Below are positions 1-64,000 of a stretch of DNA of 64,000 bases, one piece after another. Position 1 is the stretch's first letter, and every line of letters begins with the position of its first letter. The DNA comes from Faecalicatena orotica. GTDB lineage: Bacteria; Bacillota; Clostridia; Lachnospirales; Lachnospiraceae. Location of the stretch: NCBI RefSeq assembly GCF_003149245.1, contig NZ_QGDL01000014.1, positions 62,001-126,000 of the forward strand, in the 5' to 3' direction. The position numbers and the translations under genes were made by a program. The notes below the pieces were generated by a model that saw only the letters and a list, made by a program, of their open reading frames with translations, was not told where the DNA came from and searched no databases.

Positions 1-1
1 A

Positions 2-499
2 TTTTACGCCACTCTGGTATATTGGGCAATTGTATTGAGTTATTCATTGACATACCTCTTTTTGCTTGGATTTGATGGAGGTGATTTACCAATACAATTA
101 ATAAATACATCGTACCCAATAAGCTATAACTTAACTATAAAACAAGGTGTAATTATTTTGTTACTACTAATGTACGCAGCGGTAGTCTTGATGGTGAGTG
201 CAACCCTGTTAATGTCATCTGTTTTTAAAAGTTCGTATACGGTTATAATTTTAGATTTCTTGTTAATTGCAGTACCATCATTTTTATATTCAAATATGGG
301 AGGATATGTATGGCAGCATATTTTGATTTTACTTCCATCGAAAATAACAGAGTTTAAGTTTGATGACTATATAACATATTCCGCGGGGAACATAGTCTTA
401 GATCGTTCCCGGATGATGATTATGAGCTATGTGGTTCTGTGTGTTCTGTTTATTGGAATGTCTTACCGCAAGTTTAAGAACCATGAAGTTAACAAATAA
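2..499 (+). CDS. ABC-2 type permease, C-terminal part (cut by window start)
   Basis: The reading frame is open from base 2, so the gene begins outside the window; only about the last 165 residues are present. The visible part has three or four hydrophobic segments: an isoleucine/leucine-rich one around ILLLLMYAAVVL, one around VIILDFLLIAVPSFLY, and a last one near YVVLCVLFIGM, followed by a short basic tail. This layout fits the second half of an ABC-2 permease from a peptide-immunity or bacitracin-type exporter, but no diagnostic motif is present. The DNA is clearly more AT-rich than the next gene, resembling the ABC island at 38928-42376. It is probably the last gene of its operon, since the next gene has its own leader. 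Confidence 0.5.
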   Translation, partial: FYATLVYWAIVLSYSLTYLFLLGFDGGDLPIQLINTSYPISYNLTIKQGVIILLLLMYAAVVLMVSATLLMSSVFKSSYTVIILDFLLIAVPSFLYSNMGGYVWQHILILLPSKITEFKFDDYITYSAGNIVLDRSRMMIMSYVVLCVLFIGMSYRKFKNHEVNK

Positions 500-618
500 A
501 CGGATGTTCCTCTTCAAAATAACACAAACCTTTATATTTTTTCAAACAGTACTGAAAAGTGATGCTTGAAATAACAGGTTATAAGATTAACCTGTTCGCA
601 GAGCATAGTGTCTCGACT

Positions 619-671
619 AACACCTCCCCTTGTGATATACTTTAAAATATGTTGTCACAAGAGGAGGTGTT
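619..671 (+). promoter_or_regulatory. Inverted repeat overlapping the ribosome binding site
   Basis: Two 17-base arms, 619-635 and 655-671, are complementary with one mismatch and enclose a 19-base AT-rich loop. The right arm contains the entire Shine-Dalgarno sequence GAGGAGGTG (661-669) of the GTPase gene starting at 675. In a transcript starting upstream of 619 the hairpin would bury the ribosome binding site. If transcription instead starts inside the loop (TAAAAT at 643-648), the dyad could be a protein operator. Which of the two applies cannot be decided from sequence. Confidence 0.65.
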
Positions 672-674
672 TTC

Positions 675-3374
675 ATGGGCGAACAACAGCCAAAAAGAGT
701 AAAAAAGCATATCTGTTTAGGGATTCTGGCCCATGTCGATGCAGGAAAAACAACTTTGTCGGAGAGTATGCTGTATACAGGGGGCAATATCAGAAAGCTT
801 GGGCGGGTGGACCATCAGGATGCCTTTCTGGATACATATGAACTTGAGCGTGAAAGGGGGATTACGATTTTCTCGAAACAGGCTGTTATCTCGTGGAAGG
901 ATCTGGATATTACATTGCTGGATACTCCGGGACACGTAGACTTTTCGGCGGAGATGGAACGTACGCTGCAGGTTCTGAATTATGCAATTCTTGTGATCAG
1001 CGGTGCAGACGGCGTGCAGGGACATACCATGACACTCTGGCGTTTATTGAAGCAATACCGGATTCCTGTCTTTCTCTTTATTAATAAGATGGATCAGGAA
1101 GGAACAGATCGTGAGTCAATATTAAAAGAATTAAAGAAACGTTTAAGTGATGGATGCGTTGATTTTACGTCGCTGGATGATCTGGGATCGGCAGATGATG
1201 CGTGGCTTGAAAATCTGGCTGTCTGTGATGAGGACATGCTGGAGGAATATCTGGAGACAGGGGGCGCAGCACCATCCACTGTTATCAGGGCAGTGGCCGG
1301 CAGAAAAGTATTTCCCTGTTATTTTGGTTCTGCGCTTCGTCTGGAAGGGGTGGAAGGGCTTATGGAAGGGCTGCGCAGATTTACGGTCTGCGCGGATTAC
1401 CCGGAGGAATTCGGGGCAAAAGTGTATAAGATAGCCAGAGATGAGCAGGGCAGCAGGCTGACATATTTAAAAGTGACGGGCGGTGTTCTCCGGGTGAAGG
1501 ACGTGCTTCCGGGAATGGAAGAAAAAGTGAACCAGATCCGTATTTACTCCGGGGCAAAATACGAGGCAGTACAGGAAGTAGCCGCCGGAGGGGTCTGTGC
1601 AGTGACAGGATTGGGAACAACTTACCCGGGGCAGGGGATTGGAGCAGAACGGGCAACGGATATGTTTGTTCTGGAGCCCGTCCTGACGTACCAGATCCAG
1701 CTTCCTCAGGGGTGCGACGTACACAAAATGCTAAAGAACTTAAGACAGCTGGAGGAAGAGGAACCACAGCTCCATATTGTATGGGAAGAACAGCTGGGGG
1801 AGATTCATGCACAACTGATGGGTGAGGTTCAGATTGAGATACTGAAAAGCATCATCAGAGAGCGGTTCGGTGTGGATGTTGAATTCGGAACGGGAAATAT
1901 TGTTTACAAGGAAACGATAGAGTTTCCTGTTGAAGGAGTCGGACACTTTGAGCCGCTGCGCCATTATGCGGAGGTGCATCTGTTACTGGAGCCGGGAGAG
2001 CGGGGGACAGGACTGCAGTTTGCGGCGGAATGCAGTGAAGATATTCTGGACAGGAATTGGCAGAGACTGATCCTGACGCATTTGGAGGAAAAGGAACATA
2101 AGGGGGTACTGACCGGTGCCCCTGTTACAGATATGAAGATCACCCTGATTACCGGAAGGGCACATTTGAAGCATACAGAGGGAGGAGATTTCCGGCAGGC
2201 GACTTACCGGGCGGTCCGTCAGGGACTGAAGAAGGCGAAAAGCATCCTTTTGGAACCCTGGTATGAGTTCCGGCTGGAAGTACCTCAGTCATGTATCGGG
2301 CGTGCGATGGCGGATATCCAGAGGATGCAGGGACGGTTTGAACATCCCGGGACGGAGGGGGAACTGTCCATATTAACGGGAACGGCCCCGGTATCCGAGA
2401 TGCGCGGATATCAGACAGAGCTTTTGTCCTATACAGGCGGACAGGGACGGATGTTCTGCAGCCTGAAGGGATATGAAGCATGTCATAATGCAGATGAGGT
2501 GATCGAGGCGGCCGCATATGATTCAGAATCTGATCCTGATAACCCGACGGGATCTGTTTTTTGTGCGCATGGGGCGGGCTTTATTGTCAAGTGGGATCAG
2601 GTAGAGGAATATATGCATGTTGAAAGCGGCTGGAAATCAGACACAGAAGTAAATGATCCGGTCAACGTATCAAGAGAAAACAGGTCTGTATCAAGGATTG
2701 AACTGACACAGGAAGAACTGGATGCAATCTATAGAAAGACACCGGACCCGGTGAGAAAAAAATGGAACACGTCTCCGGTTACGATCCGGGCAAAGGAAAA
2801 AGGTGCCCCGGACCCAAAATGGGAAGAACGTCAGAATGAGAAACAGAAACAGGAAGAATATCTGCTTGTGGATGGCTATAATATTATCTTTGCGTGGGAT
2901 GAACTAAAGGAACTGGCAGAGGTCAATATCGAGGGTGCCAGGGACAAGTTAATGGATATTTTATGTAATTATCAGGGGTATAAGAAATGTACACTGATTC
3001 TTGTCTTTGATGCCTATAAAGTAGAGGGCAATCCCGGTGAAGTAATAAAGTATCATAATATCTATGTCGTCTACACAAAAGAAGCGGAGACCGCGGACCA
3101 GTATATCGAGAAGACAGTACGAAAAATGGGGCGGAAATATGCGGTTACGGTAGCAACGTCGGATGCTCTGGAACAGGTGATTATCTTGGGGCAGGGGGCA
3201 CAGAGGCTCTCTGCAGCAGGGCTGAAGGAAGAAGTGGAACTGATGCTTCAGGAGATACGGCGGGAATTTTTAGGCAGGGGGCCAGAGGAGAGAAACTATC
3301 TTTTTGACTATTTGAGCAAAGAGCTATCGGATGAGATGGAGGCGGTCCGTCTCGGGGACCGGACAAAAGAATAA
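675..3374 (+). CDS. Ribosomal-protection-type (EF-G/Tet-like) GTPase fused to a C-terminal NYN domain
   Basis: Translation-factor GTPase related to EF-G and Tet(M)/Tet(W). The GTP-binding motifs are all present: G1 AHVDAGKTT (19-27), G2 region RGITIF (61-66), G3 DTPGHVDF (83-90) and G4 NKMD (137-140). EF-G-like domains II to V follow to about residue 640. Unlike true tetracycline ribosomal protection proteins (about 640 residues), this one is 899 residues. After a charged linker it carries a NYN/YacP-like domain beginning LLVDGYNIIFAWDE near residue 728, a fold of PIN-like RNases. Known: Tet proteins release tetracycline from the ribosome. Inferred: a housekeeping or stress ribosome factor with an RNase-like module rather than a proven resistance gene. 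ATG is preceded by GAGGAGGTG. Confidence 0.85.
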   Translation: MGEQQPKRVKKHICLGILAHVDAGKTTLSESMLYTGGNIRKLGRVDHQDAFLDTYELERERGITIFSKQAVISWKDLDITLLDTPGHVDFSAEMERTLQVLNYAILVISGADGVQGHTMTLWRLLKQYRIPVFLFINKMDQEGTDRESILKELKKRLSDGCVDFTSLDDLGSADDAWLENLAVCDEDMLEEYLETGGAAPSTVIRAVAGRKVFPCYFGSALRLEGVEGLMEGLRRFTVCADYPEEFGAKVYKIARDEQGSRLTYLKVTGGVLRVKDVLPGMEEKVNQIRIYSGAKYEAVQEVAAGGVCAVTGLGTTYPGQGIGAERATDMFVLEPVLTYQIQLPQGCDVHKMLKNLRQLEEEEPQLHIVWEEQLGEIHAQLMGEVQIEILKSIIRERFGVDVEFGTGNIVYKETIEFPVEGVGHFEPLRHYAEVHLLLEPGERGTGLQFAAECSEDILDRNWQRLILTHLEEKEHKGVLTGAPVTDMKITLITGRAHLKHTEGGDFRQATYRAVRQGLKKAKSILLEPWYEFRLEVPQSCIGRAMADIQRMQGRFEHPGTEGELSILTGTAPVSEMRGYQTELLSYTGGQGRMFCSLKGYEACHNADEVIEAAAYDSESDPDNPTGSVFCAHGAGFIVKWDQVEEYMHVESGWKSDTEVNDPVNVSRENRSVSRIELTQEELDAIYRKTPDPVRKKWNTSPVTIRAKEKGAPDPKWEERQNEKQKQEEYLLVDGYNIIFAWDELKELAEVNIEGARDKLMDILCNYQGYKKCTLILVFDAYKVEGNPGEVIKYHNIYVVYTKEAETADQYIEKTVRKMGRKYAVTVATSDALEQVIILGQGAQRLSAAGLKEEVELMLQEIRREFLGRGPEERNYLFDYLSKELSDEMEAVRLGDRTKE

Positions 3375-3398
3375 AGCTATAAGCATAGAGATATGTAT

Positions 3399-3446
3399 AA
3401 ACAGGATTTTTGATGACAGGAGCTGTTATTAAGAATCCTGTTTTTT
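3399..3446 (+). terminator. Rho-independent terminator after the GTPase gene
   Basis: ACAGGATT pairs with AATCCTGT across a loop of about 23 bases, followed directly by a run of six T. It lies 25 bases after the stop codon. Confidence 0.75.
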
Positions 3447-3739
3447 GTTACATACAGGGAAAGTACGTTCTATGAAACAAAAAGCCTTTCCGGCGGATGC
3501 GTACTGCGGTGTAAGCGGCAGATGCCGCGATGTGACTGCCACAGGTGCGAGTTTCGTTTGCGAACCGGATTAGGTAAAAATGTATAAATATGAATTGGTG
3601 TTTTTGTGGATTTAGCTGAAATGAAAAAACTTTCATAATATTTCTTGACATTTTTTGGATCTGGAACAATAATGTAATTACTTTAATAAAACATTTAATA
3701 AAAGATAATATCAAACAAAATTTAAAGGAGGAAACAATT
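3447..3739 (+). promoter_or_regulatory. Intergenic region with promoter for the dehydrogenase
   Basis: This 290-base gap holds a sigma-70-like promoter, TTGACA at 3645-3650, a 17-base spacer and AATAAT at 3668-3673, about 65 bases before the dehydrogenase start. The stretch 3480-3575 is noticeably richer in G and C than the rest of the gap, with several GCGG/CCGC blocks, and may be the remnant of a repeat element. No gene is supported in the gap. AAAGGAGG at 3724-3731 is the ribosome binding site of the next gene. Confidence 0.6.
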
Positions 3740-4765
3740 ATGCTGCAGCAAGTCATGACAGAACCGAAAGTAATCACATTCAGGGAGGTGCCGGCACCAG
3801 AGCCAGAGCAGGGGGAGATTTTGGTTAAAGTAATGAACATTGGAATCTGCGGTTCAGACATCCACGTTTATCACGGACAGCACCCATTTACATCCTATCC
3901 GGTTACCCAGGGACATGAGGTATCCGCAGAGATCGTAAAGCTGGGGGAAGGCGTAGAAGGCTTTCACGAAGGTGAAAAGGTTACAATCCAGCCACAGGTG
4001 GTCTGCGGGGAATGTTATCCGTGCCGGCATGGAAAATATAACCTTTGTGAGGAACTGAAGGTCATGGGATTCCAGACGACAGGAGTGGCCTCGGAGTATT
4101 TTGCCGTAGATGCGGCAAAGGTGACGCCTCTTCCGGAAGAAATGAGTTATGAAGAAGGCGCTATGATCGAACCGTTGGCGGTTGCCGTCCATGCAGTAAG
4201 ACAGGCCCAGGATGTCAAAGGAATGAAGGTCGCCGTTCTCGGGGCCGGCCCTATTGGGAATCTGGTGGCACAGACGGCACTTGGCATGGGTGCAGAGTCT
4301 GTCCTGATCACAGACATCAGTGACCTTCGTCTGGAAAAAGCACATGAGTGCGGAATAGAACATACAGCCAATACACGGAATGAAGATTTCGGTGATGCCA
4401 TGCTCAGAGTATTCGGGCCGGACAAGGCGGATGTCATTTATGACTGTGCCGGAAACAATGTGACGATGGGGCAGGCGATCCAATATGCAAGGAAGGGCAG
4501 CACGATCATCCTGGTAGCCGTCTTTGCCGGAAAGGCAGAGATTGACCTGGCAGTACTGAATGACCACGAGCTGGACCTGAACACAACCATGATGTACAGA
4601 AACGAAGATTACATAGATGCGATCCGTTTAGTAAACGAGAGTAAAGTCCATCTGCGTCCACTGATCTCAAAGACATTCTCATTCAGAGATTATGACAAGG
4701 CTTACCAGTATATAGACGAAAACAGGGAGACAACCATGAAAGTAATCATAAACGTACAGGAGTAG
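3740..4765 (+). CDS. Zinc-dependent medium-chain alcohol/polyol dehydrogenase
   Basis: Medium-chain dehydrogenase/reductase of the threonine/sorbitol dehydrogenase type, 341 residues (usual length). The catalytic zinc cysteine sits in GICGSDIHVYHG (about 36-47), with GHEVSAEI following. The structural zinc lobe carries four cysteines in the region CGECYPCRHGKYNLC (about 92-106). The nucleotide-binding motif VLGAGPIGNLVAQ (about 166-178) marks a Rossmann fold using NAD(P). Substrate cannot be fixed from sequence; a sugar alcohol or sugar acid is likely because a GPH-family sugar symporter follows. It has its own promoter (3645-3673) and a strong hairpin after its stop. The start is set by AAAGGAGG nine bases upstream. 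Confidence 0.85.
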   Translation: MLQQVMTEPKVITFREVPAPEPEQGEILVKVMNIGICGSDIHVYHGQHPFTSYPVTQGHEVSAEIVKLGEGVEGFHEGEKVTIQPQVVCGECYPCRHGKYNLCEELKVMGFQTTGVASEYFAVDAAKVTPLPEEMSYEEGAMIEPLAVAVHAVRQAQDVKGMKVAVLGAGPIGNLVAQTALGMGAESVLITDISDLRLEKAHECGIEHTANTRNEDFGDAMLRVFGPDKADVIYDCAGNNVTMGQAIQYARKGSTIILVAVFAGKAEIDLAVLNDHELDLNTTMMYRNEDYIDAIRLVNESKVHLRPLISKTFSFRDYDKAYQYIDENRETTMKVIINVQE

Positions 4766-4829
4766 TCATAAAACCGCAAAGGGGTCAGACCCCTCTGCAA
4801 AAGGGTCTGACCCCTTTGTGGTTTATGAT
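4766..4829. terminator. Long palindromic terminator / interspersed repeat
   Basis: Arms of about 22 bases, 4771-4793 and 4803-4824, pair almost perfectly around the core GGGGTCAGACCC / GGGTCTGACCCC. The hairpin is symmetric, and the T-rich tail is weak. The same core recurs at 20045-20066 after pflA, so this is both a probable transcription stop and a member of a small dispersed repeat family. Confidence 0.7.
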
Positions 4830-4875
4830 TATTTATGACTGTAAACGGGGGATTTTATGAAAAGGAGATTTATGA

Positions 4876-6282
4876 ATGAGTAGTAGAGCATTGCGTGCAG
4901 AGATACCTGTGAATGTGAAGAAGAGGACAGATACCAATGTCAGGATTCCGCTTATTAGTAAGGTTGCATACGGCATGGGGGATGTTGGATGTAATTTTAG
5001 CTGGATGTTTGTAGGAAACTTTCTGATGATATTCTATACGGATGTATTTGGAATCAGTATGAGTGCAGTGGCAGGATTAATGCTGTTTTCCCGTTTCTGG
5101 GATGCAGTCAATGATCCTGTGATCGGGAGCCTGACGGATAAGACGAAGTCGAGATGGGGACGGTACAGGCCCTGGCTGCTGATTGCAGCACCTATTACGG
5201 CAATCGTCCTGATGCTGACCTTCTGGGCGCACCCGGACTGGCCGAATACTTCCAAGATCGTATATATGGCCGTAACATACTGCATCCTTGTGCTGGGGTA
5301 TACTTGTGTCAATATTCCATATGGTACATTGTGTGGTGCCATGACCCAGAATATTGAGGAGCGGGCGCAGATCAATACATTCCGGTCCGTAGCGGCTATG
5401 ATTGCGATTGGTATTATTAATATTATTACGGTTCCTCTGATCTCGAAACTGGGGGCAGGAAATGATAAAAGAGGATATCTGCTGATTGCAGTTATATATG
5501 GATGTATCTTCGCGGCATGTCACATTTTCTGCTTTTCCAAGACGAAAGAGGTTGTGACAATTCCTGAAAAACAGAAGGTTTCTATTAAAGAACAGTTAAA
5601 GGCAGTATCCGTAAACAAACCGTATATACTTGCTTTGGCAGGACAACTGCTCTTTGGTTTTACCTTATATGGCAGAAATGCTGATGCACTTTATTACTTT
5701 ACATATGTGGAAGGGAATAAAGCCTTCTTCACAACCTACTCCATGTGTATTATCATTCCCTCTATCATAGGCGCCGCATGTTTCCCACTGCTTTTTAAGT
5801 GGACAAATAATAAGGGGCGTGCTGCATCCATTTTTGCATTCCTGACAGGGATCAGTATGCTAAGCCTGTACCTGTTCAGCGTTCGTACATCCCCAATACT
5901 TTTTTATGGGATATCAGGACTGACACAGTTCTTCTTTTCTGGATTTAATACTGCGATCTATGCGATTATCCCGGACTGTGTGGAATACGGGGAATGGAAA
6001 ACAGGCCTGCGCAACGATGGGTTCCAGTATGCATTTGTATCCCTTGGCAATAAGATCGGTATGGCTCTTGGAACTTCCCTGCTGGCCCTGGTCCTTGGAG
6101 TAGCAGGCTATGTGGCGAACCAGCAGCAGAATGAAACGGTGATTGCTGTTATGAAGCACTCCTTTACGACGATCCCCGGAGTATTCTGGGTGGTGACGGG
6201 GATTGTTCTGTTCTTCTACAGGCTGAATAAGAAACGGTATAATGAGATTGTCGGGGAAATAAAGATCCGGAAAGAGCAGTAA
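4876..6282 (+). CDS. GPH-family (melibiose-type) sugar:cation symporter
   Basis: Integral membrane transporter of 468 residues with about twelve hydrophobic segments. It carries GPH/MelB-like signatures: an N-terminal helix followed by YTDVFGIS, then FSRFWDAVNDPVIG and SRWGRYRPWLL between the second and third segments. Members import glycosides, pentosides or uronides with Na+ or H+ across the cytoplasmic membrane. The dehydrogenase upstream suggests a shared catabolic role, though a strong hairpin between the two implies separate or attenuated transcription. ATG 4876 has AAGGAG nine bases upstream. A close relative starts at 63380 at the other end of the window. Confidence 0.85.
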   Translation: MSSRALRAEIPVNVKKRTDTNVRIPLISKVAYGMGDVGCNFSWMFVGNFLMIFYTDVFGISMSAVAGLMLFSRFWDAVNDPVIGSLTDKTKSRWGRYRPWLLIAAPITAIVLMLTFWAHPDWPNTSKIVYMAVTYCILVLGYTCVNIPYGTLCGAMTQNIEERAQINTFRSVAAMIAIGIINIITVPLISKLGAGNDKRGYLLIAVIYGCIFAACHIFCFSKTKEVVTIPEKQKVSIKEQLKAVSVNKPYILALAGQLLFGFTLYGRNADALYYFTYVEGNKAFFTTYSMCIIIPSIIGAACFPLLFKWTNNKGRAASIFAFLTGISMLSLYLFSVRTSPILFYGISGLTQFFFSGFNTAIYAIIPDCVEYGEWKTGLRNDGFQYAFVSLGNKIGMALGTSLLALVLGVAGYVANQQQNETVIAVMKHSFTTIPGVFWVVTGIVLFFYRLNKKRYNEIVGEIKIRKEQ

Positions 6283-6313
6283 AATTAGAAAAAATATGAA
6301 ATATAATGACAGG

Positions 6314-6363
6314 TGAAAAGACTGTAATATATCTGTAAAATAGTATATATTACAGTCTTTTTG
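6314..6363 (+). terminator. Rho-independent terminator after GPH symporter
   Basis: AAAAGACTGTAATATAT pairs with ATATATTACAGTCTTTT across about 13 bases and runs into T-rich sequence. Confidence 0.8.
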
Positions 6364-6402
6364 TTGTAAAAACATAATTTATAAAATAATTGCATTTATG
6401 AC

Positions 6403-6441
6403 TCACGTGATACAGAAAAATCACTTGCATTCTTATATAAT
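6403..6441 (+). promoter_or_regulatory. Promoter with dyad GTGAT-N8-ATCAC
   Basis: A good -10 box TATAAT is at 6436-6441, but the expected -35 position (6413-6418, CAGAAA) is poor. A perfect dyad GTGAT (6407-6411) / ATCAC (6420-6424) straddles the -35 region. A weak -35 with an overlapping dyad suggests control by a DNA-binding protein. The Crp/Fnr-type regulator at the end of this operon is an obvious candidate, but the spacing differs from the usual Crp (TGTGA-N6-TCACA) and Fnr (TTGAT-N4-ATCAA) sites. Confidence 0.45.
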
Positions 6442-6491
6442 GAAATTACAAAAGGAAGAGAACGAAAGTGAAGAAGTAAAAGTAAAATTAC

Positions 6492-6519
6492 GTAACTGTT
6501 CATGGCTTTGAACAGTTAC
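6492..6519 (+). promoter_or_regulatory. Leader hairpin (11-base perfect inverted repeat)
   Basis: GTAACTGTTCA at 6492-6502 is the exact reverse complement of 6509-6519, with a six-base loop, inside the 5' leader of the transporter gene and 17 bases before its GAGGAGG ribosome binding site. There is no T-run, so it is not a terminator; an operator or an RNA-stability hairpin is possible. Confidence 0.55.
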
Positions 6520-6551
6520 AAAATTACAAAGAACATGAGGAGGTAAGAAAT

Positions 6552-7733
6552 ATGTTATGGTCGTTTGAATTTAATTTGATGCTTTTCTGTGTGATCGTTT
6601 TGATAGCCGAGGTGATTTCAAAGAAAACTTCAGCAAGAATTCCATCTGTGTTTCTGGTGGGTGCCATCTTTATGGTTTTATTTGTCGGAAAGATCATCCC
6701 TTCCGATTTTATAGACAGCTCCTATATGGAACTGGTCGGAAGAATTACGCTGACTATGTTGATTATCAATATGGGGACAACCTTTGACATTATGCAGATT
6801 AAAAAAGAGTGGAAGACGGTTTTAGTCTGTCTGGCGGTATCACTCAGTCTGATTCTCATAGTAGGATTTGCATTGCGCCCGATCATCGGAAGAGAGCTGG
6901 CGATTATGTCACCGGGACCAATCGCAGGCGGAGGTGCGGCAGCGGCAATGGTAGCGGCAGCAATTGGAGGGATCAAGCCACAATTGGCATCTTATCCCTG
7001 GCTGATTTTTATGCTTCAGGGACTGATTGGATTTCCGCTGTGCGGCTGGGCTATGCGTAAGGAACTCCAGCATAAAAAGATGCTTATAGATAAGAATGGT
7101 TATGTCAAAAGTACTGTACAGCAGACACAGGAGAACCATAAGAAGAAACTTTGCGACAAAGTTCCCCAGTCCTATAAATCCACGGCGTACTACTGGTCCA
7201 CATTATTGATATTTGCTGTATTGAATATTGCAGTCAACAAGGCATTTCTGGGGCAGTTTAAAATTAACACGAATGTGACGGCAATTATTTTGGGTATCGT
7301 ACTCAGTCATTTCGGTATCCTTGAAAAAGACCCTCTCAGCAAATCTAATTCAATGGGGATGCTGTTTCTCGGGCTGATTGCCAGTATGGCAAATAGTTTT
7401 GCTATGGTTGGGGCACCGGAACTTCTGGCGATGATCAAGCCTCTGGTTATTGTTTTTGCAGTGTCTACACTGGTTATGTTTATCATCGGGATCATTGGAT
7501 CAAAGATATTCAAAATGTCTAAATACAGAGGGATTGCAATTGCACTGAACTGTTATGTAGGGTTCCCTTACAACTTTATGCTGTGCAGGGAGGCAGTCAC
7601 ATCTATGACAGATGATAAGGAGCAGCAGAAACTGCTTGAGGATGACCTGATGCCGACGATGATTGTTGCATCACTGATCTCAGTTACACTGGTGTCCGTA
7701 ATCGTTGCCGGACTGATGCTTAGTTTCTTATAA
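6552..7733 (+). CDS. Multi-pass membrane transporter, family not assigned
   Basis: A 393-residue, very hydrophobic protein with roughly ten to twelve membrane segments. It has glycine/alanine-rich stretches such as GGGAAAAM and AAAIGG (about 125-138) and a cytoplasmic charged loop around 170-205. The layout resembles ion-driven carboxylate or glutamate symporters of the GltS/KdgT type, but I cannot name the family with confidence. It lies 42 bases ahead of an M20 amidohydrolase and a Crp/Fnr regulator, suggesting uptake of the N-acyl amino acid or peptide that the hydrolase cleaves, or export of its product. The start is fixed by GAGGAGG nine bases upstream. Confidence 0.7.
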   Translation: MLWSFEFNLMLFCVIVLIAEVISKKTSARIPSVFLVGAIFMVLFVGKIIPSDFIDSSYMELVGRITLTMLIINMGTTFDIMQIKKEWKTVLVCLAVSLSLILIVGFALRPIIGRELAIMSPGPIAGGGAAAAMVAAAIGGIKPQLASYPWLIFMLQGLIGFPLCGWAMRKELQHKKMLIDKNGYVKSTVQQTQENHKKKLCDKVPQSYKSTAYYWSTLLIFAVLNIAVNKAFLGQFKINTNVTAIILGIVLSHFGILEKDPLSKSNSMGMLFLGLIASMANSFAMVGAPELLAMIKPLVIVFAVSTLVMFIIGIIGSKIFKMSKYRGIAIALNCYVGFPYNFMLCREAVTSMTDDKEQQKLLEDDLMPTMIVASLISVTLVSVIVAGLMLSFL

Positions 7734-7775
7734 TCCTGTAAATAAAAATGGCGAAATTGATTGGAGGATGGTACA

Positions 7776-9083
7776 ATGGGATTAAAACAGGAAGACGAGT
7801 ATCCGGTGTTTCCGGCCACAGAGGTAAGGCCAGCGCATTCTAAGATTCTCAATGCAGTGATATCAGACGGAAACTGGTATCGGAAACAAGCTGAGTATGT
7901 GTTTACATATGTCAGGGAACTCAGGCGTTATTTCCATAATAACCCTGAACAGGTAATGGAAGAACGGGGAACATCAGAAAAGATCTGTGAGGAACTGGAA
8001 AAACTTCAGATTCCATACACGATCATACCGCCATATGGAGTTGTCGGTATCATAGAGGGGGAAATGCCGGGCAGGACGGCTGCGCTTCGGGCCGATATGG
8101 ATGCCCTGCCGATCCAGGAGCTCGGGAATCCGCCCTATAAATCAAAAAATGACGGCTGTATGCATGCCTGTGGTCATGATGCCCATATGGCAATGCTTCT
8201 GGGGGCGGCAAAGATTCTGTCCGGGCACAGGGAAAAACTATGTGGAAATGTAAAACTGATTTTCCAGCAGGCAGAAGAAATAGGCGCAGGTGCACTGATA
8301 ATGCTAAGGGCGGGGGTACTTGATGACTGTAGTGCGATCTTTGGACTTCACCAGTCAGCAGAATATCCAACGGGAAGTTTTTTTATGGATGAGAAAGATT
8401 TTACCGCGGCAAATGTAATCTTTAAAGTCAAGGTGAGCGGGGGCGGCGGGCACGGCTCACAGCCGCAGCTGTCCGTAGATCCTGTGGTAGCGGCTTCCGC
8501 TATGATCCAGTCGCTCCAGACACTGGTAAGCCGTGAGACTGACCCGGAGGAGATGGCGGTTGTAACAGTCGGTTATATCAACAGTTCCACAAGCAGGTGC
8601 AATATTATTACAGAAGAAGTAGAATTCGGGGGAACTATCCGCTACAGGAAAACAGAGCTGTGCGAGGTATTTGAACACTCATTTTACAGAGTCCTTAGAA
8701 ACATAGGAGCAGCCTACCGTGTGGAGGTCGGGATCGAATATCATAATGTCTGCGTACCTGTTTATAATGATCCGGTGCTGGCAGATTTTACACGGCAGGT
8801 ATTAGAATCGCTGGCCGGAAAAGAACAGGTAAGTGACCGAATGAAGACTGCGGCTGCAGAGGATTTTGCATTTTATCAGCAGCAGCTTCCCGGTATGTAT
8901 TTTTTCATGGGTTCAGGGGATGCAGAACATACGAAACCTCTCCATAACCCATACTATGATATAAATGAGGATGCGCTGATCGAGGGGACTGCAGCCTACA
9001 GCAAGCTGGCAGCGGATTATCTGCTGAGTACAAAGGAGCAGGATTATGAGCCGGAAGGAAAAAGATTCGTGGGAAAAAGTTGA
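7776..9083 (+). CDS. M20-family amidohydrolase (N-acyl amino acid / hippurate hydrolase type)
   Basis: Zinc-type metallohydrolase of the M20D group. Visible motifs: RADMDALPIQE, the metal-binding MHACGHDAHM, QQAEEIGAGA with the catalytic/metal glutamates, and GLHQSAEYPTG. A dimerisation-domain stretch near GGGGHGSQPQ follows. These enzymes hydrolyse N-acylated amino acids or aryl-amino acid conjugates in the cytoplasm. A TTG codon at 7761 also opens the frame, but the ribosome binding site GGAGG (7763-7767) lies inside that extension, so ATG 7776 is the likely start, giving 435 residues. The gene overlaps the downstream regulator by 38 bases, indicating one operon. Confidence 0.85.
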   Translation: MGLKQEDEYPVFPATEVRPAHSKILNAVISDGNWYRKQAEYVFTYVRELRRYFHNNPEQVMEERGTSEKICEELEKLQIPYTIIPPYGVVGIIEGEMPGRTAALRADMDALPIQELGNPPYKSKNDGCMHACGHDAHMAMLLGAAKILSGHREKLCGNVKLIFQQAEEIGAGALIMLRAGVLDDCSAIFGLHQSAEYPTGSFFMDEKDFTAANVIFKVKVSGGGGHGSQPQLSVDPVVAASAMIQSLQTLVSRETDPEEMAVVTVGYINSSTSRCNIITEEVEFGGTIRYRKTELCEVFEHSFYRVLRNIGAAYRVEVGIEYHNVCVPVYNDPVLADFTRQVLESLAGKEQVSDRMKTAAAEDFAFYQQQLPGMYFFMGSGDAEHTKPLHNPYYDINEDALIEGTAAYSKLAADYLLSTKEQDYEPEGKRFVGKS

Positions 9084-9780
9084 CTTAAAGGAAAAACAGA
9101 TAACCGGATGTCTGAAGGAGGCCTCAATTTTCAGAGACGTACCTGAAAAACAACTGGCTGAACTGGCCGGGGCCTGCTTCAGTTTTTTTATCAAGCGTGG
9201 CGGGTATATCTACAGGCGTGACAGGGATGTGCCGTATATGGTAATCATTTATTCCGGCTGTGCACTGGTTTACATCGGATTTGAAGGGACAGAAGAGATG
9301 CTGGTTAAGATCAGGCGCAGAGGAGATTACATCGGTGAGATGGGGGTTCTTGGAAATCAGCCGCAGCCCTGCAATGTTATTGCACAGGAGGACACCATAG
9401 CCGTACTGATTCCGAAACTGGCGTTTTGCGAATTTTTGAAGAAAAACCATAATGTGGTCTCTGCCCTGTTTCAGGATTTAATAGGACGGATCAACCAGTC
9501 GAGCAGGAAACTGATCAATACGATTTACATGGAGGCGGACGGAAAACTGGCCTATTCGATTGCCAGGCTGATGGTTAGTGCCCAAAAGTGTGAAGAAGGG
9601 ATGTATATCACAGTCAGCCAGAAGAATCTGGCAATGGCCTCGGGCTTGTCGAGACAGTCTGTTGCGCGTGTGCTGACACATTGGAAACAGGAAAACTGGA
9701 TCATGACGCGGCGGAACAAGATTATTATATTGAATCAGGATGCAATCCTAAATACAATCGTTCTCAATGAAATGAAATAA
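9046..9780 (+). CDS. Crp/Fnr-family transcriptional regulator
   Basis: A 244-residue regulator. The N-terminal cyclic-nucleotide-binding-type beta barrel spans about 25-140 (RRRGDYIGEMGVLGNQ, around 90-105). A long dimerisation helix follows, then a C-terminal winged helix-turn-helix with SQKNLAMASGLSRQSVARVL (about 184-203). There is no N-terminal cysteine cluster like that of oxygen-sensing Fnr, so a small-molecule effector is more likely than an Fe-S cluster. The start ATG lies inside the end of the M20 hydrolase gene, with AAAGGAG upstream. Position at the end of a transporter-hydrolase operon suggests it controls that operon. Confidence 0.85.
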   Translation: MSRKEKDSWEKVDLKEKQITGCLKEASIFRDVPEKQLAELAGACFSFFIKRGGYIYRRDRDVPYMVIIYSGCALVYIGFEGTEEMLVKIRRRGDYIGEMGVLGNQPQPCNVIAQEDTIAVLIPKLAFCEFLKKNHNVVSALFQDLIGRINQSSRKLINTIYMEADGKLAYSIARLMVSAQKCEEGMYITVSQKNLAMASGLSRQSVARVLTHWKQENWIMTRRNKIIILNQDAILNTIVLNEMK

Positions 9781-9781
9781 A

Positions 9782-9831
9782 AGAGGGGGAAGCACGGAGC
9801 TGACAGAAGAACTCCGGCTTCCCTCTATATT
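9782..9831 (+). terminator. Rho-independent terminator after Crp/Fnr gene
   Basis: AGAGGGGGAAGCACGGAG pairs imperfectly with CTCCGGCTTCCCTCT, followed by a T-rich tract (TATATTTTATT). Confidence 0.75.
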
Positions 9832-9840
9832 TTATTAAGA

Positions 9841-10160
9841 TGCTTTTTGTGAAAAATTCCGATATTGCTTCATAATAATATGTCATGCTAAAATAACAAT
9901 ACATCAAAGACAGATTCATTTCGAATATTATTACTGTCTTTTCAACAGCCTAGTGCTGTTTGTATCTGAACTCAGGCATTTTCTGCCAGAATACAGTTTG
10001 ATGAACTATAAGTAGATAATCATTTTATCGGGCAGTAATACTCGGTCCATGACATTTTCCGTCAGTTATGCTAAAATAATAAGAAGAAACGGAAATTTAA
10101 TGAGATCTGACAAAAACTTCCTGATAAAAATGAGTGCACACAAAAGGAAGGAGAAGATGA
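9841..10160 (+). repeat. Conserved leader of the Rpn element, copy 1
   Basis: This non-coding 320-base stretch closely matches 23451-23778, the region before the second Rpn-type gene. Shared blocks include GACAGATTCATTTCGAATATTA, CTGTCTTTTCAACAGCC, GCTGTTTGTATCTGAA and CAGGCATTTT. GACAG and CTGTC bracket a small inverted repeat in each copy. Conservation outside the coding part indicates that gene and leader were duplicated or moved together. Confidence 0.75.
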
Positions 10161-10842
10161 TTGAAAGATTTCAATGAAATACGTGAAAGGGTAGAACGGT
10201 TAAACATTATTGATGATACTCTTTTTCAAAAGATGGCAGAGGATATTGGTTTCTGCGAAGAGATGATTTCAACAGTTATGAATGAGAGTGTAAAAGTCAT
10301 GCAGGTAATTCCACAAGATACTATTAAGAATCTGCAGGGCTGTTCAGTTATTGTGGATGCTTTGTGCGAAAAACAGGATGGTACATTTATAAATGTAGAG
10401 GTACAAAAAAGCGATAATGATAATCATCAGAAAAGAGTTAGATATAATGCTTCCTGTATTACAGCAAATATCACAGAACCGGGAATAAAATACTAAAGTA
10501 CATAATGGAATGGAGGAAATCTATGTGAATGCGGAGGCAAAAGACGGAAGTGCCCTTGCTGAACTAATGAGAATCTATACAAATCTAGATGCTTATAATT
10601 ATGAAAGATTTCCGAATACATCCAAAAGAAAAGCCGATTTAAAAAAGAGCAAAGAAGGGGTGAAAATGATGTGTGACATAGTAGAAGAATATGCAGAAAA
10701 GCAGAGCAAGATTGCAGTTAGGCAGACGGAGGAAAAATTGGCAGGAAAGCTTTTAAGAGAAGGGATGACGATTGAAAAAGTCGTATCCATGATGGAAATG
10801 CTTACAATAGAGGATGTTGAGAAGATCAGTAGAGAGCAGTAA
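10161..10842 (+). pseudogene. Rpn-family PD-(D/E)XK nuclease / putative transposase, internally deleted
   Basis: Compared with the intact copy at 23779-24588, this gene matches from its TTG start to ITEPGIK, then stops after one codon. The reading frame resumes at NTKVHNGMEEIYVN and continues to 10842. Aligning the two copies shows that about 104 bases, including the segment equivalent to PDLIVIYISQFDMF, are missing. The loss also shifts the frame. The putative catalytic stretch VDALCEKQDGTFINVEVQK is retained, but the nuclease core is broken, so the gene is most likely dead. Intact relatives promote RecA-independent recombination. The start context is GGAAGGAGAAGATGA before TTG. Confidence 0.85.
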
Positions 10843-10872
10843 CTAACAGTATATGAACCTGAAAAAGGTTTG

Positions 10873-10901
10873 TTGAATTCCCCCGCATTTTAGTATATGA
10901 T
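10873..10901 (+). promoter_or_regulatory. Promoter of the molybdenum hydroxylase operon
   Basis: TTGAAT at 10873-10878, 17-base spacer, TATGAT at 10896-10901, about 50 bases before the first gene. No operator-like dyad is evident. Confidence 0.6.
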
Positions 10902-10949
10902 ATTTTAGTATGGGAATGTCATGATTGTACGAAAGAAAGGAGAGCTATT

Positions 10950-11753
10950 TTGCTTACGATTAACAATTATGTGAAAGCGAAATCCCTGGAGGAGGCCTAT
11001 GAGCTGAATCAGGCAAGGAACGCCCGTGTGATGGGCGGTATGATGTGGATGCGGCTGGGGAACGCGAAAGTACAGACGATTATAGATTTGTCGGATCTGG
11101 GGCTGGACCAGATCGAGGAGAACGACCATGTTTTCAAGATCGGCGCGATGTGTACACTCAGACAGCTGGAGCAGCACGAGGGGCTGAGGGAGATGTACGG
11201 GGACGCTATCGCAAAGGCACTGCATCATATCGTAGGGGTCCAGTTCAGAAACCAGGCGACTGTAGGGGGGAGCATCTACGGACGGTTCGGATTTTCCGAT
11301 GTGCTGACATGTCTGCTGGCTCTTGATACATTTGTAGAATTATATAACGGCGGAACAATCCGCCTGTCTGAATTTGTGAACCACAAGAGTGATAAAGATA
11401 TTTTAGTTTCTATTATTATCAGAAAAAGTAACCGGAAGCTTCGTTACGATTCCATCCGACAGACGAAGACAGACTTCCCGGTTCTGGCGTGTGCGGTTGT
11501 AACCGGGCCGGTACATGGGAAAGAAACATGGTATTTTTCAGTGGGGGCACGTCCGATGAAGGCGGCTGTTCTGGAAAAGGAGTGGGAGATCCCGAAGGAT
11601 ATTTCTGACGAGCAGCTGGAAATTTATGCAAAAGAGGCGGCATCACAGTTTACCTATGGTACGAATATGAGAGGCAGCGCGAAGTACCGCCAGCATCTGG
11701 CGGAAGTACTGATCCTGCGTTCCATGCGTTCTATTTTAGAGGAGGGCAGATAG
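10950..11753 (+). CDS. Molybdenum hydroxylase, FAD-binding subunit (xanthine dehydrogenase type)
   Basis: A 267-residue subunit of the CoxM/XdhB family, which passes electrons between the iron-sulfur subunit and NAD+ or another acceptor. It contains the family hallmarks of an N-terminal ARVMGGMMW stretch in place of the usual AGGT-type FAD loop, and the FAD-contact motif VGVQFRNQATVGGSIYGR (about 92-109). The translation start is TTG at 10950 with AAAGGAGAG eight bases upstream; no better in-frame ATG exists. First gene of a tightly packed three-gene operon, the next ATG following directly after its stop codon. Substrate (purine or other N-heterocycle) is not determinable. Confidence 0.8.
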   Translation: MLTINNYVKAKSLEEAYELNQARNARVMGGMMWMRLGNAKVQTIIDLSDLGLDQIEENDHVFKIGAMCTLRQLEQHEGLREMYGDAIAKALHHIVGVQFRNQATVGGSIYGRFGFSDVLTCLLALDTFVELYNGGTIRLSEFVNHKSDKDILVSIIIRKSNRKLRYDSIRQTKTDFPVLACAVVTGPVHGKETWYFSVGARPMKAAVLEKEWEIPKDISDEQLEIYAKEAASQFTYGTNMRGSAKYRQHLAEVLILRSMRSILEEGR

Positions 11754-12218
11754 ATGGAAGTGAAGTTTATATTAAATGGAAAACAGACGGCAGCAGAAGT
11801 CGGTGCGGATACGATACTTCTGGATGTTCTGCGCTCTCTGGGCTGCCACAGTGTAAAATGCGGGTGTGAGACGACCAACTGCGGGCTTTGCACAGTCTGG
11901 ATTGACGGCAGATCACGCCTGTCATGTTCGGTTCTGGCAGCGGCTATGGAAGGGCATGAGATTACAACGCTGGAAGGGGTAAAGGAAGACGCAGAGGAAT
12001 TTGGCCGTTTTCTGGCAAATGAAGGAGCAGAACAGTGCGGATTCTGTTCTCCCGGATTCATCATGAATGTTCTGGCGATGGTTAAGGAACTCCACAATCC
12101 GGATATAGAAGGGATCAAGGAATACTTATCAGGAAATCTGTGCAGATGTACCGGCTATATGGGACAGCTGCGTGCAATCCAGAAGTATTTACAGAGCAAA
12201 GAGGAGGTGTGTTCATGA
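11754..12218 (+). CDS. Molybdenum hydroxylase, 2x[2Fe-2S] subunit
   Basis: A 154-residue iron-sulfur subunit. The N-terminal plant-ferredoxin-type cluster is bound by KCGCETTNCGLCTVWIDG and the following SC (about 37-60). The C-terminal cluster uses QCGFCSPGFIMN (about 98-109) and LCRCTGY (about 133-139). It carries electrons from the molybdenum site to the FAD subunit in the cytoplasm. The start codon directly follows the FAD subunit's stop codon, and its stop overlaps the ATG of the catalytic subunit (ATGA at 12215-12218), so all three are probably translationally coupled. Confidence 0.9.
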   Translation: MEVKFILNGKQTAAEVGADTILLDVLRSLGCHSVKCGCETTNCGLCTVWIDGRSRLSCSVLAAAMEGHEITTLEGVKEDAEEFGRFLANEGAEQCGFCSPGFIMNVLAMVKELHNPDIEGIKEYLSGNLCRCTGYMGQLRAIQKYLQSKEEVCS

Positions 12219-14497
12219 GAATCGTGAATCAGCCGGTTCCGAAAGTAGATGCGAAGGCGCTTGTAACGGGACAGGGAGTATATACAGATGATTTAGCGCC
12301 GTCCGACTGCCTGATCGTAAAGGTATTAAGGAGTCCTCATGCACATGCCCTGATCAAAGATATTAACTTGACAAGGGCTCTGGCAGTACCGGGGATTGAA
12401 TGTATCCTGACCTATGAAGACTGCCCGGATAAACGATTTACAATGGCAGGACAGAGCTATCCGGAGCCGAGCCCTTATGACAGGCTGATTCTTGACCAGC
12501 GTGTCCGCTTCGTGGGAGATGCAGTGGCAGTGATTGCCGGGAACAGCAAAGAGGCTGTGAACAAGGCTATGAAGCTGATCAAGGTGAAGTATGAGGTTTT
12601 GGAACCTCTCCTTGACTTTCGAAAGGCAAAGGACAACCCGGTTCTTGTGCATCCCGAAGACAACTGGCAGAGCCTCTGTCCGGTGGGGGCAGATAATAAA
12701 AGAAATCTCTGTGCACATGAGGAAGACTCGGCAGGCGATATCGATTCGGTTCTGGACTCATGCGAATATGTTGTGGACAGGGTTTACCATACAAAGGCAA
12801 ACCAGCAGGCCATGATGGAGACGTTCCGTACATACACATATCTGGATGCATATGGCAGGCTGAATATTGTTTCTTCCACACAGGTACCGTTCCATGTCCG
12901 CCGGATTCTTGCTAATGCACTGGATATCCCGAAGTCAAAGGTCCGCGTAATCAAGCCAAGGATAGGCGGTGGCTTCGGGGCAAAACAGACCGTGGTTACG
13001 GAGGTTTATCCGGCACTGGTAACCTGGAAGACGGGAAAACCTGCAAAGATCATTTACACGAGAGAAGAATCGTTTATTGCCTCCTCCCCGAGACATGAGA
13101 TGGAAGTCCATGTACGTGTGGGGGCAGATAAGGACGGCATCATCAAGGGAATCGACGTATATACGCTGTCCAATACCGGTGCATTTGGTGAGCATGGCCC
13201 GACGACGGTCGGCCTTTCAGGACATAAATCGATCCCACTGTATGGAAAGGCGGAAGCATTCCGTTTTGTTTACGATGTTGTTTACACAAATGTCATGTCT
13301 GCCGGCGCGTACAGAGGATATGGTGCGACGCAGGGGATCTTTGCAGTCGAATCCGCGGTTAATGAACTTGCGGGTAAGATGGGGATGGACCCGGTCGTAC
13401 TCCGGGAGAAAAATATTGTCAGAGAAGGTCAGGTTATGCCCGCATATTATGGGGAAACGGCAAACAGCTGTGCACTGGACCGCTGCCTACAGCGTGCGAA
13501 AGAAATGATAGACTGGGACAGCAAATATCCGTGCCGGGACATGGGAAACGATAAGGTCAGAAGTGTCGGTGTGGCAATGGCAATGCAGGGGTCCGGAATT
13601 TCCGCACTGGATACTGCATCTGTCGGGATCAAGGTAAATGACGATGGTTTCTACAGCCTGATGATCGGTGCGACAGACATGGGTACGGGCTGTGATACCA
13701 TACTGGCACAGATGGCTGCAGAGTGTCTGGACTGTGAGATGGAAGATATCATCGTGCATGGGGTCGATACGGATTCGTCACCTTATGACTGCGGGTCCTA
13801 TGCCTCCAGTACCACTTATGTTACAGGTATGGCGGTCGTCAGAACATGTGAAGCGTTAAGAGACAAGATTTGTGCAAAGGGGGCAGCGTACCTGAACTGT
13901 CCTGTCGGGGATATCGAATTTGACGGGAATCAGGTCGTGAATTTAAAAACAGGTGAGAGCATCTCAAGGGCAGAGATCGGAAACCGTGTCATGTGCAGCA
14001 ACGAAGATGCATTGTATGCGAGTGAGGCCTTCAGCTCCCCAATTTCACCGCCGCCTTTCATGGTCGGCATGGCCGAGGTGGAGATTGACAAGGCGACAGG
14101 ACAGCTTGAACTTATAGATTATGTGGCAGTCGTGGACTGTGGTACCGTGGTCAACCCGAATCTTGCGAGGGTACAGACAGAGGGCGGTATCGCGCAGGGA
14201 ATTGGCATGGCGTTATATGAGGATGTTGTATACAGCGACAAAGGGAAAAATTACAGCAATTCCTTCATGCAGTATAAGATTCCAAGCCGTCTGGACGTGG
14301 GAGAGATCCGTGTTGAATTTGAAAGCAGTTATGAGCCGACCGGGCCGTTCGGGGCGAAATCAATCGGTGAGATTGTCATCAACACACCGCCTCCCGCAAT
14401 TGTAAACGCCGTCCAGAATGCAACAGGCGTCATGATCCGGGAATTACCAGTCACATCTGAAAAAATCTATTGGGGGATGCGTGGGCAGAACCTGTAA
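12215..14497 (+). CDS. Molybdenum hydroxylase, molybdopterin-binding catalytic subunit
   Basis: The catalytic subunit (760 residues) of a xanthine-dehydrogenase-family enzyme. Recognisable parts: the N-terminal a/b-hammerhead domain (about 1-115), then PRIGGGFGAKQ (molybdopterin contact), AYRGYGATQG, MAMQGSGIS and GATDMGTGCDTI. Near the C terminus is GAKSIGEI, whose glutamate matches the active-site base of the family. The start is ATG 12215, preceded by GAGGAGGTG; an upstream in-frame codon lies inside the iron-sulfur gene without a ribosome binding site. Xanthine is a plausible substrate, but nicotinate- or other heterocycle-hydroxylases look alike. No cofactor-insertion (XdhC-like chaperone) or selenium gene lies nearby. 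Confidence 0.85.
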   Translation: MRIVNQPVPKVDAKALVTGQGVYTDDLAPSDCLIVKVLRSPHAHALIKDINLTRALAVPGIECILTYEDCPDKRFTMAGQSYPEPSPYDRLILDQRVRFVGDAVAVIAGNSKEAVNKAMKLIKVKYEVLEPLLDFRKAKDNPVLVHPEDNWQSLCPVGADNKRNLCAHEEDSAGDIDSVLDSCEYVVDRVYHTKANQQAMMETFRTYTYLDAYGRLNIVSSTQVPFHVRRILANALDIPKSKVRVIKPRIGGGFGAKQTVVTEVYPALVTWKTGKPAKIIYTREESFIASSPRHEMEVHVRVGADKDGIIKGIDVYTLSNTGAFGEHGPTTVGLSGHKSIPLYGKAEAFRFVYDVVYTNVMSAGAYRGYGATQGIFAVESAVNELAGKMGMDPVVLREKNIVREGQVMPAYYGETANSCALDRCLQRAKEMIDWDSKYPCRDMGNDKVRSVGVAMAMQGSGISALDTASVGIKVNDDGFYSLMIGATDMGTGCDTILAQMAAECLDCEMEDIIVHGVDTDSSPYDCGSYASSTTYVTGMAVVRTCEALRDKICAKGAAYLNCPVGDIEFDGNQVVNLKTGESISRAEIGNRVMCSNEDALYASEAFSSPISPPPFMVGMAEVEIDKATGQLELIDYVAVVDCGTVVNPNLARVQTEGGIAQGIGMALYEDVVYSDKGKNYSNSFMQYKIPSRLDVGEIRVEFESSYEPTGPFGAKSIGEIVINTPPPAIVNAVQNATGVMIRELPVTSEKIYWGMRGQNL

Positions 14498-14518
14498 ATG
14501 AAATTAAAGTTAGTATGA

Positions 14519-14561
14519 AAAAAAGGACGACTCTGAAATTTAACAGAGTTGTCCTTTTATC
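14519..14561. terminator. Terminator between hydroxylase operon and GNAT gene
   Basis: AAAAGGACGACTCTG pairs with CAGAGTTGTCCTTTT (one G-U). A-runs and T-runs on both sides allow it to serve the plus-strand operon and the convergent minus-strand gene. Confidence 0.8.
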
Positions 14562-14592
14562 GTAAAAAAGTAATCAGGATTCCAATACAGCC

Positions 14593-15081
14593 TTATCCAA
14601 TCTTTTTCTGATAGGCAAGCCGTTCAGTCCCGTCCTCGGAATAAATAATCCCGCAGTATGTAAATCCGTTTTTGTCCAGCATGTGCTGCATTACCATGTT
14701 ATCTCTGTGCGTATCGATCTTCAGGTTCCCGCATTGTTTAAGTGCCCAGTTCAGACAGAACGTGGCGGCCCCCCTGACTGTACCGTTCGAGGTGATCCTG
14801 TGGACGACACCGTAGGGACTGTCATCCAGCCATTGTCCTTCATAAATTTTGGCATAAGTGTCATCTTTTCCCAGTTTATAGTAGAAGGTGGCAACAACTT
14901 TCCCCTGTTCTTCACATACATAACTATTGCCTTCCTCAATATCTCTGGCGAGCAGAGGCTTCGGCGGATAGGAATTGCCCCATTGTGAGGGATTTCCGTG
15001 ACTCGTCATGAAAGAACGTGCGCCTTCATACATTTTCATAAGAATATCAAGGTCTGCCAGCTGCGATTTTCTAATTTCCAT
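14593..15081 (-). CDS. GNAT-family N-acetyltransferase
   Basis: A 162-residue acetyltransferase, usual for a single GNAT domain. It begins MEIRKSQLADLDILMKMYEGAR, typical of the first strand and helix. A middle strand carries GKVVATFYYKLG, then VVHRITSNGTVRGAATFCLNWA, where acetyl-CoA binds, and it ends with HMLDKNGFTYCGIIY. Target unknown. Codons up to 15147 are also open, but ATG 15081 is preceded by GAGAGG and starts the recognisable fold. It stands alone, facing the hydroxylase operon and sharing its terminator. Confidence 0.8.
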   Translation of the reverse strand: MEIRKSQLADLDILMKMYEGARSFMTSHGNPSQWGNSYPPKPLLARDIEEGNSYVCEEQGKVVATFYYKLGKDDTYAKIYEGQWLDDSPYGVVHRITSNGTVRGAATFCLNWALKQCGNLKIDTHRDNMVMQHMLDKNGFTYCGIIYSEDGTERLAYQKKIG

Positions 15082-15251
15082 AATAAAAATTAACCTCTCG
15101 TAATAATACTGACATGCAATCAGAACCTGTCCAGCATCTTCTGGCATGTAATATTATTGTAAAACGGATTCAAAAATTAAGCAATTAGAAAAAATACTGA
15201 AATATGCAACCTTTTGCCTTGAAAATCCGTCTATTTAATGTAAAGATAGTA

Positions 15252-15389
15252 GTATACCCGAAGGGCACCCCGTAACATATGCCCTTCGGGCGGGTCCGCA
15301 GCACAGGCTGCAGAATAAGGTTCACCCTAAAGGGCATACCGTAACTCATGCCCTGCGGGCGGGTCTGCAGCGCAGGCTGCAGAATAAGG
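15252..15389 (+). repeat. Two tandem 69-bp repeats
   Basis: Units 15252-15320 and 15321-15389 are exactly 69 bases each and strongly similar, both ending CAGGCTGCAGAATAAGG. Unit 1 contains the inverted repeat CCCGAAGGGCA / TGCCCTTCGGG; unit 2 has it partly decayed. The pair ends 26 bases before the L,D-transpeptidase start. No promoter hexamers are convincing within the units. Confidence 0.85.
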
Positions 15390-15414
15390 TATACACATGA
15401 GGAGGGCACAGCAG

Positions 15415-16812
15415 ATGGGCAGCAGAAAAAAATTATTACTTGTATTGGGAATTTTGGCAGCGGTTATTGTTTGTATTTATTTAGGTTTTTCTTTCTATTT
15501 CATGAGTCATTTCTATTCCGGCACTCATATCAATGGGGCCGATTTTTCCATGAAAACCGCAGAAGATGCGGATAAATACCTGCAAAAACAGATAGCGGTC
15601 TATACACTTACCATCATCCCGAAGGAGGGGGAGAAGGAAGAAGTGGCCGGTGCAGATATTTCGATGAAATATGTTAAGAATAAAAAGTTAAAGCAGACAT
15701 TAGAGGAACAGAATGCCTTTTTGTGGCCGTCCATGTTTTTCGGGGACAGCAGTATCAAGGCTGACTTGGGATTTACTCTTGATGAGAAGAAGCTGGAAGA
15801 AAAGATTGAGGGGCTTAGCTGCTGGCAGAATGAAGGCAAGACTGATCCCCAGAGTGCGAAACCGGAATTCAACGGGGAGAAGTTTGTAGTAAAAGAAGAA
15901 GTACTCGGTACAAAGGTGGATCAGGAAAAGACGAAAAAAGCAATCACGGATGCGGTATTTGGCCTGTACGAAGAAATCAGTCTGGAAAAAGAAGACTGCT
16001 ACCAGAAGCCAAAATATACTTCTGATTCAAAAGAAGTGGCAGTGGCCTGCGACACTCTCAACCAGTACTGTAAGGCAAGCATCACTTACGACATGGCGCC
16101 GGCAAAAGAAGTCGTGGACGGTAAGCTGATTGCCCAATGGCTGACATGGGATGACAATATGAATGTAACCTTCCATGAAGACAAGGTGGGCGAGTATATG
16201 AATAATTTTGCCGCAAAGTATGAAACGCTGTATGCTTCCAGACCCTTGACAACACCTTGGGGAAAAGCGACGGAAGTCAGTGGAGGGACCTATGGCTGGG
16301 CGATTGACGAAGCTTCGGAGACACAGGCATTGCTTGCAAGTATCAAGGCCGGTGAAACGGTAACAAAGGAACCTGTCTATGAGCAGAGGGCGGCAACCCA
16401 CGAGGCGCAGGACTGGGGAAAAACGTTTATCGAGGTGGATCTGAGCGCGCAGTACATGTGGTATATCGTGGATGGAAATGTGGCATTTGAGAGTGCGGTC
16501 GTGACAGGTAAACCGTATGATCATTCTACGCCGTCGGGAGTGTATGACATTTTATTGATGTCTTTGAATACGACACTGGTAGGAAATATTGTGCCCGAAA
16601 CCGGGGAACCGGAATACCGCACGCCTGTGGATTATTGGATGCAGGTGACATGGGGCGGTGTTGGTTTCCATGATGCGACATGGCAGCCGGCATTCGGCGG
16701 TGACCTGTACTGGAGCATCGGATCGCATGGGTGCATCAATATGCCCCTGGATGCGGCGGGGACATTATACAGCATGATATCCACCGGGACCCCGGTCGTC
16801 ATGCACTATTAG
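15415..16812 (+). CDS. L,D-transpeptidase (YkuD fold) with N-terminal membrane anchor
   Basis: A 465-residue cell-wall enzyme. A basic start and one hydrophobic helix (about 6-29, LLLVLGILAAVIVCIYLGF) anchor it with the rest outside. Residues about 40-330 hold two repeats of the putative peptidoglycan-binding type seen in such proteins (GADISMKY.., ..VDGKLIAQWL). The C-terminal YkuD catalytic domain includes FIEVDLSAQYMW, GFHDATW and the active-site motif SHGCINMP (cysteine near 440). It forms 3-3 peptide cross-links or attaches proteins to peptidoglycan. ATG 15415 is chosen because GAGGAGGG lies nine bases upstream; an in-frame ATG at 15397 lies in front of that site. Confidence 0.88.
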   Translation: MGSRKKLLLVLGILAAVIVCIYLGFSFYFMSHFYSGTHINGADFSMKTAEDADKYLQKQIAVYTLTIIPKEGEKEEVAGADISMKYVKNKKLKQTLEEQNAFLWPSMFFGDSSIKADLGFTLDEKKLEEKIEGLSCWQNEGKTDPQSAKPEFNGEKFVVKEEVLGTKVDQEKTKKAITDAVFGLYEEISLEKEDCYQKPKYTSDSKEVAVACDTLNQYCKASITYDMAPAKEVVDGKLIAQWLTWDDNMNVTFHEDKVGEYMNNFAAKYETLYASRPLTTPWGKATEVSGGTYGWAIDEASETQALLASIKAGETVTKEPVYEQRAATHEAQDWGKTFIEVDLSAQYMWYIVDGNVAFESAVVTGKPYDHSTPSGVYDILLMSLNTTLVGNIVPETGEPEYRTPVDYWMQVTWGGVGFHDATWQPAFGGDLYWSIGSHGCINMPLDAAGTLYSMISTGTPVVMHY

Positions 16813-16909
16813 GATTGGTACATTTACATCTTCTACGGTCACTGAAAGTAGTGGGTGAGAACAGGATTTGACACTAGATATTGTATAAAATTGCGTACAA
16901 TGCATCAAA

Positions 16910-16962
16910 TGATAACGATTATCACTTAAACTCTTGTCTTTTATTTAACGTGATGTTATACT
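16910..16962 (+). promoter_or_regulatory. pflB promoter with upstream palindrome
   Basis: A promoter TTGTCT (16934-16939), 17-base spacer, TATACT (16957-16962) precedes pflB by 50 bases. Just upstream is the perfect palindrome TGATAA-CGA-TTATCA (16910-16924), centred about 52 bases before the likely transcription start. It resembles half-sites of Fur/PerR-type or Fnr-like operators, but neither consensus is fully matched. Confidence 0.6.
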
Positions 16963-17011
16963 AGGCGAGGAAAAAAGATAAACCTTATTTATTAAAGGAG
17001 GATTTTCGAAT

Positions 17012-19264
17012 ATGACACATTTTGAGCAGTGGGACGGATTTCAGGGGAGACTCTGGAAAGACGACATTAATGTACGCGATTTTATCCAGCACAACTACAC
17101 ACCTTATGACGGGGACGAAAGTTTCCTTGCGGGACCTACAGAGGCAACGAATAAACTCTGGGGAAAACTTCAGGAATTACAGAAGGAAGAACGTGCAAAA
17201 GGCGGCGTTCTGGATATGGAGACAGAGGTCGTTTCAGGGCTGACAGCTTATGGGCCGGGATATATTGATGAAGAGATGAAGGAGCTGGAAACAGTTGTGG
17301 GACTCCAGACAGACAAGCCTCTTAAGAGAGCTTTTATGCCGTACGGCGGTATTAATATGGCAGAGAAGGCCTGCACCACATACGGATACCAGCCGAGTGA
17401 AAAGCTGCATGAGATTTTCACAAAATACCACAAGACACACAATCAGGGGGTATTCGATATTTATACACCTGAAATGAAGAGAGCACGTCACAATAAGATC
17501 ATTACAGGGCTTCCGGACACTTACGGAAGAGGACGTATTGTTGGTGATTACCGCCGTGTGGCTCTTTATGGAATCGACCTTCTGCTTGAGAAGAAGATGG
17601 ACGATTTCAATGAGACAGAGAGACATGGTATGAAGGGGACGGACTTCCGTCTCAGGGAAGAGGTTGCCGATCAGTTAAAGGCCCTGAAAGAGATGAAAGA
17701 CATGGCGGCTGTTTACGGATACGATATTTCAAAGCCGGCCAGAGATGCGAGAGAAGCAGTTCAGTGGCTGTATTTTGGATATCTTGCAGCGATCAAGACA
17801 CAGAACGGGGCTGCAATGAGTGTCGGAAGAATCTCAACATTTCTGGATGTCTATATCCAGAGGGATATGGAGAAGGGAATCCTGACAGAAGAAGAGGCAC
17901 AGGAACTGATCGATCATATGGTTATGAAGTTCAGAATGGTGAAGTTCGCCAGAATTCCTTCTTATAATGAACTGTTTTCCGGGGACCCGGTATGGGCTAC
18001 GCTGGAAGTGGCAGGTCTCGGGCAGGACGGACGCTCTATGGTTACAAAGAACGACTACCGTTTCCTGCACACACTGGAAAACATGGGACCGTCACCGGAG
18101 CCAAACCTGACAGTACTGTATTCTTCACGCCTGCCAGAGGCATTTAAGAAATATTCTGCACACATTTCTATTACGACAAGTTCTATCCAGTATGAGAACG
18201 ATGATGTGATGCGCCCGGTATGGGGAGATGATTACTCTATCTGCTGCTGCGTATCCGCAACACAGACAGGCAAGGAAATCCAGTTCTTCGGGGCACGTGC
18301 AAACCTTGCAAAATGCCTGCTGTACGCAATCAACGGCGGTGTGGATGTGAAGACAAGAGAGCAGGTGGCGCCTGCGTACAAACCAGTGACTGCAGAGTAT
18401 CTGGATTACGATGAGGTCATGGATAAATATGACAAGATGATGGACTGGCTGTCCAAGCTGTATGTCGATACACTGAATATGATCCACTACATGCATGATA
18501 AATACTATTATGAAGCGGCAGAGATGGCACTGATCGACACAGACGTAAGACGTACATTTGCAACAGGTATCGCTGGGTTTTCACATGTGGTTGACTCTTT
18601 AAGCGCGATCAAATATGCCAAGGTGAAAGTAATCCGCGATGAGACCGGAATGGCTGTAGACTACGAGACAGAGGGAGACTTCCCGAGATACGGAAATGAT
18701 GATGACCGGGCAGACGACATCGCGATCTGGCTTCTGAAGACATTCATGGGTAAATTGAAAAAATGCCACACCTACAGAAATTCAGAGCCGACCACATCAA
18801 TCCTTACCATTACATCAAATGTCGTATATGGCAAGGCAACAGGATCTCTTCCGGATGGAAGAAAAGCAGGAGAGCCGCTGGCACCGGGAGCCAACCCGTC
18901 CTATGGTGCAGAGCAGAACGGTCTGCTTGCATCCCTGAATTCAGTTGCAAAGCTTCCATATGAAGAGGCGCTGGACGGTATTTCCAATACACAGACGATC
19001 AATCCGGGAGCACTCGGACACGATGACCAGGAGAGAATCGACAATCTGACACACGTGCTGGACGGATATTTCGAGCAGGGTGCACACCATCTGAACGTAA
19101 ATGTCTTTGGAAAAGAAAAGCTGATCGACGCAATGGAGCATCCGGAGAAGGAAGAATATGCAAACTTCACCATCCGTGTATCCGGATATGCAGTGAAGTT
19201 TATCGACCTGACACGTGAGCAGCAGATGGATGTAATCTCCAGAACATGCCACGCAGAGATGTAG
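17012..19264 (+). CDS. pflB: Pyruvate formate-lyase
   Basis: Glycyl-radical enzyme converting pyruvate and CoA to acetyl-CoA and formate, a core step of anaerobic fermentation; 750 residues, the normal length. The active-site cysteines are in [13 protein letters not shown] (about 408-420), followed by [10 protein letters not shown] as in well-studied PflB. The C-terminal glycyl-radical motif RVSGYAVKF (glycine near 725) is present. A third adjacent cysteine precedes the usual pair. It is followed 36 bases later by its activating enzyme, forming a pflB-pflA operon. The start ATG has AAAGGAGG upstream. Transcription likely starts near 16969. Confidence 0.96.
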
Positions 19265-19300
19265 TTTTATAAGTACTAATATTTAGTCAGAGGTGAAAAA

Positions 19301-20047
19301 ATGACAGAGCAGACAGAGAAAAAAGGGTATATTCATTCCCTTGAAAGTTTTGGCTCTGTAGATGGACCGGGTGTCCGGTATGTGATCTTTATGAGCGGGT
19401 GCGCAATGCGCTGCCAGTTCTGCCACAATCCGGACACGTGGAATATGCAGTCAGGTACGCCGTACACGACGGACGAATTGCTGAAGCAGGCAAAGAAATA
19501 CCGCTCTTACTGGGGAAGTAAGGGCGGTATTACAGTAAGCGGGGGAGAACCCCTCCTCCAGATTGAATTCCTGACAGAACTATTCCGGAAGGCAAAGGAA
19601 GAAGGAATTCACACGACACTGGACACAAGCGGCAATCCATTTACAAGAGAAGAACCATTTTTCAGCAAAATGCAGGAACTGATGAAATATACAGACCTGA
19701 TTATGCTGGATATCAAGCATATCGATGAAGAACAGCACCAGATTCTGACCGGATGTACCAACCGGAATATACTAGATCTGGCGGAATATCTATCAGAGAC
19801 TAAAAAACCGGTCTGGATCAGACACGTCCTTGTACCCGGAAGAAGCGATCAGGACGAATATCTGGAAAGGCTGGATACATTTGTCCAGACACTGGGAAAC
19901 GTGGAAAAGGTAGAAGTACTGCCTTATCACACACTGGGCACCTTCAAGTGGAAAGAACTTGGACTTTCATATCCACTGGAAGGAGTAGAACCGCCTTCAA
20001 AAGAGCGGATCGAGAATGCAGAAAGAATACTGCATGTATCTTCATAG
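19301..20047 (+). CDS. pflA: Pyruvate formate-lyase-activating enzyme
   Basis: Radical SAM enzyme that installs the glycyl radical on PflB, 248 residues. The [4Fe-4S] cluster motif CAMRCQFC (C34, C38, C41; CxxxCxxC) is present with FHNPDTW-like follow-on (CHNPDTW). SAM-binding GGITVSGGEPLLQ (about 71-83) follows. Adjacent to and co-transcribed with pflB. ATG is preceded by AGAGGTGA. No separate plus-strand terminator is clear; a repeat-family palindrome half lies directly after the stop. Confidence 0.95.
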   Translation: MTEQTEKKGYIHSLESFGSVDGPGVRYVIFMSGCAMRCQFCHNPDTWNMQSGTPYTTDELLKQAKKYRSYWGSKGGITVSGGEPLLQIEFLTELFRKAKEEGIHTTLDTSGNPFTREEPFFSKMQELMKYTDLIMLDIKHIDEEQHQILTGCTNRNILDLAEYLSETKKPVWIRHVLVPGRSDQDEYLERLDTFVQTLGNVEKVEVLPYHTLGTFKWKELGLSYPLEGVEPPSKERIENAERILHVSS

Positions 20048-20071
20048 GGGTCAGACCCTTTTGCGGTCCGT
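20045..20071. repeat. GGGGTCAGACCC repeat, partial copy
   Basis: GGGGTCAGACCCTTTTGCGG directly after pflA matches, in reverse orientation, the core of the long hairpin at 4766-4829. Here only one arm is present, although the inner core GGGTCAGACCC is itself palindromic. Confidence 0.6.
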
Positions 20072-20095
20072 ATTCAGAATATTCTGGATATAGAC

Positions 20096-20124
20096 GTAAA
20101 AACAGGCGGACTTTCACCGCCTGT
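20096..20124 (-). terminator. Terminator of the minus-strand gene
   Basis: ACAGGCGG (20102-20109) pairs with CCGCCTGT (20117-20124). On the minus strand the stem runs into a T-run (complement of the A-run ending at 20101), 19 bases after the minus-strand gene's stop. Confidence 0.7.
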
Positions 20125-20142
20125 CGAGAAATTGTTTCTTAA

Positions 20143-20760
20143 TCATGAACAAAAATTTGAATAATTTGTCTGTACCAGATGTCCACCCTCGCAGTCATAA
20201 ATATATTTGATCTGTGCCCGGGTTAATTTCTGGGCAGAGGTGAGGATATTTCTGTCTGAAGAAGCAGTCCTGTCAGTGTTGGAAAACAGCACGGCATGGC
20301 TGCTTTTTTGGACTAGCAGACTCTGTCTGTGTTCTTTTGCAGCTAAATGCCGGGTGTCATTTCCAAATATGAGAAAATGCTGCCCGATGCTGTACATGTC
20401 ATCCGTAAAATGTGTGCGGCACAAGATACTGTCCTTCAGTTCCGCCTGACAGTATCCGTTTAGTTTCTTATTAATATCCAGAACATATTTTTCTGAGGGG
20501 ACCCGGGGGAGATAAAAGTCTGCACAGGGGCAGGCTGCAAGAAAATATTGAAGCTCTCTGGACACGTCTGTACAGCCTGCAGAGAGAATGATTGTGTCAA
20601 CATTTTTAAGATGTGGTCTGATAAATTGAATGTTGCTGCGCAAGGCATCTGCATTGGAAGAGATAAAAAGCAGCTTTCTTTTGCAGGTGTCTATATACCA
20701 TGTTGGGTTGTCAGGTAAGTGGCCTGATGACAGTGATCCGGTAAATGTTGAAATCTTCAT
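20143..20760 (-). CDS. Protein of unknown function, possibly a degenerate metallo-hydrolase fold
   Basis: A 205-residue cytoplasmic protein without a recognisable signature. Its strand pattern (WYIDTCKRKLLFISSNAD.., NVDTIILSAGCTDVSREL, QHFLIFGNDTRH, HAVLFSNTDRT, IKYIYDCEGGHL) vaguely recalls a metallo-beta-lactamase fold, where the metal-binding HxHxDH motif would sit at the SAGCTDVS position. That motif is absent. This resemblance is weak and should not be taken as an assignment. Start ATG 20760 is preceded by GAGAGG on the minus strand. It stands alone, back to back with the DAO-Rieske gene. Confidence 0.6.
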   Translation of the reverse strand: MKISTFTGSLSSGHLPDNPTWYIDTCKRKLLFISSNADALRSNIQFIRPHLKNVDTIILSAGCTDVSRELQYFLAACPCADFYLPRVPSEKYVLDINKKLNGYCQAELKDSILCRTHFTDDMYSIGQHFLIFGNDTRHLAAKEHRQSLLVQKSSHAVLFSNTDRTASSDRNILTSAQKLTRAQIKYIYDCEGGHLVQTNYSNFCS

Positions 20761-20766
20761 ATTCAA

Positions 20767-21021
20767 ATCCTCTCAGAATGTGGACCTGTGTTTGGCAGGT
20801 ACTGCTGTTGACTGACTGCATAGAAAACGAATGTACGAAAAAAACAATAAATCTACCCTAATAATTTAGCACATTAATACAATAAAGACAATGGGATTGT
20901 GAAAAAAATTACAATTTTATCCAGAAAATAAAAAAACGTTCAGGAACATGTTTTGTAAGTCTGGGAACTGCCATGTATATAATTTCCAGTCCGGTCAATC
21001 CTATTGATGAGGTGAACGTAA
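20767..21021 (+). promoter_or_regulatory. Divergent intergenic region with promoter for DAO-Rieske gene
   Basis: An AT-rich gap. TTGTAA (20953-20958), a 17-base spacer and TATATA (20976-20981, overlapping TATAAT at 20978-20983) form a plausible plus-strand promoter about 40 bases before the start codon. The minus-strand promoter was not clearly seen. Confidence 0.45.
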
Positions 21022-22482
21022 ATGGTGAAAAAATCAATATGGAGTATATCGGCATCTGCCGGAAAAAGAGATCCGTTGTCGGGAAATATCAGTACAGATA
21101 CTGTCATCATTGGAGGCGGAATGGCGGGAGTCCTGACGGCTCATTTTCTGGAGCAGGCGGGTGTGGAATGTGTGATACTGGAAGAGAACAGAATCGGCAG
21201 CGGGCAGACGAAAAATACGACCGCAAAAGTAACAGCACAGCACGGTCTGATCTATGACCGGCTGCTCCAGAGCGTGGGGAAGGAGAAAGCCAGGCAGTAT
21301 GCAGCCGCAAATCAGGAGGCAATACACCGGTATCGGATTCTTGCAGAGAAGTACCAGATGGATTGTCAGTGGGGGGACTGCCCGGCTTATCTGTATACTT
21401 CTGTCGATTCAAAAAGGCTGCGACAGGAATATGAAGCGGCAAAAAGACTCGGGATTCCGGGGGAACTGACGGAAAAGACCGAGCTTCCGTTTCCGGTAAA
21501 ACTAGCCCTGAAATTCGAAAATCAGGGAAGATTCCACCCATTGAAATTCTTGTACAGCATTGCGGGGGATCTGAAGATCTATGAAAATACAAAAGTAAAG
21601 CATGTGGAGGGACACACTGTAACGTCGGATCTGGGGCAGGTAACAGCTAAGAACATCGTGTTTGCATGTCACTATCCATTTCAGAATGTTCCGGGATATT
21701 ACTTTATGAGGATGCATCAGGAGAGAAGTTATGTTGTTTCCGTAAAACAGACATGCAGTTTTAACGGTATGTATTATGGAATCGATGAAGATGCATTGTC
21801 ATTCAGAAGCGCGGGCGAAGAAATCTTGATCGGCGGGGGCGGACACCGTACAGGAAAGAAGACGGCGGGGAACTCTTATGACTATCTGGCGCATATGGCG
21901 GAAAAATACTGGCCCGGATGTAAAGAAACTGCCAGATGGTCGGCACAGGACTGTATGACTTTAGACAACATTCCCTATATCGGGCTATTCAGCCGCTCCT
22001 GTCCGGACTGGTATGTAGCCACTGGTTTTGGAAAATGGGGTATGACAAGCTCTATGGTATCTGCAATGATACTGACAGACCTGATTCTGAAAAGAGAGTG
22101 CCCTTATGCGGATGTATTTTCCCCCCAGAGGTATAACATTCAGGCATCGGCAGCAAATTTTATCAAAGACAGCGGGCACGCGGCAGCCGGACTTCTGAAA
22201 CGCGCAGCGGGCATACCGAAAGAAAAACTGGAGGAAATACGGCCTGGCGAGGGTGCCGTGATAGAACATGACGGCCAGAAATACGGGGTATATAAATCCG
22301 AAACAGGAAAAAAGTATGCGGTATCTGTCAAATGTCCCCACCTTGGCTGCCAGCTGGAATGGAATGCACAGGAAAAAAGCTGGGACTGCCCATGCCACGG
22401 TTCACGGTTTGACTATCAGGGGAGAAAGCTTGATGAGCCCGCGCAGGAAGATACCGAATGTTATATATGGGAGGAGGACTAG
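21022..22482 (+). CDS. FAD-dependent oxidoreductase (DAO family) fused to a Rieske [2Fe-2S] domain
   Basis: A 486-residue fusion. The N-terminal DAO-type flavoprotein (about 25-390) has the dinucleotide motif VIIGGGMAGVLTAHFLEQAG, then EENRIGSGQTKNTTAK. A glycine-rich ILIGGGGHRTG and VATGFGKWGM close the FAD domain. The C-terminal Rieske domain (about 405-486) binds a [2Fe-2S] cluster through CPHLGC and CPCHGSRFD. Such proteins resemble gamma-glutamylputrescine-oxidase-like enzymes with an added electron-transfer domain; the substrate is unknown. The start is supported by TGAGGTG eight bases upstream. The next gene begins directly after its stop, so both are probably one operon. Confidence 0.88.
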   Translation: MVKKSIWSISASAGKRDPLSGNISTDTVIIGGGMAGVLTAHFLEQAGVECVILEENRIGSGQTKNTTAKVTAQHGLIYDRLLQSVGKEKARQYAAANQEAIHRYRILAEKYQMDCQWGDCPAYLYTSVDSKRLRQEYEAAKRLGIPGELTEKTELPFPVKLALKFENQGRFHPLKFLYSIAGDLKIYENTKVKHVEGHTVTSDLGQVTAKNIVFACHYPFQNVPGYYFMRMHQERSYVVSVKQTCSFNGMYYGIDEDALSFRSAGEEILIGGGGHRTGKKTAGNSYDYLAHMAEKYWPGCKETARWSAQDCMTLDNIPYIGLFSRSCPDWYVATGFGKWGMTSSMVSAMILTDLILKRECPYADVFSPQRYNIQASAANFIKDSGHAAAGLLKRAAGIPKEKLEEIRPGEGAVIEHDGQKYGVYKSETGKKYAVSVKCPHLGCQLEWNAQEKSWDCPCHGSRFDYQGRKLDEPAQEDTECYIWEED

Positions 22483-23388
22483 ATGAAAGAACAATACTTT
22501 CACGGGATCGGCAGGCGCTATCCCTATTTTGAAGGCTGGTATTTAAAACATCAGAACATGGGGAAGACGATTGCATTTATTCCAGCACTGCACGCAGATA
22601 AAAAAGGAGGCTGGTCAGCCTCCATACAGGTCGTGCTGGATGACGGTGCATGGTACTTCACTTACCCGGTTGAAAGCTGCAGGATCAGTAGAAAAAAGTT
22701 TTGTGTAAAAATAGGAGAAAATGTATTTTCGGAAAAGGGAATCCGGATTAAAATACACGATTCCCGGGTTTCGGTTGAAGGGCAGATTATGTATTCGAAA
22801 TTCAGGAAGATCAAGGGCGACATTATGGGATTTTTTCGATGGATTCCCTGTCTGCAGTGCCATCACGGCGTGATCAGTATGGCCCATGACCTGGCCGGGA
22901 GTCTGAAGATTAATGGCGAGCGGGTCGTGTTTACAGGAGGGCGCGGATACATTGAGACGGACTGGGGATCTTCCTTCCCAAAGACATATCTCTGGACACA
23001 GTGCGGATTTGGAATGCAGGAAAAAAACAGTATCATGGTTTCCGTGGCAGATGTCCCAGTGTTCGGAGTCAGCCTTTTGGGCTGTATCTGCGCGATTCAT
23101 TACAAGGGACGAGAGTACAGGCTAGGAACCTACTATGGTGCACGGGTGACTGATTATGGACCCGACACTGTCACACTCACACAGGGGAAGATGAAAGTGA
23201 GAATCACAAAACTAAGCGAACATGCACTGGGACTTCATGCACCGCAGATGGGGAGTATGAAGAGGATGATAAAAGAAAGTCCTGCCTGCCTTGTGCGCTA
23301 CCAGTTCTGGAGGGGGAAGAAACTGGTCTTTGATGTTACCTCGGACCGGGCGTCGTTTGAGTCAGAAACAGAGGAAGTAATGGACTAG
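22483..23388 (+). CDS. Tocopherol-cyclase-like domain protein
   Basis: A 301-residue protein whose pattern FHGIGRRYPYFEGWYLKHQ at the start, then GRGYIETDWGSSFPKTYLW (about 146-164), matches the tocopherol cyclase-like family found in many Firmicutes that make no tocopherol. The fold is lipocalin-like beta barrels that could bind a hydrophobic ligand. No signal peptide or membrane segment is seen. It is adjacent to and likely translated with the DAO-Rieske oxidoreductase, which suggests a shared hydrophobic or quinone-like substrate, but this is speculation. A terminator follows. Confidence 0.75.
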   Translation: MKEQYFHGIGRRYPYFEGWYLKHQNMGKTIAFIPALHADKKGGWSASIQVVLDDGAWYFTYPVESCRISRKKFCVKIGENVFSEKGIRIKIHDSRVSVEGQIMYSKFRKIKGDIMGFFRWIPCLQCHHGVISMAHDLAGSLKINGERVVFTGGRGYIETDWGSSFPKTYLWTQCGFGMQEKNSIMVSVADVPVFGVSLLGCICAIHYKGREYRLGTYYGARVTDYGPDTVTLTQGKMKVRITKLSEHALGLHAPQMGSMKRMIKESPACLVRYQFWRGKKLVFDVTSDRASFESETEEVMD

Positions 23389-23397
23389 AATAAGTTT

Positions 23398-23431
23398 AGA
23401 GCGTGTCAAGGAATCATTGTACACGCTCTAT
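23398..23431 (+). terminator. Terminator after tocopherol-cyclase-like gene
   Basis: AGAGCGTGT pairs with ACACGCTCT across a 14-base loop GGAATCATTGT-like, followed by ATTCCTGTC. The T-run is weak. The loop sequence recurs in the hairpin at 25019-25063. Confidence 0.6.
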
Positions 23432-23450
23432 TCCTGTCGATGTCCAAAGT

Positions 23451-23778
23451 ATTGTGGAAAGTATTTTGTGAAAATTCCAATATTGCTTTAACTGATATAT
23501 TATGGTAGAATAGCACTACATCAAAAATCAAGACAGATTCATTTCGAATATTATAACTGTCTTTTCAACAGCCATATGCTGTTTGTATCTGAATTCAGGC
23601 ATTTTCAGCCAGATTACAGTTTGATGAAAAACAAGAAGATTTTTATTAGGGAACAGAACCCGGTCAATGACAAATTCCGCTAATTATGCTAAAATAAAAA
23701 AGAAACGGAAATATCTGATGAGGCTCAATAATCTTCCCGAATAAAAATGAATTAACACAAAAGGGAAGGAGAAGGTGA
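23451..23778 (+). repeat. Conserved leader of the Rpn element, copy 2
   Basis: Matches 9841-10160 along most of its length, including the GACAG...CTGTC inverted repeat and blocks GCTGTTTGTATCTGAA and TTATGCTAAAATAA. Holds no gene of its own. See the copy-1 entry. Confidence 0.75.
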
Positions 23779-24588
23779 GTGAAAGATTTTAATGAAGTGC
23801 GAGAAAGGGTAAAGCGGTTAAATATAATTGACGATACTCTTTTTCAAAAAATGTCAGAAGATATTGGTTTCTGCGAAGAAATGTTTTCGACAATTTTGGA
23901 AGAGAATATTAAGGTTGTTCAAGTAGTACCACAGAATTCTATTAAGAATCTGCAGGGACGTTCGGTAATTGTTGACGCTTTGTGTGAAAAACAGGATGGC
24001 ACATTTATAAATGTTGAGGTACAAAAGAGTGATAATGATAATCATCAGAAACGGGTCAGATATAATGCATCATGTATTACGGCAAATGTTATGGATCCGG
24101 GAACAAAGTTTGAAAAGATTCCCGATCTAATCGTAATTTACATATCCCAGTTTGATATGTTTAAAGGAAATAAAATTATATATCATGTGGATAGAACGGT
24201 TCGGGAAATGAATACCAGAGTATACAATGGCATGGAAGAAATTTATGTAAATACAAAGGTAGAGGATGGAAGTGATCTTGCTGAATTAATGAGAATCTAT
24301 ACGAATGCAGAGGCATATAATTACGAACAATTTCCGAACACATCCATAAGAAAAGCACAACTCAAAAAAAGCAGGGAAGGGGTGGAGATGATGTGTGATA
24401 TAGTAGAAGAATACGCAAAGGAATACGCAAAGGAATATGCAGAAAAACAGAGTCGGATTGCGGTCAGACAGGCAGAAGAGAAATTGTCTAAAAGGCTCTT
24501 GGAAGAAGGCATGCCGATTGAAAAAATTGTATCTATGATGGAAATGCTTTCAGAGGAGGATGTGAAAAGAATTAGCGGTGAAATGTAA
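23779..24588 (+). CDS. Rpn-family recombination-promoting nuclease / putative transposase (intact copy)
   Basis: A 269-residue PD-(D/E)XK nuclease-fold protein of the Rpn/PDDEXK type. The putative catalytic residues lie in VIVDALCEKQDGTF..NVEVQ (about 63-83), followed by HQKRVRYNAS. A conserved core PDLIVIYISQFDMFKG (about 114-129) follows. The C terminus is a helical, charged tail with the repeat EYAKEYAKEYAEKQ, generated by repeated 12-base units in the DNA. The start is GTG 23779 with GGAAGGAGAAG upstream, aligned with the TTG start of the broken copy at 10161. Relatives cut DNA and promote horizontal recombination; a true transposase role is unproven. The gene carries its own conserved leader and terminator. 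Confidence 0.85.
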   Translation: MKDFNEVRERVKRLNIIDDTLFQKMSEDIGFCEEMFSTILEENIKVVQVVPQNSIKNLQGRSVIVDALCEKQDGTFINVEVQKSDNDNHQKRVRYNASCITANVMDPGTKFEKIPDLIVIYISQFDMFKGNKIIYHVDRTVREMNTRVYNGMEEIYVNTKVEDGSDLAELMRIYTNAEAYNYEQFPNTSIRKAQLKKSREGVEMMCDIVEEYAKEYAKEYAEKQSRIAVRQAEEKLSKRLLEEGMPIEKIVSMMEMLSEEDVKRISGEM

Positions 24589-24629
24589 AAGGGACATTTT
24601 TTTATAATGTAATAGAGGCAGAAGCGAAT

Positions 24630-24656
24630 GCCGGTGATTATTTCACCGGTATTTTT
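24630..24656 (+). terminator. Terminator after Rpn gene
   Basis: CCGGTGA pairs with TCACCGG across TTATT, followed by TATTTTTG. Confidence 0.75.
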
Positions 24657-24755
24657 GTACATTTTGCCGCTGGGGATGAATGGGACAGAACTGTAACGTG
24701 CGCACTCTTTCTTTTATTACAGTTTTGCAAGGTATCTTTTTTTCCGTAATTCATG

Positions 24756-25010
24756 TGGTATACTATTTACACTTAGCGAGGTTTTATCGAGCTTAGTGAA
24801 AATGCATACCTGAACACTTGGTGAGGTGCTTTCGAATCTAGTGTTCATGGTATACTATTTACACTTAGCGAGGTTTTATCGAGCTTAGTGAAAATGCATA
24901 CCTGAATACTTGGTGAGGTGCTTTCGAATCTAGTGTTCATGGTATACTATTTACATTTAGAAAGGTCTTGCTGGGCTTAGTGTAAAGGTATACCTGAACA
25001 CTTGGTGGGG
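24756..25010 (+). repeat. Three tandem 92-bp repeats upstream of a two-component system
   Basis: Units start at 24756, 24848 and 24940 (period exactly 92). Units 1 and 2 differ at one base; unit 3 is diverged and truncated. Each unit holds two inverted repeats: GGTATACTATTTACACTTAG with CTTAGTGAAAATGCATACC, and TGAACACT with AGTGTTCA. Each unit therefore could fold into two hairpins or be bound by dimeric regulators, and each carries a TATACT box without a good -35. The array lies about 80 bases before the response regulator gene. Confidence 0.9.
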
Positions 25011-25018
25011 GAATTTGG

Positions 25019-25063
25019 GGCGTGTTTGAGGATTCATTGTACAAGAACTTCAAACACCTCTAG
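25019..25063 (+). other. Hairpin upstream of the response regulator
   Basis: GTGTTTGA pairs with TCAAACAC around a loop containing GGATTCATTGTAC. The loop resembles that of the terminator at 23398-23431. No T-run follows, so termination is doubtful; it may be an operator or a repeat remnant. Confidence 0.4.
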
Positions 25064-25092
25064 CATACATTTGAGTTTAGGGAGAGATGACG

Positions 25093-25758
25093 ATGAAGAT
25101 TCTGATTGTAGAAGATGATATGACGCTGGCCAATGAGCTGGCTCTGCTGTGCAGGCGGTGGGGATTTGAGGCCGTCTGCGCCAAAGGGTTTCGGGAAATT
25201 ACGCAGGAATATATTCAGTGCCAGCCGGATTTTATACTGATGGATATTAATCTGCCATATTATGACGGGTTTTACTGGTGTGAGCAGATCCGTAAGATTT
25301 CTAATGTGCCCGTGCTGTTTTTATCCAGCCGGGACCAGAATGCGGATAAGGTGATGGCAATGGCGTCCGGCGGGGATGATTATGTGGAAAAACCATTTGA
25401 CCCCGAACTGCTTCTGTTGAAGATCCGGGCAATGCTGCGCAGGGCTTACGAGTATACGGCCAATGACAGGGACTATTTAAATGACAGCATGTATTATGAG
25501 AACGGTATGTTTTTCTGTGACGGAAAATCGGTGGAACTGACCAGATCCGAGAGTAAGATTATGTCCACCCTGCTGTCGAAACGGGGGAGCATCGTCAGCA
25601 GGGAGAAACTGATGCAGCAGCTTTGGAACACGGATGAATTTGTCACGGACGCATCGCTTACGGTGCTGGTTTCCCGGTTACGAACGAAACTGAATGAGAT
25701 TACCGGAGGACAGGATGTGGTCGTTACGAAAAAGGGAATGGGGTATTATATCGAATGA
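25093..25758 (+). CDS. OmpR-family response regulator (BceR-like)
   Basis: A 221-residue DNA-binding response regulator. The receiver domain (1-118) has the acidic pocket VEDD and phospho-acceptor aspartate in FILMDINLP (about 51), then FLSSRD and the lysine in VEKPFDP. The C-terminal winged helix (about 130-221) includes ESKIMSTLLSKRGSIVSREKLMQQLW and VTKKGMGYYIE. ATG 25093 is preferred over 25087 because GGAGAG (25081-25086) sits six bases before it. It overlaps the sensor kinase by four bases. Followed by a BceAB-like exporter, it likely controls that operon in response to a cell-wall-active peptide. Confidence 0.9.
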   Translation: MKILIVEDDMTLANELALLCRRWGFEAVCAKGFREITQEYIQCQPDFILMDINLPYYDGFYWCEQIRKISNVPVLFLSSRDQNADKVMAMASGGDDYVEKPFDPELLLLKIRAMLRRAYEYTANDRDYLNDSMYYENGMFFCDGKSVELTRSESKIMSTLLSKRGSIVSREKLMQQLWNTDEFVTDASLTVLVSRLRTKLNEITGGQDVVVTKKGMGYYIE

Positions 25759-26750
25759 AAAATTATTTCCGCGAACGGGAAAAACAGATTTTGACAGGTG
25801 TACTGATCCTCGGTTTTATTAATCTGTATTTTTTAGTCCTCTGTGCAAGCAGACTTTATGTTCAGGATCTGTTCTATCTCGATGCAGTTCTTATTGCGGC
25901 TGCCGCAGCGGCAGTTTGTCTGGATTACAGAAGGTGGAAAAAGATTCCGCACATTTTCAGGGACGATATCAGGCGGCACAGGAGTGAGCTTGAGCGGCTC
26001 CTGGGAAAACGAATGACAGATCTGCTTTTTACGATGGAAGGTGACCACGAGGAAGAAATCCGCTCCCTCTGTGAAGATATGGATATGCTGACGGACTATA
26101 TAACAAAATGGACGCATGAGGTCAAACTTCCGCTGTCAGCCCTTGGACTGATGAATGAGAGGAATCAGGACCGGGAGCTGAATACGGAGATGCAGGACTG
26201 CATTGAAAGAATCCAGCAGCTTTTAAATATAATGATGATGAGCAATAAGCTCAAAAACATGGAAAATGACGTCAAGTTCGAGCGTGTTTCTCTGGATGAG
26301 TGTGTGAGCGAAGCACTACGGAACCAGTCCTATTTCCTGATTCAGAATCATTTTCAGATCGGGAAGAACTGCGGGGATACTGCAGTGTATACAGACAGGA
26401 GGTGGCTTGTCTATATCCTGGACCAGCTGGTCGGGAATGCTGTGAAATACAGGCAGGAGGCACCGGAACTTCATTTCAGTGCAATGCGGGAGTCGGCAGA
26501 CGGTGTGGTGCTGAATGTCCGGGACAATGGAATCGGGATTAAAAACGGAGAGATTCCTTACATTTTTGAGCGTGGGTATATCGGGAGCAATCTGCGTGCA
26601 GGAGATTATCGCTCTACCGGAATGGGGCTATATTTTGTGCGGGAAACGGCAGGACATCTGGGCATTCAGATAAAGGTATATTCAGAACATGGAGCGGGAA
26701 CAACATTTGAACTGCATTTTCAAAATAACGATTCGTATCTTATTTTGTAA
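25755..26750 (+). CDS. Intramembrane-sensing histidine kinase (BceS-like)
   Basis: A 331-residue sensor kinase. Two membrane helices near the N terminus (about 13-33 and 36-56) are separated by only a few residues, typical of kinases lacking an extracellular sensor domain. The phospho-acceptor histidine is in KWTHEVKLPLSAL (about 120). ATPase motifs follow: QLVGNAVKYR (N box), VRDNGIGIK (G1) and STGMGLYFVRE (G2). Known relatives sense peptide flux through the partner BceAB transporter rather than the peptide itself. The start overlaps the regulator stop (ATGA). Confidence 0.9.
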   Translation: MKNYFREREKQILTGVLILGFINLYFLVLCASRLYVQDLFYLDAVLIAAAAAAVCLDYRRWKKIPHIFRDDIRRHRSELERLLGKRMTDLLFTMEGDHEEEIRSLCEDMDMLTDYITKWTHEVKLPLSALGLMNERNQDRELNTEMQDCIERIQQLLNIMMMSNKLKNMENDVKFERVSLDECVSEALRNQSYFLIQNHFQIGKNCGDTAVYTDRRWLVYILDQLVGNAVKYRQEAPELHFSAMRESADGVVLNVRDNGIGIKNGEIPYIFERGYIGSNLRAGDYRSTGMGLYFVRETAGHLGIQIKVYSEHGAGTTFELHFQNNDSYLIL

Positions 26751-26855
26751 GGAACCTTGCAGAACTGTTAGAAAAGGGGAGGCACTGTTATACGGATGAA
26801 AGGATTTAAGGCCGCCTTTTTGTTACACTTTTAGTAAACAAAGGAGGCTATAGAA

Positions 26856-27611
26856 ATGAAAAAGATAGTTGAAATCAGAAATCTTGTGAAAAGTTTTGGG
26901 AAAAAAGAATATGAGACACGTGTTCTCAAGGGGATTAATCTGGATATCCAAGAGGGGGATTTTATCGCCATCATGGGGCCCAGTGGAGCAGGAAAGTCTA
27001 CTTTGCTGAATATGCTCTCAACGTTGGATAAACCAACCAGAGGGCAGATTTTTCTGGACGGCGAGGATGTGACAAAGGCTGACAACAAGCGTCTGTCAGT
27101 TATCCGCAGGGATAAGATCGGGTTCATCTTTCAGGAGTATAATCTGCTGGACAATATGAGCCTTGAGGATAACATTGCACTGCCGCTCTCTTTAAATGGC
27201 GTGAAGAGTAAAGAAGTCCGAGAACGTGTGAAGAACATGGCGAAGCTTTTTGGGCTGGAGGAACACCTTGCAAAGCATCCGTACCAGCTTTCAGGAGGCC
27301 AGAAGCAGAGAGGGGCCAGTGCAAGGGCGCTCATTACGGAACCTGAGATTATATTTGCAGATGAGCCGACCGGGGCGCTGGATTCAAAGTCCAGCAGGGA
27401 TCTGCTGATGAGCTTAAAGGCTGCAAATGATTCCGGGAGGGCAACAATCCTGATGGTGACCCATGATGCATATACGGCAAGCTATGCAAAACAGGTCTAT
27501 ATGCTTGCTGACGGGCAGATACAGTGCAGGGTTTATAATAAAGGCAGCCGGAAAGAGTTTTACGAGGAGATTCTGGACCTGCTTGCTTCAATGGGAGGTG
27601 ACAGGGAATGA
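26856..27611 (+). CDS. ABC transporter ATPase (BceA-like)
   Basis: A 251-residue ATPase of the MacB/BceA group. Walker A GPSGAGKST (about 40-48), Q-loop FIFQEYN, signature LSGGQKQRGASARAL (about 144-158), Walker B IIFADEPTGALDS and H-loop VTHDA are all present. It partners the FtsX-type permease that follows, overlapping it by four bases. Such pairs remove bacitracin-like or lantibiotic peptides from their lipid targets. The 105-base gap before it likely holds a separate promoter activated by the upstream response regulator; no clear operator was identified. Ribosome binding site AAAGGAGG at 26840-26847. Confidence 0.92.
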   Translation: MKKIVEIRNLVKSFGKKEYETRVLKGINLDIQEGDFIAIMGPSGAGKSTLLNMLSTLDKPTRGQIFLDGEDVTKADNKRLSVIRRDKIGFIFQEYNLLDNMSLEDNIALPLSLNGVKSKEVRERVKNMAKLFGLEEHLAKHPYQLSGGQKQRGASARALITEPEIIFADEPTGALDSKSSRDLLMSLKAANDSGRATILMVTHDAYTASYAKQVYMLADGQIQCRVYNKGSRKEFYEEILDLLASMGGDRE

Positions 27612-29515
27612 GTCTGATACAGCTGGCATTTTCTAATTTCAAGAGAAGCTTACGAGAATATGCGGCGCTGATCATATCGCTGTCATTCTCTATTTTTATC
27701 TTTTTTAACTTTCAGAATATTGTGTACTCGGATTCGATGGATGTCCTGAACAGTATGAAGAAAGAGTATATTGATGTGGTCGTAAATGCGGCCTCTGTAG
27801 TATTTGGTGTATTTCTGTTTTTCTTCATCTGGTATGCGACAAATGTATTTTTGAAACAGAGGAAAAAAGAAATCGGAATCTATACGTTTATGGGGCTGGA
27901 TAATATAAGGATTGGAAAGATGTATGCGCTGGAGGCATTTTTTATCGGTTTGTTCTCGCTGGTTATCGGCCTGGCCACGGGGGCGGGATTTTCGAAGCTG
28001 TTTCAAATGCTGCTGTTGAAACTTTCTGAGATCAGTGTGGATATCCGTTTTTCTTTTACTTTAAAACCAGTTCTGGTCACTGCAGCTGTATTTTTTATCA
28101 TATATGGGCTCATGATTCTGAAAGGCTATGTTTCGATTACAAGGAGCAGTGTACTGAGTATGCTTTCCGGAGCAAAACAGGAGGAAATGAAACCGGAAAA
28201 AACATGGTTAACTCTCATAAAGGTAATCACAGGCATCCTAATACTGGCGGCAGGCTATATATGTGCAGTAAGGACTGGGGAAATAGATACTCTGACATAC
28301 GCTTTTGCAGCTGTCGTGCTGGTGATTGCCGGAACATACCTTCTGTTTGGCGGGGCAATCCCGTTCTTTATCAGAAAACTGACCGGAAGGAAGGATTTTT
28401 TATATCAGAAACAAAGAACGCTGTGGATCAATAATCTGTCCTATAGAATCCAGCGGAATTACCGCACTTACGCTATGGTGACGATTCTGATGATCTGTTC
28501 AGTTTCTGTACTTGGTACGTCCATTGCTATGAAGCAGCGCTATGATAAAATGACGCATTTCAGAGATACGTTTACGATTCAGGTAGTCGCACAGGAAGAA
28601 ATGGATAAAGATGAAATAGAAAAAGGGATTGAACAGGAAAACAAGGTGGAATACAGTGCCGAAGTATCTTACCTGATGCTGGATCCAAGTTATTTCCATA
28701 CAGAGTATACAAACTCTAATTATGGGATTATCCCATATTCCCAGGTCAAAAATGCAGCCGGGCAGGCACATCTTAAGTTCGGGTATTCCGAATTAAAGCA
28801 GGATGAAGTGATTGAACTGTCGCATGTTATATTAATGAGTTTTGTAGGGTATAACGGTCCAAAGGAGGTTCAGATCGGGGATGATAAGTTCCGTATTCTG
28901 GCGGAAGACGATACACCGTATCTCGGGGAAATGCAGGGGGCGATGAGCATTTATGTGGTGAATGACGAGGTTTATAAAAAGCTGGAACCATTGGGAATTG
29001 TAGCCCATATGTATAATTATAAGCTTGAAGATCCTGCAAATCTGGATGCATCCAGACCTTACCTAAAGTCACTCGCAGAACAGGGGGAGGACGGTCTTTG
29101 GAATGTTGGTGTAAATTTTAACAGTCCGGAAGGGAAGGACGAAGCATGGATCCGTGTCATGTATTCCCTGTGCATCTTTATGTTCGTGACACTGATCCTC
29201 GCGGGCGGCAGTATTATCTTTATTAAACTGAACAATGATGCCTGTGAGGACAGAGAGCGCTACGGTGTGCTTATGAAACTGGGAATCGACAGGGAAACAT
29301 TAGGAAAATCTATCAGGCAGGAAATCCGTTTTACTTATTACTGCCCGTTCCTGTTGATGACGGTAACCTCATGGTTTGCCATAAAGGCACTGGGAAACGT
29401 CATGAAGGAAGATTTGTTCAAGGTAAATATCTACAGTGCGGTTTCTATACTGGCGGTATTTACGGGGATTTATCTGGTTTCGGTGAGGGTGTTCAGAAGA
29501 AAGGTGTTGGATTAA
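27608..29515 (+). CDS. ABC transporter permease, FtsX/BceB type
   Basis: A 635-residue permease with the BceB layout. Ten membrane segments are expected: one near 19-38, further pairs through about 300, and the last three at about 510-530, 565-590 and 605-628. A large extracellular domain of about 200 residues (roughly 310-505) lies between segments seven and eight. That domain is the peptide-binding/sensing part in characterised BceB proteins. Coupled to the ATPase by a four-base overlap and followed by a long hairpin terminator. Confidence 0.9.
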   Translation: MSLIQLAFSNFKRSLREYAALIISLSFSIFIFFNFQNIVYSDSMDVLNSMKKEYIDVVVNAASVVFGVFLFFFIWYATNVFLKQRKKEIGIYTFMGLDNIRIGKMYALEAFFIGLFSLVIGLATGAGFSKLFQMLLLKLSEISVDIRFSFTLKPVLVTAAVFFIIYGLMILKGYVSITRSSVLSMLSGAKQEEMKPEKTWLTLIKVITGILILAAGYICAVRTGEIDTLTYAFAAVVLVIAGTYLLFGGAIPFFIRKLTGRKDFLYQKQRTLWINNLSYRIQRNYRTYAMVTILMICSVSVLGTSIAMKQRYDKMTHFRDTFTIQVVAQEEMDKDEIEKGIEQENKVEYSAEVSYLMLDPSYFHTEYTNSNYGIIPYSQVKNAAGQAHLKFGYSELKQDEVIELSHVILMSFVGYNGPKEVQIGDDKFRILAEDDTPYLGEMQGAMSIYVVNDEVYKKLEPLGIVAHMYNYKLEDPANLDASRPYLKSLAEQGEDGLWNVGVNFNSPEGKDEAWIRVMYSLCIFMFVTLILAGGSIIFIKLNNDACEDRERYGVLMKLGIDRETLGKSIRQEIRFTYYCPFLLMTVTSWFAIKALGNVMKEDLFKVNIYSAVSILAVFTGIYLVSVRVFRRKVLD

Positions 29516-29527
29516 GTTAAAGGTGTT

Positions 29528-29600
29528 ATATGCTCTAAGTGACTTCTTAATCATGGTCTTTTCATGGTTAGTGAAGCACTTAGGGCATATTTTATTTTTA
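29528..29600 (+). terminator. Long hairpin terminator after BceAB-like operon
   Basis: Arms of about 28 bases, ATATGCTCTAAGTG... and ...CACTTAGGGCATAT, pair with few mismatches around TGGTCTTTTCA, then TTTATTTTTAT follows. The CTAAGTG/CACTTAG core echoes the 92-bp repeat units at 24756. Confidence 0.7.
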
Positions 29601-29694
29601 TCAGGGATTGAAAAGAATCATGTGCAGCATTACAGATTCGTTTCCGATATTTTTATACGGATGAATAGTAACGGCTTCAATATAGAAAAAAGTC

Positions 29695-29725
29695 TTGACT
29701 TGGAGTTAACTTCAAGGCGTATGCT
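29695..29725 (+). promoter_or_regulatory. MerR-type promoter/operator of the iron alcohol dehydrogenase
   Basis: TTGACT (29695-29700) and TATGCT (29720-29725) are separated by 19 bases, the overlong spacer typical of promoters activated by MerR-family proteins. Between them lies the dyad CTTGGAG-TTAA-CTTCAAG (29699-29716). A MerR-family regulator is encoded 4.2 kb downstream at 33955-34335. Confidence 0.8.
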
Positions 29726-29800
29726 ACTATCAGGCAGAAATGCCGGAACAAGGTTAACTTAGATTTTATACGATTGTATAAAAAGAAGGAGGCATTTTTT

Positions 29801-30970
29801 ATGAACGGTTTTGTATATGATATCCCTGTAAAGGTATATTTTGGCGAGAACCAGCTTGGAAATCTCGGGGCGGAGTTAAAGAAATTCGGAAACAGGGTAC
29901 TGCTTACTTACGGCGGGGGCTCTATCAAAAAATCAGGCCTGTATGACAGTGTTACTGATGAAATCAGGAAGGCAGGACTCGAATTGTTTGAACTGTCAGG
30001 GATTGAGCCAAATCCGCGTATCGATTCTGTGCGAAAAGGGGCTCAGATTTGTAAGGATGAGAAGATCGATGTTCTTTTGGCTGTCGGTGGAGGATCTACG
30101 ATTGATGCGACTAAGTATATGGCAGCAGGAGCCTGCGTGGACCATGATCCGTGGGAGTTTTTCAGTAAGTGGGCACCGATAGAAAAAGCACTTCCCATTG
30201 TTACCGTACTGACGCTCTCTGCGACGGGGTCTGAGATGGACCCGGGCGGAGTGATCAGTAATCCTGAGACAAAAGATAAGATCGGAAGGCTGGCACCGCA
30301 GCTCCTTCCAAAGGTTTCTTTCCTTGACCCGACACTGACGTATTCTGTCAGTGAGTACCAGACGGCATGCGGGGCAGCCGATATGATGTCACATATTATG
30401 GAAGTTTATTTTAACATGGAGCAGGATTTATATATGCTTGATTGCTTTATGGAAGGTTTGATGAAGACAATCATAAAGTTTGCGCCTGCAGCCATGAAGG
30501 AGCCAGATAATTATGAGGCACGCGCCAATCTGATGTGGGCATCGAGCTGGGCAATCAATGGATTTGTGAATGGAGGAAAGCAGCAGGAATGGAGCTGCCA
30601 TCCGATGGAGCATGAGGTTTCGGCAATCTATGACATCACACATGGCCTGGGCCTGGCAATTCTGACACCGAGATGGATGGAATACTGTCTGGATGAGACA
30701 ACTGCTTCTAAATACTATCAATTTGGGGTAAATGTATTTGGGATTGATGCTTCCCTTCCTGAAATGGAGGCCGCTAAGAAGAGTATTGAGATGCTGAAGG
30801 AATTTTTATATGGTATACTGGGACTGAAAAGCAGCTTTGAAGAAGTAGGGATTGATGACAGTAATTTTGAAATCATGGCAAAAAAGGCATGTATGGGAGA
30901 GACACTGGAGGGATTCAAGTCTCTTAAGCAAAAGGATATTGAAGAAATATTTAAGATGTGTCTGAAATAG
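29801..30970 (+). CDS. Iron-containing alcohol dehydrogenase (butanol dehydrogenase type)
   Basis: Group III, iron-dependent alcohol dehydrogenase of 389 residues. NAD(P)-binding GGGSTIDATKYMAAG lies near 96-110, and TVLTLSATGSEMDPGGVISN near 139-158. Iron ligands are in DMMSHIMEVYF and HPMEHEVSAIYDITHGLGLAIL, where histidines are conserved. It reduces aldehydes to alcohols (or the reverse) in the cytoplasm, either as a fermentative sink or in aldehyde detoxification. The MerR-type promoter in front favours induction by reactive aldehydes or electrophiles. ATG 29801 follows AAGGAGG by eight bases; a TTG at 29774 lies ahead of that site and is unlikely. Confidence 0.92.
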   Translation: MNGFVYDIPVKVYFGENQLGNLGAELKKFGNRVLLTYGGGSIKKSGLYDSVTDEIRKAGLELFELSGIEPNPRIDSVRKGAQICKDEKIDVLLAVGGGSTIDATKYMAAGACVDHDPWEFFSKWAPIEKALPIVTVLTLSATGSEMDPGGVISNPETKDKIGRLAPQLLPKVSFLDPTLTYSVSEYQTACGAADMMSHIMEVYFNMEQDLYMLDCFMEGLMKTIIKFAPAAMKEPDNYEARANLMWASSWAINGFVNGGKQQEWSCHPMEHEVSAIYDITHGLGLAILTPRWMEYCLDETTASKYYQFGVNVFGIDASLPEMEAAKKSIEMLKEFLYGILGLKSSFEEVGIDDSNFEIMAKKACMGETLEGFKSLKQKDIEEIFKMCLK

Positions 30971-31012
30971 AACCGACTCTGTCTATCAACTTAAAAAAAT
31001 GCAGCAGGCTGC

Positions 31013-31041
31013 GTGACAACGGAGTGAAGAACAGATATAAT
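31013..31041 (+). promoter_or_regulatory. Promoter of the lar operon
   Basis: GTGACA (31013-31018), 17-base spacer, TATAAT (31036-31041), 35 bases before larB. GAGGTGA provides the ribosome binding site. Confidence 0.6.
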
Positions 31042-31075
31042 AAGAAGATGACCACGAAGAATGAGGTGACAATAG

Positions 31076-31822
31076 ATGGAAACACATGAGGTGCTGGAAA
31101 AAGTCAGAAAAGGCGAGATGTCCGTTGAGGAAGCGGAACAGTATTTCCGGAGGGAGCCTTTTGAGGAGATGGGGTATGCAAAGCTGGATACCCATAGAAA
31201 GTTAAGGTCCGGTTTTCCGGAGGTGGTCTTTTGCAGCGGGAAGACGGATGAGCATTTACTTGATATTTATAAAAAGCTGTATGAGGAGGAAGGCGAGGTA
31301 TTCGGGACAAGGGCATCAAAAGAACAGTATGATTTCCTGAAGAAGGAACTGCCGGAGGCAGAATACGACCCTCTTTCCAAAATACTTAAGATCGAAAAGA
31401 AAGAAAAAGAGCATATCGGGAAAATTGCTGTCTGCACGGCAGGGACAGCGGATATTCCGGTTGCGGAGGAAGCGGCCCAGACGGCAGAATATTTTGGGAG
31501 CTATGTGGAGCGGATATATGATGTTGGTGTCAGCGGCATACATCGCCTGATGTCCCGTCTGGATGTTATCCAGAGCGCCAACTGTGTAGTTGCGGCGGCA
31601 GGTATGGAGGGGGCTCTGGCCAGTGTGCTTGGGGGGCTTGTAGATAAGCCTGTTATTGCGGTGCCCACATCAGTCGGTTATGGAGCCAATTTCCACGGCC
31701 TTTCAGCACTGCTTACGATGATTAATTCCTGTGCCAACGGGATCGCGGTAGTTAATATTGACAATGGCTACGGGGCAGGGTATATTGCGACACAGATTAA
31801 CAGACTGGGGGAGAGACAATGA
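31076..31822 (+). CDS. larB: LarB, nickel-pincer cofactor carboxylase/hydrolase
   Basis: A 248-residue protein. LarB carboxylates nicotinic acid adenine dinucleotide and hydrolyses it to the pyridinium-3,5-biscarboxylate mononucleotide, the first step of the nickel-pincer nucleotide made for lactate racemase. The C-terminal PurE-like domain is recognisable: AVCTAGTADIPVAEEAAQTAE (about 121-141), VAAAGMEGALASVLGGLV (about 179-196) and VPTSVGYGANFHGLSALLTM. The N-terminal half has a charged helix typical of the family. Its stop overlaps larC by four bases. LarA itself is not encoded in the window. Confidence 0.92.
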   Translation: METHEVLEKVRKGEMSVEEAEQYFRREPFEEMGYAKLDTHRKLRSGFPEVVFCSGKTDEHLLDIYKKLYEEEGEVFGTRASKEQYDFLKKELPEAEYDPLSKILKIEKKEKEHIGKIAVCTAGTADIPVAEEAAQTAEYFGSYVERIYDVGVSGIHRLMSRLDVIQSANCVVAAAGMEGALASVLGGLVDKPVIAVPTSVGYGANFHGLSALLTMINSCANGIAVVNIDNGYGAGYIATQINRLGERQ

Positions 31823-33141
31823 GCAGAACATTATACATGGAGTGTGGCTCGGGAATCAGTGGAGACATGGTAGTCGCGGCGCTTCTGGACCTTGGTGCGG
31901 ATGAGAAGGTTTTACGGGACACACTGGACAGCCTGCATGTTTCCGGCCACCGGATCGAGATCAGCAGGGTCTCAAAAAATGGACTGGACGCCTGCGATTT
32001 TCGCGTGATTCTGGATGAGGAGCATGAAAATCATGACCACGACATGGCGTATCTTCACGGACACGGGGACGGCATACATGAGCCGGTGCACGGTCATAAC
32101 CATAGCCATGAACACACTCATGGACATGACAATGAGCATAACCACGGGGAAACAGCAGCTCACAGCCATACTCACGAACACCGGAATTTGGCGGATATTC
32201 TTTCTATTATAAAGGATTCGGCCATGACAGAGGCTGCAAAGAAGTGTGCGGTACATATTTTTGAAATTCTGGCACAGGCGGAAGCAAAAGCACATGGTGT
32301 GCCTGTGGAAGAAGTACATTTCCATGAGGTGGGGGCTGTTGACTCTATCATCGATATTGCGGCGGCAGCAGTCTGTCTGGATAATCTGGGAATCGAAGAG
32401 GTGATTATCCCCGTTTTGAATGAGGGGTCAGGATATATCCGATGCCAGCACGGGATGATTCCTGTCCCGGTACCCGCGGTGTCTGCCATAGTACAGGCAT
32501 ACGCCCTGACACTTCATATGACGGGGATAGAGGGAGAACTTGTAACACCGACTGGGGCTGCCATTGCAGCAGCGGTCCGGACGTCGGAAAAGCTGCCGGA
32601 TAAGTTTACCATTCAAAGAACTGGGACCGGAGCCGGAAAGAGAAGCTATGAAAGGCCAAGCCTGCTCCGTGCGATGCTGATTGAATCCAGAGAGATTGAA
32701 GAAGATTGTATTTATAAACTGGAAACGAATATTGATGACTGTACAGGCGAGGCCCTCGGTTATGTGATGCAAAGACTGCTTGAAGCCGGTGCGAGGGATG
32801 TCCATTATATGCCCGTCTTTATGAAGAAAAACCGTCCCGCATATCAGCTGAATGTTATCTGTAGTGAAAAAGATGTTGAAAAGATGGAAGAAATCATTTT
32901 CATGGAGACTACAACGATCGGTATACGCAGACAGAAGATGGAGCGGAGTGTTTTAAAGAGAGAAACTAAGGAAATTGAGACTTCTCTTGGAAAAGCTGTC
33001 ATAAAGATATGCGGACTTCCATCAGGAACACGCATTTATCCGGAATATGAGAGTGTAGCGCAGTTAAGCAGAAAAACAGGGCTGTCCTGGCAGGAAGTAT
33101 ATGAATTAGTTGGGAGGGAAGCCCATGACAGAGTACAGTAA
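31819..33141 (+). CDS. larC: LarC, nickel insertion protein, single continuous frame
   Basis: A 440-residue LarC, which uses CTP to insert nickel into the pincer nucleotide. The N-terminal LarC1 part starts LYMECGSGISGDMVVAALLDLG. A histidine-rich loop of about 55 residues (about 70-122) with more than 20 histidines likely stores or delivers nickel. The LarC2 part follows, with VEEVHFHEVGAVDSIIDI, NEGSGYI..HG and TNIDDCTGEALGY (about 305-317). In Lactobacillus plantarum LarC is made by programmed frameshifting from two frames; here no frameshift is needed. It overlaps larB by four and larE by 17 bases. Confidence 0.92.
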   Translation: MSRTLYMECGSGISGDMVVAALLDLGADEKVLRDTLDSLHVSGHRIEISRVSKNGLDACDFRVILDEEHENHDHDMAYLHGHGDGIHEPVHGHNHSHEHTHGHDNEHNHGETAAHSHTHEHRNLADILSIIKDSAMTEAAKKCAVHIFEILAQAEAKAHGVPVEEVHFHEVGAVDSIIDIAAAAVCLDNLGIEEVIIPVLNEGSGYIRCQHGMIPVPVPAVSAIVQAYALTLHMTGIEGELVTPTGAAIAAAVRTSEKLPDKFTIQRTGTGAGKRSYERPSLLRAMLIESREIEEDCIYKLETNIDDCTGEALGYVMQRLLEAGARDVHYMPVFMKKNRPAYQLNVICSEKDVEKMEEIIFMETTTIGIRRQKMERSVLKRETKEIETSLGKAVIKICGLPSGTRIYPEYESVAQLSRKTGLSWQEVYELVGREAHDRVQ

Positions 33142-33958
33142 GAAGCGAAAGGCCTTCCTGAATGCCATGGGGGAATATACGAAACACGATGTTGCAGTGG
33201 CATTTTCAGGAGGGGCAGACAGTAGCCTGATTCTGAAAGCTGCCTGTGAGGAGGCAGAAGCATATGGAAGCAGGGTATATGCAGTTACGATGCAGACCGA
33301 ACTTCATACGATGGAGGATTTAAAAACGGCTGAAAAAGTAGCGGAGGAAACGGGGGCATATCATATCGTTCTCCGTATAAATGAACTGGAGGAAGCGGGA
33401 ATTGAGATGAATCCGGTTAATCGCTGTTATCTCTGTAAAAGACTTTTGTTTTCCAGACTGCGTGAGAGGGTTTGCCAGCTTGGAATCGACATGATTTTGG
33501 AGGGGACCAATGCAGATGATTTGAAGGCGTACCGCCCGGGAATCAAGGCAGTTGAGGAACTGGGGATCGTAAGCCCTCTTAAGGATGCGGGATTTACGAA
33601 ACAGGAAGTACGGCAGATGGCAGCCGAATATGGAATTTCAGTAGCGGAACGCCCGGCGGCCCCGTGTATGGCAACCAGATTCCCATACGGGACAAGGCTG
33701 ACTAAAGAAAAGATGTTGGCGGCAGCTACGGGGGAAGCATACATTAAGACGCTTGGCTTTTATAATGTGAGGCTGCGGGTCCAGGATGAACTCGTACGCA
33801 TAGAAGTTGACCGGGACCGGCTGGAGCAGGTGCTGAAATATAAAAAAGAAATCACAGACTACTTAAAGAGGCTAGGATACAGATATGTGACGCTTGATCT
33901 GGACGGATTCAGGTCAGGCAGCATGGATCTGGAACTCGGAGGAAAAGGGGGCATATGA
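33125..33958 (+). CDS. larE: LarE, sulfur transferase for the nickel-pincer cofactor (three-cysteine type)
   Basis: A 277-residue ATP-pyrophosphatase-fold enzyme that converts the carboxylates of the pyridinium precursor to thiocarboxylates. The PP-loop SGGADSSLILKA is near 25-36. NRCYLCKRLLFSRL (about 99-112) supplies two cysteines and APCMATRFPYGT (about 178-189) the third. Characterised three-cysteine LarE proteins bind a [4Fe-4S] cluster to carry sulfur catalytically. Lactobacillus LarE instead has one sacrificial cysteine. This pattern predicts the cluster type. ATG 33125 has GGAGGG six bases upstream, inside the end of larC. Confidence 0.9.
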   Translation: MTEYSKKRKAFLNAMGEYTKHDVAVAFSGGADSSLILKAACEEAEAYGSRVYAVTMQTELHTMEDLKTAEKVAEETGAYHIVLRINELEEAGIEMNPVNRCYLCKRLLFSRLRERVCQLGIDMILEGTNADDLKAYRPGIKAVEELGIVSPLKDAGFTKQEVRQMAAEYGISVAERPAAPCMATRFPYGTRLTKEKMLAAATGEAYIKTLGFYNVRLRVQDELVRIEVDRDRLEQVLKYKKEITDYLKRLGYRYVTLDLDGFRSGSMDLELGGKGGI

Positions 33959-34335
33959 TGACGATAACAGAAGTTAGTAAAAAGTATGATATCACCGCCG
34001 ATACACTCCGCTATTATGAAAGAATAGGCCTGATCCCGCCGGTTCCCAGAACAAAGGGGGGCGTGAGGAATTACGATGAAGATTCCTGCCGCTGGATCGA
34101 AATGATGAAATGCCTGCGTAAAGCGGGTGTACAGATTGAGGCACTGATCGAATATGTGGCATTATATAAGCAGGGTGATTCTACGCTTGATGCAAGAAAA
34201 GCAATTCTGGTTGAACAACGCAGCCAGCTTGTGGACAGGATGGAAGATATGAGGGCATCTCTGGAGAGACTCGATGATAAGATTGAAAGATATGAAAATG
34301 GACTTATGAAAACTGAAAAATTGCTTAATAAATAA
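33955..34335 (+). CDS. MerR-family transcriptional regulator (AdhR/NmlR-like)
   Basis: A 126-residue MerR-type activator. The N-terminal winged helix has TITEVSKKYDITADTLRYYERIGLIPPVPR (motif in two parts, about 3-32). Then KGGVRNYDEDSCRWIEMMKCLRKAGV follows, and a coiled-coil dimerisation helix from about 85. No cysteine pair for metal binding is seen in the C-terminal part; the group acting on aldehydes or electrophiles looks similar. It overlaps larE by four bases and so is expressed with the lar genes. The MerR-type promoter at 29695-29725, before the alcohol dehydrogenase, is its most obvious target. Confidence 0.88.
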   Translation: MMTITEVSKKYDITADTLRYYERIGLIPPVPRTKGGVRNYDEDSCRWIEMMKCLRKAGVQIEALIEYVALYKQGDSTLDARKAILVEQRSQLVDRMEDMRASLERLDDKIERYENGLMKTEKLLNK

Positions 34336-34398
34336 AATGATATGGATTTCTGCGCGCTAGAGCTGAAAGGCAGGAAGACTCGCAGTGGAGGAAAAGAG

Positions 34399-35676
34399 AT
34401 GATAACAGGTTCCATAATTAAAAGTGAGGATATTATCGGGGTAATCCAGCGAACCTTGAATGAGGTCGATACCCGGCTTGTAGAGCATGGTGTGCGGGTG
34501 GCATATCTGGTATCTGGAATGTTGAAAGTGGATGGCGGATTTACGGATAAAGAGATGCAGGATATCTGCATCCTTTCTGTACTGCATGATATAGGGGCCT
34601 ACAAGACGGAAGAGATAGACCGTCTGGTGCAGTTCGAAACGGGAGACGTATGGGAGCACTCCATATATGGTTATCTGTTCCTGCGTTATCTTTCTCCACT
34701 GGATGAATGGGCCGAGGCGGTCCTGTACCACCATGTGCCCTATGAAAGGATTCCCCATACAAGGCAGGAAATAAAGAAGGTAGCGCAGATGATAAGCCTA
34801 GCCGACCGGATGGAGATTTTCAGCAGAAATGCCAGGCAGGAAGGAACAAACGCCAAGATGTGGGAGGCAGCAGTAGAATATCTGGACAAGAGGCGTCCGG
34901 GCCAGTTTTCGGATGAAGTTACAGCGTCTTTTTTACAGGCTCAGAATGAATTTTCCATTTATGACAAGTTAAAAGAGGAGAGCATTGATTTCTATGAGGT
35001 TTACCCGGGTGTGACTCTAACTGAGGACGAATGTATGAAGTATCTCAGGATGATGACATATGCCATAGATTTCCGCAGTCAGCATACAGTAACGCATACA
35101 ATTACGACAACCAGCATCAGCAGCAGCTGTGCCCGCTATATGGGGATTTCAGCGGATCGGATCGAACGGATAAGGTATGGGGCGATGCTGCACGACCTCG
35201 GTAAAATCGGAATCCCGGTGGAGATACTGGAATATCCGGGAAAGCTTAGTGCACAGGCGATGAATATCATGAGGACACACGTGGACATCACAGAGCGGAT
35301 ACTGAATAAAGCAGCGGCGGAAGATGTCACGAGGATCGCCCTGAGACACCATGAGAAAATTGACGGGAGCGGTTATCCCCGCGGGCTTACGGGGGAGGAT
35401 ATGACTCTGGACGAGGAGATCGTGGCGGTTTCAGATATTGTCAGTGCGCTGATAGGAACGCGGAGTTACAAATCTGCTTTTTCCAAGGACCGTACATTGT
35501 CTATTATTCAGGAGATGTCTGATGAAGGAAAGTTAAATCCCGAAGTTGTCGGTACGATGAAGAAAAATTTCAATGCGATCATAGACGAAGTGGCAGAAAA
35601 CTGTGCAACCGCACTTCAGAATTATTATGGGATCCAGTCGGAATACCGTAGACTGCTGGTCAAATATCTTTCTTAA
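34399..35676 (+). CDS. HD-GYP domain phosphohydrolase
   Basis: A 425-residue protein with two HD-type domains. The first (about 10-190) contains ILSVLHDIGAYKTEE and LYHHVPYE. The second (about 220-425) is an HD-GYP domain with HDLGKIGIPVEIL, THVDITERIL and the signature RHHEKIDGSGYPRGLTG. HD-GYP proteins with this signature usually hydrolyse cyclic di-GMP. No receiver or membrane domain is present, so it is cytoplasmic. ATG 34399 follows GGAGG by seven bases; an upstream in-frame ATG at 34342 lies ahead of the ribosome binding site. It is the last gene of the operon, before a terminator. Confidence 0.85.
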   Translation: MITGSIIKSEDIIGVIQRTLNEVDTRLVEHGVRVAYLVSGMLKVDGGFTDKEMQDICILSVLHDIGAYKTEEIDRLVQFETGDVWEHSIYGYLFLRYLSPLDEWAEAVLYHHVPYERIPHTRQEIKKVAQMISLADRMEIFSRNARQEGTNAKMWEAAVEYLDKRRPGQFSDEVTASFLQAQNEFSIYDKLKEESIDFYEVYPGVTLTEDECMKYLRMMTYAIDFRSQHTVTHTITTTSISSSCARYMGISADRIERIRYGAMLHDLGKIGIPVEILEYPGKLSAQAMNIMRTHVDITERILNKAAAEDVTRIALRHHEKIDGSGYPRGLTGEDMTLDEEIVAVSDIVSALIGTRSYKSAFSKDRTLSIIQEMSDEGKLNPEVVGTMKKNFNAIIDEVAENCATALQNYYGIQSEYRRLLVKYLS

Positions 35677-35692
35677 AAGTAAAGAAGTCTAA

Positions 35693-35727
35693 AGCAGCCG
35701 GGGCATTTGTGCTCCGGCTGTTGTTTT
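35693..35727 (+). terminator. Terminator of the lar/HD-GYP operon
   Basis: CAGCCGGGGC pairs with GCTCCGGCTG around ATTTGT, followed by TTGTTTT. The T-run overlaps the end of the convergent MATE gene. Confidence 0.8.
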
Positions 35728-37030
35728 ATCTTGAACGGCAAAGCAGGAACAAAACTACCATAGTTACCAATGCTTCAGCGGCAGGCACTGTCAGCCAGAT
35801 TCCGGTGAGCCCGAAGAGGGCTGACAGGATAAAAGCAAGTGGAATAACCAGTAAAAATCCCCTTAGGCATGAAATAAGGAATGCATTTCCCGGCCTGTCG
35901 ATGGAACTGAAATAGGCGGCAGTAATGATATTAATTCCGATGAACAGGAAGGCCGTAAAGTAAATATGCATTCCCTGCACTGCAATTGCATGGAGAGCCA
36001 CATCTTTATCTTTATTAAAAAGCTCCACGATTGGATCGGAAAAGAAAAACATGCATCCATAAGAAAACAGCGCAAACAGACCAGATGTAACCAGGGCATA
36101 GCGAAGCACCTTTTTGATATTTCCATGTTCCTTTTTCCCGAAGCAGCTGCTTAAGACCGGCTGGATGCCCTGTGAGATACCGGTGAAAATAGAAATCAGT
36201 ACAAGTGCGATATTCGCGAGAATGCCATACGCGGCAACGCCCAGATTACCGCTGTCTTTCAGGATCAGCATATTGAAAATGATCATAACTACCCCGGAGG
36301 AAACCTCTACAATCAGAGAGGAAACTCCGAGAGAACAAATATCCCTGATACTTTTGAAATGTATTCCGGTACGGCAGAAAGAAAAGTTGTTTTCTTTCCT
36401 GATAAAATGCCGCGAAAGGACAAGCATACTGATAACAGGGGCGATTCCAGTTGCCAGGGCGGCACCTGCCATTCCCAGCTGAAGCGGAAATATGAGAATG
36501 TAATCCAGCACAATATTGGCAAAGCTTCCAAGCAGCATGGCTGTCATAGAGAGCTGCGGCCTGCCGTCGTTGCGGACAAAAGCAATTAGCAGATTATTCA
36601 TCATGAACATCGGTGCGAATAAGAGCAGGATGCGCAGATAAACACCGGTCAGTGAAAGGATCGTGGAATCAGCGCCCAAAAGGCCGGCCAGCTGATAGGG
36701 CAGAAACAGGCCGATCAGAAAAAATACTGCTGCAAGACAAAGCATAAAACAAAAAGCCTGGGTAAAGATGGTCTTCCTTACAGTTTTATCGCCTCTTCCT
36801 CCGGCGATGGAGTAACGGGTTGCGCCGCCGATCCCGATCATCAGCCCCAGTCCATTCACAAAGCTGTAGGCCGGGATTGCAAGGTTGAGCGCGGTCAGCC
36901 CGTCGGCTCCGACGCCTCTTGCAATAAAAAAGGTATCCGCCAGAATATAGCAGGAAAGGCCGACCATTCCCAGTATATTTGCGGAGACGTATTTGATAAA
37001 GGTTCGTAAAATAGAGTTCGTCTGGTTCAT
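35726..37030 (-). CDS. MATE-family multidrug/guanidine-type exporter
   Basis: A 434-residue, 12-segment exporter of the MATE family, closest in feel to the MepA/NorM group. It starts with LRTFIKYVSANILGMVGLSCYILADTFFIARGVGADGLTALNLAIP (hallmark spread over about 8-52) and continues with PMFMMNNLLIAFVRNDGRP. It exports cationic compounds using Na+ or H+ gradients. The leader at 37074-37210 has the architecture of a MATE-associated riboswitch, so guanidinium-like ions may be the signal. The start is ATG 37030 with AGGAGAA just upstream on the minus strand. Confidence 0.9.
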   Translation of the reverse strand: MNQTNSILRTFIKYVSANILGMVGLSCYILADTFFIARGVGADGLTALNLAIPAYSFVNGLGLMIGIGGATRYSIAGGRGDKTVRKTIFTQAFCFMLCLAAVFFLIGLFLPYQLAGLLGADSTILSLTGVYLRILLLFAPMFMMNNLLIAFVRNDGRPQLSMTAMLLGSFANIVLDYILIFPLQLGMAGAALATGIAPVISMLVLSRHFIRKENNFSFCRTGIHFKSIRDICSLGVSSLIVEVSSGVVMIIFNMLILKDSGNLGVAAYGILANIALVLISIFTGISQGIQPVLSSCFGKKEHGNIKKVLRYALVTSGLFALFSYGCMFFFSDPIVELFNKDKDVALHAIAVQGMHIYFTAFLFIGINIITAAYFSSIDRPGNAFLISCLRGFLLVIPLAFILSALFGLTGIWLTVPAAEALVTMVVLFLLCRSR

Positions 37031-37073
37031 TTTATTATTCTCCTGTTTTCATATGATATGGATTCTTTCGGAC

Positions 37074-37210
37074 AAAATAAAAGCATTCGCTCCCCCATAC
37101 CTTCTAAGGCCTGCCGGTATGGGGCACGAATGCTTTTAGTTTCCCTACCCGGCGGCAGGGACAAGCATCTTTCATCGGAGGGAAAATACTTTTCGCTTCC
37201 GAATGCATTT
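37074..37210 (-). ncRNA. Riboswitch-like leader (guanidine-IV/mepA-motif candidate) with terminator
   Basis: On the minus strand, from 37210 down. First comes a stem-loop AAGUAU...AUGCUU whose loop contains UUCCCUCC. Next is a stem-loop UCCCU-GCCGCCGGGU-AGGGA. Then follows a very strong terminator: arms at 37116-37137 and 37080-37101, with complementary AAAGCATTCG and CGAATGCTTT and a T-run. CCC of the first loop can pair with GGG of the second, a loop-loop contact. Two short hairpins with a kissing interaction, then a terminator ahead of a MATE gene in a clostridial genome, is the layout of the guanidine-IV (mepA) class. The match has not been scored with a covariance model. Confidence 0.65.
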
Positions 37211-37232
37211 CAATGTTGTATTTGTGAAATTT

Positions 37233-37261
37233 ATACTATCATAGATTAAATAAGAAATCAA
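37233..37261 (-). promoter_or_regulatory. Promoter of the MATE riboswitch transcript
   Basis: On the minus strand TTGATT (complement of 37256-37261), 17-base spacer, TAGTAT (complement of 37233-37238). Transcription would begin about 15-20 bases before the first riboswitch stem. Confidence 0.65.
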
Positions 37262-37382
37262 TGCTTTTCTGAAATCGGTTTTCGGTGTAAAATAGCATTA
37301 CGCTGTTGTTCACAGGCAGCCCTGTAAACAGTAAAGCAGGTTTTGTGCAGATATTAAGTCATAGAAGAAAGAGGGAAGATAA

Positions 37383-38564
37383 ATGAATAAGAAAGAAGTA
37401 CTGGAGATAAGAAAACAATTTACACCAGCCAACTGTGCCATCACCCGCATCTGTGGATGCTATGTAGACCATGAAAAGAATAAGAAAATGGAATCGAGAG
37501 ATGCATTCCTTTCCCTTCCGGAAGAAGAGGCATTTAAGTACTTTGATATTTTCAAAAAGACAATGTCAGGCACAATGGGGCGCAATATGCTGAACATGGA
37601 GTTCCCGCTGGACGCGGAGATGCCGGGCGGAACACAGGAATTCCTAATGAAGCTTCGGAACAGTAAGCTGGAAGACGATATGCTTCTGGAAGAATTTTAT
37701 GATAAAGTAATCGAAAGCTACATATATGAAGAAAACTATTATATCGTCCTTATACATGCAATGTACGATATCCCCGGTAAATCCTCGGATAATATCGAGA
37801 TGTTCGATGCGTCTGATAATGTATATGAGTACCTGCTCTGCAGTATCTGCCCGGTCAGCCTTTCCAAGCCGGGGCTCTGCTACAATGCGGAGGATAATAG
37901 GATACAGGACAGAATTCGTGACTGGATCGTAGATGTGCCGGATAAAGGATTTTTGTTTCCTGCATTTACAGACCGTAATATGGATATCCACGGTGTTTTA
38001 TACTATACGAAAAAGTCTGAGGATCTGCAGGAAGAATTTATCGACCATGTGTTAGGTGCCAAGATGCCGATGTCCGCAGATACACAGAAAGAGACATTCC
38101 AGATGCTGATCGAGGATACACTTGGAGAGGACGGGGATTACGAGACTGTCCGTAATATCCATGAGACCCTGAACGAACTGATTGAGGAGCATAAGGAAGA
38201 GCCCGAGCCGCTTGCTCTTGACAAGACGGATGTTAAAAAAATCTTTGAAAAGAGCGGTGTACCGAATGAGAAGATGGAAACGTTTGAAGAGAATTTTGAG
38301 GAGACAGCAGGAGAAAAGGCTTCCCTTCTGGCAGCCAATATCGCGGAGACACGTAAGTTCAATATCGAGACGCCGGACGTTGTGATCAAGGTAAATCCGG
38401 AGCGCATGGACCTCGTAGAGACGAGGATTATTGACGGAAGGCAGTGCCTTGTGATTGCGGTGGACGACCATATTGAGGTGAACGGGGTCAATGTCCGCAC
38501 CGTGAAAGCTCCGGGGAGTATTACTGTTGCCGGGAATGAGGAAACTGAAGATATAGAGCAGTAA
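37383..38564 (+). CDS. DUF4317-family protein
   Basis: A 393-residue protein recognised by its start (MNKKEVLEIRKQFTPANCAITRICGCYVD) as the DUF4317 family, common in Lachnospiraceae and relatives and of unknown function. The body is acidic and helical, with a cysteine-bearing CSICPVSLSKPG stretch near 155-166 and an acidic tail. No membrane segment or signal peptide. It stands alone between the MATE leader (divergent) and a terminator. Its codon use matches the neighbouring housekeeping-like genes. Confidence 0.8.
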   Translation: MNKKEVLEIRKQFTPANCAITRICGCYVDHEKNKKMESRDAFLSLPEEEAFKYFDIFKKTMSGTMGRNMLNMEFPLDAEMPGGTQEFLMKLRNSKLEDDMLLEEFYDKVIESYIYEENYYIVLIHAMYDIPGKSSDNIEMFDASDNVYEYLLCSICPVSLSKPGLCYNAEDNRIQDRIRDWIVDVPDKGFLFPAFTDRNMDIHGVLYYTKKSEDLQEEFIDHVLGAKMPMSADTQKETFQMLIEDTLGEDGDYETVRNIHETLNELIEEHKEEPEPLALDKTDVKKIFEKSGVPNEKMETFEENFEETAGEKASLLAANIAETRKFNIETPDVVIKVNPERMDLVETRIIDGRQCLVIAVDDHIEVNGVNVRTVKAPGSITVAGNEETEDIEQ

Positions 38565-38576
38565 AATAAGTGAAAG

Positions 38577-38706
38577 TGGCTGCGGTTAATCCCCTGGGGT
38601 CACTACCCAATAAAATTATGAATGAAAATTTAGCGTTGCTAGAAAATAAAATTTAGCAGTTATGAGCCGTAGACGGGCCTGGGACAACTCCCTGCCCGTC
38701 TTTTTT
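38577..38706 (+). terminator. Structured 3' region ending in terminator
   Basis: The region after the DUF4317 gene holds a direct repeat (AAAATTTAGCGTTG / AAAATTTAGCAGTT) and then a strong terminator. AGACGGGC pairs with GCCCGTCT, followed by six T (38668-38706). The rest of the gap to 38927 is AT-rich with no clear gene. A small RNA ending at this terminator is possible but unproven. Confidence 0.6.
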
Positions 38707-38927
38707 GAATTCATAAATATTTAGTAAACTTTATTTACAGGTCCATTGCATTTCTTTTCCGACAGACTTAGTGATGCTTGAAAGTATTCAGAATTATTAA
38801 TTGGGGGACAGGAATGATACTGTTAAGGGATATTTAATTGAAAAAAATTAGATAATTGTTATAATAAATTTATAGAATACAGAATAATTAAATGAGATAT
38901 AATTAGCCATTGTGGGGGAGAGTTTGA

Positions 38928-39740
38928 TTGAAAAAAATATTAGAAAATATTAGATATGATTTGTATCGAAGCATGTATAGAAAATCATATGTGGTTAAGA
39001 TTATTCTCATTGCCGCTGTATGCCTGATGAGTCAGGTGGATGTATTAAGAGATCTATATTATGGAAGATCGCTTGAGGGGTATGACATTATTGGAGTATA
39101 TAATTTCATTATACATTTCGATCGGTTTAAAATTGTTTTACTTGTCATTATTGCTTCAATTTATACAGACAGTTTTTGTGTTGATTTTAATTGTCACTAT
39201 TTAAAATATATTATTGTCCGAAGTGGTTTGAAAATATATATTATATCCAGAATCATTGCTATTTGTATTTCAGGGATCATTGCTTATATTGGAGGAGTTA
39301 CAGTTTATTTCATAATTTTGGCATCTAAAATGCCGCTGACAGAACTAGAAAACCCTATTTTCCCACAAGAAGCATTTGCTTCATTTGAAGAGCTGCCACC
39401 GCATGAACACGCATGGCTGTGGCTTACGCTGACATCAGTCTTGTTTATTTTATCTGTTCTGATATTTTGCGTGGCCGGATTCTATATTTCTATCTTTTTA
39501 ACCGATTCACTGGCAGCTATATGTATGCCAACTATTTTATATTTTGCTTTAGCGAGTGTGACATTCCTGTTCCCGGAAATATTATATATACCAGCCTATG
39601 GAAATAATGTGTTATTACTAAATGGAGATATGTGGGTAAATTATTTTTATAAGATACTGGTAAATATTGCTGGGATTGTATTGTTTACGGCTCTCTCTTA
39701 TTTGAAATTGAGGAGAAAAGGCTATGAAGGAGTGCTTTAA
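38928..39740 (+). CDS. ABC-2-like membrane protein (permease subunit 1)
   Basis: A 270-residue membrane protein with about six hydrophobic segments (near 24-40, 62-82, 104-130, 165-190, 195-215, 240-262). It has no catalytic motif. It is the first of an AT-rich four-gene set with a second membrane protein, an ATPase and a lipoprotein, so it is taken as one permease half of an ABC exporter, as in lantibiotic self-protection systems. The start is TTG 38928 with GGGGGAG seven bases upstream. It overlaps the next gene by 17 bases. Confidence 0.7.
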   Translation: MKKILENIRYDLYRSMYRKSYVVKIILIAAVCLMSQVDVLRDLYYGRSLEGYDIIGVYNFIIHFDRFKIVLLVIIASIYTDSFCVDFNCHYLKYIIVRSGLKIYIISRIIAICISGIIAYIGGVTVYFIILASKMPLTELENPIFPQEAFASFEELPPHEHAWLWLTLTSVLFILSVLIFCVAGFYISIFLTDSLAAICMPTILYFALASVTFLFPEILYIPAYGNNVLLLNGDMWVNYFYKILVNIAGIVLFTALSYLKLRRKGYEGVL

Positions 39741-40599
39741 AAAATCCTGGAACTATTTTAAAATAAAAATGAACAATATATTATATAACCAACATTTCTG
39801 GATTATAATTGTTATTATTTTTATTGTTATTTTTGAGTATACCAAGGACATACGTATTATGATAAAAATGACAGGGGTTCCTATTACACCCTATTTTTTC
39901 ACATTTTTTTTGAGCGACTATGTGGTTGCTTCAGGGGTAATGAAAATTTTAATATTACTTGGTTTTGTGGCTGTTATTTGCAACGTTTCTAAGATGTATC
40001 AGGAAAAATATTATTTTATTATACGTACAGGGTACAAAGCAGGTGTATTTGGCGATGCATTATTTATAGGAGCAGTTTCTGTTATTTATGCAGCAATAAT
40101 TTATTTGTTTAGTATCATATGTTTTTTACCGAATTTGGAATTTCAGTTGGGCTGGGGAAAAATCATTAGCACTTTGGCTTATACTGATGCCTCTGTGCAA
40201 TATGCTTCAGTTTTTGTGATAAATAGCAGAATAATTGATATCTATAATCCGGTTGAAGCTACTTTACTATCGTTCACATTACTGGTTTTAGGGTGTTGGA
40301 TGTTGGGGATGCTTGTCTATGTTGTCAATGTTATCTCTAATAATAAAGCGCTTGGAATAGCTATTGCGTGTATTTTAATATTGATTAGTCCAATTGTGAT
40401 TTATTATAGGATATCTGCATTGTATTGGGTATCACCAATGACATGGGTTAGTATCGGCTGTTTAACTCCTGTTTTGGATTCAGATTATCCGTCGGTGTTT
40501 TATGCGGCGGGAATGTTTATGCTTATGCTGACAGTAATCTTAATAATACTTAATAAACATACCGCACGAATGGAGATTAAGGGTGATTATCATGGCTGA
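39724..40599 (+). CDS. ABC-2-like membrane protein (permease subunit 2)
   Basis: A 291-residue membrane protein with about six hydrophobic segments (for example IIIVIIFIVIF near 23-35, ILILLGFVAVI near 75-86 and LLMLTVILIIL at the end). It resembles its upstream neighbour in size and layout, suggesting a heterodimeric permease. ATG 39724 follows GAGGAG by nine bases. The end of the gene overlaps the ATPase start, indicating tight coupling. The DNA is strikingly AT-rich compared with genes on either side of the island. Confidence 0.7.
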   Translation: MKECFKKSWNYFKIKMNNILYNQHFWIIIVIIFIVIFEYTKDIRIMIKMTGVPITPYFFTFFLSDYVVASGVMKILILLGFVAVICNVSKMYQEKYYFIIRTGYKAGVFGDALFIGAVSVIYAAIIYLFSIICFLPNLEFQLGWGKIISTLAYTDASVQYASVFVINSRIIDIYNPVEATLLSFTLLVLGCWMLGMLVYVVNVISNNKALGIAIACILILISPIVIYYRISALYWVSPMTWVSIGCLTPVLDSDYPSVFYAAGMFMLMLTVILIILNKHTARMEIKGDYHG

Positions 40600-41233
40600 T
40601 GTTAGAGTTAAAGTGAAAAACCTGAGTAAGAACTTTGATAATAATGTAGTGTTAGACCGTGTTTCTATGGAGTTGGAAAAGGGAAAGATATATGGACTTA
40701 TTGGCAGAAACGGATCGGGGAAAACTGTTTTAATGAAATGTATTTGTGGATTCCTATTGCCATCATCAGGAGAAATACTAATAGATGGTCAAAAAATGTC
40801 AGAGAATGCTCATCTACTTAATGATTTCGGTATAATTATAGAAGCACCGGGTTTTTTGCCTAATTATTCCGCTGTTAAAAACTTGCAATTGTTATCCTCA
40901 ATCAGGGGAAGATGTGACCTTAATCATATCATAGACTGTATAAAATTAGTTGGACTTGATCCTTCATCCAGAAAAAAAGTTTCGAAATACTCAATGGGCA
41001 TGAAACAGCGTCTTGGAATTGCGCAGGCGATAATGGAATATTCTAATATTTTAATATTAGATGAACCAATGAATGGATTAGATAATCAAGGCGTGGATGA
41101 CATGAGAAAATTATTTATGAAACTGCGTGAAGAAGGAAATTTAATATTGTTAGCGTCTCACAATAGAGAGGATATAGAATCACTATGTGATGAGGTATTC
41201 GAGATGAATGCTGGAAGATTGATTAAAAAATAA
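40592..41233 (+). CDS. ABC transporter ATPase
   Basis: A 213-residue ATPase. Walker A GRNGSGKTV lies near 36-44, signature YSMGMKQRLGIAQAI near 131-145, Walker B ILILDEPMNGLD and H-loop LASHN. Short for the family but complete. The MSMGMKQR-type signature and size fit exporters of the bacitracin/lantibiotic immunity class. ATG 40592 follows AAGGGTGA; an in-frame GTG at 40583 lies within that site. It belongs with the two membrane proteins before it and the lipoprotein after it. Confidence 0.85.
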   Translation: MADVRVKVKNLSKNFDNNVVLDRVSMELEKGKIYGLIGRNGSGKTVLMKCICGFLLPSSGEILIDGQKMSENAHLLNDFGIIIEAPGFLPNYSAVKNLQLLSSIRGRCDLNHIIDCIKLVGLDPSSRKKVSKYSMGMKQRLGIAQAIMEYSNILILDEPMNGLDNQGVDDMRKLFMKLREEGNLILLASHNREDIESLCDEVFEMNAGRLIKK

Positions 41234-41278
41234 TGAGGACATGAAGACTAAAGGAAACTCTTCAGGGGGAGGATTATA

Positions 41279-42376
41279 ATGGTGGGAAAATATTTAAAGG
41301 TTATTTTTGTAATCCTTATTATGATGATTTTTACAGTAAATTGTACAAAGAAAGAAGAAATGCAAAAAAATTCAGAAGAGTTTGACATTCAAGTTGATGA
41401 AAAGATTAATGAGAATTTGAAGGTTAAAATTAGTAAAGCGTTTTCAGAAAAGGAAGTGAAAAATCAGGCAGTACTATCAGTTGAGCCTTATCCATTAACT
41501 GAGAAATGGGCACAGGGATTGGCAGATAAATATTTTCATATAGACGGCAGCGTTAAACTGAATAGAAATAAAGAATATGAGGAAAGTTTTGGAGATTTAT
41601 GTTTTGATATATCAGGAGATGAATATTATTTTTTAGCGAAATTAGATTCTATTACTTTCTATACAGATAAAAACTTTGATAATGAAGCCCGGGTCTATTT
41701 TGAAGATGCTTTTGGTCTGTACCCTTACTTTAAAGAGGATGCTGCCAAGTATTATGATCAGAGTGACTTGACGAAAATGAGTTATCAGGAAGCTCAGGAA
41801 CTTTGTACGAGTGTTTTATCTGATTCCGGTTTTTCATATTTTGAGCCGGGAATAGAAGGTTTTACAATTACGTCTGAGGCTATGAGGAAGTACAGAGAAG
41901 CGAATCCCGATATATTTAATGCAGAGTTGGATAAAACAGGAGACTGGCTTAAGTCAGATGGTTTCTATGTGTTTTGTTTTCCCACAGAAGTAAATGGGGA
42001 CAAAATTTGTGGGAACAGTATTTTTGTGGATTATGCGCAGTTTCTAGTATGTGACAACAAGATTATCTCAGCCTTCATACCTTCAAAATTAAAAGTTAAG
42101 GAACAAGAAAAAAAGCAAATTAAGGATCCCCAGTATGTACTTGATAATATTATAACAATGTATGAAAATATCATATTGACCAAGAAAGTAGAAATTTATG
42201 ACTTGAATATGATATATGCATGCACTAAAATGAATTCTACACAAGGAGAAGGCATCAGGTCGTGGGAATATATTTGTGCACCTATATGGGAGTTTAGTGT
42301 AAGGTTTACAGATGAAACAGGAGTTATGGAAGGGAATGTTTTATATAATGCTGTAACGGGAGAGCGGATATATTAG
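41279..42376 (+). CDS. Predicted lipoprotein of an ABC island
   Basis: A 365-residue exported protein. The N terminus MVGKYLKVIFVILIMMIFTVNC is a lipoprotein signal ending at a lipobox-like TVNC, so the cysteine near 22 would be lipidated. The mature part is rich in charged residues and has no recognised domain; a repeated pattern of WAQGLADKYF and SYQEAQELCTSV suggests two related halves. Found after the ABC genes with GGGGGAGG as ribosome binding site. It may bind the substrate or protect the cell surface; function unknown. Confidence 0.7.
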   Translation: MVGKYLKVIFVILIMMIFTVNCTKKEEMQKNSEEFDIQVDEKINENLKVKISKAFSEKEVKNQAVLSVEPYPLTEKWAQGLADKYFHIDGSVKLNRNKEYEESFGDLCFDISGDEYYFLAKLDSITFYTDKNFDNEARVYFEDAFGLYPYFKEDAAKYYDQSDLTKMSYQEAQELCTSVLSDSGFSYFEPGIEGFTITSEAMRKYREANPDIFNAELDKTGDWLKSDGFYVFCFPTEVNGDKICGNSIFVDYAQFLVCDNKIISAFIPSKLKVKEQEKKQIKDPQYVLDNIITMYENIILTKKVEIYDLNMIYACTKMNSTQGEGIRSWEYICAPIWEFSVRFTDETGVMEGNVLYNAVTGERIY

Positions 42377-42470
42377 TATTGAAAACAATATTTGGTGAAT
42401 AATAGTAAAAAATGCACGATTAGTTAAATGTTAGTTGTGAAAAAAGTATAGACTAAGACCCTAACTATGA

Positions 42471-42499
42471 TTGAAATCTTATATAAAATGTGGTATTGT
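42471..42499 (+). promoter_or_regulatory. Promoter of amidohydrolase operon
   Basis: TTGAAA (42471-42476), 17-base spacer, TATTGT (42494-42499), about 90 bases before the amidohydrolase start codon. Confidence 0.55.
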
Positions 42500-42594
42500 T
42501 AAAATATGGACAATGAGAGGCAAAAATGTATGAGGATATAGCCTTGTGGCATGGGGAATGTCAAAAAGCAGTGTTGTCCGGGAAAGGAAGGTAT

Positions 42595-43803
42595 ATGGGT
42601 ATGATTTATTGTGGTAAGCATTTACTAACAGGAGACGGCAAGACACATCTGACAGACGCAGCGGTGGTTGTAAATGAAGCAGGTAAGATTCAGGACGTAG
42701 GGACAAAAGCAGATATGGTACAGAAATATCCTGATGAAGAAGTGAAAGATTACGGTGATGTGACACTTCTGCCGGGACTGTGCGATATGCATGTTCATTT
42801 TGGCTATTACTACAGCCAGCCGGATCAGTATAACTATGACGATTACATGATCGCTTATTATGCGCAGGAGCAGGCAAAGACCGCATTAAGCCTTGGCATC
42901 ACGACTGTGCGTGACCTTTCTTCACCTCACAATTTGTGCAAGCAGCTCAGACTGGCAGGGGAAAAGGGATACTGCAGGGTCCCAAGGATTATCCACTCAG
43001 ATGCAGGCATGTGCATGACAGGCGGACACGGACATGATGACGGGATCGAGGAAGTAGACGGAGAATGGGAAATCCGCAAAGAGATCAGAAAGCAGATCCG
43101 TGACGGCGCTGACTGGGTAAAGATCCTGACAAGCAACCGTACAAGTATTCCGGAATTTACACAGGCTGAACTGGATGCGGCAGTGGATGAATCACACCGT
43201 GTAGGCAAAAAGTGCGCAGTACATGCTGGACTCCAGCCGGCACTGCAGATGTCAATCGATGCCGGGTTCGATACGATAGAGCATGGAACCTTCCTTACAT
43301 ACGATCAGGTAAAACAGATGGCTGCAAACGGACAGGCATGGGTACCTACGATGACAGCCTATACCGTACTTTATGAGTTCTGCAAAGAAAAAATTGAGGC
43401 AGGATTTGACTCAGGCGACAGAATCGCTGCAAAAGCAATTAAAGATATGGCATTCTTTGAACCGGCTTACAATGCATATAAAGATAACTTCAAAAAATTC
43501 TATGACACTGGCGTTACGGTTTGTACGGGAAGTGATATGGTACTTTATGAGGCTCCTCCGCTCCCGATTAATCGTGAACTTGAACTGATGGTAGAATATG
43601 GAATTACACCGATCCAGGCAATCGAGACCGCAACTTCCAACCCGGCAAAAGTACTGGATCTGGAGGATGTTATGGGACAGCTGAAACCGGGCCTTGAGGC
43701 GGACATGATTGTTGTAAAGGGAAATGTTGCTGAGGACATCAAAGCTGTGAATAATCTTGTAGATGTATACATGAGCGGGGAACTGGTATACGAAAGTAAA
43801 TAA
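42595..43803 (+). CDS. Amidohydrolase-family metal-dependent hydrolase (imidazolonepropionase/prolidase type)
   Basis: A 402-residue TIM-barrel amidohydrolase. Metal-binding motifs are in order: MHVHFG (HxH) near 63, lysine-region VKILTSN, AVHAG near 200, DTIEHGTF near 223 and CTGSDMV near 303. Such enzymes cleave cyclic amides, carbamates or dipeptides; the substrate is not evident. The Xaa-Pro aminopeptidase and aminotransferase that follow make a peptide or amino-acid role likely. ATG 42595 with GGAAGG upstream is chosen over ATG 42526, which lacks a ribosome binding site. Confidence 0.85.
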   Translation: MGMIYCGKHLLTGDGKTHLTDAAVVVNEAGKIQDVGTKADMVQKYPDEEVKDYGDVTLLPGLCDMHVHFGYYYSQPDQYNYDDYMIAYYAQEQAKTALSLGITTVRDLSSPHNLCKQLRLAGEKGYCRVPRIIHSDAGMCMTGGHGHDDGIEEVDGEWEIRKEIRKQIRDGADWVKILTSNRTSIPEFTQAELDAAVDESHRVGKKCAVHAGLQPALQMSIDAGFDTIEHGTFLTYDQVKQMAANGQAWVPTMTAYTVLYEFCKEKIEAGFDSGDRIAAKAIKDMAFFEPAYNAYKDNFKKFYDTGVTVCTGSDMVLYEAPPLPINRELELMVEYGITPIQAIETATSNPAKVLDLEDVMGQLKPGLEADMIVVKGNVAEDIKAVNNLVDVYMSGELVYESK

Positions 43804-43842
43804 GGTTCATTTTATTCTGGTAAAGAAAGAGAGGACTTAATC

Positions 43843-45636
43843 ATGAATGTAACAGAACGTGTAGCTGCACTTAGAAAAGTAATGGCGGAAAAAGGGATCG
43901 ATGCTTACATGGTTCCATCTGCTGATTTTCATCAGAGTGAATATGTTGGGGAATATTTTAAAGCAAGAAGATACATATCCGGATTTACAGGTTCCGCAGG
44001 AACTGTAGTCATAACACAGGACGACGGCGGACTGTGGACAGACGGAAGATATTTTATTCAGGCGGAGACACAGCTAAAGGGAAGCCCAATCCGTTTGTTT
44101 AAAATAAATGAACCAGGATATCCTACCGTAGAGGAATATCTTGCGGATGTTGTTCCGGAAGGCGGTACAGTCGGATTTGACGGACGTGTCATCCCGGTTG
44201 TGGAGGGAAAAGCTCTTGAGGAAGCGTTTGCAAAGAAGAATATTAAGATGCATGACGGCGAAGACCTGATTGATTTAATCTGGGAAGACCGCCCGGCCAT
44301 GTCTGAGGAGAAAGCATTCCTTCTTGATGTGAAATATGCAGGAGAGTCTTTTGAATCCAAACTGGAAAGAATCCGCAAAACAATGCGTGAAAATGGCGCA
44401 AATGTCCATGTAATCGCTACTTTGGATGAAGTGGCATGGCTGTTTAACATCCGTGGGAATGATGTTGTATACACTCCGGTTATTCTTGGATATGCAGCTG
44501 TTACACTAGATAAAGTATACTTGTTTATGGATGAAAGAAAACTCAATGATGAGATCAAAGAGTCCTTTGGAAAAGTAACAGTAGAGATCCGCCCGTATAA
44601 TGATGTCTATGATTATGTGAAGAATCTGTCTCCGGAGGAAATCGTAATGATCGATCCGGAAAGGATGAACTACAAGCTTTATAAGAGCATACCGGCAGAG
44701 GTGTCAAAGGTTGAAGCAGAGAATCCGGCAGTTCTGATGAAGGGCATGAAGAATGAAGTAGAGATTGCCAATACAAGAAATGCTTATATCAAAGACGGTA
44801 TCGCCTGCACGAAGTTCATGTACTGGCTGAAAACGAACATCGGCAAGATGAAGATCACTGAGATCAGCGCGGCCGACGAGCTGGAGCGGTTAAGAAGAGA
44901 GCAGGAAGGCTTTATTGACTTAAGCTTCGAAACGATTGCCGGATACAAGGAACATGCAGCTATGATGCACTATGCGGCTACACCTGAGACGGAATATGAA
45001 CTGAAACCGGAGGGCATGCTTCTGGTAGATTCAGGCGGACACTATTATGAAGGAACAACAGATATTACGAGAACCTATGTTTTAGGAGAACTCAGCGACG
45101 AATTAAAGACACATTATACAACAGTCTTACGTTCCATGATCGATTTGTCTCTGGCAAAATTCCTTTACGGATGCCGCGGATACAATCTGGACATTCTGGC
45201 AAGACAGCCTGTATGGGATCTGGGCCTTGATTTTAAATGCGGAACAGGACATGGCGTAGGCTATATATTAAGCGTTCATGAAGGACCTACCGGATTTCGC
45301 TGGTATATCGTGCCTGAGAAGCATGAGACCCACCCGTTTGAAGAAGGAATGATTATCACGAATGAGCCGGGAATCTATATCGAAGGTTCCCACGGTATCA
45401 GAACGGAAAACCAGCTGATCGTAAAGAAAGCAGAGAAAAATGAAAATGGACAGTTCATGGAATTCGAAAATATCACAATGTCACCGATCGATCTGGATGG
45501 AATTAATCCGGAACTTCTGACAAAACGTGAGAGAGATTATCTGAATGCTTATCACAAACAGGTTTATGATGTGATCGGACCGCACCTGACAGAGGAAGAA
45601 CGTGACTGGCTGAAAGAGTATACAAGGGAAGTTTAA
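43843..45636 (+). CDS. Xaa-Pro aminopeptidase (M24B)
   Basis: A 597-residue aminopeptidase P-type enzyme of the three-domain form. Two N-terminal creatinase-like domains (about 1-300) precede the pita-bread catalytic domain. Metal ligands are recognisable: aspartates in LLVDSGGHYYEGTTDITRTY (about 388-407), histidine in GTGHGVGYILSVHEGP and glutamates in ITNEPGIYIE and GIRTENQ. It removes the first residue from peptides with proline in second position, using two Mn2+ or Zn2+ ions. There is no signal peptide, so it is cytoplasmic. It is followed by an aminotransferase after a single base. Confidence 0.92.
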   Translation: MNVTERVAALRKVMAEKGIDAYMVPSADFHQSEYVGEYFKARRYISGFTGSAGTVVITQDDGGLWTDGRYFIQAETQLKGSPIRLFKINEPGYPTVEEYLADVVPEGGTVGFDGRVIPVVEGKALEEAFAKKNIKMHDGEDLIDLIWEDRPAMSEEKAFLLDVKYAGESFESKLERIRKTMRENGANVHVIATLDEVAWLFNIRGNDVVYTPVILGYAAVTLDKVYLFMDERKLNDEIKESFGKVTVEIRPYNDVYDYVKNLSPEEIVMIDPERMNYKLYKSIPAEVSKVEAENPAVLMKGMKNEVEIANTRNAYIKDGIACTKFMYWLKTNIGKMKITEISAADELERLRREQEGFIDLSFETIAGYKEHAAMMHYAATPETEYELKPEGMLLVDSGGHYYEGTTDITRTYVLGELSDELKTHYTTVLRSMIDLSLAKFLYGCRGYNLDILARQPVWDLGLDFKCGTGHGVGYILSVHEGPTGFRWYIVPEKHETHPFEEGMIITNEPGIYIEGSHGIRTENQLIVKKAEKNENGQFMEFENITMSPIDLDGINPELLTKRERDYLNAYHKQVYDVIGPHLTEEERDWLKEYTREV

Positions 45637-45637
45637 T

Positions 45638-46831
45638 ATGAAGTATGATTTTACAACAATTATGGACAGGGCAGGTCATGACGCCATCGCAGTGGATGAT
45701 ATTCCGATTCCGGGTGCGAGGGTAAAGGATGGTTTCTCGAGACTCCCGATGTGGGTTGCAGACATGAATTTCCCAACGCTGCCATCCATTCTGGATGCAA
45801 TGGAGGAGAGACTTAAGCACCATCATTTCGGCTATTTCAATTTATCGGATGCTTATTTTAACGGGATTATGAACTGGCATAAAGAGAGATTCGGCGTGAC
45901 AGGCATGACCCGGGAAGATATCGGCTATGAAAACGGTGTACTGGGCTGTGTATCAGCCTCGATTCAGGCATTTACAGCGCCGGGGGATGCAGTACTTTTG
46001 CATTCCCCCACCTACATCGGTTTCACGAAAACGATTGAAAATATCGGGAGAAATATTATACTGAGTGACCTGAAGCTGGATGAAAACAATGTCTGGCGGA
46101 TGGACTATGAAGACATGGAGAAAAAGCTCAAGGAAAACAAGATCCACTGTGCTGTGTTCTGTTCCCCGCATAATCCTACAGGAAGAGTCTGGGAGCGGGA
46201 GGAACTTGAGCGGGCAATGGAGCTGTATCAGAAATATGACTGTGTTGTTATTTCTGATGAAATATGGGCGGACCTGACACTCCCCGGACATACGCATATC
46301 CCGCTGCAGACAATTTCCGAGGATGCAAAGAACCGGACAATCAGTGTTTATGCCCCGTCAAAGACCTTTAATCTGGCAGGTCTGATCGGTTCCTACCATG
46401 TCATATACAATTCTTACCTGAGAGACCGCATCGGAAAGGTTTCCGCGGCCTCACATTACAATTCCTGCAACGTGCTGTCAATGCATGCCCTGACAGGGGC
46501 ATACAGCCGGGAAGGAATGGAATGGGTGGATGAACTGCGGCAGGTGCTTGCAGACAATGTTGAGTATGCTTATGGGTTCATCAACAGCCATTTCAAAGGC
46601 GTCAGACTGGCAAAACCACAGGGCACTTACATGTTGTTTCTGGATTGTGAAGAATGGCTGAAGGAACATCAGAAGTCTCTGGATGAACTGCTGAGGGCGG
46701 GCGTTGAAGTCGGCGTAATCTGGCAGGACGGCAGAGCGTTCCACGGAAAATACAGTATACGGGTGAATCTGGCCCTGCCACATGTATTGGTGAAGGAGGC
46801 CTTCGACCGGCTTGACAAGTATGTGTTCTAA
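45638..46831 (+). CDS. PatB/MalY-type PLP-dependent C-S lyase/aminotransferase
   Basis: A 397-residue fold-type I PLP enzyme of the MalY/PatB group, which cleaves cystathionine or cysteine conjugates. Visible: LPMWVADMNF (about 30-39), PTYIGFTKTIE, CSPHNPTGRVW (about 170-180), SDEIWADL and the PLP lysine in APSKTFNLAGL (about 235-245). It has neither membrane nor signal sequence. It is co-transcribed with the aminopeptidase (one-base gap). A beta-lyase fits a set that degrades peptides or sulfur-containing conjugates. A strong terminator follows. Confidence 0.9.
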   Translation: MKYDFTTIMDRAGHDAIAVDDIPIPGARVKDGFSRLPMWVADMNFPTLPSILDAMEERLKHHHFGYFNLSDAYFNGIMNWHKERFGVTGMTREDIGYENGVLGCVSASIQAFTAPGDAVLLHSPTYIGFTKTIENIGRNIILSDLKLDENNVWRMDYEDMEKKLKENKIHCAVFCSPHNPTGRVWEREELERAMELYQKYDCVVISDEIWADLTLPGHTHIPLQTISEDAKNRTISVYAPSKTFNLAGLIGSYHVIYNSYLRDRIGKVSAASHYNSCNVLSMHALTGAYSREGMEWVDELRQVLADNVEYAYGFINSHFKGVRLAKPQGTYMLFLDCEEWLKEHQKSLDELLRAGVEVGVIWQDGRAFHGKYSIRVNLALPHVLVKEAFDRLDKYVF

Positions 46832-46856
46832 TATTTAATATCGGTATTTATAATTT

Positions 46857-46889
46857 GAGAGGAGGGGAGTTCCCTTCTCTCTTTTTTTG
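46857..46889 (+). terminator. Terminator after PatB/MalY gene
   Basis: GAGAGGAGGGGA pairs with TCCCTTCTCTC (bulged) and is followed by seven T. Confidence 0.85.
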
Positions 46890-47043
46890 CCTGTAGATAA
46901 AGTATTTCATTCTTTTTTTATTTTTATATAGCAGGGGGTTGCAAAAAATAGTCAATGGTTTATTCTGTTTATAAGGATTGACCAATAAAGTCAGTTCTAA
47001 GTACCGCAGCTTTAAGCAGGGCGGACAGGCAGGGAGGGGCCAC

Positions 47044-47667
47044 ATGAACGACAAATTTTATTTGCTTGAGGAAGAAAAACAGCTGAAGATTATAAATGCA
47101 GCTATGGAAGTATTCGGAAAAAATGAATACAAGAAAGCTTCCACCGATTTGATTGCGGCAAAGGCCGGAATTTCAAAAGGGTTATTATTTTATTATTTTC
47201 ATAATAAGAAAGAATTATATATGTTTATTTATAATTACCTGATTGAAATTATGAAGGAACAGGTTGCAGATAAGAAGTTTCTGGAGTTAACTGATTTCTT
47301 TGAACTTTTAGAATATGCTGCGACGGGGAAGGTATGGATTCTCGACAAGAATCCATATATTATGGACTTTACAATGAGGGCGTTCTATTCTGAAAAAGAA
47401 TGTGTTTCGGATGATTTAAAATCTGTAAATACGAAGCAGGAAGAGATCATGTACCAGACATACTTTGGACATATAGAAACTTATAAGTTTAAAGATGGGA
47501 TCGATCCATTTAAGGTGTTTAAGATGCTGCGCTGGATGGGCGACGGCTATATCCACGATATACAGATGTCAGGGAGGGGATTCAATATCAATGAGCTGCT
47601 GAAAGAATTCAATGAGTGGATGGACATGATGAAAAGGCTTGTGTATAAGGAGGAGTATCAGATATGA
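47044..47667 (+). CDS. TetR-family transcriptional regulator
   Basis: A 207-residue TetR-type repressor. The N-terminal helix-turn-helix is in IINAAMEVFGKNEYKKASTD and LIAAKAGISKGLLFYYFHNKKELY (about 16-58). The C-terminal ligand domain is family-specific with no clear relatives by eye. ATG 47044 has GGAGGG close upstream; the in-frame start at 46978 lacks one. It overlaps the following ABC ATPase gene by four bases, so it probably regulates its own operon, a common arrangement for drug- or bile-responsive exporters. Confidence 0.88.
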   Translation: MNDKFYLLEEEKQLKIINAAMEVFGKNEYKKASTDLIAAKAGISKGLLFYYFHNKKELYMFIYNYLIEIMKEQVADKKFLELTDFFELLEYAATGKVWILDKNPYIMDFTMRAFYSEKECVSDDLKSVNTKQEEIMYQTYFGHIETYKFKDGIDPFKVFKMLRWMGDGYIHDIQMSGRGFNINELLKEFNEWMDMMKRLVYKEEYQI

Positions 47668-48560
47668 GTGTAATTGAGATCAGCCATATTACGAAAGACT
47701 ATGGGAAAGGCCGGGGCGTTTTTGATGTGAGCTTTTCAGTAAATCAGGGTGAAGTGCTGGGGTTTCTGGGGCCCAACGGTGCGGGGAAGACAACAACCAT
47801 CCGCCAGTTGATGGGATTTATGAAACCGGACAGCGGAAAGCTGTCCATTATGGGGATGGACTGCTTTAAAAATACAGAGAAAATACAGAAATCTGTTGGG
47901 TATCTGCCGGGCGAAATTGCCTTTATAGATTCTATGAATGGAATGGAGTTTATACGTTTCGTGGCTAAGATGAAGAAGATGAAAGGGCTGGGGCGGGCTG
48001 AAGAACTCATGGAGATGTTCGAACTCAATGCGTCCGGGAGACTCAAAAAAATGTCAAAAGGAATGAAACAGAAGATAGGAATTGTCTGTGCATTTATGGA
48101 CCCGGAGGCTGATATCATGATTCTGGACGAGCCAACATCTGGTTTGGATCCTCTCATGCAGAACCGTTTCGTAGAGCTGATCCTTTCAGAAAAGAAACAG
48201 GGGAAAACGATATTGATGTCTTCACACATGTTTGAGGAGATTGAACGCACATGTGACCGCGCTGCGATTATCAGGAGTGGACGGCTGGCTGCTGTGGAAG
48301 AGATTGAGAAGCTGAAAGAAGGCCGTCAGAAGGTGATTGAAGTTACGTTTAAAGAATCCCCGATGGCGGAAGAATTCGCGGCGGCCTTCCCGAGAGCTGT
48401 TTATCAGCCGGGGGGCAAAATTGTGACAGTCAAGGTTGGAAAGAATCTGGATGCATTTATCAAAAAGGCCGGAGAATATACGGTGACGGACTTTAATGTG
48501 CGGACCCAGAGCCTGGAAGAGTTCTTTATGCATTTTTACGGAGAGGGGGCAGACAAGTAA
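47664..48560 (+). CDS. ABC transporter ATPase
   Basis: A 298-residue ATPase of the drug/antibiotic exporter class. Walker A GPNGAGKTT (about 37-45), signature SKGMKQKIGIV (about 132-142), Walker B IMILDEPTSGLDP and H-loop MSSHMF. A C-terminal extension of about 80 residues after the ATPase core is typical of this group. It pairs with the permease that begins one base into its stop codon. Ribosome binding site AGGAGG. Confidence 0.92.
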   Translation: MSVIEISHITKDYGKGRGVFDVSFSVNQGEVLGFLGPNGAGKTTTIRQLMGFMKPDSGKLSIMGMDCFKNTEKIQKSVGYLPGEIAFIDSMNGMEFIRFVAKMKKMKGLGRAEELMEMFELNASGRLKKMSKGMKQKIGIVCAFMDPEADIMILDEPTSGLDPLMQNRFVELILSEKKQGKTILMSSHMFEEIERTCDRAAIIRSGRLAAVEEIEKLKEGRQKVIEVTFKESPMAEEFAAAFPRAVYQPGGKIVTVKVGKNLDAFIKKAGEYTVTDFNVRTQSLEEFFMHFYGEGADK

Positions 48561-49357
48561 TGAATACAACACTGTTTAAAAAAGAAATCAAATCGAACTG
48601 GCTGCTGCTTGTTATTTTTCTGGCGGTGCTTAGTGTGTACGGGAGCATGATTACAATTATGTTTGACCCGAAAATGGGGGACAGCTTAAAGCTGATGGCA
48701 GAAAGTATGCCGCAGATGTTCGCGGCCTTTGGCATGAATAATCCCGGAACAACATTGCTGCAGTTTGTTTCAAGTTATTTGTACGGCTGGCTTTTTATTG
48801 GTTTCCCCGGGGTGTTTATCATCATTCTGACAAACAGGCTGGCATCAAAATATGTGGACAATGGATCAATGGCATATCTGCTGGCCGCGCCGGTAAAGCG
48901 CTGGAAGATTATGCTGACACAGGCAGTTTTCATGTTATTATGCCTTGTGATTATGGTTGGATTTGTGACAGCACTGATACTTGCGTTTTGTGAAGGTATG
49001 TTTCCGGGGGAAATGGAAGTCAAGGCTTTTCTGCGGGTGAATATCGGTCTGTTGGGGCTGTTGGTGTTTTTAGGCGGCATAGGGTTCTGTGCATCCTGTT
49101 TTTGCAACGAAACGAAATACTCATCGGCAGTCAGCACGACAGTTTTAGTGTATTCTCTTCTGGCGCAGATGATTTCGAGAGTTGGGGATAAATTTGAAAA
49201 TCTGAAGTATGCCACGCCTCTGACTTTGTTTGATGTTGATGGACTAGGGGCAGGAGACAGTCAGGCGTGGGCAGTATGCTGCATATTGTATGCGGCCGGG
49301 ATCATTCTCATTGGAATTGGGATCGTGCGGTTTAGTAAGAGGGACCTGCCGCTTTGA
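48560..49357 (+). CDS. ABC-2-type permease
   Basis: A 265-residue membrane protein with six hydrophobic segments. The first (about 12-30, WLLLVIFLAVLSVYGSM) is followed by a loop, then segments near 72-95, 115-140, 155-175, 190-210 and 240-258. It forms the membrane part of the TetR-controlled exporter with the preceding ATPase. The gene overlaps the ATPase stop codon by one base. Followed by a terminator. Confidence 0.88.
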   Translation: MNTTLFKKEIKSNWLLLVIFLAVLSVYGSMITIMFDPKMGDSLKLMAESMPQMFAAFGMNNPGTTLLQFVSSYLYGWLFIGFPGVFIIILTNRLASKYVDNGSMAYLLAAPVKRWKIMLTQAVFMLLCLVIMVGFVTALILAFCEGMFPGEMEVKAFLRVNIGLLGLLVFLGGIGFCASCFCNETKYSSAVSTTVLVYSLLAQMISRVGDKFENLKYATPLTLFDVDGLGAGDSQAWAVCCILYAAGIILIGIGIVRFSKRDLPL

Positions 49358-49413
49358 CCCGGGGGGACAGGAAATAAGGACACAGTAAAAGAATACAGAA
49401 AGTATGAAGAAAG

Positions 49414-49446
49414 GCATGACCGGGAGCACTTCGGTCGTGCTTTTTA
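49414..49446 (+). terminator. Terminator of the TetR-ABC operon
   Basis: GCATGACCG pairs with CGGTCGTGC (one G-U) around GGAGCACTT-like loop, followed by TTTTTAAG. Confidence 0.75.
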
Positions 49447-49527
49447 AGATTGTAAAAAAGATAGGACCGTTTACGATTCCGTATAATGGGAATGATATGA
49501 ACAAATATAATTCTCAGGAGGAAAAGT

Positions 49528-50361
49528 ATGTACAGATTGAGTCCGGAAGATCTTCTTTCATTTGAAAAACATTTGACTGAAGAAGAAAAAAGTAAGGCAA
49601 CCACTGAAAAATATTTGAGGGATATCCGTTGCTTTAGACGTTTCCTACAGGATGGGGACATCAGCAAAGAGCAGACGATTGCATATAAAAAGTACCTGTT
49701 AGAAAGATATGCTCCCTCTAGTGTGAATTCCATGCTGGTATCACTTAATTGTTTTCTGCGTTATGCCGGTAAACAGGAATTCTGTGTGAAATTATTGAAG
49801 GTCCAGAGGCAGATCTTTGCCACGGAAGATAAAGAACTGAACAGGCAGGAGTACCAGCGTCTTGTAAAAGCGGCCGGGGATACACGGATGTCATATATTA
49901 TCAGGACTATCTGCGGTACGGGGATCAGGGTAAGTGAACTGGAATATATCACGGCAGAAGCTGTCAGGGCCGGTAAGGCCACTGTCCGGTGTAAAAGCAA
50001 AACAAGGGTCATCTTCATACCGGCAATGGTACAAAAAATATTATTTAAGTTCATAAAAAAAACCGGTCACAAAACCGGACCTGTATTTGTGAGTAGAAGT
50101 GGGAAACCTCTCGGCCGGAAAAATATCTGGAGGGATATGAAAGCATTGTGTTTAAAAGCGAAAGTGGCTGAGAATAAGGTTTTTCCACATAATCTCCGCC
50201 ATTTATTTGCGAGAACATTTTACTCTGTTGAGAAAGATATCGTGAGGCTGGCTGATCTGCTGGGACACAGCAGCATTAACACGACCCGGGTGTATACGAT
50301 AGAAACAGGTGAACAGCATATGGATTGTTTGGATCGTGTACAAATGTGTCTGATGACATAA
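49528..50361 (+). CDS. Tyrosine recombinase (site-specific, XerC/D-like), probable DNA invertase
   Basis: A 277-residue tyrosine recombinase. The N-terminal SAM-like domain (about 1-95) binds DNA. The catalytic domain has arginine I in CGTGIRVSELEYI (about 130-142), HNLRH (His-x-x-Arg, about 222-226), the LLGHSSINTT histidine and the nucleophile tyrosine in TRVYTIETG (about 257). No excisionase, replication or conjugation genes are nearby. The stop codon lies inside the left 20-bp inverted site (50355-50374), whose reverse complement is at 50628-50647. This makes a local invertase acting on the segment after its own gene the best reading. ATG has CAGGAGG upstream. Confidence 0.9.
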   Translation: MYRLSPEDLLSFEKHLTEEEKSKATTEKYLRDIRCFRRFLQDGDISKEQTIAYKKYLLERYAPSSVNSMLVSLNCFLRYAGKQEFCVKLLKVQRQIFATEDKELNRQEYQRLVKAAGDTRMSYIIRTICGTGIRVSELEYITAEAVRAGKATVRCKSKTRVIFIPAMVQKILFKFIKKTGHKTGPVFVSRSGKPLGRKNIWRDMKALCLKAKVAENKVFPHNLRHLFARTFYSVEKDIVRLADLLGHSSINTTRVYTIETGEQHMDCLDRVQMCLMT

Positions 50362-50374
50362 TGTCAATTATGTC
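50355..50374 (+). repeat. Left inverted recombination site (candidate)
   Basis: GACATAAT-GTCA-ATTATGTC. Eight-base arms are perfect inverted repeats around an asymmetric GTCA centre, the usual form of a tyrosine-recombinase core site. It includes the recombinase stop codon. A partial extra copy of the arm (CAGTATGTCA) lies just inside at 50379-50388. Confidence 0.8.
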
Positions 50375-50411
50375 ATCCAGTATGTCATTTATATAGTAAA
50401 TATCTTTGATT

Positions 50412-50440
50412 ATTATAGCATTGACGGACTGTCAGCTCAA
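50412..50440 (-). promoter_or_regulatory. Promoter within the invertible segment, facing left
   Basis: On the minus strand TTGAGC (complement of 50435-50440), 17-base spacer, TATAAT (complement of 50412-50417). In the present orientation it would transcribe back through the left site into the recombinase gene as antisense. No comparably good promoter faces right inside the segment. Confidence 0.75.
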
Positions 50441-50509
50441 CTTTGGACAGAGAAAATGAAAGAAAATAATAAGATTTACATATGTGTAATATTTCGTTTC
50501 ACTGAAATG

Positions 50510-50575
50510 GGCGCAAAAATGAAGCCATCAAGCGGACCTTGAAAAGCGGTGGCTTCATTTTTGCGCCTCTTTTTG
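50510..50575 (+). terminator. Strong terminator inside the invertible segment
   Basis: Perfect 18-base arms 50510-50527 and 50550-50567 (GGCGCAAAAATGAAGCCA and its complement) with a 22-base loop, followed by CTCTTTTT. In the present orientation it would stop read-through from the recombinase gene before the downstream gene. In the inverted orientation the T-run is on the wrong side. Confidence 0.85.
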
Positions 50576-50627
50576 CAATTTTATTGGCGGCATTCAATCT
50601 TTAGTAATCTGACCATACTGATATGAA

Positions 50628-50647
50628 GACATAATTGACATTATGTC
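50628..50647 (-). repeat. Right inverted recombination site (candidate)
   Basis: GACATAAT-TGAC-ATTATGTC, the exact reverse complement of 50355-50374. Its palindromic arms extend to 11 bases (GAAGACATAAT / ATTATGTCTTC). Just inside, read on the minus strand, CAGTATGGTCA parallels the extra element beside the left site. It ends ten bases before the GGGAGGA ribosome binding site of the downstream gene. Confidence 0.8.
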
Positions 50648-50667
50648 TTCCGGTGCGGGAGGATAAA

Positions 50668-51537
50668 ATGGAGTCAAGAATATACAGGAAACAAACCTGG
50701 GATGAATGGTATCTGTGTGCGAAAGATTATTTTGAAGAACATGGGGATCTGCTTGTGCCCTCCAATTATATAACAGCGGACGGCTACCGTCTGGGACGTT
50801 GGATTGAGCGGCAGCGGGCGCGGTTTAACGGGCTTCTTGCCAGCCCAATCTATCATGATGAACAAATTGCCCTGGAAAGTATCGGGATGGTCTGGAAGCT
50901 GGAGGACAGACTTGAATGGGACAAATGGATTTCTCTGGCAGAAGGGTATTATCGGCAATATGGAAATCTGGAAGTTAATACCGAATATGTAGCAGATGGG
51001 TACCGGCTCGGATATTGGCTTAGGGAACAGAGGAAAAAGCGGAAATCCGGGAAATTGACGGAAAAGCAGATTAGAGATTTGGACCGGTACAAAATGATCT
51101 GGAGCTGCTATGAAAGAAGGAGCTGGAATAACTGGTATTCTATGGCAGAAGAATATTTTCTGGAAAACGGGAATCTGCTGATTCCGTTGAATTATAGGAC
51201 TAAGGGAGGGGAACGGCTGGGAATATGGATTTTTGTCCAGCGGGAAAGGTACAGCCAGAAAGGAGGGCGCAAGCCTCTTAACAAGGAACAGATTCAGGCA
51301 CTAGAGAGGATTTTGATGGTCTGGGAACTTGATAATGTGCGGGAGGAAAAGTGGACGGCCATGTATCAGTGGGTAAGTGAATATAAAAGAGAATATGGCC
51401 GTCTGCCTCTGGGAAGAGAATTGAAGGCTCCGGACGGGCGAAGTATGGGAAACTGGATATCTGTGCAAAGAAAGGCTCTGAAGCAGGGGAAGATGTCTGT
51501 GGCTAAAGCAAAGCAGCTGGAGACTCTGGAAATCTGA
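50668..51537 (+). CDS. Protein of four helicase-associated (HA) domain repeats
   Basis: A 289-residue soluble protein made almost wholly of four repeats of about 65-70 residues (near 8-75, 76-145, 147-218, 222-289). Each has the pattern W-x2-WY/W-x3-A-x-YF-x2-H/Y-G-N/D-L-x-V/I-P, then GYRLGxWI-x2-QR and LxxIxMVW. This matches the helicase-associated domain, usually found in tandem after helicase cores and thought to bind nucleic acid. No helicase domain is present here. ATG 50668 follows GGGAGGA; upstream in-frame codons lie in the recombination site. In the current orientation the gene appears promoterless behind a terminator, so it is likely off. Confidence 0.8.
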   Translation: MESRIYRKQTWDEWYLCAKDYFEEHGDLLVPSNYITADGYRLGRWIERQRARFNGLLASPIYHDEQIALESIGMVWKLEDRLEWDKWISLAEGYYRQYGNLEVNTEYVADGYRLGYWLREQRKKRKSGKLTEKQIRDLDRYKMIWSCYERRSWNNWYSMAEEYFLENGNLLIPLNYRTKGGERLGIWIFVQRERYSQKGGRKPLNKEQIQALERILMVWELDNVREEKWTAMYQWVSEYKREYGRLPLGRELKAPDGRSMGNWISVQRKALKQGKMSVAKAKQLETLEI

Positions 51538-51661
51538 GCAATCAGCGTCCTGATGAAAGTGTATCCGGTGATTTATAAGTTGTATCCCGGAGCCTGTTTG
51601 TGGTATCATACCCATAATGACGATTTGATTATTAGGTTAGAATTATAAAGAGGAAAAGGCT

Positions 51662-52324
51662 ATGCAGTCAATATTAATTATAGAAGATGATCCCAATATC
51701 AATAACATGGTTGCTGAATATCTACAGGAGAACAATTACACGTGTACCCAGGCGTTTTCAGGCAGTGAAGGTGCACTGCGTTTTTCGATGGAGACTTATG
51801 ACCTGATTCTGCTGGACCTGATGCTCCCAGGGCAGACGGGGGAAGAGCTGATTCATACGTTTGCTGGTAAAGTTCCGGTCATTGTGCTTTCTGCAAAAAA
51901 TGAGCTGGACAGTAAAGTAGAACTGCTCTCGTCGGGAGCTAATGACTATATCTGTAAACCCTTTGATCTTCGTGAACTTCTTGTGCGCATTCAGGTACAG
52001 CTTCGCAGTTCGCAGTCGTTTGATTCAGGGAGTATCCTTCATTATAAGGAATGGACGCTCAGCCCGGATACTCAGGAGATGACCGTTGCAGGAAAGAATA
52101 TAGATTTTACAAAACATGAATTTAAAATACTGGAATTATTATGCAAGCATCCGAAAAAAGTATTTACCAAACAGGTAATCTATGAATATGCATGGGGTGA
52201 CGAGTATTTTATAGAAGATAAGACGATCAATGTACACATCAGTAATATCCGTTCAAAACTGAAACCAACTGGGACGGAAACTTATATCCAGACTGTATGG
52301 GGGATGGGCTTTAAACTTTCTTAA
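51662..52324 (+). CDS. OmpR-family response regulator
   Basis: A 220-residue regulator. The receiver (1-115) has IIEDDPNINNM, phospho-acceptor in LILLDLMLPGQTGEE (about 51) and CKPFDLREL. The winged helix (about 128-220) has TKHEFKILELLCKHPKKVFTKQ and VWGMGFKLS at the end. It starts a four-gene set regulator-ATPase-permease-kinase, with the cognate kinase at the far end (54162). The kinase near the exporter suggests peptide-antibiotic sensing. Ribosome binding site AAGAGGAAAAGG is moderate. Confidence 0.9.
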   Translation: MQSILIIEDDPNINNMVAEYLQENNYTCTQAFSGSEGALRFSMETYDLILLDLMLPGQTGEELIHTFAGKVPVIVLSAKNELDSKVELLSSGANDYICKPFDLRELLVRIQVQLRSSQSFDSGSILHYKEWTLSPDTQEMTVAGKNIDFTKHEFKILELLCKHPKKVFTKQVIYEYAWGDEYFIEDKTINVHISNIRSKLKPTGTETYIQTVWGMGFKLS

Positions 52325-52432
52325 ACTTTTCTTTGCGCTTTTTGAATTTTGTGGGGCTACACTATAATTACATCAAAGGATGAGAGTGTGTTTCGAGAAG
52401 GAATGCGCTCTGAAGCAAAGAAAGGAGCTGCC

Positions 52433-53353
52433 ATGAATACAGAATATGCAGTCAGAACGAAAAATTTAAGTAAGATATACGGCGCGAAAGCAGCCGTGAG
52501 CCATCTCAATATGGAGGTAAGAGCGGGAGATATCTACGGGTTTATCGGACGTAATGGTTCCGGCAAGTCTACCACACTGAAAATGTGCTGCGGGCTCGTC
52601 CATCCCACGGAGGGGGAAATCTCTCTTTATGGTTTGCCTGTAAAGAACCAGACAGCACGGCGCAGAGTCGGAATGCTTATAGAGGATGCGGGCCTGTATC
52701 CCCATATGACGGCCAGAGATAACATGATCCTGAAGGCAAAGTGCCTGGGGCTCACGGATGAAAAGAGTGTAGATAAGATTCTGGAGCTTATGAATCTGTC
52801 TCATACAGGAAAAAAGAAGATCCGGCAGTTTTCAATGGGAATGAAACAGAGGCAGGGAATCGCGATGGCCCTTCTCGGTAATCCAGACCTTCTGATTCTT
52901 GACGAGCCGATCAACGGTCTGGACCCGGAGGGGATCAGGGAAGTCAGGGAAAGTCTCATCAGGCTGAATGAAGAAGCGGGGAAGACGATCCTGATTAGTT
53001 CGCATATCCTGGGAGAACTCAGTAAACTTGCAACCTGTTACGGGATTATCAAGGAGGGGGAGCTGATCCAGCAGATTTCCAGAGAGAAATTAGAAGAGAA
53101 GTGTAAAGATTATCTGGAGCTTCAAGTGGACAATGCGGATAGAACCGCGGCGCTTTTGTCAGAGCATTATCCAAAGATACATTATGAAGTATCCGGCAGA
53201 AACCAGCTTCAGGTTTTTGATTTCACCGAATCGGGCCTGCTTACGGCAATGCTTGTACAGAACGGGATTCTTGTTCATTCGTGCAGCCTTCACAGGATGG
53301 ATTTGGAACAGTATTTTCTGGAACTGATGGAAGGGGGTGCGCAGTATGCTTAA
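52433..53353 (+). CDS. ABC transporter ATPase (antimicrobial-peptide exporter type)
   Basis: A 306-residue ATPase. Walker A GRNGSGKST (about 39-47), signature FSMGMKQRQGIAMALL (about 133-148), Walker B LLILDEPINGLDP and H-loop ISSHIL. About 90 residues follow the core, as in BcrA/CprA-type exporters. ATG 52433 follows AAAGGAG; the in-frame codons from 52349 have no ribosome binding site. Its stop overlaps the permease start. Between the regulator and this gene is only a short gap, so all are probably one operon. Confidence 0.9.
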   Translation: MNTEYAVRTKNLSKIYGAKAAVSHLNMEVRAGDIYGFIGRNGSGKSTTLKMCCGLVHPTEGEISLYGLPVKNQTARRRVGMLIEDAGLYPHMTARDNMILKAKCLGLTDEKSVDKILELMNLSHTGKKKIRQFSMGMKQRQGIAMALLGNPDLLILDEPINGLDPEGIREVRESLIRLNEEAGKTILISSHILGELSKLATCYGIIKEGELIQQISREKLEEKCKDYLELQVDNADRTAALLSEHYPKIHYEVSGRNQLQVFDFTESGLLTAMLVQNGILVHSCSLHRMDLEQYFLELMEGGAQYA

Positions 53354-54152
53354 TCTTCTTCGCACGGACCTATACCGTGTCTTCCGCAGCAAAAGTTTTT
53401 ATATATGTTTTGGGATACTCGTATTTATCAATATCGTGACCTTTGGCATCCTGTTTATCATCACGAATCCATCGACCAGAGACCTGATCCTCCAGTTCGG
53501 GGCAGAGCTTTCAGCGGATGCCTCCGACATCGAGTCATCTCTGGCAAATACAACGATTCTGGAAATATTCCGGCAGGGAACTGTGAGCGGCGGCTTTCTT
53601 TCCGTTACGACAGGGGTTTTTGGTGCACTCTTTATATGCATGGATTTCGAGAGCGGGTTTATTAAGAACATTATGGCTGCCCATGAAAATAAGTGGGATT
53701 ATGTTCTGGGTAAAACAGGTACTTTCTGCATTGTTAATTTCCTGTACCTTTTAGGTACTTTTCTGGTTACGCTGCTGTTAAATATTATCAGCGGAGGTTT
53801 TTTTGCATATTCGGGGTTAGAAGACATTCTGTATTATCTGTTCTCAGCCTGGTTTATCGTAAATGCCTTCTCAGCACTCATAATGCTAATCTGCATGATT
53901 ACCCGCAGCAAGGCGGCGGGGGTAGCCGGGGCCATCTGTTTAAACAGCGGGCTCGTCGTTATGATACTCAGCAGTGTGTTCGGACTGTTTGGACTAGGGT
54001 GGATTTTTGACTACAGTTTATATTTGACTCTTGCTTCTCTGCCAAGTGCGTTTCAGGGAGAATATGGTTTGAGGCCATTTATTACCGGATCTGCTTTTTT
54101 TGTACTGTATACTGTTATCAGCGAGATTGTGCTGGCGAAAAAAGATATTTAA
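53346..54152 (+). CDS. ABC-2-type permease
   Basis: A 268-residue membrane protein with six hydrophobic segments (near 20-42, 95-115, 130-155, 165-190, 197-222 and 240-262) and an extracellular loop of about 55 residues after the first. This matches the permease of bacitracin/lantibiotic exporters. ATG 53346 follows AAGGGGG by eight bases and lies inside the ATPase end. It pairs with the upstream ATPase; the kinase begins ten bases after its stop. Confidence 0.87.
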   Translation: MLNLLRTDLYRVFRSKSFYICFGILVFINIVTFGILFIITNPSTRDLILQFGAELSADASDIESSLANTTILEIFRQGTVSGGFLSVTTGVFGALFICMDFESGFIKNIMAAHENKWDYVLGKTGTFCIVNFLYLLGTFLVTLLLNIISGGFFAYSGLEDILYYLFSAWFIVNAFSALIMLICMITRSKAAGVAGAICLNSGLVVMILSSVFGLFGLGWIFDYSLYLTLASLPSAFQGEYGLRPFITGSAFFVLYTVISEIVLAKKDI

Positions 54153-54161
54153 GGAGGTTAG

Positions 54162-55058
54162 ATGCGGATGAAATTTCTGATTGCAGTACTGCTTATTGTG
54201 ACTGCAGTACTGTCTGCCCTGATTATCCTCTATATCAGGGAGGTTAAGCATCTGTATAAACAGCTTGACCAGTTGGAAGCGGGCAGCCATATAGAGCTGA
54301 CCTCGAACACAAGGAACCGGGCATTTTTGCGGCTTTATACGAAACTGAACCATATCTTTGCGGATGTCAGCGGCGAAAAACAGAAATATCTGCGGTCCCA
54401 GACAGAACTGAAACAGTCTATATCCAATATTGCGCATGATATCCGAACCCCGCTTACCAGTGCGTCGGGTTACCTGCAGATGCTGCAGGACTGTACGGAA
54501 TCTGAGAAGCAGCTTCGCTATGAGCGGATTATTGAAAGACGGATTGCGGAACTAAAGGATATGCTGGAGGAATTGTTTTTATATACGAAGCTTACCAGCG
54601 GTGAGTTTTCACCCGACTGCCGCAGGACTGCGGTGTTCCCGATTCTGAGTGACTGTATGATTGGCCTGTTTCATGTGTTCGAGGAGAAACAAATAGAACC
54701 GGATATCCGGTTTGAGAATGAAGAAATCTGTGTCTTCGCAGCAGAGGAAATTCTTGGCCGCATCTTCCGTAATCTGATCAATAACGCATTGATACATGGT
54801 TTGGGCGGACTGAGTATTGTCCAGAAGGGGACGGCGTTTACGTTTTCGAACCCGGTGCAGAATGCTTCTGTAATTGACCCTGATAGAATCTTCGACCGAT
54901 TCTATAAAGCTGACCCGGCCCGGCAGAAACATTCTTCCGGGCTGGGCCTTGCGATTGTAAAGGAACTGTGTGGGAAGATAGGTGGAACAGCAGAAGCGGC
55001 CATTGTGGACGGGCAGTTTCTGGCGATCACCGTCCGTTTTCAGCCGGCAGATGAATAA
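54162..55058 (+). CDS. Sensor histidine kinase
   Basis: A 298-residue kinase with only one N-terminal membrane helix (about 4-24) and a short linker, so the sensing element is small. The dimerisation/phosphoacceptor motif is SNIAHDIRTPLTSASGYLQM (about 88-107). ATPase motifs follow: NLINNALIHG (N box) and SSGLGLAIVKEL (G2). The G1 region PDRIFDRFYKAD is recognisable. It likely pairs with the response regulator at 51662, separated by the exporter genes. The start has AAGGAGG upstream. Confidence 0.9.
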   Translation: MRMKFLIAVLLIVTAVLSALIILYIREVKHLYKQLDQLEAGSHIELTSNTRNRAFLRLYTKLNHIFADVSGEKQKYLRSQTELKQSISNIAHDIRTPLTSASGYLQMLQDCTESEKQLRYERIIERRIAELKDMLEELFLYTKLTSGEFSPDCRRTAVFPILSDCMIGLFHVFEEKQIEPDIRFENEEICVFAAEEILGRIFRNLINNALIHGLGGLSIVQKGTAFTFSNPVQNASVIDPDRIFDRFYKADPARQKHSSGLGLAIVKELCGKIGGTAEAAIVDGQFLAITVRFQPADE

Positions 55059-55125
55059 GCTGCCGGCTATCGGTATGTATATTGGTTTTAGGCGAGTCTG
55101 GCATAAAGTATGAGGAGAGATAAGT

Positions 55126-56430
55126 ATGAATGTAATAAGAAAGACAGGGAGAAGAGTCCGGAGGTTCGGAATACGTAATTCGGTCTATATTGAGAGAACC
55201 GTTCTGGTATTATTGTGTTTAGGGCTGTGTCTGTTTCATTATAATGTCAGGGAGTGTAGAGCGGATACGGTCGTATTTAAGAGCTATCTGGAACAATATG
55301 GATTTCTGGATTTCCTTATCTGGCGTTCACAGACATGGTCAGGCAGGCTGATTCTGGAGGGGGCGCTTTATATTATACTGAAACAGCCCTATGTGGTGTT
55401 TGCTGTTTTGGACGGTCTGATTATTCTGGGGACGGTATATGCACTGCGGTCGCTGCTTGCGTGGAAACGGTTTGAAGCAACTGTATTTATAGCACTGTTG
55501 TTTATATTTCCGGCAGATGGCCTTGTCGAAGTCGGGATCCAGCCCGGTGCGATTAACTATATCTGGGCGCTGGCTGCTGCAATTGCTGCCTTAATTCCAA
55601 TTAGAATGCTGTTTCAGGACCAGAAAGTCAAATGGTATCATTATGCAGGATATGGCGCCGCGGCACTATTTGGCTGTAATATGGAGCAGACAGCGGCAAT
55701 TGTTTTTTGCTTCTATTTTCTGGCTGTTGTATATTTCTTTCAGCTTAGGAAGGTTAAGCCAATCCTGTTTTCTCAAATGGCAGTCAGCCTTTTATCTTTG
55801 GTTTTTCTAATGACCTGCAAGGGGAATGCGGCGAGGCTTGAGCAGGAGATTTCTTCTTACTGGCACGGGTTTGGGGAACTATCCGTAATTGATAAGCTCT
55901 GGAACGGCTGGTTTACTACAGTCAATTACTTTTATGCCGCGAGGGATATTCCATTTATTTTATTTATAGTGGTTCTATGTGTGTGGCTTTGGATGAAATA
56001 TCGAAGGGTGAACATATTTACTGTGTGCGGAACTATACCATTTTTGTACCGGGCCGGCATCTGGGCAGGGAAAATTCCAGATGCTCTGTTTGGCACGCAA
56101 ATTCGGAAATGGGCTGTTGGTGTATATTATAAAAATGGCGATCTGGAGGCACCGCCCCTGCCGGTCTATCCACAGATTATATTGTATACGATACTTACAC
56201 TGATGATTCTGGTGGCTGTCTGTGGAAGCTTTATGTCTGCAAGAAAGACTCTGTTATTGGTTCTCATCTTATCGGCCGGACTTGCCACACGCCTGCTCAT
56301 GGGATTTTCACCGACTCTGCTTGCATCAGGGACCAGAACATTCTTCTTTATGGATACAGCGCTGTGTATCGGAATTGTCTGGTATATCAGAGGAATATGG
56401 AATTTATTAATATCAGTTAATTTCGATTAA
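55126..56430 (+). CDS. DUF6056-like multi-pass membrane protein
   Basis: A 434-residue membrane protein with about ten hydrophobic segments. The periplasm-side loop after segment one contains RADTVVFKSYLEQYG and WRSQTWSGRLILEG, and later GIQPGAINYIWALAA, which recall the DUF6056 family of glucosyltransferase-like membrane proteins of unknown function. Other signs of glycosyltransferase activity (acidic DXD in the first loop) are not certain. It stands alone after a two-component system and before a cytidylate-kinase-like gene, with GAGGAGA as ribosome binding site. Confidence 0.65.
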   Translation: MNVIRKTGRRVRRFGIRNSVYIERTVLVLLCLGLCLFHYNVRECRADTVVFKSYLEQYGFLDFLIWRSQTWSGRLILEGALYIILKQPYVVFAVLDGLIILGTVYALRSLLAWKRFEATVFIALLFIFPADGLVEVGIQPGAINYIWALAAAIAALIPIRMLFQDQKVKWYHYAGYGAAALFGCNMEQTAAIVFCFYFLAVVYFFQLRKVKPILFSQMAVSLLSLVFLMTCKGNAARLEQEISSYWHGFGELSVIDKLWNGWFTTVNYFYAARDIPFILFIVVLCVWLWMKYRRVNIFTVCGTIPFLYRAGIWAGKIPDALFGTQIRKWAVGVYYKNGDLEAPPLPVYPQIILYTILTLMILVAVCGSFMSARKTLLLVLILSAGLATRLLMGFSPTLLASGTRTFFFMDTALCIGIVWYIRGIWNLLISVNFD

Positions 56431-56507
56431 AAGCTTGTTATAATCTGACAAAATAAGTATAATAGTAGTAAGAACTGATGGACGTAAATCATGCAGGAAG
56501 GAGCTGA

Positions 56508-57143
56508 ATGAATATGTCAAAGAATGTAATCATCACAATCGGGCGGCAGTTTGGAAGCGGCGGACGTGAAATCGGGTCGATGCTTGCGGAAAGATTGAAT
56601 CTCCCGCTGTATGACAAAAATCTGGTGGAACTGGCGGCAGAGAAACTGGATATCAGCGAGGATACAGCAGATTCCGTAGATGAAACGGCTTTAAGCGGGT
56701 TTTTATCTACATATGCCTATGCACCCGGAACGATTATGCCGTATGTAGGGAGAGTGGATTATCTCGAGCCGATCAATGATAAGATGTTCTATGCACAGGC
56801 AGGGATTATACGTGAACTGGCGAAAAAGGGACCTGCAATCTTTATCGGAAGATGTGCCGACTATGTACTGGATGGAAAGGCGGAATGCCTCAATGTTTTT
56901 ATCTGTGCAGACAAGGCAGACAGGATTAAAAGGACAATGGAACTTTTTGACCTGACAGAGAAGAAGGCCGCTGACAAGGTAAAAAAGATGGACAGAGAAC
57001 GACGCTATTACTATGAGACATATACCGGAAAGGACTGGGGATCTGTCGGCTCCCACGATCTGGTCCTGAATGTAAGCAGACTGGGAATGGAACGGGCAGC
57101 AAAGGATCTGGAGCTGATATATAAAGGGATGATTGAGGATTAA
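56508..57143 (+). CDS. Cytidylate-kinase-like protein
   Basis: A 211-residue P-loop protein of the cytidylate kinase-like family, distinct from true Cmk. The start NVIITIGRQFGSGGREIGSMLAERLNLPLYDKNL (P-loop spread over about 5-38, GRQFGSGGREIG) is the clearest mark. IFIGRCADYVL (about 106-116) and the lid-like RERRYYYETYTGKDWG (about 165-180) follow. True nucleotide substrate is unproven. ATG 56508 follows GGAAGG. A terminator follows 25 bases after the stop. Confidence 0.85.
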   Translation: MNMSKNVIITIGRQFGSGGREIGSMLAERLNLPLYDKNLVELAAEKLDISEDTADSVDETALSGFLSTYAYAPGTIMPYVGRVDYLEPINDKMFYAQAGIIRELAKKGPAIFIGRCADYVLDGKAECLNVFICADKADRIKRTMELFDLTEKKAADKVKKMDRERRYYYETYTGKDWGSVGSHDLVLNVSRLGMERAAKDLELIYKGMIED

Positions 57144-57165
57144 GTGCAGTGTATTTCCTGACATA

Positions 57166-57195
57166 GATGCCGTGCACAGGGGTGCACGGCATTTG
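57166..57195 (+). terminator. Terminator after cytidylate-kinase-like gene
   Basis: ATGCCGTGCA pairs with TGCACGGCAT around CAGGGG-like loop, followed by TTGCATG; the T-run is short. Confidence 0.6.
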
Positions 57196-57304
57196 CATGT
57201 GTAATAGTGGAAAGTTCTCTTAATAAGGTAGACATTATGAAAAGGATACGTTAAAATAATCACAGTATGTACAGTAAGATAAGGAAAAAGGGAGAGATTT
57301 TTCT

Positions 57305-58690
57305 ATGTTAACAGGTATGAAGAAGCTATTCGCCCCGGTAGATATGACTGAAGGGAATCCGGGTAAGAAGATTGTGGCATTCACAATCCCGATGCTGATC
57401 GGCAATATTGCCCAGCAGCTATATAATACAGCAGACAGCATCATTGTAGGCAGGTTCGTAGGGGACAATGCACTGGCAGCAGTTGGAAGTGCAGGACCTA
57501 TACTGAACCTGCTGCTTGTGTTGTTCGTTGGGATTTCTGTCGGGGTCGGAATCATGGTGTCGCAGTATTTTGGCGCGAAGCAGAGAGAAGCGCTGTCAAA
57601 AACAATCGGATGCTGTATTACGCTGACGGTTATTACAACGGTTCTTGTCATGGCGGTTACCCCGTTTGTTACAATGCCGCTTCTAAGACTTTTGCGTACG
57701 CCGGACAGTATCATCGGGTGGTGCAATAATTATCTGATGATCTTGTTCATGGGAATTGTAGGATGTGCCTTTTATAACATCCTGGGTGGTATTTTAAGAG
57801 GTCTGGGAGATTCCGTTTCCGCCCTGGTGTATCTCCTCGTTGCGACAGTTATCAACATTGTTTTAGACTACATATTTGTGGCGAAGTTCGGACTTGGGGT
57901 GGCCGGAGTTGCACTGGCTACAGTAATTGCCCAGATGATCTCTGCGGTTTTATCATTTATGAAATTATGCCGGATGAAAGAGGTTTTTGATATGAAAAAA
58001 GAATATCTGATTCCGGAGAAGAAGTATTCCTGGGACCTGGTCCGTCTGGGACTGCCATCCGGTGTGACTCAGGCAATCTTTTCTTTGTCCATGATTGTTG
58101 TGCAGTCACTGACTAACAGTTTTGGGGAATTGTTTATAGCGGCCAATGTCATTGTCATGCGTGTGGATGGATTCGCGATGATGCCGGCATTCTCGTTTGG
58201 GACTGCGATGACGACATATTCCGGACAAAATGTAGGCGCCAGAAAGATGGACAGAGTGGTCAAAGGAGCAAGGCAGGGAACCGGGATAGCGGTGATGACA
58301 TCGGCCGTGATTACGCTCCTGATTCTATTATTCGGACGATACCTGATGGCGATCTTTACAGAGACGCCGGAACTCGTGGAATTAAGCTTTTCTATGATGA
58401 AGATACTGGCAGCCGGTTATATAGCGATGGAAGTGACGCAGTGCCTGTCCGGTGTTATGAGAGGTGCCGGAGATACGGTTACTCCAATGTGGATTTCAAT
58501 GGTGACGACGGTTGTCATCCGCGTGCCTCTTGCCTACGGTCTGGCATATTTTACAAGATCAGCTGCACATCCAAATGGAGACAGTGCGTGCATCTTTATC
58601 TCTCTCCTGATATCATGGGTACTCGGGGCATGTATTACATTTATTTGTTACCGCGCGGGACGATGGAAGAAAAAAGTGATTGCGGATTAA
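57305..58690 (+). CDS. MATE-family efflux transporter
   Basis: A 461-residue exporter with twelve hydrophobic segments. It shows MATE hallmarks: IPMLIGNIAQQLYNTADSIIVGRFVG (about 29-54), ALAAVGSAGPI, then GILRGLGDSV and, in the second half, GVTQAIFSLSMIVVQSL and GVMRGAGDTVTPMW. It belongs to a different MATE subgroup (MviN/MepA-like DinF type) from the riboswitch-linked exporter at 35726. No regulatory RNA was seen in its leader. Ribosome binding site AAGGGAGAG. Confidence 0.9.
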   Translation: MLTGMKKLFAPVDMTEGNPGKKIVAFTIPMLIGNIAQQLYNTADSIIVGRFVGDNALAAVGSAGPILNLLLVLFVGISVGVGIMVSQYFGAKQREALSKTIGCCITLTVITTVLVMAVTPFVTMPLLRLLRTPDSIIGWCNNYLMILFMGIVGCAFYNILGGILRGLGDSVSALVYLLVATVINIVLDYIFVAKFGLGVAGVALATVIAQMISAVLSFMKLCRMKEVFDMKKEYLIPEKKYSWDLVRLGLPSGVTQAIFSLSMIVVQSLTNSFGELFIAANVIVMRVDGFAMMPAFSFGTAMTTYSGQNVGARKMDRVVKGARQGTGIAVMTSAVITLLILLFGRYLMAIFTETPELVELSFSMMKILAAGYIAMEVTQCLSGVMRGAGDTVTPMWISMVTTVVIRVPLAYGLAYFTRSAAHPNGDSACIFISLLISWVLGACITFICYRAGRWKKKVIAD

Positions 58691-58755
58691 AAGGAAAACA
58701 TAGAGAAAGGGCGGCGGTCAGGGAAAAAATCAATTTCTGACCGTCAATATACTAC

Positions 58756-59934
58756 ATGACGAAATCATACAAATATACTATTTATTCCTGCTATGTAGGA
58801 TATATTACTCAGGCAATAGTTAACAATTTAGGACCGCTTCTGTTCCTTACTTTTCAGCAGCAGTTTTCGATTTCTGTTGAGAGGATAGGATTCCTTATCA
58901 CAATGAATTTCGGAATCCAGTTGATCGTAGATCTGCTTGCCGCAAAATATGTGGACAGGATTGGCTACCGTGTCTGCATGGTATTTGCGCACTTTATGGC
59001 AGCAGCAGGACTGATCGGGATGGGGATCTTCCCATTTTTGTTTCCCACCCCTTATGCGGGATTAATGGCGGCGATTACCCTAAACGGAATTGGCGGTGGG
59101 CTGCTGGAGGTACTGGTAAGCCCGATTGTTGAGGCTGCGCCGACGGGGGCAAAAGAGAAGGCAATGAGCCTTCTGCATTCCTTTTACTGCTTCGGGCATG
59201 TGGGAGTCGTAATTCTGTCTACATTGGGATTCAAGCTCATAGGAATGGAAAACTGGAGATATCTCCCAATGATCTGGGCGGTTCTGCCATTTTTGAATGC
59301 ATTTGTTTTTATGAGGGTTCCGATCCGCGTACTGGTCGAGGAAGAGAACCGTATTCCAATTAAAAAGCTTTTGTCCATGCGGATATTCTGGCTGTTCTTT
59401 GTTCTGATGCTGTGTGCCGGGGCTTCCGAGCAGGCAATGTCCCAGTGGGCATCCTATTTTGCCGAGAGCAGCCTGCATGTTTCTAAAACAGTGGGAGACC
59501 TGCTCGGGCCCTGCTCCTTTGCGCTTCTGATGGGAGTGTCCCGTGTCTTTTACGGGAAATGCGGAGAACGGATTAAACTGGAGAAGTTTATATTTATGAG
59601 CAGTGTGCTCTGCGTCGCAAGCTATCTGCTGGCGGTTTTTGCACCGATACCGATTGTCAGTCTTCTTGGCTGTGCCCTCTGCGGGCTCTCTGTCGGGATC
59701 ATGTGGCCCGGTACTTTCAGTATAGCTGCCAGAGAATGCGCACAGGGTGGAACCGCCATGTTTGCTTTTCTTGCCCTTGCAGGGGATGCCGGCTGCATGT
59801 CCGGCCCGGGGCTTGTTGGTGTGGTAGCTGACCATACCTCGAAATGGGGACTGAAGGGTGGCTTATTTGCAGCAATTATCTTCCCAGTGTGCATCGCGGC
59901 AATATTCTTGATAAGAAAAGAAAAAGTAAAATAA
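58756..59934 (+). CDS. MFS-family transporter
   Basis: A 392-residue, twelve-segment major facilitator. The A motif region between segments two and three reads AAKYVDRIGYRVCMV (about 64-78), and LNGIGGGLLEVLVSPIVEA lies in segment four. The layout resembles sugar or sugar-acid importers (FucP-like) but the substrate is uncertain. The translation start is unusual: no Shine-Dalgarno is visible before ATG 58756, and the 30 bases in front form a hairpin (CGGTCAG / CTGACCG). A strong terminator follows. Confidence 0.8.
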   Translation: MTKSYKYTIYSCYVGYITQAIVNNLGPLLFLTFQQQFSISVERIGFLITMNFGIQLIVDLLAAKYVDRIGYRVCMVFAHFMAAAGLIGMGIFPFLFPTPYAGLMAAITLNGIGGGLLEVLVSPIVEAAPTGAKEKAMSLLHSFYCFGHVGVVILSTLGFKLIGMENWRYLPMIWAVLPFLNAFVFMRVPIRVLVEEENRIPIKKLLSMRIFWLFFVLMLCAGASEQAMSQWASYFAESSLHVSKTVGDLLGPCSFALLMGVSRVFYGKCGERIKLEKFIFMSSVLCVASYLLAVFAPIPIVSLLGCALCGLSVGIMWPGTFSIAARECAQGGTAMFAFLALAGDAGCMSGPGLVGVVADHTSKWGLKGGLFAAIIFPVCIAAIFLIRKEKVK

Positions 59935-59953
59935 TGACTGGGTACCGTTGAAA

Positions 59954-60003
59954 TAAGGTTGGAATAACAGCTATGAAATTGGCTGTTGTTTCAACCTTTT
60001 TTT
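59954..60003 (+). terminator. Terminator after MFS gene
   Basis: AGGTTGGAATAACAGC pairs with GCTGTTGTTTCAACCT with one bulge, followed by seven T. Confidence 0.85.
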
Positions 60004-60083
60004 GTAAATACTTAAATGGCTTATATATAAAATATACAATGAAGGAACTTTAAAATATCCAATTAATTAGAAAAGTAAAATAC

Positions 60084-60089
60084 TATAAT
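60084..60089 (+). promoter_or_regulatory. -10 box of rhamnosidase gene
   Basis: TATAAT with no recognisable -35 at the expected distance, about 35 bases before the rhamnosidase start. A poor -35 suits a promoter that needs an activator. No regulator gene is in the window. Confidence 0.45.
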
Positions 60090-60124
60090 TCGCTTATAAA
60101 ACAGTAAAAGAAAGGGCGAATAAT

Positions 60125-62800
60125 ATGGTGAAAATTATAGATGCACGCTGTACATGGGGCAGTAAAACATTTAGCTATGGGGAAGGGGGGATGGGACCAC
60201 TATTTTCGTGGAGACTGGAAGGTGACTGTGGACAGAAAGGATATGAGATTATAGTCCGTGACAGATATGACCGGATTATATGGGACAGCGGACTGGTTTT
60301 ACAAGCTGTACGCCATAATATATCATGTCCTGTTACTTTTGAACCATGTGGTAAATTCTCATGGACGCTGACCTGTTTTGGCACAGATGGAAGTATGGAT
60401 GCTATAAAGGGGCCTGAGTTTTATTCCGGTTTGGATCATTGGAAAGCAAAGTGGGTGGCTCCGGACAGGAAAAGGAAACCGTTGACGGACAGCAGTATTC
60501 CACATGCATCATCTGAAAGGCAGAAAAGTGCCCTTGACCGGCTGGATCCGCCGGTATATATGAGAAAAGGAGTTACACTGGAAGAGGTGCCGGATTATGC
60601 CGTGGTTTATGCCTCTGCACACGGTATATATGAGTTATGGGTAAATGGAATTTCTGTATCCGATTTTTTGGCGCCGGGCTATACTTCTTATAAAAAACGG
60701 CTGGAATATCAGGTGTATGATATTACTCCACTGCTTAAACCGGGAAAGAATGTAATAGGTGTTGTGCTTGCCGATGGATGGTATACAGGGAAGATCGGGG
60801 CAGTAGGAATTGGCGAACAGTATGGAAAAGAAAATGCGTTTCTTATGCAGATAGAATGCCGGTATCATGATGGACGCAGAGATACTTTCTGTACAGGGCA
60901 GGGCATGAAATGGACAGAGGGAGCATGGCAATATGCTGATTTATTTGTAGGTGAATATTATGACGCCGGGAAAAAACCAAAGGGATGGCTGGAAGAATCT
61001 TACTCAGACCAAAACTGGAAGGCAGTGGAGGTATGTGATTTTGATTATAAAGCATTATGCCTTCAGTCTATCCCTCCGGTACAGGAACAAAGGGTATACA
61101 GACCTGAAATATTCGTTACACCAAAAGGAGAAATGGTTGTGGATGCCGGAGAAACAACGGTGGGATATTTATCCTTCAGGCTGAACCTGAAAAAAGGTCA
61201 GACAGTATCATTGGAGTATAGCGAGACTCTGGATAAAGAGGGAAACTTCCTCCAGAATATTATCGGACAAAATAAACAGCAGACAGACTATTACTGTTGT
61301 GCAGAAGATGGTATATGCGAGTGGAGACCAAGATTTTCATATCATGGATATCGATATGTCAGAATTACAGGGACTCAAGATTTCAACCCGGAACATTATA
61401 CAGTACATGTAATAGGAACACCTCTGAGACAGACAGGAGAATTCCGTGCTTCCGATGAACGCCTCAACAGGCTGCATAAAAATATTCTGCGTTCACAGCG
61501 GGGAAATATGATATGTATACCTACAGATTGTCCTCAAAGGGAACGGACCGGATGGACAGGAGATATACAGCTTTATGCCCCTACTGCATGTTATGAACAG
61601 GATGTTGAACAGTTTCTTCGTCATTGGCTGGAGGATGTGCAGAATGAGCAGTTAGATGACGGTCAGATTCCGCATATTGTACCATATATGCCGTCTCATG
61701 ATATTATGAAGCCGGAAGGGACAGAGGGAGTATCTGCAGCAGGATGGTCTGATGCCGCGGTTATTGTGCCCTGGAGGTTATATGAAGCATATGGTGACGA
61801 AGCTGTTCTGAAGGAGAATTTTCCTATGATGCTCAAATATATGAAGTCCGTAGAACAGAGGGCGGCAAGAATTCCAAAGGAGAAGGACAGTTTAGCACCA
61901 GAGGAGCTAAAACGACAGAAATATTTATGGAATGCGGATTTCCAATTTGGGGACTGGCTGATGCCTTCTGTGCAGATGGCAGGAGAGTCTATTATGGATG
62001 TCGCATGGGAGACCGGAGAAGTAGTAGCAACTTTGCTGTATGCGTTGACAACGGATATCATGGCAAAAGTCTGCCAGATTCTTGAAGAAACCGATCTGAT
62101 GCAGTATTACAGGGAGCTTAACAAGAATATAAGAACAGCATTTTATGAAGAGTATATGAATCAGGACGGTACCTTGAAAAAAGAATATCAGGGAATCTAT
62201 GTGCTGGCTCTGGAGACTGGTGCTGTACCCGAATCGCTGCGTCCGTCAGCCGTCAGCAGGCTTGCAGATTTGATACATAAAAATAACGACCTTCTGGATA
62301 CGGGATTTCTGTCGGTACCATACCTTTTGCCGGTATTACATGCAAATGGACAGAAAGAACTTGCTAATAGACTGCTTTTCAGGGATGAATGCCCGTCCTG
62401 GCTCTATGAAGTAAAAATGGGGGCAACTACAATGTGGGAGTACTGGAATGGTTATGCAGAGGATGGAACTCCCAATAATTGTTCCATGAATCATTTTGCA
62501 TTTGGATGTGTAGGTGAGTACCTGTACAGGACGATACTGGGTATATGTCCGTCAGAGCCCGGATATAAAAAGGTAAGAATAGAACCTGATTTTACATGTG
62601 GACTTCACAATGCGGAAGGTGCCTTTGAATCAATATGGGGAAAAATTTCTGTATCATGGAAATTAACAGGTGATACAGTTTATCTGGATGTAGTAATTCC
62701 GCCGGATGTTGAGGCAGTGATTATATTAGGCGAAAAGAAGAAAACGTGTGGATGCGGAACATGGCATATCATACAAAGGTTAAAAAGGCAGGTGCAGTAA
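60125..62800 (+). CDS. Alpha-L-rhamnosidase, GH78-like
   Basis: An 891-residue glycoside hydrolase of the bacterial alpha-L-rhamnosidase family. It begins with an N-terminal fibronectin-like domain (about 1-110). A beta domain (about 140-330) holds FLAPGYTSYKKRLEYQVYDIT and VLADGWYTGKIG. Next is a small beta domain, then the (alpha/alpha)6 catalytic barrel (about 440-780). This contains the family motif CPQRERTGWTGDIQLYAPT (about 463-481), with acid aspartate/glutamate residues, followed by WSDAAVIVPW and TTMWEYWNG (about 770). There is no signal peptide, so it acts on imported rhamnosides. Together with the VOC protein and GPH symporter downstream it forms a rhamnoside-utilisation locus. Confidence 0.9.
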   Translation: MVKIIDARCTWGSKTFSYGEGGMGPLFSWRLEGDCGQKGYEIIVRDRYDRIIWDSGLVLQAVRHNISCPVTFEPCGKFSWTLTCFGTDGSMDAIKGPEFYSGLDHWKAKWVAPDRKRKPLTDSSIPHASSERQKSALDRLDPPVYMRKGVTLEEVPDYAVVYASAHGIYELWVNGISVSDFLAPGYTSYKKRLEYQVYDITPLLKPGKNVIGVVLADGWYTGKIGAVGIGEQYGKENAFLMQIECRYHDGRRDTFCTGQGMKWTEGAWQYADLFVGEYYDAGKKPKGWLEESYSDQNWKAVEVCDFDYKALCLQSIPPVQEQRVYRPEIFVTPKGEMVVDAGETTVGYLSFRLNLKKGQTVSLEYSETLDKEGNFLQNIIGQNKQQTDYYCCAEDGICEWRPRFSYHGYRYVRITGTQDFNPEHYTVHVIGTPLRQTGEFRASDERLNRLHKNILRSQRGNMICIPTDCPQRERTGWTGDIQLYAPTACYEQDVEQFLRHWLEDVQNEQLDDGQIPHIVPYMPSHDIMKPEGTEGVSAAGWSDAAVIVPWRLYEAYGDEAVLKENFPMMLKYMKSVEQRAARIPKEKDSLAPEELKRQKYLWNADFQFGDWLMPSVQMAGESIMDVAWETGEVVATLLYALTTDIMAKVCQILEETDLMQYYRELNKNIRTAFYEEYMNQDGTLKKEYQGIYVLALETGAVPESLRPSAVSRLADLIHKNNDLLDTGFLSVPYLLPVLHANGQKELANRLLFRDECPSWLYEVKMGATTMWEYWNGYAEDGTPNNCSMNHFAFGCVGEYLYRTILGICPSEPGYKKVRIEPDFTCGLHNAEGAFESIWGKISVSWKLTGDTVYLDVVIPPDVEAVIILGEKKKTCGCGTWHIIQRLKRQVQ

Positions 62801-62917
62801 AAGTAGTCATAGATTACGAAGAATAGAGAAATTTACAATCAGGAGAAGGGAAATATACAATTTTTACATTTTATAGTTTTATATACTAAAAATATAAGAG
62901 AAAAGCAGGAGGTTAAA

Positions 62918-63361
62918 GTGGTGGGACAGAAATTTGGTAAGGTCATACATCTTGGGATTGTAGTGGAAGATTTGGAAAAGGCTGTCAGAATTTATGAAGA
63001 AGAATTTGGTATCAAGTTCTGGGAAGTCAGCCTGCATAATGAATTTTTTGCAGACAAAATAGTAAATGGTAAGGTGGGAACCGACTTTGCATCAGCAATT
63101 TACAGAAACGAGGGGTATGAACTTGAACTGATTGCCCCGAATGGTCCGGGGGTTTTTGATGATTGGCTGAGGGAACATGGTCCGGGACTGCATCATGTTA
63201 AGTTTGAAACGAAAGAGACATTTGATGATGTTTTAGGGATGGCAGAACGGATATCAGGAAGAAAACCATATTTGGAAATTGACTGGCCCAATGGGGAACC
63301 AATTGTGGCCTATGCAGATATGATTAAAGAAACAGGTATTTTACTGGAAATCTTAAAGTAG
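62918..63361 (+). CDS. VOC-family (glyoxalase-like) metalloprotein
   Basis: A 147-residue protein of the vicinal oxygen chelate fold, with paired beta-alpha-beta units: GKVIHLGIVVEDLEKAVRIYEEEFGI (about 5-30), ELELIAPNGP and HGPGLHHVKFETKETFDDVL (about 87-106). Metal-binding candidates are histidines near 10 and 92 and a C-terminal glutamate in ILLEIL. Similar proteins act as epimerases, dioxygenases or lyases. Placed between a rhamnosidase and a sugar symporter, it could act on a sugar breakdown product. The start is GTG after AGGAGG. Confidence 0.8.
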   Translation: MVGQKFGKVIHLGIVVEDLEKAVRIYEEEFGIKFWEVSLHNEFFADKIVNGKVGTDFASAIYRNEGYELELIAPNGPGVFDDWLREHGPGLHHVKFETKETFDDVLGMAERISGRKPYLEIDWPNGEPIVAYADMIKETGILLEILK

Positions 63362-63379
63362 AGATGAGGAGGAATGGAA

Positions 63380-64000
63380 ATGAGTACAGAAGTAAAAGCA
63401 GTACAAAAAGAGAGAACAAGTCCTAAGCTGGCTCTTGGATATGGTATGGGGGAAGTTGCAAACCAGATGAGCTGGTACATGATTAATAATTATCTGACCT
63501 TATTCTATACAGATGTTGTAGGCTTAACTGCATCAGCTATTTCACTGATTATGTTAATTGCACGTGTATGGGATGCAGTGAATGACCCGATTATGGGGTC
63601 TATTGCGGACAGAACACATACACGCTGGGGCAAATTCAGGCCTTACCTGATGTTTGCACCCCCGTTTCTTGCAATATTTAATATATTGACATTTACCGTA
63701 TGGCCGGTTCAAGGAACTGCTAAATTAATCTTGTGTTTGATTTCTTATATTGGAACGGGCATGATATATACAGTAGTCGTTACAGCACATGCCGCAATTG
63801 TTAATGTAATAGCAATAGATTCGCAAGTGCGTATGAATTTGTCTACATCCCGCGGAATTGGCTCATCTGTAATTAGTATTGTTTTATCAGCGGTAGTAAT
63901 GCCATTAATTCTTTATTTTGGAAAAAGTGATACTGCTACAGCAAAGGGGTACATGTCAGTTACAGTTTTATTATCTGTTTTAATGATACCATGTTTTCTA
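63380..64000 (+). CDS. GPH-family sugar:cation symporter (cut by window end)
   Basis: The frame is open to the last base; about 207 residues are present. After the ATG the sequence reads MSTEVKAVQKERTSPKLALG and continues with YTDVVGLT, VWDAVNDPIMGSI, RWGKFRPYLM and PVQGTAKLI. These are GPH/MelB signatures, close to those of the symporter at 4876. ATG 63380 is preferred because AGGAGG (63367-63372) lies seven bases upstream; an in-frame ATG at 63374 is too close. It probably imports the rhamnoside or released sugar. Confidence 0.85.
   Translation, partial: MSTEVKAVQKERTSPKLALGYGMGEVANQMSWYMINNYLTLFYTDVVGLTASAISLIMLIARVWDAVNDPIMGSIADRTHTRWGKFRPYLMFAPPFLAIFNILTFTVWPVQGTAKLILCLISYIGTGMIYTVVVTAHAAIVNVIAIDSQVRMNLSTSRGIGSSVISIVLSAVVMPLILYFGKSDTATAKGYMSVTVLLSVLMIPCFL

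Follow-up and report, generated by a model that had tools for sequence, protein, structure and literature searches.

A putative invertible promoter beside its own tyrosine recombinase, predicted to switch an HA-repeat protein in Faecalicatena orotica

Downstream of a tyrosine recombinase gene in Faecalicatena orotica, a pair of inverted 20-base sites encloses a segment that contains a promoter-like sequence and lies directly in front of a gene encoding a protein of four helicase-associated (HA) repeats. We read this locus, which forms part of a stretch of 64,000 nucleotides analysed as a whole (the window), as an invertible promoter that is flipped by the adjacent recombinase to give ON/OFF variation of the HA protein, and on comparison with related sequences we put the probability of this reading at about 0.88. 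A first-pass annotation of the same DNA had proposed a promoter that is inverted by the tyrosine recombinase next to it, and that proposal is strongly supported by the anatomy of a family of related loci, by the conserved position of the promoter, by the occurrence of both orientations and by breaks in assemblies at the switch. We infer inversion in this strain, promoter activity and the function of the HA protein, and, from the conserved adjacency of recombinase and sites, the dependence of inversion on the recombinase acting on these sites. The features of the locus are collected in Table 1.

Table 1. Predicted features of the locus, with positions in the window.
Feature	Position	Strand	Basis
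Tyrosine recombinase, XerA/C/D-like, 277 aa	49528..50361	+	PF00589, E 1.4e-21
Antisense terminator-like hairpin with T8 inside the recombinase gene (lead only)	50063..50078	-	Terminator scan, folding
Left recombination site, centre GTCA	50355..50374	+	Imperfect extension to 50352-50377; overlaps recombinase stop
Putative invertible segment, 253 bp	50375..50627	.	Bounded by the site pair; family comparison
Promoter-like sequence TTGAGC-17-TATAAT with extended -10 (TG)	50412..50440	-	Consensus and conserved position; faces the recombinase as assembled
Long terminator-like hairpin, T-rich stretch behind it	50510..50574	+	Folding, inverted repeat, terminator scan
Right recombination site, inverted copy, centre TGAC	50628..50647	-	Sequence comparison with the left site
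Ribosome binding site for HA, probable (GGGAGG)	50657..50662	+	Read from the sequence
Predicted target gene of the switch, encoding a 289-aa protein of four HA (helicase-associated) repeats, pI 9.3	50668..51537	+	PF03457, E 2.2e-54

The left site, GACATAATGTCAATTATGTC, is the exact reverse complement of the right site, from which it is separated by 253 bp, and each of the two is a perfect 8-bp dyad (11 bp counting the outer bases) around a 4-base centre, the centres being of opposite sense; the reverse complementarity, 8-base arms and centres are as the first-pass annotation had described. With imperfect matches admitted, the pair lengthens to 26 nt at 92% identity, the right copy then spanning 50625-50650. 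Also in agreement with that annotation, the recombinase stop codon (TAA, 50359-50361) falls inside the left site. On the other side, 9 bases separate the end of the right site from the ribosome binding site of the HA gene, whose ATG begins at 50668. Throughout the genome of this strain, the site arms with any centre occur at these two places only when no mismatch is allowed and at one further place with one mismatch, and sequences with up to 3 mismatches are no commoner than those of a reversed control (42 versus 39 per strand). Extra arm-like copies (CAGTATG-TCA) just inside the sites, to which attention had been drawn, are present in the window but missing from the three relatives inspected (L033, L034 and L035, at the promoter-side end in all three and at both ends in L033). 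A segment flanked by an inverted site pair with an asymmetric core, as found here, is the ground plan of an inverton. The enzyme next to it has a Phage_integrase catalytic domain and, located by motif, Arg134, a Lys in the 156/158 region, His221, Arg224, His247 and Tyr256, which we take to be the catalytic set R-K-H-R-H/W-Y of tyrosine recombinases; domain and residues together assign it to that class.

Among 397 genomes belonging to the same family, 79 encode relatives of the recombinase at E<=1e-45, in some cases several, and weaker matches were kept outside the family count. The family set comprises 140 loci: 136 fetched from the E<=1e-45 list, after removal of at least the window's own place and a partial match (G251), together with the window itself and loci from Blautia parvula (L033), UBA1683 (L034) and an uncultured Ruminococcus (L035). 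The complete genome of Blautia parvula NBRC 113351 has five recombinase matches at E<=1e-40. For 118 loci, the window included, at least 700 nt of sequence lies downstream of the recombinase. We scanned this side for inverted pairs with a score of at least 15 and a left copy no farther than about 400 nt from where the recombinase gene stops: 103 loci have such a pair and 15 have none at this threshold, compared with a pair in 1 of 354 sequences shuffled by dinucleotides and, on the upstream side, in 6 of 113. Because the pair recurs at this rate in the family and in a single shuffle, a chance origin of the site pair is excluded. Where a pair is present, the left copy begins no more than 100 nt from the recombinase end in 101 of 106 loci, and segments range from 91 to 603 nt (median 234). 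The usual site of the family reads ACATAAT-N4-ATTATGT and is extended outwards, for instance by ACC or ACA, and some recombinases are accompanied by diverged sites, for example ACCACAGAAT-N4-ATTCTGTGGT, in which both copies have been altered together. No palindromic centre occurs among 74 sites of the form CATAA-N6-TTATG, as expected if the site core sets the direction of exchange. Judged by sequence, the recombinase with its inverted pair is a widespread cassette that is reused with many targets.

Several members of the family depart from this plan. The genome of the window contains a second family cassette (L148, G000:C8, about 145233-146338), whose recombinase is 47% identical and which has three copies of the site, two in the same orientation and one inverted, so that deletion between the direct copies could also be possible. 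At another locus (L183, G274:C2, near 188 kb) each end of the segment consists of three tandem site copies, which together make an 89-nt inverted repeat. The recombinase has 19 matches at E<=0.001 in one genome (G030); at six of the loci there (L129, L140, L153, L157, L159 and L165) the usual site was not seen, four being cut within 800 nt, and two of the six have a segment of 466-469 nt with other repeats. On pMM59_01, a 504-kb plasmid of Pusillibacter faecalis that is typed as conjugative, a family recombinase at 47% (L239) precedes the gene of an S-layer homology domain protein by about 0.7 kb, and relatives of the family are therefore found on mobile replicons as well.

To locate promoters we used matrices that were not fitted to these bacteria. 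In 80 of the 106 segments, compared with 145 of 1060 shuffles, the -10 element of the best sigma-A-like promoter falls 45-80 nt away from one of the two element ends; 72 of these 80 position-conserved promoters have a 17-nt spacer, and 35 of the 72 have an extended -10 TG. The promoter-like sequence of the window, 57 nt from the left element end, has the same form. A scan of 2.3 kb of the window returned 5 promoter-like sites where 4.4 are expected by shuffling, which is within chance, and the case for the promoter therefore rests on its conserved position in the family. By consensus and position, the segment thus carries a predicted promoter that would be able to face the target gene, as in known invertons. 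Between this promoter and the HA gene lies a long hairpin with a T-rich stretch behind it: the region 50495-50585 folds with a minimum free energy of -38.6 kcal/mol (z -5.7), and the hairpin was a hit in our own terminator scan and was missed by a scan limited to loops of 8 or fewer. Such a hairpin should stop recombinase transcripts before they reach the HA gene and so tighten the OFF state.

We define OFF as the promoter pointing towards the recombinase and called orientations with a 2.5-bit margin. The first-pass annotation had suggested comparing orientations in related genomes, and both states are present there, with 66 OFF, 12 ON and 28 unclear among the 106 segments; a stricter rule (promoter score at least 10, in the conserved place) gives 57 OFF and 9 ON. 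As assembled, the promoter of the window points away from the HA gene, which corresponds to OFF, and among the five HA-linked switches the window and L033 are OFF, L068 and L070 are ON and L092 is unclear. The sharpest case is a pair of switches in one genome, L117 and L118, which align in inverted orientation at a score of 97 versus 1.5 directly and contain near-identical promoters facing opposite ways. L186 and L188, and L095 compared with L088 and L089, are likewise oppositely oriented, less sharply than this pair, and ten other pairs of related segments share their orientation. On a quick tree of the recombinases the 12 ON loci require 11 changes, and the ON state is therefore scattered over the family and not inherited.

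Assemblies tend to break at the switch. Contigs end within 500 nt of the recombinase on the downstream, switch side in 22 of the 136 fetched loci versus 4 on the upstream side (p 5e-4); several of them (L067, L076, L090, L125, L144, L152, L176, L185 and L187) stop within a site, at it or shortly before it, and some breaks (L072, L153, L157, L165 and L168) have no recognisable site. The nearest relative of the locus, in G238, has a recombinase with 78% and an HA protein with 76% identity, and since the similarity to the window extends to the two ABC genes upstream (84% and 88% identity) we regard it as the orthologous locus. Compared with the window, the recombinase contig of G238 stops at the point where the left site would start, and the contig with the HA gene opens at the end of the right site. 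Searching this genome for the site with up to 1 mismatch, a search that misses more diverged sites, found one place only, in another cassette. A mixture of orientations would cause breaks of this kind in short-read assembly; other causes are possible, and the near-palindromic sites may themselves disturb assembly.

On our preferred reading, the recombinase would pair the inverted 20-bp sites, exchange strands at their asymmetric centres and invert the 253-bp segment, whose single sigma-A-type promoter is predicted to lie about 57 nt away from an end of the element. In the assembled orientation this promoter would fire towards the 3' end of the recombinase gene, the hairpin would insulate the HA gene from recombinase read-through, and HA would be OFF; after inversion the promoter would lie near the right site and drive HA expression (ON) with an RNA leader of roughly 70 nt. 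The dyad sites could instead be operators or terminators with a static regulatory role, for instance in letting the recombinase regulate its own gene, without any inversion. As a perfect dyad, each site might be bound by a dimer or fold into a weak hairpin, and the orientation in this strain has been seen once only, but the oppositely oriented homologous segments (L117/L118, L186/L188, and L088 and L089 versus L095), the breaks on the switch side, the lack of palindromic centres in all 74 sites and the scatter of ON and OFF over the tree argue against such a role, which we consider very unlikely. Still harder to credit is an origin in a mobile element, with the recombinase as its integrase and the repeats as attachment sites or decayed element ends. 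PHROG integrase families do match the recombinase, gene neighbourhoods vary and relatives occur on plasmid records; however, the sites are inverted and not direct, they enclose a promoter-like sequence and no gene, and direct attachment repeats around a cargo, as an integrative mobile element would have, were not found. Moreover, the recombinase has no close relative among IMG/VR viral contigs, and the only specifically named plasmid hit is itself an invertase, PsrA (30%).

It is also conceivable, and in our view unlikely, that the segment inverts but serves chiefly to produce RNA antisense to the recombinase gene and not to express HA. OFF is the commoner state (66 of the 78 called loci), in which the promoter faces the recombinase 3' end; in the window the recombinase stop touches the site, and an antisense terminator-like hairpin with a T8 run lies within the gene. 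That hairpin, on the other hand, is not significant by folding (z -1.5, with 17 of 200 shuffles folding equally well), and an antisense output need not exclude control of HA. Antisense hairpin hits recur near the same position of the recombinase gene in several relatives, and we considered and rejected the antisense terminator as a conserved feature: the same crude scan reports hairpins in most genes, on the antisense strand in 128 and on the sense strand in 96 of the 140 recombinase genes. As the scan is unspecific and the T-run of the window matches Lys-Lys codons, the hairpin is retained as a lead. Returning to the invertible promoter as a switch for HA, a more elaborate form of it can be imagined, in which the OFF promoter reads antisense into the recombinase, lowers flipping and so stabilises OFF, while the ON orientation frees the recombinase and expresses HA as a phase-variable nucleic-acid-binding regulator; we hold this self-referential, biased switch to be speculative and rather doubtful.

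The predicted target belongs to the HA domain family, matching PF03457 in 4 stretches with 182.1 bits against a gathering score of 28.4; this is its only Pfam family, and no helicase domain was found in it. AlphaFold2 models every repeat as three helices, with a pLDDT of 91.9 for a single repeat. Fold searches with the whole protein and with one repeat gave no useful match (Foldseek best E >1; one VIA row with Z 2.0), and of the solved structures only PDB 2kta is related in sequence at a clear E-value (1.4e-7). Pfam describes the PF03457 family as nucleic-acid binding, a description that we assume to apply here, and the HA protein is probably nucleic-acid binding; as fold comparison gave no useful match, this rests on the Pfam description and the pI. 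The protein has no viral relatives in IMG/VR and one weak phage record at 28%, PADLOC reports no defence hit for it or for the recombinase, and a literature search on HA domain function yielded no title bearing on the domain among the matches listed.

A same-strand gene follows closely behind the right site at 89 of the 106 loci with a pair, the 17 loci without a suitable same-strand gene nearby being left out of the target count. By crude rules, the first target protein carries a hydrophobic segment at its N-terminus in 57 of these 89 cases and an LPXTG-like end in 5. In a Pfam tally in which proteins of more than 500 aa were cut to their first 500 and the 25 most frequent of 62 families were considered, the commonest matches are Peptidase_S26 (8), HA (5) and Peptidase_S24 (4), then Rrf2, List_Bact_rpt, VWA_2 and CoA_binding_3 (3 each) and capsule enzymes. 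The targets of the cassette are thus often exported or surface proteins, with HA a minority (5 of 89). Three family switches (L035, L074 and L098) stand in front of genes whose translations read as SipW-like signal peptidases; in L035, TasA-like proteins follow as well, an arrangement that suggests phase-variable matrix fibres.

HA switches were found in the window, in L033, L068, L070 and L092, and at the broken G238 locus. The order recombinase, switch, HA is the same in the first five, and linkage to HA requires 3 changes on the quick recombinase tree. Neighbouring genes are common only to the window and G238 (upstream) and to L068 and L070 (downstream) among the five loci compared, and because flanking genes are only partly shared, recombinase, switch and HA gene seem to travel together. 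The Blautia parvula HA protein (L033, 5173-5835) has 221 aa from the aligned start and is without the fourth repeat. A search for more HA switches in 392 genomes of the order at E<=1e-50 returned the window's own genome only, and searches of the genera around G238 and G158 covered one genome each. Six other short HA genes (L214, L215, L216, L224, L231 and L233) have, within flanks of about 1.5 kb, neither a family recombinase nor an inverted repeat with exact arms of more than 12 nt, and open frames of about 490-1092 aa account for many further HA hits.

Switches in which a tyrosine recombinase flips a promoter are well known. Jin et al. (2025; PMC11892184) detected invertons with sequencing reads in a defined gut community, and in the available text of that study the most significant link between inverton and invertase is that of inverton group 139 with tyrosine-recombinase group 35; 32 of the 33 invertons of group 139 are from Clostridia, nearly all have a tyrosine-type recombinase of one sequence group in their vicinity, and invertases near invertons are generally not placed so that the inverton promoter would drive them. 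Our cassette family is probably the same as inverton group 139 with invertase group 35, an identification made from the text of that paper rather than from its site motifs. The first-pass annotation had regarded the combination at this locus as unfamiliar; the type of switch is in fact known (Jin et al., 2025), while HA as the switched gene was not found described among the matches listed. The words 'helicase' and 'Blautia' do not occur in the available text of Jin et al. (PMC11892184). In the open-access literature we found neither an HA-repeat protein as the target of a phase switch, nor a nucleic-acid-binding regulator recorded as the payload of such switches, nor a paper on an invertible promoter with a tyrosine recombinase in Lachnospiraceae, and a search with the site sequence gave matches that, among those listed, were all unrelated by title.

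The class of switch is therefore known, and the target protein seems unusual for the class. The locus would extend this class to an intracellular, probably nucleic-acid-binding protein and may offer an entry point to the function of standalone HA-repeat proteins. The sequence rules of the family, namely a site pair directly behind the recombinase and, at 45-80 nt from one of the ends, a promoter whose spacer measures 17 nt, would let ON and OFF be read from related assemblies, and both the strong bias towards OFF and the antisense geometry are directly testable. The predicted switch resembles that of RecV of Clostridioides difficile, a tyrosine recombinase that inverts short segments controlling surface and regulatory genes; compared by description, RecV serves several switches, whereas here a recombinase lies beside each switch (PMC5903667). 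PsrA of Streptococcus is likewise a tyrosine recombinase that inverts DNA between inverted repeats, as seen in vitro, but unlike the system proposed here it rearranges hsdS coding sequences at repeats of 15 bp and longer and not a promoter (PMC7096588). The predicted target protein, for its part, has the same repeat family as other HA (PF03457) proteins, whether standalone or fused to helicases.
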